Part shown: positions 1-37,536 of the stretch, piece by piece | Layout: every line of letters starts with the position of its first letter | How positions within the stretch are numbered: the first letter of the stretch is position 1 | Source of the DNA: Pelagibacteraceae bacterium AG-447-N18 | GTDB taxonomy: Bacteria; Pseudomonadota; Alphaproteobacteria; Pelagibacterales; Pelagibacteraceae | Assembly (NCBI GenBank): GCA_003212275.1 | Contig: QCQE01000012.1 | Coordinates: 1-37,536, forward strand | Direction: 5' to 3' | DNA length: 37,536 bases | Notes under the pieces: generated by a model | The model's database searches: none | Seen by the model: the letters and a program-made list of their open reading frames with translations, nothing else | What the model was told of the DNA's origin: nothing | Made by a program: the position numbers and the translations under genes

Positions 1-1251
1 GCTGCAATGGAGACAGAAATTAAACCAAAAGTTCTAAAAACTGTTCATAAATTAACTAAAGATTATAGTAAATTAATTAAATACCAAAAAGAAAAATTGG
101 ATTGTATTCTGACCTCAAAAATATTTTCTCCTGCAAAAGAAAAAAGTTATGAAAAAATTGTAAAAGATATTCTAGAAGATATCAAATCTCTCCAATTATC
201 CCCATCAGTTTTGGAAGGATTAGTTCAAAAGCATTATATAGAAAATAAAAAAATTATTTCGTTAGAGGGAAATCTTATGCGTTTAGCCATGGATCATAAA
301 ATTCCAAGAAATGAATTTTTGAAATTTTATGTAGGGAATGAAATTAATCCAAATCTTAAAAAATTTTTAGATACTAATTCAATATGGAAACAATTTTTTT
401 CTAAAAATAAAGATAAGTTTAAGGATATTCGTGAAAGATTAATTGAATTTAGCCATAAAATAGGAATGTCTGTAACAGATTTCAAAAAACTTGTAAGTAG
501 AGTTCAAAAGGGTGAAAAAGAGTCAAGAATAGCAAAAAAGGAGATGGTAGAAGCAAACTTAAGATTAGTTATCTCGATTGCCAAAAAATATACAAATAGA
601 GGATTGCAGTTTTTGGACTTAATTCAAGAGGGAAATATCGGACTGATGAAAGCAGTAGATAAATTTGAATATAGAAGAGGTTATAAGTTTTCCACATATG
701 CCACATGGTGGATTAGACAAGCAATCACAAGATCAATAGCTGACCAAGCTAGAACAATAAGAATTCCTGTCCATATGATTGAAACAATAAATAAAATTGT
801 TAGAACTCAAAGACTAATTTTAAGTGAATTTGGTAGAGAGGCAACCCCAGAGGAATTAGCAAAAAAACTAAGGATGCCATTAGATAAAGTTAGAAAAGTT
901 TTAAAAATTTCCAAAGAGCCAGTGTCTTTAGAAAAACCTGTTGGTGATGAGGAAGATAGTAGTTTGGGAGATTTTATAGAGGACACAAAAGCTTTAGCTC
1001 CTCTTGAACAAGCAATAAAATCAAATCTAGGAGAAGCTACTACTAAAATATTGTCAACCCTGACACCAAGAGAGGAAAGAGTTTTAAGAATGAGATTTGG
1101 AGTTGGTATGAATACTGATCATACATTAGAGGAAGTTGGTTTGCAGTTTTCTGTAACTAGAGAAAGAATTCGTCAGATAGAAGCAAAAGCGCTTAGAAAA
1201 TTAAAACATCCTAGTAGATCAAAACAATTAAAAAGTTTCTTAGAAAGTTAA
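1..1251 (+). CDS. rpoD: RNA polymerase primary sigma factor RpoD (sigma-70), 5' end outside window
   Basis: Housekeeping sigma factor that directs RNA polymerase to -35/-10 promoters. The frame is open from base 1, so the N-terminal part lies upstream of the window; the Met at base 7 is internal. The visible part begins in the poorly conserved segment after region 1. Region 2 starts near base 540, with the core-binding and -10 recognition stretch containing [13 protein letters not shown] and then RTIRIPVHM. Region 3 follows (about 790-960). Region 4 (about 1060-1245) includes [13 protein letters not shown] and the helix-turn-helix [20 protein letters not shown] that reads the -35 element. The intact group-1 signature and the C-terminal ending are typical of RpoD rather than an alternative sigma such as RpoH. 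Two tRNA genes follow on the same strand, the first only 10 bases after the stop, so read-through from rpoD into the tRNA is likely. Confidence 0.96.
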
Positions 1252-1261
1252 GATTTATTTT

Positions 1262-1336
1262 GGGCCGTTAGCTCAATAGTAGAGTACTGCATTGACATTG
1301 CAGGGGTAGTTGGAGCGTAACCAACACGGCCCACCA
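1262..1336 (+). tRNA. tRNA-Val (anticodon GAC) with atypical D and T loops
   Basis: A full cloverleaf folds by eye. The acceptor stem is GGGCCGT (1262-1268) with ACGGCCC (1326-1332), then discriminator A and an encoded CCA. The D stem is GCTC/GAGT (1271-1274, 1282-1285). The anticodon stem is CTGCA/TGCAG with loop TTGACAT, giving anticodon GAC at 1294-1296, read as Val. The variable loop is GGGTA and the T stem GTTGG/CCAAC. All stems are complete, with one G-U pair in the D stem. The loops are odd: the D loop is only AATAGTA, and the T loop is AGCGTAA in place of the near-universal TTCRANY. The two other tRNAs in this window have normal TTCGAGT T loops. The gene lies 10 bases after rpoD and has no clear promoter of its own. 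Confidence 0.85.
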
Positions 1337-1392
1337 TTATTAGATTTGTTTATTGATTAAAATTATAAAACAAAGTAGAAAAGATTATCTTA

Positions 1393-1469
1393 GGGCCTGT
1401 AGCTCAGTTGGTTAGAGCAGTACACTCATAATGTATTGGTCCCAGGTTCGAGTCCTGGCGGGCCCACCA
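1393..1469 (+). tRNA. tRNA with CAU anticodon, probably tRNA-Ile2 (alternatively elongator tRNA-Met)
   Basis: Acceptor stem GGGCCTG/CGGGCCC, D arm with a normal AGTTGGTTA loop, anticodon loop CTCATAA (anticodon CAT) on stem GTACA/TGTAT, T arm CCAGG-TTCGAGT-CCTGG, and an encoded CCA at 1467-1469. It is not the initiator, whose acceptor and anticodon stems differ. Elongator Met and the lysidine-modified Ile2 both carry CAU. C4-G69 and C5-G68 in the acceptor stem and the non-Watson-Crick G27-U43 pair are, from what is known of E. coli TilS specificity, marks of Ile2. I therefore favour Ile2, which would read AUA after lysidine modification; this is inference. The gene ends 9 bases before the convergent mlaC. 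Confidence 0.85.
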
Positions 1470-1478
1470 AAATATTTA

Positions 1479-2069
1479 TTAATTTTTTGAAAATTCTTCT
1501 AATGTTTTAAATAATGCATTTATATCATTATCGTTTGAGTTCAAAATAGATGCAAACTCTTCTTTTTGAGTTCTAGCTAAGCTTAAACCCTCAATAATTA
1601 AATCTCTAATCAAGGGATTTTCCGGATTTTTAGTGTAAACTCTCCAATCGATTTTGACCTCAGGTCTTTCAGAAGTACCTTTTAAAAGACTATTTACAAT
1701 TGTATAATTTTCACTAAGAACGTCTTTTGCTAAAACATCGATTTCTGGATTTGTATACTCAGATAACCTACTAGAGAAGCTTTTAAGAAAATATTCTCTA
1801 AATAATTTTGAGTATCTTTTTTTTTGGTCACTATCTAGATTTTTTCTTATAGATCCAAGAGTATAGAAACCGATACCTCTAATATCAACTGTCTCCTCAG
1901 CAATTATTTTAAGTTTGTCAATCTTTTCATTTTTTGACAAATTTTCAGAAAGTATTTTTGATGCTCTGTTTACAGTTGATTGTACAAATATATCAGCCTC
2001 AATTGAGAAGGAGTTGCTTAATGTTGAAAAGTAAAAAAAAATTACTAAAATAATTTTTTTTTTGTTCAT
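1479..2069 (-). CDS. mlaC: MlaC-type periplasmic phospholipid shuttle protein
   Basis: A 196-residue protein of the Ttg2/MlaC family. Known members carry phospholipid across the periplasm between the outer-membrane MlaA complex and the inner-membrane MlaFEDB ABC transporter. Residues 1 to about 22 form a signal peptide (MNKKK followed by a hydrophobic stretch). The mature part has the family pattern: an N-terminal helix pair, the ETVDIRGIGFYTLG segment, the LF.EYF motif near residue 88, and a C-terminal half with the VKIDWRVY strand and the IRDLIIEGLSLARTQKEEF helix. The length is usual for the family. It lies 11 bases downstream of mlaA on the same strand, so the pair is probably one transcript. 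The ABC components are not in this window. Confidence 0.85.
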   Translation of the reverse strand: MNKKKIILVIFFYFSTLSNSFSIEADIFVQSTVNRASKILSENLSKNEKIDKLKIIAEETVDIRGIGFYTLGSIRKNLDSDQKKRYSKLFREYFLKSFSSRLSEYTNPEIDVLAKDVLSENYTIVNSLLKGTSERPEVKIDWRVYTKNPENPLIRDLIIEGLSLARTQKEEFASILNSNDNDINALFKTLEEFSKN

Positions 2070-2080
2070 AAATCTAATTT

Positions 2081-2863
2081 TTATTGGCTTATCTCTTCCC
2101 AGTCACTATCATCTTGTGTATTTACTATTTTTCTTGAGTTGAGAATTTTTTGTTGTCGATCTTGTAAGTATAAACTTTTAACTGACGCATAAAAGTCTAG
2201 TGAATTGTTTTCTAAGTTTTCAATTGAGTCATAATTTTTTGCTCTAAAATCAACTCCAGATGCACCTTTTGAATAATAAAAATCTGAATTTTCAAAATAT
2301 TTAGTGTCTTCATTAACAGTTATATTGTACCAAGGATCTCCACCCAGGTAATTAAATGTTGAAGCGATTGTATCTCTAACTGTACTGGGACCAAGAACTG
2401 GCAACACTAAATAACATCCTGGACCAATTCCTGCTTTTGCTAGAGATTGCCCATAGTCCTCTTTTTCATAATTTGTCAATCCTAGATACTGCGCAACATC
2501 AAAAATTCCTAGAATACCCAATGTTGTATTTATAAAAAATCTTCCAGTGTTAATTCCAGCTTGTTTGTAATCTCCTTGCAGAACATTGTTTGGTATTGTT
2601 AATAAATGGGAAATATTTTCTAAAGAGTTACTAACTCCGGTTTTAGCTGGCGAAGGTAGTTTTCGATATAATGATGCAACAGGTTTGAAAATCACCCCAT
2701 CTAAAGTCTGATTAAATGCAAAAGTCACTCTATTAATTTTTTCAAAGCAATCCTTTACTTCCGTAGGTTCATTTTTTTTTAATATTAAATCTCCATCAGA
2801 TCCAGCGTTAACATTTAGAGTTAGCGCAAGGGTTGTAAATACAATAATTAAGAATTTTTTCAT
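2081..2863 (-). CDS. mlaA: MlaA/VacJ-family outer-membrane lipid-asymmetry protein
   Basis: A VacJ/MlaA-type protein; known members sit in the outer membrane and remove mislocalised phospholipid from the outer leaflet. I chose the start at 2863 (260 residues) because MKKFLIIVF begins a good signal peptide, while the longer frame to 2893 adds ten unremarkable residues. Family features are the N-terminal FEKINRVTFAFNQTLD segment, NTTLGILGIFDVA, the YGQSLAKAGIGPGCYLVLPVLGPSTVRD block, and a C-terminal tail with RQQKILNSR. The signal peptide appears to end at VNA/GS and shows no lipobox cysteine, so this copy may not be a lipoprotein, unlike E. coli VacJ. It forms a two-gene unit with mlaC and is divergent from the amidase gene. 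Confidence 0.85.
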   Translation of the reverse strand: MKKFLIIVFTTLALTLNVNAGSDGDLILKKNEPTEVKDCFEKINRVTFAFNQTLDGVIFKPVASLYRKLPSPAKTGVSNSLENISHLLTIPNNVLQGDYKQAGINTGRFFINTTLGILGIFDVAQYLGLTNYEKEDYGQSLAKAGIGPGCYLVLPVLGPSTVRDTIASTFNYLGGDPWYNITVNEDTKYFENSDFYYSKGASGVDFRAKNYDSIENLENNSLDFYASVKSLYLQDRQQKILNSRKIVNTQDDSDWEEISQ

Positions 2864-2936
2864 CACTGATACATTTATAATATATTGGATCATAAAGTAA
2901 ATTAAGTATTAATTAAATATTAAAATGTATCGAAAA

Positions 2937-2941
2937 AAAGG
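2937..2941 (+). promoter_or_regulatory. Shine-Dalgarno site that decides the amidase start
   Basis: AAAGG lies 7 bases before the ATG at 2949. No such site precedes the ATG at 2925, so the shorter start is preferred. Confidence 0.45.
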
Positions 2942-2948
2942 CTTAAAA

Positions 2949-3665
2949 ATGACCACAAGTTATTCCCCGAATTTTAGCTTACCCAAAAGGGCAAGAAACA
3001 CAATTAAATTTATTATAATTCATTACACAGGCATGAAAAAAGAATCTGCAGCGATTGAAAGACTGCAAGACCCAAAATCAAAAGTTAGCTCGCATTATTT
3101 GATTAAAAGGAATGGTCAAATAATAAATTTAGTTCCAGATCTTTTTGAAGCTTGGCATGCTGGAGTCTCAAGCTGGAAACACTTTAAATCTCTTAACAAA
3201 AATTCAATAGGTATTGAAATAACAAATCCTGGCCATCAACATGGTTATAAAAAATTTTCAAAAAAGCAAATATTTTCACTTATAAAATTACTTAAAATTT
3301 TAGTAAAAAAATATAAAATTAAAAAAAACTATGTTCTTGGTCATTCAGACATATCTCCTGGAAGAAAAAAAGATCCAGGTGAAAAATTTCCATGGAAAAT
3401 GTTGGCCAAAAACAAATTAAGTTTTTGGCATAATCTTGATCAAAAAAAGATTAAAAAGTTAAGAGAAAAAAATCTTATTAATAGAATTGATGAAAATTCA
3501 TTTTTAAAAAATTTGTATAAAATTGGTTATAATGATGTGAAAAAATTCAACCCTCAAAAAAACATTAAGTATCTTACACTAGCTTTTCAAAGGCGTTTTA
3601 GACAAAGTCTTGTTGATGGCAAGATTGATAAAGAGTGCCTATTTATTAGTAAAAATCTTTTTTAA
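2949..3665 (+). CDS. AmpD/AmiD-type N-acetylmuramoyl-L-alanine amidase with C-terminal peptidoglycan-binding-like domain
   Basis: A zinc amidase of the amidase_2 family, cutting the bond between N-acetylmuramic acid and L-alanine in wall fragments. Numbering from the 2949 start (238 residues), the likely zinc ligands are His25 (in FIIIHYTG), His132 (GHSDISPG) and Asp142 (KKDPGEKFPW). Glu90 in SIGIEITNPG is the likely assisting residue. Residues from about 165 to 235 resemble the small C-terminal domain of AmiD-like enzymes, with GYNDVK and the FQRRFRQSLVDGKID motif. There is no signal peptide from either possible start, which suggests a cytoplasmic role in wall recycling, as for AmpD. The gene is divergent from mlaA and sits 48 bases before the RNase P RNA. 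Confidence 0.88.
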   Translation: MTTSYSPNFSLPKRARNTIKFIIIHYTGMKKESAAIERLQDPKSKVSSHYLIKRNGQIINLVPDLFEAWHAGVSSWKHFKSLNKNSIGIEITNPGHQHGYKKFSKKQIFSLIKLLKILVKKYKIKKNYVLGHSDISPGRKKDPGEKFPWKMLAKNKLSFWHNLDQKKIKKLREKNLINRIDENSFLKNLYKIGYNDVKKFNPQKNIKYLTLAFQRRFRQSLVDGKIDKECLFISKNLF

Positions 3666-3679
3666 CAATAAAATTTAGC

Positions 3680-3707
3680 TTGAAATATCAAATTTTAGCA
3701 ATAAATT
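3680..3707 (+). promoter_or_regulatory. Candidate sigma-70 promoter of the RNase P RNA gene
   Basis: TTGAAA (3680-3685) and TAAATT (3702-3707) are 16 bases apart. Starting 7 bases after the -10 gives base 3714, the first base of the P1 helix. The -10 matches the consensus at only 4 of 6 positions, but the fit to the RNA end is good. Confidence 0.45.
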
Positions 3708-3713
3708 GAAGAT

Positions 3714-4066
3714 GCCAGATGAACGACTTATCGCTTTAAAATTTTGAAGAGGAAAGTCCGGACTCTACAAAGATGCAGTGCCAGGTAATACCTGGCAGGG
3801 GCAACCCTAGGGATAGTGCCACAGAAAATATACCGCCTTAACAAGGCAAGGGTGAAAAGGTGTGGTAAGAGCACACCGGTTCTATTGGTAACAATGAACG
3901 CTGGAAAACCCCACTGGGAGCAAGACTAAGTAGAGATGACATTGTTGAAAAACTAAAAGCTATCTTTGGCTCGTCATCAGGGTTAGTTGCTTGAGCTTAA
4001 GAGTGATCTTGAGCCTAGACAAATGATAAGTTTAAATGACAGAACCCGGCTTATAGTTCATCTGGC
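3714..4066 (+). ncRNA. rnpB: RNase P RNA (catalytic RNA of tRNA 5' processing), bacterial type A
   Basis: RNase P RNA is the ribozyme that removes the 5' leader of pre-tRNAs, together with the RnpA protein. The ends are set by the P1 helix, where GCCAGATGAAC (3714-3724) pairs with GTTCATCTGGC (4056-4066). Conserved core elements appear in order: GAGGAAAGTCCGGACTC near 3750, GGGCAACCC, ACAGAAAATATACCGCC, GGTAAGAGCACACCGG, AACAATGAACGCTGGAAAACCCC, and near the end GACAGAACCCGGCTTAT, which holds the CCA-pairing loop region. The length of about 353 bases is usual for alphaproteobacteria. It lies directly before mraZ, a neighbourhood I recall from other alphaproteobacteria. P1 is followed by only four Ts, so the terminator is unclear. 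Confidence 0.95.
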
Positions 4067-4151
4067 TTTTCATTAAAATAAATATCTATTAAATGTTCAC
4101 GTTTTGATTCATTCGCGCCTAATCAGTATTTTCAATCATAAATAGTATTTG

Positions 4152-4178
4152 TTGACTCATTTCAAAAAAACCCATAAT
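4152..4178 (+). promoter_or_regulatory. Candidate sigma-70 promoter of the mraZ-ftsZ cluster
   Basis: TTGACT (4152-4157) is a 5/6 match to -35. CATAAT (4173-4178) is a 5/6 match to -10 at a short 15-base spacing; TAATAT (4175-4180) at 17 bases is the alternative. The MraZ repeats at 4170-4194 overlap the -10 and likely start site, which suits repression. Confidence 0.5.
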
Positions 4179-4194
4179 ATCCCATAAATTCCCA
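4170..4194 (-). promoter_or_regulatory. MraZ operator: three TGGGN boxes at 10-base spacing
   Basis: On the minus strand, boxes TGGGA (4190-4194), TGGGA (4180-4184) and TGGGT (4170-4174) are separated by exactly 5 bases each. This matches the known MraZ-binding pattern of TGGGN direct repeats with 5-base spacers just upstream of mraZ. It sits 30 bases before the mraZ start and overlaps the predicted promoter, so MraZ probably represses its own operon here. Confidence 0.8.
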
Positions 4195-4223
4195 AATAAG
4201 GGATTTATAGGACTTTATGGTTT

Positions 4224-4679
4224 ATGTTTTTATCGACTTACGAAAACAAATTGGACAAAAAAGGAAGGGTGTCAGTGCCTGCAAGTTATAGATCATATTT
4301 GTCTAACTTAGGTTATAACGGTGTAATTTGTTATCCATCATTTAATAATCAATCAATAGAGGCATGGCCCCAAGACAGAGTAGAAAAAATTTCAAATTCT
4401 ATAGACTCTTTAAATCCTTTTGAAGAAAAAAGAGATTTTTTTGCAACTTCAATTTTATCTGAAAGCACAAATTTACAATTTGACAGCGAGGGAAGAATTT
4501 CACTTACCTCAAAATTATTAAAACATGCAAAAATCAAAAATAGCATGGTCTTTGTTGGTCAGGGTAAAACATTCCAAATTTGGGAACCAACAATATTTGA
4601 AAAATTTAAGGTTAATGCCAGAAAAAAAGCTAATTTAAATCGAGCCAGCCTTAAATGGGAGCATCAACTTAACAAATAA
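4224..4679 (+). CDS. mraZ: Transcriptional regulator MraZ
   Basis: A 151-residue DNA-binding protein with two SpoVT/AbrB-like half-domains, the first around [13 protein letters not shown] (residues 11-23) and the second around [16 protein letters not shown] (about 90-105), followed by [14 protein letters not shown]. Known MraZ proteins form rings that bind repeated TGGGN boxes upstream of their own gene and control the division/cell-wall cluster. Three such boxes lie at 4170-4194. The ATG at 4224 gives the canonical start [11 protein letters not shown]; no Shine-Dalgarno site is evident. Downstream, ftsZ begins after 14 bases, where rsmH would be expected. Confidence 0.95.
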
Positions 4680-4693
4680 CGGGGGATAATAAA

Positions 4694-6157
4694 ATGACAA
4701 TTAACTTTAAAGTACCAGAAATTAAAGAACTTAAACCAAGAATATTAGTTCTTGGTGTAGGAGGTGCTGGTGGGAATGCAATAAATGAAATGATAGATTC
4801 AGGTGTTGACGGTGTTGAGTTTGTAGCTGTAAATACTGATGCTCAGGATTTAAAGACCAGCAAATCAAAAACAAGAATTCAAATTGGACTAAACTTAACC
4901 AAAGGTTTAGGTGCTGGCGCAAAACATGAAATAGGTCAAGCAGCAGCAGGTGAATCTTTGAATGACATTGTTGATATTCTAAAAGGTGCAAACATGGTTT
5001 TTATAACCGCTGGAATGGGTGGAGGAACTGGTACGGGTGCTGCACACGTGATTGCAAGAGCTGCCAAAGAATTAAACATTTTAACGGTTGGTGTTGTAAC
5101 ATTACCATTTTTATATGAAGCACCATCAAGAATGAGAAGAGCACAACAAGGATTAGATGAACTAAGAAAACATGTTGATACTATAATTGTGATACCAAAT
5201 CAAAATTTATTTAAAATTGCTAATGAGCAAACGACTTATAAAGAGTCATTCCAATTATCTAATAGTATTTTAAGACATGGAGTTCAAAGTGTAACTGATC
5301 TTATGGTTAAAGATGGATTAGTAAATTTAGATTTCGCAGATGTAGAGACAGTCATGTCTTCAATGGGTAAAGCGATGATGGGAACAGGAGAAGCTGAAGG
5401 TGAAAATAGAGCTGAGAAAGCAACAGAAATAGCTTTGAATAATCCACTTATTGATGACTATTCTCTAAAAGGTGCTAAAGGATTGTTGATAAACATTACA
5501 GGTGGGGAAGATCTAAAACTTTTTGAGGTAGATGAAATTGTAAATAAGATAAGATCAGAAGTTGATCCAGAAGCTGAAATAATAAATGGTTCAATTATTG
5601 ATCCAGCTTTAGATGGAAAAATTCGAGTATCAATAGTTGCAACTGCATTAGATGGTCAACAATCCGACTCTAAATCTGTTATCAATATGGTTCATAGAAT
5701 TCAAAATAGAAATCCAGGATATTCAGATTTTACAACAAGCAATGGTGTTACTTCATTTAACTTTTCAAATGCAAGTTCTAATCCAGTGTCTGATGGTGCA
5801 AATGCTCTAAAGTTAGAAAATGAAGTTGTATCAGAAAATATTAATAATAGTGAGAGTGTTGATGAGGTAAATCATCAGTATCACGAAGAATTGTTAAAAA
5901 ATCAAGAAGCTGAAAATATTGTAGAAAACATTTCAGAGGACAATGATACTTCTTTTTCACAAGAAGCATTGAGCTCGTCTAATACTGAAGAATCTTCAAA
6001 TGATTTAAAGGAATTTGGTGTGGATACAGATGAACCAGATCTATTTAATACAGAAAATCAAGCTTCAACATCTGAAGATTTGCTTGGATCATCAGATGAA
6101 GATCAAGAAGAGGATGATTTAGAAATACCTGCATTTTTACGAAGGCAAAAAAATTAA
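4694..6157 (+). CDS. ftsZ: Cell division GTPase FtsZ, relocated to second place in the dcw cluster
   Basis: Tubulin-like GTPase that polymerises into the division ring. The GTP-binding signature GGGTGTGA is at residues 109-116, within [13 protein letters not shown]. The T7 catalytic loop is NLDFAD (211-216), completing the GTPase site between subunits. The globular part ends near residue 320. It is followed by a long acidic Glu/Asp/Ser/Asn-rich linker and the conserved C-terminal peptide [10 protein letters not shown] (475-484), which normally binds FtsA and other tethers. The length of 487 is normal for alphaproteobacteria. A strong Shine-Dalgarno site, GGGGGA (4681-4686), sits 7 bases before the ATG, suggesting high expression. 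The position is odd: ftsZ usually follows ftsA near the end of the cluster, whereas here it is between mraZ and rsmH. Confidence 0.98.
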
Positions 6158-6177
6158 TGGTCTTCGAAAAAATAAAT

Positions 6178-6182
6178 GGAAG
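6178..6182 (+). promoter_or_regulatory. Shine-Dalgarno site that favours the 6188 start of rsmH
   Basis: GGAAG with a 5-base spacer precedes the ATG at 6188. The in-frame ATG at 6176 has no comparable site. Confidence 0.45.
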
Positions 6183-6187
6183 CCACC

Positions 6188-7186
6188 ATGGTATCGGATG
6201 CTCCAAAACATTATCCGGTATTGCTTAATGAAATAATTAGCATTATTACCCCTCAACATGGTGGCACATTTATTGATTGTACTTTTGGTCAAGGTGGTTA
6301 CACCAAAAAAATTCTAAGTTATAAAGATACGCAGGTAATTGCAATTGATAGAGATATAGAAAGTAAAAAAATTGCGGATAAAATTTCTGAAAAGTTCCCA
6401 AACAGATTTATTTTCAAACATAAAAAGTTTAGTCAGTTAGACAACCTCAAACTTAAAAATGAAAAAATCAGAGGGATACTCTTAGATTTAGGTTATTCTT
6501 TTACTCAAATCAAAGATCCAAAAAAAGGTTTATCATTTAATTCTGTTGGAGATCTAAATATGCAGATGGGTTTAAATAATTTTTCCGCAAGTGATGCAAT
6601 AAATAATCTGGATGTTCATGAACTAGAGAAAATTTTTAAATTTTTTGGTGAAGAACTTGAGGCCAAAAGAATTGCATTTAATATTGTCAAAGAAAGAAAG
6701 ACAAAAAAAATTGATACAAAAAAATTAGTCGAAGTGGTAGAAAAATCAAAAAAAAGAAAAAGTTTTAAGACAAACAACTCAACAAAAACTTTTCAAGCTC
6801 TTAGAATTTTTGTCAATAAAGAAATTAGTGAATTAATATATGGTTTAATTGCAGCTACAAAAGTATTAAAAAAAAATGGTATATTGGCAGTTGTAACTTT
6901 CCATTCACTAGAGGATAAAATTGTAAAATATTTTTTTAAAAGTTTATCTGAAAAAAAAAGTATATCCCGGTATATGCCAAATATAAATCAACCTGAAACA
7001 TTATTTAGTATGGTTGAAAAAAAACCAATAACACCGTCAGCTAAAGAATTAAGAGAAAATACTCCGTCAAGATCAGCAAAACTCAGATATGTAATAAAGA
7101 AAAATGATTTTTATAATTTTGAGACAGATATAGTTAAAAAATTTAAAACACTTTTAGATATTGAGAATTTTGGTGAAAAATTATGA
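6188..7186 (+). CDS. rsmH: 16S rRNA m4C1402 methyltransferase RsmH (MraW)
   Basis: SAM-dependent methyltransferase that N4-methylates C1402 of 16S rRNA in the ribosomal P site. The N-terminal [10 protein letters not shown] is the classic family start, followed by SAM motif I ([18 protein letters not shown]), [18 protein letters not shown], the family block [13 protein letters not shown], and the C-terminal [15 protein letters not shown] plus SAKLRYV. I chose ATG 6188 (332 residues) on its Shine-Dalgarno site; ATG 6176 would add four residues. It lies 30 bases after ftsZ and overlaps ftsL by four bases (ATGA), pointing to translational coupling. In most genomes rsmH follows mraZ directly. Confidence 0.95.
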
Positions 7187-7491
7187 AAAAATTTTTTGTT
7201 ACACTCTTTGTATTTTCTTTAATTTTCTCAACCGCAATAGTTAAAAATTCAACAAAAAGGATTGATGATGAAATATTTGTCTTAAAAGAAAACATCAGAG
7301 ATTTAAAAAAAAATTTTGAAAATACTAGATTGGAATTTGATTATTTGAGTTCTACTGAAAAATTACTTGAGTTTCAAAATCTTTACTTTGACAATGAATT
7401 AATAAAATTTGATATCCAGGAAATTCAAACAATTACTAGAAAAAATAATGAAATCGAAATAGGTCAATTAAGTTTTAATAAAAATGAGTAA
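7183..7491 (+). CDS. ftsL: Cell division protein FtsL
   Basis: Small bitopic division protein of 102 residues. It has one membrane segment right at the N-terminus (about residues 3-20, [17 protein letters not shown]), then a coiled-coil periplasmic part with heptad-like Leu/Ile spacing from about 28 to 75. FtsL works with FtsB and FtsQ to activate the FtsWI synthase. Sequence similarity is weak, as is usual for FtsL; the call rests on size, topology and position between rsmH and ftsI. It overlaps rsmH by 4 bases and ftsI by 8. Confidence 0.82.
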
Positions 7492-9175
7492 TAAAAATTC
7501 ACAAATTATTTTAGAGGATAATCGTAATGATTTTTCTTTTAAAAAAAATAAGTCTAATATTAATATTTCATTTAATAGGATTTCATTTATTTTTTTTATC
7601 TTTTTTATAATTTTTATAATTTTTTCTATACACTTAGTACATCTTGGCTCTAGAGATTCCAAAAAAGCAATAAATGAAAATTTGACTAGTACTTCCAATA
7701 AACTTTATAGAGCAGACATAATTGATAGAAATGGAAAATACCTAAGCAAGACAGTAAGCTCAATTGATATTGGCATAAGCACAAGAAAAGTTATTGATAA
7801 AAAAAAGTTATTAATAAATCTAAAATATATTTTTCCCAATAAAGATTTTGTCAAAATTCAAAATCAATTGAATAATAAAAAATTTTTTTACTTAGAAAAA
7901 AAAATATCTGAAGAAAATTATGAAAAGGTAATGAAACTAGGTGACAAATCAATCCAACCTGAGGAAAAATTAACAAGAATTTATCCTGAAAAAAACTTAT
8001 TTAGTCATATTCTTGGTCAAATTGATAATGATAATAACGGAGTCTCAGGTCTGGAAAAATCATTAGACAAAATTTTAAGAAGTAGTAAAGAACCTATTCA
8101 ATTAACAGTTGACAAAGACATCCAATTTTTAATCAGAGAAGAGTTAATTAAATTCAACAAAATTTTTAATACCATTGGAAGTGCTGCAATTTTGATGGAT
8201 GTAAATAATGGTGAAATACTATCTTTAGTTTCTCTTCCTGATTTTGATCCAAATCAGAGAGAGAAAATCTCAGATTCAAATTATATAAATAGAGTCACTA
8301 AAGGTGTCTATGAATTTGGATCTGTATTTAAAACTTTCACATTAGCTGCTGCTCTTGATGAAAAAATTATTACTGCTGAAACGGAATATGTTGATTTGCC
8401 AAAATCTCTTATGTGTGCAGGATTTCCGATAAGAGAATACGACAAAAAAATCCCATCCAATCTTACTGCTGAACAAATACTAGTTCGTTCTGGTAATATA
8501 GGATCAGTTAGAATTGCTCAGCAAGTGGGCGAAGAAAAATTTAAGTCATTTTTATCAAAGATTGGTATTTTAGAAAAAATTGACTTTGATATTGAGGAAG
8601 TAGGAAAACCAATACAATTCAATTGGGGAAAATGTCCACTTGCTACAGCATCATTTGGTCATGGCATTACAACTACATTGCTTCAATTAGCTAAGGCTTA
8701 TTCTATTATTGTTAATGGGGGTTATCAAATAAAACCAAAGTTGGTCAAAAATAACAAAAATGAAAAAAAAGAAAAAATTTTAAGTCAAGACTTATCAAGA
8801 GAAATTTTACCAATTTTGAGAAAAATTGTTTCAACAAAAGATGGAACTGCATCACTAGCAAATGTAAATGGATATGAAATTGGTGGTAAAACAGGAACAG
8901 CCGAAAAAAGTGTGGATGGAGAGTATTCAAATAAGAAGATTAATTCTTTTGTGTCAGTATTCCCAACATCTAAACCAAAATTTGTTTTAGCCGTTATGTT
9001 GGATGAACCAAAAATAAATGAAAACTATATTTATCATTATAGAGATGGATCAAACATAAAGTATAAAGGGACACCTTTTAATACTGCTGGATGGACAACA
9101 GTTGAAACTACGGGTCAAATTGTTGAAAAAATTGGGCCTATTTTAGCCACAAAATATAGTGAATTTAATTTCTAA
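7484..9175 (+). CDS. ftsI: Septal peptidoglycan transpeptidase FtsI (PBP3, class B)
   Basis: Cross-links septal peptidoglycan as partner of the FtsW glycosyltransferase. A cytoplasmic tail of about 30 residues precedes a single membrane anchor (about 33-53), then the pedestal domain with YRADIIDRNGKYLSKTV. The transpeptidase motifs are intact: SxxK at Ser280-Lys283 (GSVFKTF), SxN at 336-338 (SGN) and KTGT at 469-472 (GGKTGTAEKS). The length of 563 is normal for the family. It overlaps ftsL by 8 bases and abuts the murE-murF gene with no gap (stop 9173-9175, ATG 9176). Confidence 0.96.
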   Translation: MSNKNSQIILEDNRNDFSFKKNKSNINISFNRISFIFFIFFIIFIIFSIHLVHLGSRDSKKAINENLTSTSNKLYRADIIDRNGKYLSKTVSSIDIGISTRKVIDKKKLLINLKYIFPNKDFVKIQNQLNNKKFFYLEKKISEENYEKVMKLGDKSIQPEEKLTRIYPEKNLFSHILGQIDNDNNGVSGLEKSLDKILRSSKEPIQLTVDKDIQFLIREELIKFNKIFNTIGSAAILMDVNNGEILSLVSLPDFDPNQREKISDSNYINRVTKGVYEFGSVFKTFTLAAALDEKIITAETEYVDLPKSLMCAGFPIREYDKKIPSNLTAEQILVRSGNIGSVRIAQQVGEEKFKSFLSKIGILEKIDFDIEEVGKPIQFNWGKCPLATASFGHGITTTLLQLAKAYSIIVNGGYQIKPKLVKNNKNEKKEKILSQDLSREILPILRKIVSTKDGTASLANVNGYEIGGKTGTAEKSVDGEYSNKKINSFVSVFPTSKPKFVLAVMLDEPKINENYIYHYRDGSNIKYKGTPFNTAGWTTVETTGQIVEKIGPILATKYSEFNF

Positions 9176-12019
9176 ATGTTACTTAAAGATTATTTCCCAA
9201 ATATTGAAAAAAAATTTGAAAAGACTTTTTTTTCTAACATCTGTTTTGAGAGTTCAAAAGTAAAAAAGGATGATGTCTTTTTTGCGATTAAAGGCACAAA
9301 TTTTGATGGAAATAATTTCATATTAGATGCAATAAAAAAAGGTTCAAAAATTATAGTAACTGAAAAAAAAATAACAAAATTTCCAAATGGAGTATTAATT
9401 ATTCATTCAAAAAATGTGAGAAAATTATTAGCTGAAGTTTCATTTAAAATTTATAATAAAAAACCAACAAATCTAATAGCAATTACAGGAACTAATGGAA
9501 AGTCTTCCGTAGCTGATTTTTATTATCAAATATTAAAATTTAATAAAAGAAAAGTTGCATCAATTGGAACTTTGGGTGTTAAATCAAACAACAAATATAT
9601 CAATTTATCTAATACAACCATCGACCCAATTCAATTGGGGAAGATATTAAATTATCTTAAAAATCAGAAAGTAGATGATGTAATATTGGAAGCTTCAAGT
9701 CATGGTTTAAGACAAAATAGGTTAGATGGTTTAAAATTTAATTCAGGAATATTTACAAATTTATCTCAAGATCATTTAGATTATCATAAAAATTTAAAAG
9801 ATTATTTAATCGCAAAACTCTATCTTTTTGATAAACTTATATCTATTAAAGGCAATGTAATTACTGATGAAAAAATACCTGAATTTAGAAAAATAAAAAA
9901 AATTGCATTAAAGAGAAATTTAAAGATTTATTCTATAAATAATCCCAAAAATCATTTTAAAATTTTATCTCATTATTTTGTAGGTGAGAAACAAATGTTA
10001 ATAATCAAATATAAAAACTTAATCAAAAATATTAAGCTCAATCTTATAGGCAAAATACAACTCAAGAACATAATGATGGCAATGATAGCTGCTCAAAATA
10101 GTAATCTAAGTTTAAATAAAATTTTGGGAGTTATTCCAAAAATAAAATCTGTTGAAGGAAGACTAGAAAAAATTGGCAATATTAAAAATAAATCTAAAGT
10201 TATCTTGGATTACGCACACACACCAGATGCATTAAAAACATGTCTTCTTTCACTAAGAGAGCAATTTCCTAATAAAAAAATCGTTCTTTTGTTTGGTTGT
10301 GGTGGAAATAGAGATCAAAATAAAAGATCAAAAATGGGTAAAATAGCTTCATTATATGCTGATCAAATATATTTGACAGACGATAATCCTAGACTGGAAA
10401 ATCCTAATAAAATTAGAAAAGATATTAAAAGAGGGATAAATAGTAAAAAAATATCAGAAATTTCTGATAGAGCAAAGGCAATTTCTGAAGCGGTTAAAAA
10501 TTTAACCACAGGCAATATCTTATTAGTTGCTGGCAAAGGTCATGAAAAAATTCAAGAAATTGGTAATCGTAAAATTTATTTTTCAGATAAAAAAATAATT
10601 TTAAACGCAATTAAATTAAAAAATTTGAATTTATCAAATAATTTGAAATTAAATATTATTAAAGAGTCATCTGGTGATAAAAAATTAAATACAAATTTAA
10701 CTCTGGGACAAGCTAGAATTAATTCAAAAGAAGTTAAAAAAAATGACATTTTTTTCGCTATACGAGGTAGGAAAAATGATGGAAATAAGTTTATAGAAGA
10801 AGCTCTGAAGAAAAAAGCTTCCATAGTAGTTGTAAATAAAATTAAAAAAAAATTAGATTATAAAAAACAAATAAAAGTAACAGATTCATTGAAATTTTTG
10901 ACCGAAACATCAACAATTTTCAGAGAGAATATAGATGCAAAGATAATTGCAATAACAGGGAGCTGTGGAAAAACTACACTTAAGGAATTATTAGGCAAAA
11001 CTTTAAAAAAAATTTCTAAAACAACTATTTCCCCAAAATCTTATAATAACAAATATGGGGTTCCATTAAGTCTTTTTAATTTGAGTAAGAACGATAATTA
11101 TGGAGTTTTGGAAGTTGGCATGGATAAAAAAGGGGAAATTGATTATTTGTCAAAAATTATCAAACCAGACATAAGTGTTATAACCAATATAAATTATGCT
11201 CATGCTAAAAATTTTAAGAATATAAAAGATATTGCACTTGCAAAATCTGAAATAATTTCAAATACGAAACCAAATGGTTATGTGATTTTAAATGCAGATG
11301 ATAATTTTTTTAGATTACATCAAAAAATAGCTACCAAAAATAATATTAATACAATTTCATTTGGGATCAAAAATCATAAATCTGATGTGAAGTTAATTAA
11401 TATTATTAAAATTAATAATAATTTTAAAATAAATATCAAAGCTAAAGATTTTAACAAAAGTTTTGTGATTTCTAATAATTTTCAAAATAATATTTATAAT
11501 ATTTTAGCTACTTTAGCGGTAATGGGTATTAATATTGATATTACAAAATTAGATAAAAAAGTTTTTTTTAATTTTATAACTCCCCAAGGGAGAGGAGATT
11601 TATCAAGAATAAAAATAAATAAAAAAAACATAAACCTAATAGATGAAAGTTATAATTCAAATCCTTTATCTCTTAAATCTGCAATATTAAATTATGATAA
11701 AGTAAAGAGCAAAAAATTCAAAAAGTATCTTTTACTTGGTGATATGTTAGAACTTGGAACTCATTCCAAAAAACTTCACCAGTCAATTGTTCCAATAATT
11801 AATAAAACAAAAATTGATAAAATTTTCTTAAAGGGAAACTATATAAGTCAAATATTCAAAAAGATTGTAAAATCAAAAAGAGGTAAAGTTTTTAGAACCA
11901 ACTCTCAAATGATTAAATTTATTAAAAATGATTTGAATAATAACGATTATTTAATGGTTAAAGCCTCAAATGCGACAGGTTTTAATAAGATGATAAATGA
12001 TTTAAAAGGAATTAAGTAG
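9176..12019 (+). CDS. murE-murF: Fused MurE-MurF: UDP-MurNAc-tripeptide synthetase and UDP-MurNAc-pentapeptide synthetase in one chain
   Basis: A single uninterrupted frame of 947 residues holding two Mur ligases. The N-terminal half (1 to about 480) is MurE, with ATP loop GTNGKS at 105-110, TTIDP, the HLDYHKN segment, the LIAKLYLFD lysine expected to be carbamylated, and DNPR at 403-406. In known MurE enzymes DNPR marks use of meso-diaminopimelate. The C-terminal half (about 500-947) is MurF, with ATP loop GSCGKTT at 595-601, SPKSYNNKYGVPLS, VLEVGMDKKGEI, and DESYNSNPLS, adding D-Ala-D-Ala. A Lys/Asn-rich linker around 480-505 joins them. Usually these are separate adjacent genes. The gene abuts ftsI before it and mraY after it, so no space remains for independent translation signals. 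Confidence 0.94.
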   Translation: MLLKDYFPNIEKKFEKTFFSNICFESSKVKKDDVFFAIKGTNFDGNNFILDAIKKGSKIIVTEKKITKFPNGVLIIHSKNVRKLLAEVSFKIYNKKPTNLIAITGTNGKSSVADFYYQILKFNKRKVASIGTLGVKSNNKYINLSNTTIDPIQLGKILNYLKNQKVDDVILEASSHGLRQNRLDGLKFNSGIFTNLSQDHLDYHKNLKDYLIAKLYLFDKLISIKGNVITDEKIPEFRKIKKIALKRNLKIYSINNPKNHFKILSHYFVGEKQMLIIKYKNLIKNIKLNLIGKIQLKNIMMAMIAAQNSNLSLNKILGVIPKIKSVEGRLEKIGNIKNKSKVILDYAHTPDALKTCLLSLREQFPNKKIVLLFGCGGNRDQNKRSKMGKIASLYADQIYLTDDNPRLENPNKIRKDIKRGINSKKISEISDRAKAISEAVKNLTTGNILLVAGKGHEKIQEIGNRKIYFSDKKIILNAIKLKNLNLSNNLKLNIIKESSGDKKLNTNLTLGQARINSKEVKKNDIFFAIRGRKNDGNKFIEEALKKKASIVVVNKIKKKLDYKKQIKVTDSLKFLTETSTIFRENIDAKIIAITGSCGKTTLKELLGKTLKKISKTTISPKSYNNKYGVPLSLFNLSKNDNYGVLEVGMDKKGEIDYLSKIIKPDISVITNINYAHAKNFKNIKDIALAKSEIISNTKPNGYVILNADDNFFRLHQKIATKNNINTISFGIKNHKSDVKLINIIKINNNFKINIKAKDFNKSFVISNNFQNNIYNILATLAVMGINIDITKLDKKVFFNFITPQGRGDLSRIKINKKNINLIDESYNSNPLSLKSAILNYDKVKSKKFKKYLLLGDMLELGTHSKKLHQSIVPIINKTKIDKIFLKGNYISQIFKKIVKSKRGKVFRTNSQMIKFIKNDLNNNDYLMVKASNATGFNKMINDLKGIK

Positions 12020-13105
12020 ATGCTTTATCAATTTTTATTAAACTATGTAGATACTTTTGGATTTTTGAATGTTTTTAAATACTTAACTTTCAGAACTGGT
12101 TTATCTGTTTTCACATCACTCATAATAGTTTTAATAATTGGAGGGCCGTTTATAAAATTCTTCTCAAACCAAAAAATTTTAAATCCTATAAGAGATGACG
12201 GACCTGAAGATCATATAATTAAAAAAATTGGTACACCAACTATGGGTGGATTAATTATTCTATTAGGTTTACTCACTTCAGTAATTATGTGGGCAGACTT
12301 ATCAAATATTAATATTTTGTTTTGTGTGTACGTTGCTGTTTCATTTGGACTTTTAGGAGCATTTGACGATTATAAAAAGATTAAGTATAGTAACTCTTCA
12401 GGAATTTCATCTAAATTTAAAATAATTTTACAAATTGTATTATCAATTATTGGTGTTGTTATTTATGTAAATTTTATAGATTACCAAAATATAACTAATT
12501 TATATTTTCCATTTTTTAAAAACTTAATAATTAATCTTGGTTGGTTTTTTATTCCTTTTGCAATATTTGTAATTATTGGTTCATCTAATGCTGTTAATTT
12601 GACAGATGGTTTAGATGGTTTGGCAACTGTTCCAGTAATTTTGGTGGCAGCATGCTTTGCATTTATTAGTTATGTAACTGGTAATATTGTATTTTCAGAT
12701 TATTTACAAATTCCTTATATAGAGGGAACTGGAGAGGTAGCAATATTTTGTGGAGCTATAATAGGTTCATGTCTTGGATTTTTATGGTTTAACGCACCCC
12801 CAGCTAAAATTTTTATGGGCGATACTGGTTCATTGTCTTTAGGAGGGTCTTTAGGAGCTGTTGGAATAATAACAAAACATGAAATAGTTTTAGCAATCAC
12901 CGGAGGACTTTTTGTATTGGAAGCGGTTTCTGTAATGGTTCAAGTTATTTCATTTAAACTTACTGGAAAAAGAATTTTTAAGATGGCTCCTATCCACCAT
13001 CACTTTGAGAAAAAAGGTTGGCCAGAATCGACTGTTGTAATAAGGTTTTGGATCATTTCTATAATTCTTGCAATGATAGGATTAGCTACTTTAAAATTGA
13101 GATGA
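12020..13105 (+). CDS. mraY: Phospho-N-acetylmuramoyl-pentapeptide transferase MraY
   Basis: Integral membrane enzyme that transfers phospho-MurNAc-pentapeptide to undecaprenyl phosphate, making lipid I. The 361 residues are mostly hydrophobic, consistent with about ten membrane helices. Family motifs are present in order: GTPTMGGL, the catalytic-type AFDDYKKI, NLTDGLDGLA, FMGDTGSLSLGG and APIHHHFEKKGW. The length is usual. The ATG directly follows the murE-murF stop with no gap, and the stop overlaps the murD start in an ATGA. Confidence 0.97.
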   Translation: MLYQFLLNYVDTFGFLNVFKYLTFRTGLSVFTSLIIVLIIGGPFIKFFSNQKILNPIRDDGPEDHIIKKIGTPTMGGLIILLGLLTSVIMWADLSNINILFCVYVAVSFGLLGAFDDYKKIKYSNSSGISSKFKIILQIVLSIIGVVIYVNFIDYQNITNLYFPFFKNLIINLGWFFIPFAIFVIIGSSNAVNLTDGLDGLATVPVILVAACFAFISYVTGNIVFSDYLQIPYIEGTGEVAIFCGAIIGSCLGFLWFNAPPAKIFMGDTGSLSLGGSLGAVGIITKHEIVLAITGGLFVLEAVSVMVQVISFKLTGKRIFKMAPIHHHFEKKGWPESTVVIRFWIISIILAMIGLATLKLR

Positions 13106-14388
13106 AAAAAAAAATTGAAAATATTTTTTTGAAAAAAAAAATATTAATCTATGGTCTTGGAAAAAGTGGAATATCTTCTTTTAGATTTTTAAGGAATAAA
13201 GCTGATATTTATCTATTTGATGATTTAAAAAACACCCATCCAAAACAAATTTCTAAATTAAAATTATTAAAAATAAAATTTGATATAATCATTATTAGCC
13301 CAGGTATCAATATTTTTAATTGTAAATTATCTAAATTTCTAAAACTTAATAAGAAAAAAATTTATACAGATTTAGATGTATTTTTTACTTTTTTTAAAAA
13401 TAAATGCATTACTATTACAGGTACCAATGGAAAATCTACTACTGCTAAAATTTTACATGAAGTTTTAAAAGATCAAAAAAAAGATGTGAGACTTATTGGA
13501 AATATTGGAAATCCTCCATTAAATGAAAAAAAAATATCCAAAAATACAATTTTTGTGATAGAGGCATCTTCTTACCAGCTAGATTACAGTCAGTTATTTA
13601 GTTCAAAATATTCAATAATCTTGAATATTAAACCTGATCATCTTGAAAGACATAAAACTCTTCAAAATTATGTTGATGCAAAATTTAAACTTTTAGATTC
13701 TCAATCTAAAAGTTGTTTAGCATTTGTAAAAGATGATGACGTGCTAATTTCGAGAAAATTAAAAACTAAAAAATTTTATTGTAAAATTGTTAAAGTAAAT
13801 ACAAAAAAAAATTACAATGATTTTCTGGAAATCAAAAATAAATATTTTTTAACTGAGTCAAATAGAGAAAATCTATCTTTTATTATAGAATTGGCAAAAA
13901 AATTAAAACTAAAAAACTATCTTTTACAAAAAACGATAAAAAATTTTAAGGGTTTGAAATATCGCCAACAAATTATTCTTAAAAAGAAGAATCTCACTAT
14001 TATAAATGACTCAAAATCTACCAGTTTCTCATCTTCTGTCGGAATGTTTAAAAAAGGCTCCAACATATTATGGTTATTGGGTGGTATTTATAAAAAAGGT
14101 GACAAATTAGAATTAAAAAAAAAAGATTTAAGTAATGTTACCGCTTTTATTTATGGAGAAAATAAAAATCTTTTTATCAAACAGCTTAGAAGTAAAGTAA
14201 AATTTAAAAATTATATAAATTTAGAAGATGCAGTAAAAAATGTTTTTTCTATAATCAAAACAAAAAGATCTATTAAATATACGATATTATTTAGCCCTTG
14301 TGCAGCGTCGTTTGATAGTTTTAAAAACTTCGAAGAAAGAGGTTTATATTTTAATCGATTAGTAAAAAGATTTATGTATGGAAAATAA
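13102..14388 (+). CDS. murD: UDP-N-acetylmuramoylalanine-D-glutamate ligase MurD
   Basis: Cytoplasmic Mur ligase that adds D-glutamate to UDP-MurNAc-L-Ala. I start it at ATG 13102, which makes a 4-base ATGA overlap with mraY; an upstream in-frame ATG at 13018 would only lengthen the overlap. The 428 residues begin with a Rossmann-like ILIYGLGKSG. The ATP loop TGTNGKST is near residue 110, then IGNIGNPP, VIEASSYQLDY and NIKPDHLERHKT in the central domain, and INDSKSTSFSSS in the C-terminal domain. It is slightly shorter than the E. coli protein. It overlaps ftsW by 11 bases. Confidence 0.95.
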   Translation: MKKKIENIFLKKKILIYGLGKSGISSFRFLRNKADIYLFDDLKNTHPKQISKLKLLKIKFDIIIISPGINIFNCKLSKFLKLNKKKIYTDLDVFFTFFKNKCITITGTNGKSTTAKILHEVLKDQKKDVRLIGNIGNPPLNEKKISKNTIFVIEASSYQLDYSQLFSSKYSIILNIKPDHLERHKTLQNYVDAKFKLLDSQSKSCLAFVKDDDVLISRKLKTKKFYCKIVKVNTKKNYNDFLEIKNKYFLTESNRENLSFIIELAKKLKLKNYLLQKTIKNFKGLKYRQQIILKKKNLTIINDSKSTSFSSSVGMFKKGSNILWLLGGIYKKGDKLELKKKDLSNVTAFIYGENKNLFIKQLRSKVKFKNYINLEDAVKNVFSIIKTKRSIKYTILFSPCAASFDSFKNFEERGLYFNRLVKRFMYGK

Positions 14389-15502
14389 GAATACTTTATT
14401 TGGTATTTATTATGATTGGTGGAAAAATATTGATAAGTTTCTTTTTTCACTGATTATTTTATTATTTTTAATAGGTCTATTTTTTTCCTTAGTTTCCACA
14501 TCATTAATTGCCTCTGATAAATTAGATACAAATGATTACCAATTTTTTTTTAAACATTTAGTTTTTATTTTGTTAGGGATAATTATAATTTTTGTATTAT
14601 CTTCAATCAAAAAAGAAAAACTTCTAAAATATTCTTCTCTATTCTTTTTCTTATCATTAATATTTTTAATTTTGGTGCCTATAATTGGAGTAGAAGTTAA
14701 GGGTTCAAAAAGATGGATAGATTTATACTTATTACCTAGATTTCAACCGATAGAATTAGTTAAGCCATTTCTTATCATTTTTATTAGCTTGATATTGTGT
14801 AGCCAGAAATTTAGCAACATTTACATAAAGTATTTATTTTCTTTTATGATTACTTTAGGTATTGCCTTATTACTATCATTACAGCCAGATATAGGACAAA
14901 CTCTTTTAGTTTTTTTTAGTTGGTCAGTTTTAATTTTTACTTCGGGTGCAAGTTTATTTTTGCTTTTTTTTTTATTTTCATCAATTATTTTAATATTTTT
15001 TTACTTAATTTTTTTTGTTTCAAAATTTACATACATTAAAAATAGATTAATATCTTTTTTAGATTCTGAAACTGGAACTTACAATTTTCAATCAGACAAA
15101 GCTTTAGAATCTATTACTAGTGGAGGCTTTTTTGGGAAAGGTATAGGAGAGGGGACTTTAAAAAATAGAGTTCCAGAGGCTCATACAGATTATATCATTT
15201 CAGTAATTTCTGAGGAGTTTGGTGTAATTGCCATAATTTTAATCTTTTTATTATTTTTAGTATTTATTTACTCAGTGTTTAAAAAAGTTAATTTTGAAAA
15301 TAATGAAACTATTAAATTAATTTTAGTTGGATCTATAAGCCTTATATTAATGCAAACTATAATTCATATTGGAGTAAATATCAGATTATTTCCTACAACT
15401 GGTATGACATTACCATTTATAAGTTATGGTGGTTCCTCAATAATTAGTGTTTCAATTTTATCTGGAATAATTTTGAACTTTACAAAAAGAAATCTTAATT
15501 AA
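14378..15502 (+). CDS. ftsW: Septal peptidoglycan glycosyltransferase FtsW (SEDS family)
   Basis: Polytopic membrane protein that polymerises lipid II at the septum with FtsI. The 374 residues have about ten hydrophobic segments. Family marks are GSKRWIDL followed by QPIELVKPFLI, QPDIGQTLLVF, the large extracellular loop with GGFFGKGIGEGTLKNRVPEAHTD, and the C-terminal LFPTTGMTLPFISYGGSS. It overlaps murD by 11 bases and is followed after a single base by murG. Its place between murD and murG favours FtsW over RodA. Confidence 0.96.
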   Translation: MENKNTLFGIYYDWWKNIDKFLFSLIILLFLIGLFFSLVSTSLIASDKLDTNDYQFFFKHLVFILLGIIIIFVLSSIKKEKLLKYSSLFFFLSLIFLILVPIIGVEVKGSKRWIDLYLLPRFQPIELVKPFLIIFISLILCSQKFSNIYIKYLFSFMITLGIALLLSLQPDIGQTLLVFFSWSVLIFTSGASLFLLFFLFSSIILIFFYLIFFVSKFTYIKNRLISFLDSETGTYNFQSDKALESITSGGFFGKGIGEGTLKNRVPEAHTDYIISVISEEFGVIAIILIFLLFLVFIYSVFKKVNFENNETIKLILVGSISLILMQTIIHIGVNIRLFPTTGMTLPFISYGGSSIISVSILSGIILNFTKRNLN

Positions 15503-15503
15503 A

Positions 15504-16568
15504 ATGAATAAAAATTACTTGATAACAACAGGAGGATCAGGGGGCCATGTAATGCCCGCAGTAATACTTTATGAACATTTATCTAGAGATGCAAAAGTAA
15601 TAATCACAACTGATAAGAGGGGTTTAAAATATTTAAATGATGGAGATTATCAATTAAGAATTATTGATACCCCAAGGTTAAATAATATATTTTTATTTCC
15701 AGTCAATTTAATATTAGTAATTATACTGACAATAAAATCGTTTTTATTATTAAAAAAAAATAATATTGAAAAATTATTTTCTACTGGGGGTTATATGTCT
15801 CTTCCATTGTTGTTAGCAGCAAAATTCTTAAAGTTAAAGATTTACCTCTTAGAACCCAATCAAGTTTTGGGTAGAGCAAATAAATTTTTTTTAAGCTCAT
15901 GTAAAAAAATAATTTGTTACAAAGAAAAAATAAAAAATTTTCCACCAAAATATAAAAGTAAAATTGAAACTATATTTCCTTTGGTAAGAGAAAAATTTTA
16001 TACTTTAAAACAAAAAAATTTTAACCATCAAAAATTAGATTTATTGATTGTCGGAGGAAGTCAAGGAGCGAATATCTTTGATATAAATCTCAAAAATAAA
16101 ATTGTTAATATTTCAAAAAAACACTCAATTAGAGTTTTACATCAAACAAATGAAAAAAATATTCTCAATTTAAAAAATTTCTATGAAAAAAATAATGTTG
16201 AATGTTTAATCTTCAGTTTTAATAAAAACTTTGAAGAAATAATTAATAATTCAGATGTATGTATAACTAGATCAGGTGCTTCAACTTTAGCTGAATTATC
16301 TTTATTAAACATACCATTTATCGCAGTGCCATTACCAAATTCTAAGGACAATCATCAATTTGAAAATGCTTTATTTTATAAAGAAAAAGAATGTTGTTGG
16401 ATGCTCAATCAAGAGACATTTGAGGATAATATTGAGCAACTTTTGAACAATATATTATCTAATAATTCTGAATTTTTACAAAAAAAAGAAAATTTAAAAA
16501 AATTAAATTACAAAAACACTTGGATTAATGTACATCAAAAAATATTAAATATAATTAATGAAAATTGA
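15504..16568 (+). CDS. murG: UDP-GlcNAc:lipid I N-acetylglucosaminyltransferase MurG
   Basis: Peripheral GT-B glycosyltransferase that makes lipid II on the inner face of the membrane. The 354 residues start with the glycine-rich GGSGGHVMPAVIL loop near residue 10. Then come STGGYMSLPLLLAAKF, EPNQVLGRANKF (lipid I side), LLIVGGSQGANIFD at the start of the second domain, and the UDP-GlcNAc binding stretch SGASTLAELSLLNIPFIAVP with DNHQFENA. The length is normal. It overlaps murC by 11 bases. Confidence 0.96.
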   Translation: MNKNYLITTGGSGGHVMPAVILYEHLSRDAKVIITTDKRGLKYLNDGDYQLRIIDTPRLNNIFLFPVNLILVIILTIKSFLLLKKNNIEKLFSTGGYMSLPLLLAAKFLKLKIYLLEPNQVLGRANKFFLSSCKKIICYKEKIKNFPPKYKSKIETIFPLVREKFYTLKQKNFNHQKLDLLIVGGSQGANIFDINLKNKIVNISKKHSIRVLHQTNEKNILNLKNFYEKNNVECLIFSFNKNFEEIINNSDVCITRSGASTLAELSLLNIPFIAVPLPNSKDNHQFENALFYKEKECCWMLNQETFEDNIEQLLNNILSNNSEFLQKKENLKKLNYKNTWINVHQKILNIINEN

Positions 16569-17952
16569 ATTAGCAAAAACTGAGGTTATTCACTTCATTG
16601 GTATTGGTGGTATTGGTATGAGTGGACTTTCTTTAATTATGAAAGGGAAAGGATTTAAAGTGCAAGGTAGTGACGTATCATCAAATAAAAATATAGATAG
16701 ATTGAAAAAAGAAAAAATAAAAGTTTTTATTGGTCAAAAAAAACAAAATTTAAAGAATGCAACAATAGCAGTTATTTCCTCAGCAATAAAAAAAAATAAT
16801 TCAGAATACATTGAAGCTAGAAGAAAAAAACTTCCAATTATTACCCGAGGAAGAATGTTAGCTCACATTGTTTCTCTTATGAAAAATATTGTTGTGGTTG
16901 GTTCACATGGTAAGACTACAACAACTTCTTTAATTACTTCAATACTGCAAAAAACCAAATTAGATCCAACAATTATTAATGGAGGGGTAATTAATTCTAT
17001 CAAAAATACTGCTAAGTTAGGAAAGAGTGATTGGACAGTTTTGGAAGCAGATGAGTCTGATGGAAGTTTCCTTCACATCCCTCCTACTTATTCAATTATT
17101 ACAAATATAGATAGAGAACATATGGATTTTTACAAATCTATGGATGACTTAGAGAAATATTTTATTAATTTTATAAAAAAAGTTCCTTCTTTTGGAAAAT
17201 CATTTATTTGTTTAGATGACCCTATAAATAATAAAATAATTAAAAAATTAAAGAATAGAAATTTTTATACCTATGGACTTCACTCAAAATCAAACTTCTT
17301 AATTAAGAATATAAATCAAAACAAAACCTTTACAGAATTTGACATATTAGTAAATGTCCCAAATAAGAAAAGAATAAAGATTAAAAAAATAAGAATTCCA
17401 TTACTAGGTGTTCATAATGTAAGAAATTCTGTTGCAGCTACTGCTGTTGCAATTACTATTGGTATTTCAATTTCTGATATAAAAAAAGGATTAAAAAATT
17501 TTAAAGGTGTTCAAAGAAGATTCAATAAAATATTTACTTACAATAATATTGATTTTTATGATGATTACGCTCATCATCCAACTGAAATAAAAGTAGTTTT
17601 GGATGGTGTTAACAAGGTTTATAAAAATTATGAAAAAGTTTGTATTTTTCAACCACATAGAGTGTCAAGACTTAAAGATTTGAGAAAAGAATTCTCCCTT
17701 GCATTTAAGAATGCCGATATTGTTGTTTTATGCCCTGTATATTCAGCGGGAGAAAAAATAAAGTTAGGATTTAATTATATAAATTTTGCTAAGGAGATAA
17801 TAAAAAATTCAAGAGTAAAATTATTTTTAGTAAATGATAATTTTCAACTAGCTAAATTTATAAAAAGAAATATGAGTGGAAAAAAAATAGTAATTGGAAT
17901 GGGTGCAGGTTCCATCTCTAATTGGATGAGGGAACTGCCAAAATTAATATAA
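16558..17952 (+). CDS. murC: UDP-N-acetylmuramate-L-alanine ligase MurC
   Basis: First amino-acid-adding Mur ligase, joining L-Ala to UDP-MurNAc. The 464 residues begin with the Rossmann motif HFIGIGGIGMSGLS (about 12-25). The ATP loop GSHGKTTTT follows near residue 118, then VLEADESDGSF, NIDREHMDFY, and FYDDYAHHPTEI in the C-terminal domain. The length is normal. The stop TAA shares one base with the murB ATG (TAATG). It overlaps murG by 11 bases. Confidence 0.97.
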   Translation: MKIELAKTEVIHFIGIGGIGMSGLSLIMKGKGFKVQGSDVSSNKNIDRLKKEKIKVFIGQKKQNLKNATIAVISSAIKKNNSEYIEARRKKLPIITRGRMLAHIVSLMKNIVVVGSHGKTTTTSLITSILQKTKLDPTIINGGVINSIKNTAKLGKSDWTVLEADESDGSFLHIPPTYSIITNIDREHMDFYKSMDDLEKYFINFIKKVPSFGKSFICLDDPINNKIIKKLKNRNFYTYGLHSKSNFLIKNINQNKTFTEFDILVNVPNKKRIKIKKIRIPLLGVHNVRNSVAATAVAITIGISISDIKKGLKNFKGVQRRFNKIFTYNNIDFYDDYAHHPTEIKVVLDGVNKVYKNYEKVCIFQPHRVSRLKDLRKEFSLAFKNADIVVLCPVYSAGEKIKLGFNYINFAKEIIKNSRVKLFLVNDNFQLAKFIKRNMSGKKIVIGMGAGSISNWMRELPKLI

Positions 17953-18860
17953 TGAAATTAGACCAATTAAAAAAATTGTTTGGAGGATTTGATGAAAATG
18001 TAAGATTTGAGCACGATCTTAAAAAAAAAAACTGGTTCAATATTGGTGGAAAAACGAAAGTTTTTTTTAAAGCTAACAATCTCCATGAACTGATTAAATT
18101 TTTGAAAATAGTAAATAATCAGGAAAAAATATTTATTCTTGGAGCAGGTTCTAACACTTTAATATCCGATGATTTATTTGATGGTATAGTTATAAAATTA
18201 GGAAAAAATTTTAATAATATCTCACTTCTTGGAGATAATATTATAATTGCTGGAAGTGCCGTGACTGATAAGTCATTATCAGATTTTGCTACAAAAAATA
18301 GTCTCAGTGGATTTGAGTTTTTATCTTGTATACCGGGCACAATAGGAGGTGGAATTAGAATGAACGCAGGTTGTTTTAATAAAGAATTTAAAGATATATT
18401 GATATCAGTTCAAGCAATCGATAAATCTGGAAACGTCATTACTATCCCAAGTAAAGAAATAAAATTTGAGTATAGAAAAAGTAACTTATCTGATGATTTA
18501 ATCTTTCTAAGTGCTTCATTTAAAGGGTCAAAATCTAGTCCGTTTCAAATAAAAAATGAAATTGAGAATTTAGCAAAAAAAAAAGAAAAAGCACAACCTA
18601 CTCGAATTAAAACTAGTGGAAGCACTTTTAAAAATCCTAAATCACAAACAAATAAGAAAGTTTGGGAGCTAATTAAAGAGTCAGTTCCTTTAGACAAAAG
18701 TTTTGGGGATGCTTGTATTTCAGAAAAACATTGTAATTTTTTTGTAAATAGGGGTAGCGCTTCTTTTAATGATATGAACAATTTAATTGAATTTGTATCA
18801 AAAGAGGTTTTAGAAAAAACCGGTATAAAATTAGAAAAAGAAATTAAGATTTTAAAATAA
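17952..18860 (+). CDS. murB: UDP-N-acetylenolpyruvoylglucosamine reductase MurB
   Basis: FAD- and NADPH-dependent reductase that turns UDP-GlcNAc-enolpyruvate into UDP-MurNAc. I start at ATG 17952, which overlaps the murC stop by one base, giving 302 residues; an earlier in-frame ATG at 17922 lies inside murC. The FAD domain shows FNIGGKTKVFF (about 29-39), FILGAGSNTLISDD (61-74) and FEFLSCIPGTIGGGIRMNAG (121-140). Then follow EYRKSNL, the catalytic-serine region RIKTSGSTFKNP, and SEKHCNFFVN. The Glu-rich C-terminus supplies the expected last acidic residue. One base separates it from ddl. Confidence 0.95.
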   Translation: MKLDQLKKLFGGFDENVRFEHDLKKKNWFNIGGKTKVFFKANNLHELIKFLKIVNNQEKIFILGAGSNTLISDDLFDGIVIKLGKNFNNISLLGDNIIIAGSAVTDKSLSDFATKNSLSGFEFLSCIPGTIGGGIRMNAGCFNKEFKDILISVQAIDKSGNVITIPSKEIKFEYRKSNLSDDLIFLSASFKGSKSSPFQIKNEIENLAKKKEKAQPTRIKTSGSTFKNPKSQTNKKVWELIKESVPLDKSFGDACISEKHCNFFVNRGSASFNDMNNLIEFVSKEVLEKTGIKLEKEIKILK

Positions 18861-18861
18861 A

Positions 18862-19773
18862 TTGAAAAAAATATTAATAATTTCAGGTGGTATTTCAAAA
18901 GAAAGAGCAATCAGCCTTGATACTGGAAGACAAGTAGCTAAGGAACTAAAAAAAAATAATTATTTTGTAAAAATAACAGAGCCAAATTCTCAGTTATTTG
19001 ATGTCATTAAAAAATTCAAACCGAACAAAATTTTCAATGCTTTACACGGTCAGTTTGGTGAGGATGGCTATATACAAACAATATTAGAGAGTTTTAAAAT
19101 TCCTTATACTCATTCAGGTGTAATTTCATCATCAATAGCAATGGATAAAGTGTTATCAAAAAAGATTTTTATAAAGAATAAAATATTGACACCAAAATTC
19201 ATAACTTTTTCTTTCGGCAAAGATGAAAAAAATTTAAATAGAACCATTGAAAAAAAACTTAAATTTCCAGTTGTGATAAAGCCAATCAATGAGGGTTCAA
19301 GTGTAAATGTGTTTATATGTACAAAAAAAAATATCAAAAAAAAATTGAAGTTTTTAGAAGATTATAAAAAAATAATTATTGAAGAATTTATCCCTGGTAG
19401 AGAGATACAGGCAACATTGATTGGTTCTAAAAAACTTGGTGCAATTGAATTAAAACCAAAAAGAAAATTTTATGATTATCAAGCAAAATATAATCCACAA
19501 GCCAAAACTGAACATATTATACCAGTGGATTTACCAAAAAAAAAATATGAACAAATAATGAAAATTTCTTCCAAAGCACACAGTTTAATAGGTTGTAGAG
19601 GAGTTACTCGTTCAGATTTCAAATATTACAAGGGTAAGTTTTATCTTTTAGAAATTAATACTCAGCCAGGAATGACAAAACTTTCTTTAGTGCCTGAGAT
19701 TGCTGCATTTCATGGTATAAGTTTTATTAAACTTATTGAATTAATTTTGAAAGATGCTTCAACAAATAAATAA
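18862..19773 (+). CDS. ddl: D-alanine-D-alanine ligase (TTG start)
   Basis: ATP-grasp ligase making the D-Ala-D-Ala dipeptide used by the MurF half of the fused ligase. The 303 residues show IISGGISKERAISLDTG at the N-terminus, NALHGQFGEDGYIQ (about 60-73), YTHSGVISSSIAMDK, VVIKPINEGSSVNV, and the metal-binding LEINTQPGMTKLSLVPEIA near the end. The start codon is TTG: the conserved SGG motif lies seven codons in and there is no ATG upstream after the murB stop, so TTG 18862 is the only sensible start. It overlaps ftsQ by 20 bases. Confidence 0.95.
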   Translation: MKKILIISGGISKERAISLDTGRQVAKELKKNNYFVKITEPNSQLFDVIKKFKPNKIFNALHGQFGEDGYIQTILESFKIPYTHSGVISSSIAMDKVLSKKIFIKNKILTPKFITFSFGKDEKNLNRTIEKKLKFPVVIKPINEGSSVNVFICTKKNIKKKLKFLEDYKKIIIEEFIPGREIQATLIGSKKLGAIELKPKRKFYDYQAKYNPQAKTEHIIPVDLPKKKYEQIMKISSKAHSLIGCRGVTRSDFKYYKGKFYLLEINTQPGMTKLSLVPEIAAFHGISFIKLIELILKDASTNK

Positions 19774-20422
19774 GAAAATTATTTTTTATATTTCATTAGT
19801 AATCATTCTTGGTACTTTCAATAACAAAAATTTGAAAAATTTTGATCTTCCTAAAATTGATATAGTTAATATAGAAGGAATAGAATTTAAAGATAATGAA
19901 TATTTAAAAATCATAAATTTAATTAAATTAAATAATTTATTATCTATTCAAAAATCCCAGATAAAAGAAATATTAAACTCTAATAATTTAATAGAAGAAT
20001 ATGAAGTGTTTAAAAGATATCCATCATCAATTGAAATCAAAATAGAAAAAACAAATTTTTTAGCATCCACTAATATAAATGGAAAAAATTATTTAGTTGG
20101 ATCTAATGGGAAATTTATTAATACAAAAGACTATTCTCAAAATTTACCTTTTATTTTTGGAAATTTTCAAACAGATAAATTTTTAGAATTTAAAAATATT
20201 ATTCTTCAAACCGATTTTAACTATAATAATATTAAAAATTTTTACTACTTTCCCTCGGGGAGATGGGATATTGAAATGATCTCAGGAGTTTTAATTAAAT
20301 TACCAATCACAGGAATTAAAGAGTCATTAAATTTATCAATTGATTTACTTGATGATATAGAATTTAGTAATATAAAAATTTTGGATATACGTCAAAAAAA
20401 TCAAATTGTTATAAATGATTAG
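19754..20422 (+). CDS. ftsQ: Cell division protein FtsQ
   Basis: Bitopic division protein that gathers FtsL and FtsB at the septum. The 222 residues have one N-terminal membrane segment (about 8-22) and a very short cytoplasmic tail. A POTRA-like part follows (IDIVNIEGIEF onward, with the typical YPSSIEIKIEKT strand about 95-107), then the beta domain with the NGKNYLVGSNGKFI segment. It is shorter than most FtsQ proteins, mainly at the N- and C-terminal ends. It overlaps ddl by 20 bases and the next gene by 8. Confidence 0.88.
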   Translation: MLQQINKKIIFYISLVIILGTFNNKNLKNFDLPKIDIVNIEGIEFKDNEYLKIINLIKLNNLLSIQKSQIKEILNSNNLIEEYEVFKRYPSSIEIKIEKTNFLASTNINGKNYLVGSNGKFINTKDYSQNLPFIFGNFQTDKFLEFKNIILQTDFNYNNIKNFYYFPSGRWDIEMISGVLIKLPITGIKESLNLSIDLLDDIEFSNIKILDIRQKNQIVIND

Positions 20423-21119
20423 AGGAGCAGATTTTCAAACTTATCTTTATCTAAATAATACTCAATATATAATTTATGTTACCGACAATAAAACAAATGA
20501 GAAAATTTGTTCTGAAAAATTAGCAATAGAAGAAAATACTACACAATTAAAATTTAGTAAATTAGATGAATTTTTAGAGTCTAACATATTAAAAATTGAA
20601 AAAAAATTAAATAGTTTTATTAAAGATATATATGTAATTTTAGATAGTGAGGAATTTCACTCAATAAAATTGTCAATCAAAAAAGATAATAATGGAAATC
20701 CTATAAATTCAGAGGCTTTAATTCATCCATTAAGTGATTTAAAAAATTTATGTCAATCAAATTTACTAAATAAAAAAATTATTCATTTAATCATAGAAAA
20801 ATATGTGATCGACAATAAATTTTATACATCTTTACCAGAAAATGTAAGGTGTAATATTTTTTCTTTAGATACAGAATTTATCTGTCTTTCAAAAAATTTA
20901 ATTGAAAATATAGAAAAGACTTTAAAAAAGTATCATATTTCGTTAATTCAAATTTTAAGTGCGAGCTATGTAGAAAAATTTAAAGATAATAAAGATAACA
21001 CTATTTTTACAACAGCTGGTAGAATTATTTCAGGCCACAATAGTAATGAGGTTTTGCTAACCAGTAAAATTACCAAAAAACAGGGTTTTTTTGAGAGATT
21101 TTTTAACTTTTTTAATTAA
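20415..21119 (+). CDS. FtsA-like protein, half-length, apparently lacking the nucleotide-binding lobe
   Basis: Only 234 residues in the exact place of ftsA (normally about 400-440). Residues about 85-188 look like the FtsA SHS2/1C domain. IIEKYVIDN (from about 126) resembles the QEYxID stretch of FtsA, and IFSLDTEFICLSKNLIENIEKTLKKYHI matches its strand plus helix in pattern. The N-terminus could be the first actin-fold strands, but there is no DIGTSK-type phosphate loop and no DIGGGT. After residue about 190, TTAGRIISG (199-207) resembles the TAVGLLHYG segment near the end of normal FtsA. The chain ends in GFFERFFNFFN (224-234), an amphipathic helix like the FtsA membrane anchor. It overlaps ftsQ by 8 bases. 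No other frame nearby holds the missing half, so this is not a simple frameshift. The function is inferred: a membrane tether without ATPase activity. Confidence 0.7.
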   Translation: MIRGADFQTYLYLNNTQYIIYVTDNKTNEKICSEKLAIEENTTQLKFSKLDEFLESNILKIEKKLNSFIKDIYVILDSEEFHSIKLSIKKDNNGNPINSEALIHPLSDLKNLCQSNLLNKKIIHLIIEKYVIDNKFYTSLPENVRCNIFSLDTEFICLSKNLIENIEKTLKKYHISLIQILSASYVEKFKDNKDNTIFTTAGRIISGHNSNEVLLTSKITKKQGFFERFFNFFN

Positions 21120-21183
21120 TTAGTATTTTATCGTAATATTTGTTGTTTTCTGTTTTTTTTCTCAACATATTAAAAGTTTAATC

Positions 21184-22104
21184 GTGTCATTGTTAAGTCA
21201 AAAAACTTTAAAAAAAACAGCAACTTTTAGTGGAGTTGGACTCCATAGTGGTAAATTAGCCAAAGTGTTAATAAAACCATCTGAGCCAAATACGGGAATT
21301 GTTTTTAAAAGAGTAGATTTACAATCAAACAATTATGTTTACCCAAGTTTTACTAATGTAACTAATACATTATTAAATACTACTATATCTAACGAGCACG
21401 GAGTAAAAGTATCAACTATTGAACATCTGATGGGTGCTTTATTTGGATTGGGAATTGATAACGCACTCATAGAAATAAACAATCAAGAAGTTCCAATTTT
21501 AGACGGTTCAGCAAAAGAATTTATAGAAATTTTAAAAAGTTGTGGATTAGAAAAAAGCAAGGCGCCTATAAAGATAATTAAGATACAAAAAAAAATATCG
21601 TATCATCATGGAGAAAAATTTATTTCTATAGAGCCTTCTAAGTTAAGTTTAGATATTAATTTTAAATTAAAATTTGAGGATTGTTTGATTGGAAATCAAG
21701 AAAATAAAATAAATGTATACGAAGACGATTTGGTAGATATTTTTAATTCAAGAACATTTTGTTTATTCGACGATGTAGAAAAAATTAAAGAAAAAGGACT
21801 TGCAAAAGGTGGTAGTTTGGATAATGCAATTGTTGTTAAGGGTAATGAAATCTTAAATTCTGAAAAGCTGAGAAATCCCAAAGAATTTGTTAATCACAAA
21901 ATACTTGATTGTATCGGAGATCTATACACAAGCGGTTATAGAATAATTGGAAGTGTAAACTGTTCACAAGGAGGTCATTTCCTTACAAATCAAATTTTAA
22001 AGAAAGTGTTTGAAAATAAAGAAAACTTTTCAATAATTGAGATACAAGAAAGAAATCTTCCACATACAATTCTAAATAAAGCCTTATTAAGATCGATTGC
22101 TTAA
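21184..22104 (+). CDS. lpxC: UDP-3-O-acyl-N-acetylglucosamine deacetylase LpxC (GTG start)
   Basis: Zinc hydrolase for the committed step of lipid A synthesis. From the GTG at 21184 the protein has 306 residues. FSGVGLHSG is near residue 15. Glu80-His81 lie in TIEHLMGAL, and His238 and Asp242 in NHKILDCIGDLY, with His265 in GGHFL. These residues fit the zinc ligands and catalytic His of the E. coli enzyme almost number for number. A 64-base gap separates it from the FtsA-like gene. In other alphaproteobacteria and in E. coli, ftsZ stands just before lpxC; here it is absent. Confidence 0.96.
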   Translation: MSLLSQKTLKKTATFSGVGLHSGKLAKVLIKPSEPNTGIVFKRVDLQSNNYVYPSFTNVTNTLLNTTISNEHGVKVSTIEHLMGALFGLGIDNALIEINNQEVPILDGSAKEFIEILKSCGLEKSKAPIKIIKIQKKISYHHGEKFISIEPSKLSLDINFKLKFEDCLIGNQENKINVYEDDLVDIFNSRTFCLFDDVEKIKEKGLAKGGSLDNAIVVKGNEILNSEKLRNPKEFVNHKILDCIGDLYTSGYRIIGSVNCSQGGHFLTNQILKKVFENKENFSIIEIQERNLPHTILNKALLRSIA

Positions 22105-22117
22105 CATATATTGATCT

Positions 22118-22145
22118 TTGAAATTTTCCATTAAGTCTGTATAAA
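22118..22145 (+). promoter_or_regulatory. Candidate sigma-70 promoter giving a leaderless bamD transcript
   Basis: TTGAAA (22118-22123), a 16-base spacer and TATAAA (22140-22145) each match the consensus at 5 of 6 positions. A start 7 bases after the -10 falls on base 22152, the A of the bamD ATG. There is no Shine-Dalgarno site before that ATG. Confidence 0.4.
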
Positions 22146-22151
22146 ACTAAT

Positions 22152-23000
22152 ATGTTCAAGTTTAAGATTTTAGTTTTTTTAGTAATTTCAATTTTATTAA
22201 GTTCCTGCTCAAAAGACGTATCAAAAAAATCTATAATCAAGGAAAAAAGCTTAGAGTCACAAGTAAAAGAAGCTTACAATGAGGGAATGGATGCTTTAGA
22301 AGGTGGCGATGTATTATATGCCGCAAAAAAATTTAATGAGGCAGAAATATTGTTCCCCCAAGCAAATTCAGCACCTAAGTCAGCAATAATGGCAGCATAT
22401 TCATATTATACTCAAGATTATTATGGTGATGCTATAGAGGAATTACAAAGATTTCTAGAAGTATACCCATCTCATAAAGATTTGGCATATGTATATTATT
22501 TATTAGCGGTTTGTTATTATGAGCAAATTGTTGATGAAAAAAAAGATTTACAATCAATTGTAAAAGCTAAAGAAAATTTTAATATAATTTTAAAAAATTA
22601 TTCTAATACAGAATATGCGATTGATGCAGAATTTAAATTAGATTTAATAGATGATATTCTAGCAGCTAAAGAAATGTATTTGGGGAGATATTATTATGAT
22701 AAAAAAAAGTGGATACCCGCGATAAATAGATTTAGAGAAATAATTGATAGCTACGATACAACAGTTTATGCAGAAGAAGCTTTACATAGATTAGTTGAAG
22801 TACATTATACTATTGGTTTAATTGATGAAGCTGAAAAATACGCACAATTATTAGGGTATAATTACCAATCCTCAAAGTGGTATGAAAATTCTTATAGTTT
22901 ATTTGATAAAAATTATGAAAAACGAAAAAAAGAGAGATTAAAAACTTTTAAGAAAAAAAGTGGAGGGCTTATTAAAAAATTTAAAACTCTTTTAGAATGA
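22152..23000 (+). CDS. bamD: Outer-membrane assembly lipoprotein BamD
   Basis: Essential lipoprotein of the BAM complex, which inserts beta-barrel proteins in the outer membrane. The 282 residues start with a lipoprotein signal: FLVISILLSSC with lipobox LSSC and the acylated Cys at 19. TPR-like helical pairs follow: EAYNEGMDALEGGDVLYAAKKF, then DYYGDAIEELQRFLEVYPSHKDLAYVYYLLAVCYYEQI, and a later pair with YYDKKKWIPAINRFREIIDSY. The length is slightly more than E. coli BamD. It sits two genes after the FtsA-like gene and is separated from ligA by one base. In many alphaproteobacteria recN would come between bamD and ligA. Confidence 0.94.
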   Translation: MFKFKILVFLVISILLSSCSKDVSKKSIIKEKSLESQVKEAYNEGMDALEGGDVLYAAKKFNEAEILFPQANSAPKSAIMAAYSYYTQDYYGDAIEELQRFLEVYPSHKDLAYVYYLLAVCYYEQIVDEKKDLQSIVKAKENFNIILKNYSNTEYAIDAEFKLDLIDDILAAKEMYLGRYYYDKKKWIPAINRFREIIDSYDTTVYAEEALHRLVEVHYTIGLIDEAEKYAQLLGYNYQSSKWYENSYSLFDKNYEKRKKERLKTFKKKSGGLIKKFKTLLE

Positions 23001-23001
23001 G

Positions 23002-25032
23002 ATGGATAAAAATAAAATTAAGAAAGAATACAATAAAAAAATTCAAAATTTAGTAAAACTAAACAAATATTATTATGAATTTAGTAAGCCTTTAGTAAAT
23101 GATTATGAATATGATCAAATTAAAGCAGATATATTATCTTTAGAACAAAAATATGGTTTTTTAAAAAGTGCAAATTCACCCTCTAAAATAGTGGGTTTTA
23201 AACCATCTAAAACTTTTAAAAAAGTTTTACACAGAGTCCCCATGCTTTCACTTTCAAATGCTTTTGATGAGGAGGATTTAGTAAATTTTGAAAAAAAAAT
23301 TAATAATTTTTTAGACCAAAAAAGCGTTAACGAATTAGAGTATAGTGCAGAACCTAAGATTGATGGTATTTCTGCTTCGTTAATTTTTAAAAAGGGAAAG
23401 TTTATAATGGGTCTTTCCAGGGGTGACGGTAAAGAAGGAGAAGATATTACAAATAATTTAATGACAATTGATGATATTCCTAAAAATATTTCAGCTAAAA
23501 ATTTTCCTGATGAAATAGACATTCGGGGTGAAGTATTTATTCAAAATAAAGATTTTGAAAATCTTAAAGACAAGTTCGCTAACCCAAGAAATGCTGCATC
23601 TGGATCATTACGCCAAAAAAATCCTCAAGATACAAAAAAAATTCCTTTAAAATTCATTGCTTATACATTCGGGTATGTAAATAATATGGAAATAAAAAAT
23701 CAAAGCAACTACTTACAACAATTAAGTGAGTGGGGTTTTAAAATAAATCCATTTAATAAAACTATAAAAGGTATTAAAAATTTAATGAAAAATTATAATG
23801 AAATAGAAAAAAAAAGAAATGAGATTGATTTTGATATTGATGGTATCGTTTACAAAATAAATAGTTTTGATTTACAGAAACGTTTAGGTAACGTTGCTAA
23901 TTCACCTCGTTGGGCTATTGCGCACAAGTTTTCAGCTAATAAAGGCATATCAAAAATCTTAAATATTGAGATACAAGTCGGTAGAACAGGTGCATTGACA
24001 CCTGTTGCAAAAATAAAACCAATTAATATTGGTGGTGTAGTTGTGTCGAATGCAACACTTCATAATGAAGATGAAATAATAAGAAAAGATATAAGGATAG
24101 GGGATATAGTAGTCATAGAGAGGGCAGGAGATGTTATTCCACATATAACTGAGGTAGATTTTAAAAAAAGAAAAAAAAACTTAAAAAAATATATTTTTCC
24201 AATCAAGTGCCCATCTTGTGGATCTAAAACAATTAAAGAATACAATTTAATTACTAAAAAAAATGATGCAGTAAGAAGATGTTCAAGCGAGGGATATGAA
24301 TGTGATAAAATGACTATAGAAAAAATTAAGCACTTTGTATCAAAAGAAGCTTTTAATATTGATGGTTTTGGAAAAAAAATTGTAGAAAATTTTTGGAGAC
24401 TGAAAATGATTAGATTACCACAAGACATTTTTGTTTTAAATTATGAAAAAATAAAAACAATGGATGGATGGGGGCAACAATCTGTCGCTAATCTAAAATA
24501 TGCAATTGAAGAAAAGAAAAATATTTCTTTTGAAAAATTTATATATGCTCTTGGAATAAGACATATTGGTTTTGAAAATGCTAAATTAATTGCAAAAACA
24601 TTAAAAAGTCCTGAAAATTTCATAAATCTTTCTAAAGAAAATAAAATTGATGATTTATTAAATATTGATGGGATTGGTGAAACTCAAATAACCTCTTTAA
24701 AAAAATTTTTTTTAAATAAGACTAATTTAAAGGTAATTCAAGATCTTCGAAAAATTTTAAAAATTCAGAAAACAATAGAATATAAAAAAAATGGTGTATT
24801 AAGTGATAAGATATTTATGTTTACTGGAAAATTAACAGGCATGAGTAGAGCAGAAGCTAAGTCTTTAATAGAAAAAAATTCAGGAACAATAATTAGTAAT
24901 GTTTCAAGAAAACTTGATTATCTTATAATTGGAGAGAAGCCTACTAAAAGTAAAGTTGAAGCTGCAAAAGAGTTAAAGATTAAAATTATAGATCAATCAG
25001 AATTGTATAAATTATTGAACAAAAGTAGCTAA
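23002..25032 (+). CDS. ligA: NAD+-dependent DNA ligase LigA
   Basis: Seals nicks in replication and repair using NAD+. The 676 residues contain, in order: the Ia domain, the adenylation site with Lys119 in EPKIDG (117-122), RGDGKEGEDIT, FANPRNAASGSLRQ, the OB-fold with VGRTGALTPVAK, and a four-Cys zinc finger (CPSCGS and CSSEGYEC, near 400-430). Then come the helix-hairpin-helix repeats and a C-terminal BRCT domain (about 595-676, FMFTGKLTGMSRAEAK). One residue more than in E. coli separates the last two cysteines. It starts one base after bamD and its last 21 bases overlap the convergent aminopeptidase gene. Confidence 0.97.
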   Translation: MDKNKIKKEYNKKIQNLVKLNKYYYEFSKPLVNDYEYDQIKADILSLEQKYGFLKSANSPSKIVGFKPSKTFKKVLHRVPMLSLSNAFDEEDLVNFEKKINNFLDQKSVNELEYSAEPKIDGISASLIFKKGKFIMGLSRGDGKEGEDITNNLMTIDDIPKNISAKNFPDEIDIRGEVFIQNKDFENLKDKFANPRNAASGSLRQKNPQDTKKIPLKFIAYTFGYVNNMEIKNQSNYLQQLSEWGFKINPFNKTIKGIKNLMKNYNEIEKKRNEIDFDIDGIVYKINSFDLQKRLGNVANSPRWAIAHKFSANKGISKILNIEIQVGRTGALTPVAKIKPINIGGVVVSNATLHNEDEIIRKDIRIGDIVVIERAGDVIPHITEVDFKKRKKNLKKYIFPIKCPSCGSKTIKEYNLITKKNDAVRRCSSEGYECDKMTIEKIKHFVSKEAFNIDGFGKKIVENFWRLKMIRLPQDIFVLNYEKIKTMDGWGQQSVANLKYAIEEKKNISFEKFIYALGIRHIGFENAKLIAKTLKSPENFINLSKENKIDDLLNIDGIGETQITSLKKFFLNKTNLKVIQDLRKILKIQKTIEYKKNGVLSDKIFMFTGKLTGMSRAEAKSLIEKNSGTIISNVSRKLDYLIIGEKPTKSKVEAAKELKIKIIDQSELYKLLNKSS

Positions 25033-26712
25033 CCATCTTTTTTCAATTGGGTTTAAATATTTGTAGAGTTTTGTGTAAATATCTAAATTATATTTCCAAA
25101 GGTAATTTTTTTCATCATTTGTTAGTAAATCGAAATTAATTAAATCTTTATCAATTGGAGCTAGTGTTAAATTTTCAAAATACAGCTTATTTTTACTTTT
25201 TTTGACGTAAATCAAATTTTCTATACGTATTCCAAATTTACCTTTTTTATAATATCCTGGTTCATTACTTAAAATCATTCCCTCAAGTAACTTTATCTTG
25301 TTAAATTTAGAGATACCTTGGGGTCCCTCATGCACATTTAGAAAAAAACCTACACCATGTCCAGTTCCATGTTGGTAATCTAAGTTGATCTCTTTTAAAA
25401 ATTTTCTTGCTCTAATATCAATCAAATTACCAGAGGAATATTTATTTAAATCAGATTTTACAACTGCAATATGACCTTTTAATACTCGAGTGAAAATATT
25501 TTTAACATTCTTTTTGGGTTTTGAGAAACAAATTGTTCTAGTCACATCTGTAGTACCATATTTATACTGGCCACCAGAATCACATAAAAAAATATCTTTC
25601 TTATTAATTTTTTTTGTATTTATTTTTGTTGCTCTATAATGAACAATAGCGCCATTTCCCCCTGCACCAGCAATAGTATTGAAACTTGGATATAAATAAC
25701 TTTTATTTCTTTTTCTAAAATTTTCTAATTTATTTTGTGCATCAAACTCAGTAATTGTTTTTTTGTTTATATTTTTAATCCAATAAATAAATTTTGTTAA
25801 TGCAACACCATCAAAAATATGAGCATTTAACATATTTTTTATTTCTGTTTTGTTTTTTAATGATTTTAGTGAATAAATTGGATCTACAATACTTAAAATT
25901 TTGAATTTTTTTTTTAGAATATTTTCAAAAAAAATTGAGCAAGTATTTTTATCAACTATAATTTTTTTACCTTTAAGATTTGAAATGAATTTATTGAAAT
26001 TCTTTGGCTCAACTACTTGATCAGATTTTATTTTTTTTTCATTAATTAACTTTGAAACTTTATCCTTAGATGAAATCAAATAAAAACTTTTTTTATTGTC
26101 CATGATTAATTGGCAGTTAGGAATTGGACTATTTGGATTGTCATGTCCTCTTATATTTAGAAGCCATGCAACATTTTCAGGTGCTGTGATAAATAAATAA
26201 TCTGATTTATTTTTGTTTAAGTATTTCCTTATTTTTGTTATTTTATTTTTATAGTTTTCTCCAACTATTTTGTTTTTAAGAGAAAAAAAAGGTTTACTAG
26301 ATTTAACTTTATTTTTGTGAATTTGATCAATTAAATTTAACTCAATGCTTTTGACTTTATTATTCTTATGAAAAAACTTCTTAATTTGTATAGATGTAAA
26401 GAACTTTGGATCAAAACCTATTGTCAAATTTTTGAACAAATTACAATTAATAATTTTATGGAATTCTATAATTTGAAAGTTTTTGCCCACTTCTTTTTTT
26501 GCTTGTATAGTGTATCTACCATCAACAAATAAATAGTTTTTCTTTTTTAAAATAATTGAATAGCCAGCAGAGCCAGAAAAGTTTGAGATAGTTTTAAGCC
26601 TATCATTTGTAGCGTATTCTGAAAAAAATTCATCATTTTTGGGAATAATATATCCATCTATATCGTATTCCTTAAATTTACTTACTAATGTGTTTATTCG
26701 ATTATTAATCAT
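25012..26712 (-). CDS. pepP: Three-domain Xaa-Pro aminopeptidase (M24B)
   Basis: Metallopeptidase removing an N-terminal residue before proline. At 566 residues it matches the long, three-domain form: two creatinase-like N-terminal domains (to about 300), the pita-bread catalytic domain, and a C-terminal M24-type tail (APIDKDLINFDLLT ... EKRWLATF). The metal ligands are visible in LCDSGGQYKYGTTDVTRT (two Asp), HGTGHGVGFFLNVHEGP (His), SNEPGYY (Glu) and FGIRIENL (Glu). There is no signal peptide, so it is cytoplasmic. It overlaps uvrD upstream by 4 bases, suggesting a two-gene transcript, and overlaps ligA at the 3' ends by 21 bases. Confidence 0.93.
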   Translation of the reverse strand: MINNRINTLVSKFKEYDIDGYIIPKNDEFFSEYATNDRLKTISNFSGSAGYSIILKKKNYLFVDGRYTIQAKKEVGKNFQIIEFHKIINCNLFKNLTIGFDPKFFTSIQIKKFFHKNNKVKSIELNLIDQIHKNKVKSSKPFFSLKNKIVGENYKNKITKIRKYLNKNKSDYLFITAPENVAWLLNIRGHDNPNSPIPNCQLIMDNKKSFYLISSKDKVSKLINEKKIKSDQVVEPKNFNKFISNLKGKKIIVDKNTCSIFFENILKKKFKILSIVDPIYSLKSLKNKTEIKNMLNAHIFDGVALTKFIYWIKNINKKTITEFDAQNKLENFRKRNKSYLYPSFNTIAGAGGNGAIVHYRATKINTKKINKKDIFLCDSGGQYKYGTTDVTRTICFSKPKKNVKNIFTRVLKGHIAVVKSDLNKYSSGNLIDIRARKFLKEINLDYQHGTGHGVGFFLNVHEGPQGISKFNKIKLLEGMILSNEPGYYKKGKFGIRIENLIYVKKSKNKLYFENLTLAPIDKDLINFDLLTNDEKNYLWKYNLDIYTKLYKYLNPIEKRWLATFVQ

Positions 26713-28742
26713 TTAATTCTTTTTTGATATCTTAACCATCCGGGACTATTTATACCGGTTTCATTTTCAATATCTTGATTAAATTCAAATTCATCTATCT
26801 CTTCTTTGGCTTCATCGAAAAAAGAATTTTTTTCTAAATATTTATCTGGTAGTTCGTCAATAAATCTTGAGGCCATACTATCTATCCAATCACCCTGGTA
26901 AAACCTATTCATCGAAAAAGAAACGACTACTTTTTTTTTAGCTCGGGTTAAACCGACATAAGCCAGTCTTCTTTCTTCTTCTAAACCACTCTGGCCCTTT
27001 TCTTCGATAGATTTTTGGTGGGGAAAAAGTCCTTCTTCCCAACCAGGTAAAAAAATTACATCAAACTCCAGACCTTTTGCGGCGTGCATTGTCATCATAT
27101 TAACCTTTTCACCTTCCCATTCTTGATCAATTGATGTTGCTAGCGAAACATGATCTAAAAAACTTTCCAAATTATCGAATTCTTTCATCGCGCTTAACAA
27201 TTCCTTTATATTTTCAAGTCTGTTTTCATTTTCTAGATCTTTTTTATTTTTGAGCATTGCTGAGTAGCCCGATTCATCAAGAATAGTTTGTAATAATTTA
27301 ACATGTCCCACTTTTTTTATTGTAAGATCATTTCTCCATTTTGAAATTAAATCTAAAAACGACGTTAAACCAATTTTAGCTTTAGGTTTAATCAAGTTTT
27401 CTTCTATCATTTTTCTTGAAGAAATCTCTAAACAATCTTTTTGCTTTTTTGCAAATTCATGAATACTTTTTATCGTACTATCACCAATCGAGCGTTTTGG
27501 ATTATTAACAATTCTTTCAAAAGCTAGATCATCTTTTTCTTGATAAACTAATCTTAAATATGCAACACAATCTTTTATTTCAGCTCTCTCATAAAATTTT
27601 ATTCCTCCTAAAATTCTGTAAGGTAGTCCAATTTTTAAAAATCTTTCTTCAAATTCTCTTGTTTGAAATATCGCCCTTACCAGAATGGTAATATTATTAT
27701 ATGAATATTCTTTCTTTATTTTTTCAATTTCGTCTGAAATTCCAATAGCCTCGTCTTTTCCATTTTTATAACAATTTAACTTTACTAATTCACCCTTATT
27801 TAAAGTTGTCTTTAATGTTTTGCCAACTCTATTCTCGTTATTTGCTATCAAGCTCGATGCTACTGCTAGAATATTTTCAGTGGATCTATAATTTTCCTCT
27901 AGCCTAATCACTTTTGTATTTTCATAAACTTGATCGAACTCTAAAAAATTTTTTATTTCTGCTCCTCTCCAACTATAAATTGATTGATCATCATCTCCTA
28001 CACAGCAAATATTTTTATTTTTTTCTGAAAGTAATCTAAGCCATTTACTCTGTATAAAATTTGTATCTTGATATTCATCAACTAGAATATATTTAAAATT
28101 TTTTGAGTAAATTTCTCTTATATCTTTATTCTTTTCGAGAATTTTGACTGCATGAAGAATTAGATCACCAAAGTCACATGAGTTTAAATCAATCAACTTC
28201 TGTTGATAAATCTTATAAATTGGCAATATAGTTTTTTCGTAAATATCCTTTTGATTGATTATTACTTCACTTGGATAAAATCCTTTATTTTTCCACTTAT
28301 CAATTATTGAAAGAATATATCTTGGAGCTAATTGTTTAATATCAATATTTTCTGCTTTACATATATTTTTAATTAGCCTCGTTTGGTCATCAGTGTCTAT
28401 TATTGTAAAATTTGAATTAAGATTTACTGCCGGAGCGTGCTTTCTCAAAAGTTTTGCGCAAATAGAGTGAAAAGTTCCAAGCCATGATAATCCTGTTGCT
28501 GAAGAGCCTAAAATTTTGCTAACTCTTATTTGCATTTCTTTGGCTGCTTTATTAGTGAATGTTACTGCTAGTATTTGATTAGGATAAGCTTTTTTTTCCT
28601 TAATTATATTTGCTATCCTTGTTGTAAGTACTTTAGTTTTTCCAGAGCCAGCACCAGCAACGATTAAAAGAGGCCCATCAAGATATGTAACTGCTTCTTT
28701 TTGAGCTTTATTGAGACTTTTTAAATATTCAGAGTTTAACAT
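26709..28742 (-). CDS. uvrD: UvrD/PcrA-type superfamily 1 DNA helicase
   Basis: 3'-5' DNA helicase for nucleotide excision and mismatch repair and for removing proteins from DNA. In the 677 residues the SF1A motifs are complete: Q motif LNKAQKEAV, Walker A GAGSGKT (30-36), Ia FTNKAAKEM, Walker B DEYQDTN, motif III GDDDQSIYSWRGA, IV VIRLEENYRS, V MMTMHAAKGLEFDVIFLPG and VI RRLAYVGLTRAKK. It is shorter than E. coli UvrD (720), mainly in the C-terminal tail, which keeps only a brief segment after the core. UvrD, PcrA and Rep are close relatives; the call between them rests on this being an alphaproteobacterium. It overlaps the aminopeptidase by 4 bases. Confidence 0.94.
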   Translation of the reverse strand: MLNSEYLKSLNKAQKEAVTYLDGPLLIVAGAGSGKTKVLTTRIANIIKEKKAYPNQILAVTFTNKAAKEMQIRVSKILGSSATGLSWLGTFHSICAKLLRKHAPAVNLNSNFTIIDTDDQTRLIKNICKAENIDIKQLAPRYILSIIDKWKNKGFYPSEVIINQKDIYEKTILPIYKIYQQKLIDLNSCDFGDLILHAVKILEKNKDIREIYSKNFKYILVDEYQDTNFIQSKWLRLLSEKNKNICCVGDDDQSIYSWRGAEIKNFLEFDQVYENTKVIRLEENYRSTENILAVASSLIANNENRVGKTLKTTLNKGELVKLNCYKNGKDEAIGISDEIEKIKKEYSYNNITILVRAIFQTREFEERFLKIGLPYRILGGIKFYERAEIKDCVAYLRLVYQEKDDLAFERIVNNPKRSIGDSTIKSIHEFAKKQKDCLEISSRKMIEENLIKPKAKIGLTSFLDLISKWRNDLTIKKVGHVKLLQTILDESGYSAMLKNKKDLENENRLENIKELLSAMKEFDNLESFLDHVSLATSIDQEWEGEKVNMMTMHAAKGLEFDVIFLPGWEEGLFPHQKSIEEKGQSGLEEERRLAYVGLTRAKKKVVVSFSMNRFYQGDWIDSMASRFIDELPDKYLEKNSFFDEAKEEIDEFEFNQDIENETGINSPGWLRYQKRIK

Positions 28743-28776
28743 TTTTTATTTTAAATTATAACTTGTTTCAATTTAT

Positions 28777-30252
28777 ATGAGAAAACAAAATTTTTTATCA
28801 AAAAAAATCTTATTTATAAATAATTTATTAGAAAGTTATTTCAATAGATTAAGACGCTTCATATTAGACATAAAAAGATTAAGGTTTGATAAGGATAATA
28901 AAGTTTTTTTAGTCATCATTTCAATTATTTTTTTGACACTTGTGTATTTCTTAATACCCACTGCTTACAATAAAGAATTGATCCAGAAAGAAATAAAGAA
29001 TCAAATTTATCAAAAATACAATGTGATAGTAAAATTCGATAGTGGGATACAATATAATTTTTTTCCTAAACCACATTTTAGTTCAAAAAACTTACTTATA
29101 CTTAACGATCAAAAAAAAATTGGAGGAGTTAAAAATTTTAGAATTTACATTGATTTTAAAAATTTTTTCAAATTTAATCAAATCCAAACTCAAGATATAA
29201 TTTTCGATAAAGTTGATTTTAATATAAAAAAGTCTGACTTAATTTTTTTTACAAATCTTCTTAAAACAGAACCAAATCGAAATAAGTTAAAAATTAAAAG
29301 GAGTAATATTTTTTTTACTAACAAAAATGACGAAGTTTTATTTATCAATCAAATAAATGACAGCCAGTTTTATTACGATCTTAAAAATTTGAAAAATGTT
29401 TTAGTTTCAAAAAATAAAGTTTTTAATGTTCCTTATAAATTAATAATAGGAAATGACAAATTAAATGAAATTTTAGATTTTGAACTCGTTTCAAAAAAAC
29501 TGGTTTTAAAAATTGAAAATGAAACAGATTATAAAAAGAAAAATGATACTGGAAATTTGAAAATAAGTTTTAAAAATAAAAACAATACCTTTGAATATCA
29601 AATTAATAAAAACACTTTAGATATTATTTCAAAAGATAATAATAAAATATTTAAAGGGCTAATAGAATTTAAGCCATTTTACTTGGTTTCAAATTTTAAA
29701 TATCAGACTTTTCGAATTAAAGATCTTATAGAAAACCCTTTTTTTATGGAAATTTTAAAGTCCCAAATTTTAAATAATAAAAATCTTAATGCTTTAATAA
29801 ATTTTGATGTAAAAAATGTTTATGACTTTGACAGGTTTTCGGATTTATCAATAAAACTGAAAATAGAAGAAGGAAATTATAATTTTTCAAATTCAAATAT
29901 AATCTGGAAAGAAAATGTTAACGTAAGTTTTTCAGATTCATTTTTAAATTTTGATAAAGGAAAAATTAACTTAAATGGGAGAACATCATTTGATGTTAAA
30001 AATCAGGAGGAGTTCTATAAATTTTTTCAAATAAAAAAAAATTTGAGAAAAAATATTAAAAAAATAGAGCTTGATTTTAATTATGATTTTAATGAGGAGA
30101 AAATCTCTTTTGATAATTTAAGAATAGATAATAAATCCAATAAAAAGATTGAAGAAATAGTCTCAGAATTTAATTCAAATAGCAAAAAATTTTTTAATAA
30201 AGTAACTTTTAAAAACTTCGTAAATGATATTTTACTAGCTTATTTCGGATGA
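28777..30252 (+). CDS. AsmA-like inner-membrane-anchored protein
   Basis: A 491-residue protein with a basic N-terminal tail, one membrane segment (about 43-61) and a long periplasmic part made largely of short alternating beta-strand-like stretches. The pattern after the membrane helix ([35 protein letters not shown]) matches the start of AsmA-family proteins, which in other bacteria form hydrophobic grooves thought to carry lipids between membranes. The C-terminal region (SFDNLRIDN onward) is also AsmA-like. It is shorter than E. coli AsmA. It is divergent from uvrD across 34 bases and overlaps the 3' end of fumC by 13 bases. The specific role is unknown. Confidence 0.72.
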
Positions 30253-31628
30253 ATCATTTTTTTCGGATTTACAATTCTATCAAAATCTTTTTCATTAATT
30301 AATTTTGTTTTTAAAGCTTCCTCTTTTAGAGTTGTACCTTTTTTGAGCGCTGTCTTAGCTATTTTGGCAGAATTATCATACCCAATATGAGGAGCTAGTG
30401 CAGTAACTAGCATTAATGAGTTATCTAAAAATTTTTTAATTTTTACTTTATCTGCTTTAATTCCTTTGACGCAATATAAAGCAAAGTTTTTAGTACTATC
30501 TGCAAGAAGATCAATAGATTGTAAAATGTTGTGAGCAATTAATGGTTTAAAAACATTTAGCTCAAAATGTCCGTGGGACCCCGCCATTGTTATTCCATTA
30601 TGATTACCGATTACTTTAACACAAACCATTGTCACTGCTTCTGATTGTGTTGGGTTTACTTTTCCAGGCATAATCGATGAACCTGGTTCATTTGCTGGTA
30701 AAATTATTTCACCATATCCAGCTCTCGGTCCAGATCCTAAAAATCTTATATCATTTGCAATTTTCATTAAACTAACAGCAGTAGTATTTAAGGTTCCAGA
30801 AAAATTTACTATTTCATCATGAGCTGCTAACGCAGCAAATTTATTCTTGGTTGGTTTAAAGGGTAGTTTAGTTATTTTTTTTATTTCATTTATTACTTTT
30901 TTATCAAAACCTTTTTTACTATTAATTCCTGTGCCAACTGCAGTCCCACCTTGAGCTAGAAAATAAATTTCATTTAAAGCATTTTTAATTCTTACAATAC
31001 AATCCTCTAATTGAGATTGATATCCTGAAAACTCTTGTCCTAATGATAATGGAGTTGCATCCTGAAGATGAGTTCTTCCAACTTTAACAATATTTTTAAA
31101 TTGAGAAACTTTTTTTTTTAATTCCTTATTTAAAAGCTCAAGAGATGGTAGTAGCTTATTTTTAGTTTCCATAGCTATAGCTATATGCATTGCTGTAGGA
31201 AATACATCATTGGTAGATTGAGATTTATTTACATGATCATTTGGATGAACTGGTTTTTTTGTACCTTTTCTTCCCCCTAAAATTTCGATTGCTCTATTTG
31301 CAATTACTTCATTTACATTCATATTAGTTTGAGTACCCGAGCCAGTTTGCCAAACTTTTAGTGGAAAATGTTCATCTAATTTACCACTGATTACTTCATT
31401 GGATGCTTTTACAATGGCATTAGAAATTTTTGGTGCAATCTGTTTTTCTTTTCTATGAACTATAGCAGCAGCTTTTTTAATTATTGCAATAGATTTTATT
31501 AAAACTGGTCTAACTAGAAATTCTCCAATATCGAAATATTTTTTTGATCTTTGAGTTGATGCTCCCCAATATTTATCATTAGGAACATTAATTGTTCCAA
31601 TACTATCGAATTCTTTTCTTAATTTCAT
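30240..31628 (-). CDS. fumC: Fumarate hydratase, class II (FumC)
   Basis: Iron-independent TCA-cycle enzyme converting fumarate to malate. The 462 residues show [20 protein letters not shown] near 100, [36 protein letters not shown] and the superfamily signature [16 protein letters not shown]. Class II length and sequence are normal. It is convergent with the AsmA-like gene (13-base overlap) and divergent from the MazG-type gene across 66 bases that probably hold both promoters. Confidence 0.96.
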
Positions 31629-31685
31629 TGATTAATAGACAAATATTAAATTACTATAAATATACATAAATTTTATAAAACTTAC

Positions 31686-31690
31686 AGGAG
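31686..31690 (+). promoter_or_regulatory. Shine-Dalgarno site of the MazG-type gene
   Basis: A textbook AGGAG lies four bases before the ATG at 31695. It stands out because many starts in this window have no clear Shine-Dalgarno site, and it fixes the start. Confidence 0.6.
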
Positions 31691-31694
31691 CATT

Positions 31695-32066
31695 ATGTCA
31701 AATTTTAGCAAGGTTGGAATTTTTATGAAAACTTTTGGTCAAGAAGTTAAAAAAAAACCTTCATTTAGCACAGATAAAATCAATAAACTGCGATTAGATC
31801 TTATAAAAGAGGAATTGAGCGAGCTTACTAATGCAATGAACAATAAGGATTTATTAGAGGTTGCTGATGCTCTAACAGATATCTTGTATGTTACATATGG
31901 AGCAGGTCATGCTTTTGGAATTGATTTAGATAAGTGTTTTGATGAAGTTCAAAATTCTAATATGAGCAAGTTAGACGAGAATGGAAAACCAATTTATAAT
32001 GAACATGGCAAAGTAATGAAAGGTCCAAATTATTTTAAACCAGATCTCTCAAAATTTATTAATTAG
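31695..32066 (+). CDS. MazG/PRA-PH-type nucleoside triphosphate pyrophosphohydrolase
   Basis: A 123-residue all-alpha protein with the EExxE plus ExxD signature of this fold: IKEELSEL near residue 37 and EVADALTDILYVTYG near 56. These acidic residues bind Mg2+. The family hydrolyses NTPs to NMP and pyrophosphate and includes house-cleaning enzymes and the HisE domain. The C-terminal part (SKLDENGKPIYNEHGKVMKG ... YFKPDL) is the tail typical of small stand-alone members, also found in phages. It stands alone between divergent fumC and convergent nadC, which it overlaps by 8 bases. The substrate cannot be told from sequence. Confidence 0.8.
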   Translation: MSNFSKVGIFMKTFGQEVKKKPSFSTDKINKLRLDLIKEELSELTNAMNNKDLLEVADALTDILYVTYGAGHAFGIDLDKCFDEVQNSNMSKLDENGKPIYNEHGKVMKGPNYFKPDLSKFIN

Positions 32067-32898
32067 AGATTTCAAGTTTAAAGTCTATTGCTGGTGCGCT
32101 ATGAGTTATGCCACCAACAGAAATTCTATCTACACCAGTTTTTGCAATCGATTTAACTTTTTTAAGATTTATATTTCCTGAAGCTTCAGTTTGATAGTAT
32201 TTTTTTGCAAGTTTAACTCCTAATTTTAAATTTTTAATACTCATATTATCAAATAAAACACGATCAAATTTTAATCCAATTATTTTCTTTAGCTGTTTAA
32301 TTGTGTCTACTTCCACAGTTATTTTCTTTCGTTTTTTATTTTTGATCGCCAAACTTACTAATCCTCTTATGTTTGAATTTGCAATATGGTTGTCTTTTAT
32401 CAAAAATTCATCACTTAAGTTAAATCTGTGATTAGTTCCTCCACCTAATTTTACTGCATATTTTTGTATGACTCTTAAATTAGGTATAGTCTTTCTAGTG
32501 CAACAAATTTTACATTTTTTACCTACTAATTTTACAAATTGATTTGTTTTTGTGGCTATGCCTGAAATATGAGATAAAAAATTAAGTGCAACTCTTTCTG
32601 CTACCAAAATATTTTTTTTATTTCCTCTAATAATTGCAATTGTTGAATTCCTTTTAACAAAAGATCCATCTTTCGTTTTTACAATGAACTTAATTTTTTT
32701 ATCGATAAGTGAAAACGTATATTTTACAAACAGAAGCCCACCAATCACAGCGTTTTGGTTAGATATTAATTTTGCTTCTATAATCTTATTATTTTCGATT
32801 AAACCAGAAGTAATATCGCCTGATGGATATAAATCTTCATTAAGTGCAAGTTTAACATTACTTTTTATAAAATTTTCGCTAAGTTTTATTTGAGACAC
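32059..32898 (-). CDS. nadC: Nicotinate-nucleotide pyrophosphorylase (carboxylating), NadC
   Basis: Quinolinate phosphoribosyltransferase, making nicotinate mononucleotide from quinolinate and PRPP in de novo NAD synthesis. In 279 residues: NEDLYPSGDITSGL near the start, ERVALNFLSHISGIAT, TRKTIPNLRVIQKYAVKLGGGTNHRFNLSDEFLIKDNHI (the substrate-binding Arg/Lys/His block), EVDTIKQL, LFDNMS, EASGNINL and DRISVGGITHSAPAID. The length is normal. It follows nadA by six bases on the same strand. No nadB lies with them. Confidence 0.96.
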   Translation of the reverse strand: MSQIKLSENFIKSNVKLALNEDLYPSGDITSGLIENNKIIEAKLISNQNAVIGGLLFVKYTFSLIDKKIKFIVKTKDGSFVKRNSTIAIIRGNKKNILVAERVALNFLSHISGIATKTNQFVKLVGKKCKICCTRKTIPNLRVIQKYAVKLGGGTNHRFNLSDEFLIKDNHIANSNIRGLVSLAIKNKKRKKITVEVDTIKQLKKIIGLKFDRVLFDNMSIKNLKLGVKLAKKYYQTEASGNINLKKVKSIAKTGVDRISVGGITHSAPAIDFKLEISN

Positions 32899-32904
32899 AA
32901 AAAG

Positions 32905-33894
32905 TTATCTGCCGATAGCAACCATTTTTTCTACTGACATTCTTGCTTTGTTGATTGTTTCTTGATCCATAATAATTTCACCAGTTTCATTCTCTAAACA
33001 ATCTAGTATTTTTGGTAAGGTTATTTTTTTCATATGAGGACACATGTTGCATGGTCTAATAAATTCTACATTTGGATTTTCGACTTGAATATTGTCACTC
33101 ATTGAACATTCAGTAACCATCATTACTTTTTTAGGCTGATTATCTTTAACATAATTTATCATTCCTGAAGTTGACCCAGCAAAATCGCTTGCTTTAATTA
33201 CATCTGGCGGACACTCAGGATGAGCTATGATTTTTATTCCTGGGTTGCTCTTTCTGATATTTTGAATTTCTTTTTCATTAAATTGATCATGAACAATACA
33301 AATTCCTTTCCAAGAAATGATTTCAACATCTGTTTGAGAGGCAACATATTTTGCAAGATAATCATCTGGTAAAAAAATTACCTTTCTTACTCCTAAAGAT
33401 TTTACAATCTTTACAGCATTTGCAGATGTACAACACACATCTGTTTCTGCTTTTACATCTGCAGAAGTATTGACATAAGAAACTACTGGAACACCAGGAT
33501 ATTTTTCTTTTAATAATTTTACATCTTTTCCCGTAATTGAAGATGAAAGAGAACAACCTGCTTTCATATCTGGAAGCAAAACTTTTTTATTTGGACTCAT
33601 TAGTTTTGCAGTTTCAGCCATAAAATGTACGCCGGCCATAACAATTATATCTGCTGAAGTTTTTGAAGCTTCCACAGCTAGAGCTAGTGAGTCTGCTGAG
33701 AAATCTGCAATACCATGATAAATCTCTGGGGTTTGATAATTGTGAGCTAAAATTACTGCATTCTTTTCTTTTTTAAGTTTATTGATTTTATGTATATAAG
33801 GAGCATGCACTGACCATTCAATTTCAGGCATAACCTTTGAAATCTTTTTATAAATTGGATCAGTTGCTTGTTTTACTTCTTGATTAAATTCCAT
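32905..33894 (-). CDS. nadA: Quinolinate synthase NadA
   Basis: [4Fe-4S] enzyme condensing iminoaspartate with dihydroxyacetone phosphate to quinolinate. In the 329 residues the likely cluster ligands are Cys114 (KAGCSLSS), Cys199 (KGICIVHDQF) and one cysteine of CNMC (282-285, in RPCNMCPHMKKI). AHNYQTPEI near residue 50 and VMAGVHFMAETAKLM near 86 are substrate-site motifs. It leads a two-gene unit with nadC. The iminoaspartate supplier (NadB or an aspartate dehydrogenase) is not nearby. Confidence 0.97.
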   Translation of the reverse strand: MEFNQEVKQATDPIYKKISKVMPEIEWSVHAPYIHKINKLKKEKNAVILAHNYQTPEIYHGIADFSADSLALAVEASKTSADIIVMAGVHFMAETAKLMSPNKKVLLPDMKAGCSLSSSITGKDVKLLKEKYPGVPVVSYVNTSADVKAETDVCCTSANAVKIVKSLGVRKVIFLPDDYLAKYVASQTDVEIISWKGICIVHDQFNEKEIQNIRKSNPGIKIIAHPECPPDVIKASDFAGSTSGMINYVKDNQPKKVMMVTECSMSDNIQVENPNVEFIRPCNMCPHMKKITLPKILDCLENETGEIIMDQETINKARMSVEKMVAIGR

Positions 33895-33911
33895 AATAAA
33901 AATTTATCAAT

Positions 33912-33938
33912 TTGAAACCTACTTGTCATTGATTTAAT
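33912..33938 (+). promoter_or_regulatory. Weak candidate promoter for tRNA-Leu
   Basis: TTGAAA (33912-33917) and TTTAAT (33933-33938) each match 5 of 6 consensus bases but are only 15 apart. The predicted start would be a few bases before the tRNA at 33952. Confidence 0.3.
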
Positions 33939-33951
33939 GTGGGTCAAATTT

Positions 33952-34037
33952 GCGGCTATGCTGAAATTGGTAGACAGGCACGGTTGAGGGCCGTGTGGAC
34001 CTAGTCCATGAGAGTTCGAGTCTCTCTAGCCGCACCA
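33952..34037 (+). tRNA. tRNA-Leu (anticodon GAG)
   Basis: A class II tRNA of 86 bases. The acceptor stem is GCGGCTA/TAGCCGC, the anticodon stem CACGG/CCGTG with loop TTGAGGG, so the anticodon is GAG (reads CUU/CUC). There is a long variable arm (TGGACCTAGTCCA region), T arm GAGAG-TTCGAGT-CTCTC and an encoded CCA. The long variable arm and G in the anticodon wobble position fit leucine. It lies between the nadA start and the 3' end of ygfZ, leaving four bases on the right. Confidence 0.96.
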
Positions 34038-34041
34038 AAAT

Positions 34042-34929
34042 TTAAATTTTAAGCCATTCGGGCACGAAAACTTTAAAAGAACCACTCTTACCCTGAAATA
34101 TTTTGTCTTTTTCAAAATTTGAATCTAAATATTTAATGAGAGCAAAAGGATACGTTTCATTAATTAAGACTTTCCCAATCTCAACATTATTATTAAAAAC
34201 ACCTTCATTTTCAATTAATTCTCCATCAATAATCTCGATTGGTAGTAATCTTTTTGAAAGCTTATTCTTTAATTTTATTCTGGCAGTATTTTCTTGCCCA
34301 ACATAACAGCCTTTTTTAAAATCAATACCATTTAGCTCCTCAAAGTTACACTCAATACCAAATAATTTATTCTTCAATTTATTTAAGTTTTTTGGAACTA
34401 TACCAAGTTTATGACTATGGATATGATAGTTTTCAATTTTATCGTTTTTAAGATCAAGCTTTTTCAAAGATAAATAAAGTTTTTCAAGATTAATTATAAG
34501 TCTAGCACCCAAGTGTTTATTTCTTGGATCTAAAAAAATAGGATCTTCTCTATACTTAAATGTAAAACCCAAGATATCCTTTGCACTTTCAATAGACAAA
34601 TATTTTTCGTATCCAAAACCAGCAACCACAAATTCGTTACTTAAATTAAGAATTTCTACTTTCGATCTTATTTTATATAAATTTAATTGTTTAAATATTT
34701 CTTCAGACTGAGATTTTTCACAATCAATGAAGTAACCCAATTTATGTTTTACAACCATGAATTCATATAAAAATTTACCTTGTGGAGTAAACAACGACGC
34801 AAAACAACTAGAATTATCTGTAACTTTATTAATGTCATTGCTAATCAGATTTTGCAGAAAATCTTTTGCATCTGAACCATTGATGTAAAGTATGGCTCTA
34901 TCTTCTAATATATAAACACTATTATTCAT
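34042..34929 (-). CDS. ygfZ: YgfZ/GcvT-domain folate-binding protein (Fe-S cluster maturation)
   Basis: Folate-binding protein related to the aminomethyltransferase GcvT; the E. coli member helps assemble or repair some [4Fe-4S] enzymes. I start it at ATG 34929 (295 residues, MNNSVYILEDRAIL), because the longer frame to 34992 runs into the divergent pyrC start and adds 21 non-conserved residues. Marks are INGSDAKDFLQNLISNDI, the LFTPQGKFLYEF stretch, and the signature KKGCYVGQE near residue 220, whose Cys is the family hallmark. Only 43 bases separate it from pyrC, so the two divergent promoters must overlap. A link to the nearby [4Fe-4S] enzyme NadA is possible but unproven. Confidence 0.9.
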   Translation of the reverse strand: MNNSVYILEDRAILYINGSDAKDFLQNLISNDINKVTDNSSCFASLFTPQGKFLYEFMVVKHKLGYFIDCEKSQSEEIFKQLNLYKIRSKVEILNLSNEFVVAGFGYEKYLSIESAKDILGFTFKYREDPIFLDPRNKHLGARLIINLEKLYLSLKKLDLKNDKIENYHIHSHKLGIVPKNLNKLKNKLFGIECNFEELNGIDFKKGCYVGQENTARIKLKNKLSKRLLPIEIIDGELIENEGVFNNNVEIGKVLINETYPFALIKYLDSNFEKDKIFQGKSGSFKVFVPEWLKI

Positions 34930-34972
34930 ATTTGATTGATATCTAATTTTAATATAATAACTTTTTGCAAAA

Positions 34973-36280
34973 ATGTTAGATCTAATAATCAAAAATGGGC
35001 AATGTTATATTAACGGGAAGTTAGAGAATAAAGATGTTGCTATTAAAGATGGTAAGATATCAAAAATTGGTGAAGTATCAGAAGAAGCAAAAGAAGTGTA
35101 TGATGCAAAAAACTTAATAGTCTTACCTGGATGTATTGATACCCAAACTCATTTTAGAGAACCTGGCTCAACAGATACTGAAGATCTTCATTCAGGAAGT
35201 AGGGCGGCAGTTGTAGGAGGTATTACGGCAGTATTTGAAATGCCTAATACAAATCCCCCCACATCAAACATAAAAGAATTTCAAAGAAAATTAGATCTTG
35301 CGAAAAATAGAATGTATTGCAATTACGCATTCTATTTTGGTGCAACAGCCGAAAACGTTAATCAACTAGCAGAGCTGAAAGATTTAGAGGGATGCTGTGG
35401 TATTAAATTATTTGTAGGTTCATCGACAGGTAATCTTTTAGTAGCTCTTGAAGAAGACATTGATAAAGTCTTTCAACATTGCTCAAAAATTGTAGCGGTT
35501 CATTCGGAAGATGAGGAAATTTTAAATAGAAATAAAAAATTAATAAAGAATGGAGATGTTCACTCTCATCCTGTGTGGAGAAGTGAGGAGTGTGCTATTT
35601 CCTCAACTAGAAGGATTGTTAGAATTGCGAAAAAGTATAATAAGAAAGCTCATGTTCTTCATATTACTACTAAGCAAGAAATAGATTTTTTATCTCAACA
35701 CAAAGGCAATATTACTTTTGAAATCACCCCACAGCATTTAACAATCTATGCACCAGATTGTTATGATAAACTTGGAACGTATGCACAAATGAATCCACCA
35801 ATCAGAGATAAATCTCATTACGATCGATTATGGTATGCGGTTAAAAATAATATCAACGACACCATTGGCTCAGACCATGCACCTCATTTAAAAGCAAATA
35901 AAGAAAAAGAATATCCCAATTCACCATCAGGAATGCCAGGTGTCCAAACATTAATGCCTGTGATGTTAAACCATGTTAATGATGGAAAATTATCACTCAA
36001 TCAATTGATGAATTTAGTTTGTGAAAATCCAATTAAAATTTTTGGCATCAAGAATAAAGGATTTATAAAAGAAGGTTATGATGCTGATTTTACTATCGTA
36101 GACATGAATAAAAAGATTGTTATTAAGAATGAAAATATTGAGAGTAAATGTGGCTGGTCACCTTTTAATGGTGTTGAATTTAAAGGCACTCCTGTAGCAA
36201 CAATTATTGCTGGAAAAACTAAAATGAAAGATGGAAAAATTTTAGGGGATCCAGAAGGAACCCCATTAGAGTTTAATTAA
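34973..36280 (+). CDS. pyrC: Dihydroorotase, metal-dependent amidohydrolase
   Basis: Closes N-carbamoyl-aspartate to dihydroorotate in pyrimidine synthesis. The 435 residues form an amidohydrolase barrel flanked by a composite beta domain. The sites are IDTQTHFREPGSTDTEDLHSG (about 57-75), EMPNTNPPT, GIKLFVGSSTGNLL (the Lys that may be carbamylated), VHSEDEE, HVLHITT, and the metal Asp in GSDHAPH. The first His of the usual DxHxH pair is Gln here (DTQTH); I recall a DHOase subfamily with the same change, so it need not mean loss of activity. The 3' end overlaps the SMR gene by 8 bases. A related hydantoinase-like activity cannot be fully excluded. Confidence 0.88.
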   Translation: MLDLIIKNGQCYINGKLENKDVAIKDGKISKIGEVSEEAKEVYDAKNLIVLPGCIDTQTHFREPGSTDTEDLHSGSRAAVVGGITAVFEMPNTNPPTSNIKEFQRKLDLAKNRMYCNYAFYFGATAENVNQLAELKDLEGCCGIKLFVGSSTGNLLVALEEDIDKVFQHCSKIVAVHSEDEEILNRNKKLIKNGDVHSHPVWRSEECAISSTRRIVRIAKKYNKKAHVLHITTKQEIDFLSQHKGNITFEITPQHLTIYAPDCYDKLGTYAQMNPPIRDKSHYDRLWYAVKNNINDTIGSDHAPHLKANKEKEYPNSPSGMPGVQTLMPVMLNHVNDGKLSLNQLMNLVCENPIKIFGIKNKGFIKEGYDADFTIVDMNKKIVIKNENIESKCGWSPFNGVEFKGTPVATIIAGKTKMKDGKILGDPEGTPLEFN

Positions 36281-36605
36281 GTTTAATTGTAAAACTATTT
36301 ACTAACACTACTCCAATTACAATTAAAAATAACCCCAATATCGCTTGCCAAGCCAAAGTTTGTTTGAAAAAAATATACCCCAGTATTGCAATTGTAAATA
36401 TTCCAAGACCACTCCAGGTAGCATAAACAATTGCTATTGGCAGTTTGTTCACCACAAAAGTCAGTAGATAAAAAGCAGTCAAATAAAATATTGCTAGAAA
36501 ACTCGTAGGAATTAATTTGGTAAAGTTTTGTGATACTGGCAATAACATAGTACCTGCTACTTCACAAAAAATTGCACCGATTAAAAATAAATAAGTTTTA
36601 AGCAC
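36273..36605 (-). CDS. Small multidrug resistance (SMR) family transporter, EmrE-like
   Basis: A 110-residue protein with four membrane helices. The single essential acidic residue of the family is Glu15 in FCEVAGT, matching EmrE Glu14. Tyr61 and Trp64 in VYATWSGLGI match EmrE Tyr60 and Trp63 and favour the EmrE (multidrug or quaternary-ammonium antiport) type over the SugE/Gdx guanidinium type. It would work as a dual-topology dimer in the inner membrane. It overlaps the upstream acyl-CoA synthetase gene by 8 bases and so is probably co-transcribed with it, which is an unusual pairing. The true substrate is unknown. Confidence 0.9.
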   Translation of the reverse strand: MLKTYLFLIGAIFCEVAGTMLLPVSQNFTKLIPTSFLAIFYLTAFYLLTFVVNKLPIAIVYATWSGLGIFTIAILGYIFFKQTLAWQAILGLFLIVIGVVLVNSFTIKLN

Positions 36606-37536
36606 TTTTTAGAATATTATTTTTGATTAAATCCTCTTTGATCTCATCTAAAATTGCTGGATCATCAATAGTTGGAGGCATTTTATATTCAACACTATCA
36701 GCGATTTTTCTTATTGTTCCTCTTAAAATTTTTCCTGATCTTGTTTTTGGAAGTCTTTTAATAACAATTGCAATTTTAAAAGCAGCCACAGGTCCAATTT
36801 TATCTCGAACCATTTGAACACATTCTTTAGAAATTGTTTCGTTATCTTTATCTACTCCTGCTTTTAAAACAATTAATCCGATAGGTAATTGACCTTTTAA
36901 TTTGTCAGCTATTCCAAGCACTGCACATTCAGCAACAGACTGATGTTCTGATAAAACTTCCTCTATTGCACCCGTTGATAATCTGTGGCCAGCAACATTG
37001 ATAATGTCATCAGTTCTAGACATGATCCAGATGTAGCCATCTTCATCAATGTGACCCGCATCATAGGTTTGATAATAACCTTCATAATTTGACATATAAT
37101 TTTCTTTATATCTTTGATCGGCATTCCAAAGAGTTGGAAAAGTTCCTGGAGGCAAAGGTAATTTTACTACAATATCTCCCATTTCATTTGGTTTAGCTAA
37201 AGTTTGGTCTGATTTTATAATTTTAACATCATAACCAGGTACAGCTTTACAAGCCGAGCCATATTTTGTTTTCATCATTTCAATACCAGTACAATTTGAA
37301 CTGATCGCCCAACTCGTTTCGGTTTGCCACCAATGATCAATTACTGGAACTTTTAATAAATTCTCTGCCCATTTAATTGTATCTGGATCAGCACGCTCTC
37401 CAGCAAGAAAAAGACTCTCAAATTTACTTAAATCATATTTAGAAAAGAATTTTCCTTCAGGATCTTCTTTTTTAATTGCTCGAAAAGCTGTTGGTGCAGT
37501 GAATAAAGATTTTACTTTATAGTCAGAAATTATTTT
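36598..37536 (-). CDS. prpE: PrpE-type acyl-CoA (propionyl-CoA) synthetase, 5' end outside window
   Basis: AMP-forming acyl-CoA synthetase activating short-chain acids such as propionate. The frame stays open to the right edge, so about half or more of the protein lies outside; the Met at 37278 is internal. The visible part runs from LFTAPTAFRAIKKEDPEG through LFLAGERADPDT and the adenylate-binding VIDHWWQTETSWAIS, then GHIDEDGYIWIMSRTDDIINVAGHRLS (hinge) to KTRSGKILRGTIRKIAD, which carries the catalytic Lys that acetylation regulates in relatives. The GERADPDT and DHWWQTET forms fit PrpE/ACSS3 better than acetyl-CoA synthetase. SAR11 relatives use such enzymes on small organic acids (family knowledge). 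It overlaps the SMR gene by 8 bases. Confidence 0.9.
   Translation of the reverse strand, partial: KIISDYKVKSLFTAPTAFRAIKKEDPEGKFFSKYDLSKFESLFLAGERADPDTIKWAENLLKVPVIDHWWQTETSWAISSNCTGIEMMKTKYGSACKAVPGYDVKIIKSDQTLAKPNEMGDIVVKLPLPPGTFPTLWNADQRYKENYMSNYEGYYQTYDAGHIDEDGYIWIMSRTDDIINVAGHRLSTGAIEEVLSEHQSVAECAVLGIADKLKGQLPIGLIVLKAGVDKDNETISKECVQMVRDKIGPVAAFKIAIVIKRLPKTRSGKILRGTIRKIADSVEYKMPPTIDDPAILDEIKEDLIKNNILKSA

Follow-up and report, generated by a model that had tools for sequence, protein, structure and literature searches.

FtsA appears to be reduced to its first domain in many SAR11-type bacteria

In many SAR11-type bacteria, the cell-division protein FtsA appears to be reduced to its domain 1. 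The version analyzed here is encoded in a stretch of 37,536 nucleotides from Pelagibacteraceae bacterium AG-447-N18 (hereafter the window; the genome to which it belongs is 1.12 Mb in size and 94.8% complete). The frame at positions 20415-21119 of this window is the ftsA orthologue of this genome, both by descent and by place. The two-lobed actin fold with an ATP site defines the FtsA architecture, and by that yardstick the short protein is not an FtsA. The best explanation, which we regard as probable, is that it is an ftsA orthologue from which the second lobe (subdomains 2A and 2B) has been excised in its entirety, and that its product acts as a nucleotide-free membrane adaptor of division. 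A search of the open-access literature (subscription papers and preprints being outside its scope) recovered no account of a shortened FtsA in SAR11.

The short gene, its neighborhood, and its relationship to FtsA

The initial annotation had proposed a 234-residue frame between ftsQ and lpxC, and exactly this frame, with an ATG start, was recovered (Table 1). The gene order of the cluster in the window is mraZ, ftsZ, rsmH, a frame in the ftsL position, a penicillin-binding protein in the ftsI position, MurE-MurF, mraY, murD, ftsW, murG, murC, murB, ddl, ftsQ, the short ftsA, lpxC, bamD, and ligA. Within it, mraZ, ftsZ, rsmH, the penicillin-binding protein, MurE-MurF, ftsW, ddl, lpxC, and bamD are matched by NCBIfam models, and ftsQ by Pfam, with the remaining genes being read from their sequence and order. 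The short gene occupies the slot of the division cluster that runs from ftsQ through ftsA to lpxC, as is the case for FtsA, with ftsZ lying outside this slot. The neighbors recognized by family models are division and cell-wall/envelope genes, with no type II secretion or type IV pilus cluster among them.

Some further features of this neighborhood are recorded in their own right. With mraZ and rsmH on either side (window 4224-7186), ftsZ is placed away from ftsQ and ftsA, and in those sampled relatives for which both places are known it likewise lies about 15-16 kb upstream. MurE and MurF are fused in one 947-aa protein (window 9176-12019); among the NCBIfam models, the bifunctional MurE/MurF one matches it best, at 905.9 bits against a cut-off of 1023. 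As judged by eye, FtsQ has about seven residues ahead of its membrane segment, i.e., almost no cytoplasmic tail.

Table 1. Coordinates of the short ftsA, its parts, and its partners and neighbors in the window
Feature	Position	Strand	Description
Short ftsA	20415..21119	+	234 codons, ATG start; FtsA domain 1 (1A + 1C) and C-terminal helix, without domain 2
Subdomain 1A, first part	20427..20642	+	Residues 5-76; three strands, helix, strand; phosphate-1 loop position replaced; from model and alignment
Subdomain 1C, SHS2-like	20658..20891	+	Residues ~82-159; from model; colinear with E. coli FtsA 55-195 (query 48-190)
Subdomain 1A, second part	20892..20978	+	Residues 160-188; helix, strand, short helix; from model
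Junction	20979..21002	+	Residues 189-196; long forms have 141-178 residues of domain 2 here; from alignment
Last helix of subdomain 1A	21003..21029	+	Residues 197-205, TTAGRIISG; from model and alignment
C-terminal amphipathic segment	21084..21116	+	Residues 224-234, GFFERFFNFFN; conserved with long forms; modeled helix at pLDDT < 50
ftsQ	19754..20422	+	Upstream neighbor; recognized by Pfam; end overlapped by short ftsA
lpxC	21184..22104	+	Downstream neighbor; NCBIfam match
ftsZ	4694..6157	+	487 aa; ~14 kb upstream of short ftsA, between mraZ and rsmH; NCBIfam match
FtsZ C-terminal peptide	6113..6154	+	Retained in the ftsZ of the window
Small frame in ftsL position	7183-7491		Assigned by place alone

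Short and long forms can be aligned colinearly across 1A and 1C up to a strand ending in Y-A-K-S-like residues. In the short forms, a junction of 10-13 residues comes next, and then the last 1A helix and the motif at the C-terminus; the second lobe (2A and 2B) corresponds to the 141-178 residues absent at this point. In the actin fold, this lobe interrupts 1A between its last strand and its last helix, and its removal would therefore leave domain 1 able to fold alone. The earlier proposal that 2A and 2B had been cut out and the ends joined is in keeping with both the residue-level alignment and the fold, which superposes on FtsA with domain 2 skipped. The same proposal had the protein keeping 1C and the membrane helix; both are present, together with most of 1A, such that the retained unit is FtsA domain 1. 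Likewise, the middle region, which had been placed at about residues 85-188, is 1C-like as suggested, with the model moving its limits to about 82-159. The alignments display no DxGxxK or DxGxxT phosphate loop in the window protein, in agreement with the absence of DIGTSK- and DIGGGT-type loops noticed at the outset. Of the two other segments that had been singled out, TTAGRIISG pairs with the final conserved stretch of long FtsAs, and GFFERFFNFFN pairs with the helix at their C-terminus. The latter segment is amphipathic at the sequence level (hydrophobic moment rank 6 of 224 windows).

In searches with Pfam, the window protein matched no family, FtsA included. The NCBIfam ftsA model TIGR01174 aligns residues 117-185 with model positions 114-182 (E = 1.9e-4), at a score of 20.6 bits that lies far under the curated cut-off of 175.85. 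The relatives of the protein range from 93% down to about 22% identity, and it matches 111 of 147 family genomes at E <= 0.001, which exceeds what chance would give. Of the 20 relatives in an alignment that combines short and long forms, 17 are recognized by TIGR01174 (E <= 1) and 11 by PF02491, the SHS2 domain of FtsA (long forms being included in both counts). A profile made from 11 short forms only recovered three distinct sequences from the PDB at E <= 10, all three of which are FtsA (best E = 9.4e-5), with the best match pairing query residues 48-190 colinearly with residues 55-195 of E. coli FtsA. Eight long FtsAs from other genera, themselves identified as FtsA by a PDB search (best match E = 1.2e-39), were combined in a second profile, against which the 11-sequence profile gave a probability of 99.2 and E = 1.1e-19 over columns 19-201.

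Structure prediction from the single sequence reached a pLDDT of 39, and a run with 34 aligned sequences was used instead (pLDDT 84, pTM 0.79, with residues 214-224 and 226-234 below 50); these 34 rows include three long FtsAs, and the model is hence not independent of FtsA sequences. The first 19 rows of a Foldseek search with this model are FtsA (E = 5.5e-13 to 3.8e-9), followed by PilM (3.9e-7) and GspL/EpsL (2.8e-6). The first 11 rows in VIA-align are likewise FtsA (Z 15.6 to 11.9, rmsd 3.0-4.5, 195-204 residues), with the matched range of the FtsA chains extending from residue ~2-8 to 376-392, such that domain 2 is skipped. The resemblance to FtsA anticipated in the initial annotation is thus seen in the predicted fold, which superposes on 1A and 1C. 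As judged from the model and from the fold and profile comparisons, the short protein possesses a 1A with an inserted 1C (SHS2) in place of the actin 1B subdomain. It shares with FtsA (TIGR01174; PF14450 and PF02491; structures solved from E. coli, T. maritima, S. aureus, V. maritimus, and X. poinarii) the position in the division cluster, the 1A and 1C folds, the last 1A helix, and the C-terminal amphipathic motif, but lacks 2A, 2B, and the phosphate loops. The long FtsAs of the same genus (363-391 aa as read) occupy the same slot and are colinear with it in 1A/1C and the C-terminus; unlike the short forms, they retain domain 2, which is 141-169 residues long and includes a phosphate-2-like DxG motif.

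Proposed mode of action and division partners

In ordinary FtsA, as set out in PMC8998562, the FtsZ site lies on 2B, which also contributes to the ATP pocket; FtsN is recruited by 1C, a link to FtsK has been described for 1A, and the oligomer contacts are 1A-1C and 2A-2B. PMC7613929 describes FtsA double filaments, whose lateral contacts are almost exclusively made by 1C via two interfaces of local twofold symmetry, and locates the FtsN-binding place of FtsA in the 1A-1C cleft. Reduction to domain 1 consequently removes the nucleotide pocket and the FtsZ site known from 2B, and with them the 2A-2B contact; what remains is the membrane helix, together with the cleft and the faces of 1C. From the missing parts we infer a loss of both ATP binding and FtsZ binding.

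We propose that the excision of 2A and 2B would have left 1A and the FtsA-specific 1C still joined to the C-terminal amphipathic helix, by means of which the short protein would be held on the inner membrane. It might there function as a division adaptor independent of nucleotide, with the 1A-1C cleft and the face of 1C as its working surfaces. Ordinary FtsA makes an ATP-linked filament contact between 2A and 2B, which would be impossible for the short protein; as a guess, a ribbon might even so be assembled from two twofold 1C contacts in alternation. FtsZ, in turn, would depend on a newly acquired contact of domain 1 or on a further protein to hold it.

The latter option can be taken further: the short FtsA might no longer touch FtsZ at all, with another membrane protein binding the FtsZ peptide and the short FtsA linking late division proteins to the membrane. 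We give this alternative a chance just short of even. The known FtsZ site in 2B (PMC8998562) is gone, while the C-terminal core of FtsZ, EIPAFLR[RK]Q, is kept in all 29 genomes in which ftsZ was found, with short and long forms alike (ftsZ was not found in a 30th, G101); a co-loss of the peptide, as would be expected if FtsZ binding were lost, was accordingly not seen. Against this alternative, neither of the two candidates searched for was recovered as a replacement: ZipA is found in none of 23 genomes at E <= 1, and SepF in none of the 23 over the cut-off, with weak matches in eight (E = 0.07-0.2). ZapA is present in 22 of 23 genomes and is therefore uninformative with respect to the short form. 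In the search for FtsN by means of its SPOR domain, 21 of 25 genomes had a match at E <= 1, eight of them over the cut-off; the 14 SPOR proteins examined display lipoprotein-like signals and do not look like FtsN. The FtsN contact raised in the initial annotation thus has no recognized partner among them. One SPOR-domain protein is from the genome of the window itself (L184; G000:C5, ~10.8-11.0 kb), with a lipoprotein-like signal and an RlpA-like appearance by eye.

Distribution, history, and selection

The distribution of the short form was surveyed in 128 genomes of the order that are at least 80% complete, 84 from the genus of the window and 44 from outside it, with the classes assigned by frame length. 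Within the genus, 50 genomes have an intact frame of 220-245 residues, 22 have one of 370-401 residues, eight have a broken, cut, or partial frame, and four show no match. Outside the genus, all 39 intact frames are long (378-420 residues), three genomes show no match, and two frames of 216 and 320 residues lie at contig ends (the former checked, the latter by coordinates only). The reduction of FtsA, from which the initial annotation inferred a reduced division system, hence concerns part of one genus and not SAR11 as a whole. A wider draw of the genus yielded matches in 275 of 399 genomes, and in 53 of the 58 among the most complete. Short and long loci also differ in the distance between ftsQ and lpxC, which is 715-769 nt in the former (32 loci) and 1133-1308 nt in the latter (24 loci); five of the 61 loci were not measurable. 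Four possible short frames outside the genus were discarded: those of G115, G111, and G107 are long genes with broken frames (ftsQ-lpxC gap ~1200 nt), and that of G018 runs off a contig end. As a separate observation, certain full-length FtsAs of other genera (L157, L161, L020, and L027) are without recognizable phosphate loops.

A tree of nine neighboring proteins from 56 loci (FastTree; L135, L137, and L147 dropped for lying at contig ends, L170 and L173 for being too gappy) places the short forms in five places, namely L133/L134/L174/L176, L175, L154/L172, L131/L180, and a crown group including the window. Long forms stand between these short groups: the long L153 is joined with the short L131 and L180 at a support of 1.0, whereas the place of L133/L134/L174/L176 is supported at 0.62 only. 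The neighboring genes reject a single clade of short forms (lnL lower by 247, p-AU 0.00016; 52 loci, every third column, quick IQ-TREE). The shared region of FtsA itself (233 columns; L136 and L182 dropped for broken frames) does not reject a single origin (p-AU 0.607), nor a grouping of the crown short forms with L131/L180 (0.247), L154/L172/L173 (0.425), or L175 (0.452). Our expectation that the FtsA tree would display independent excisions was thus not borne out, the tree being compatible with a single origin too. Because the neighboring genes put the short forms in five separate places, either domain 2 would have been excised repeatedly or a short allele would have spread by recombination.

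The second of these, i.e., one ancient excision followed by spread of the short allele through homologous recombination of the flanking genes, is a serious contender to which we assign a somewhat less than even likelihood. It is tolerated by the shared FtsA region and opposed by the rejection of one short clade by the neighboring genes. Two further lines of evidence bear on it, neither being decisive. The short groups are about 30-37% identical to each other, which speaks against a recent spread. The short L180 is nearest to the long L153 (54% over the shared part), followed by the short L131 and the long L163 (50% each), and it has a remnant of the phosphate-1 loop, LDLSSTK, where L153 has FDLGSSK; at the level of these sequences, this favors a separate excision in that line.

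The short ftsA is under purifying selection, which is weaker than in its neighbors: its dN/dS against ten close relatives is 0.14-0.31 (median 0.25), compared with 0.19 for ftsQ (8 pairs), 0.14 for ddl (8 pairs), and 0.07 for lpxC (10 pairs). This difference might be read as a sign that the gene is a decaying relic without a division function, with FtsA on its way out and other proteins doing its work. The already smaller domain 2 in the long forms of the genus (141-169 residues versus 167-178 in other genera) could be taken in the same sense, as could the broken frames (e.g., in L136 and L182) and the genomes of the genus with damaged or no matches. However, a dN/dS in this range, an intact frame in the majority class of the genus, and a C-terminal motif that is among the most conserved parts render this reading improbable. 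Moreover, a number of the partial frames are cut off by the end of a contig, and in draft genomes of other genera the long genes, too, include broken frames. The short frames of L136 (G078, a single contig) and L182 (G282) are broken near runs of A, for which sequencing error, decay, and slippage would serve alike.

Two remaining alternatives are very unlikely. A separate gene might encode domain 2, with the halves working together and keeping the full function of FtsA, but nothing was found in favor of this: a domain-2 profile from 23 long forms has no match in the genome of the window, and at E <= 10 it has none in 21 of 22 short-form genomes, with a noise match in the other (G505; E = 0.024, 13.6 bits), although it matches 14 of 14 long-form genomes at E = 3.8e-42 to 2.8e-54 (11 of which supplied the profile and three did not). 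Four of the blank genomes are single-contig with intact frames (G003, G035, G063, and G017). The only FtsA-family match in a PF14450 search of the window genome is MreB, and the full-length ftsA elsewhere in the genome that would have spoken against the initial annotation was not encountered.

According to the other, the protein does not descend from FtsA, and a scaffold with an actin fold like that of GspL or PilM has taken over the ftsA slot. The cytoplasmic domain of GspL/EpsL resembles the short protein in size and is likewise an actin-like scaffold that lacks a complete second lobe, and its fold match (VIA-align Z 11.2 over 149 residues) lies, together with that of PilM (also Z 11.2), within 1 of the lowest FtsA row; most FtsA rows are higher, and GspL/EpsL is a transmembrane protein of the type II secretion machine. 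PilM, of the type IV pilus, differs in keeping all four subdomains and nucleotide binding. It has an FtsA-like fold with 1C, and binds the cytoplasmic tail of a bitopic partner in its 1A-1C cleft (PMC7613929). The shared slot with a graded series of long relatives in the genus, the short-form profile matching FtsA alone in the PDB as well as the long FtsAs, and the C-terminal motif common to short forms and long FtsAs leave this scaffold alternative with hardly any credibility.

Implications for FtsA function

In bacterial division, FtsA is regarded as the ATP-dependent actin, with the role of its nucleotide and polymer state being debated. Against this background, the reduction of FtsA to domain 1 constitutes a natural experiment: bacteria that live freely in the ocean, where they are probably very abundant, have dispensed with the nucleotide lobe and with the subdomain that binds FtsZ, and selection maintains the rest. 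Three functions of FtsA are thereby set apart, namely binding to the membrane, scaffolding by 1C, and the formation of ATP-dependent filaments together with the tethering of FtsZ; we know of no laboratory mutants that cleanly separate these three. The nucleotide site seems to be in the course of being let go by the family via more than one route. In cells with the short form, division must proceed without a standard FtsA, and this raises a sharp question as to what holds FtsZ, its tail unchanged, at the membrane.

A more specific scenario, which we put forward as a doubtful but consequential one, would combine several of the above elements: the ATP lobe would have been excised several times in parallel in one SAR11 genus, with a near-identical product of 1A, 1C, and helix; the FtsZ tail would be bound by a new site on domain 1; and assembly on the membrane would proceed without nucleotide through the two twofold 1C-1C contacts of FtsA double filaments. 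If this were true, ATP-driven polymerization of FtsA would be dispensable for division.
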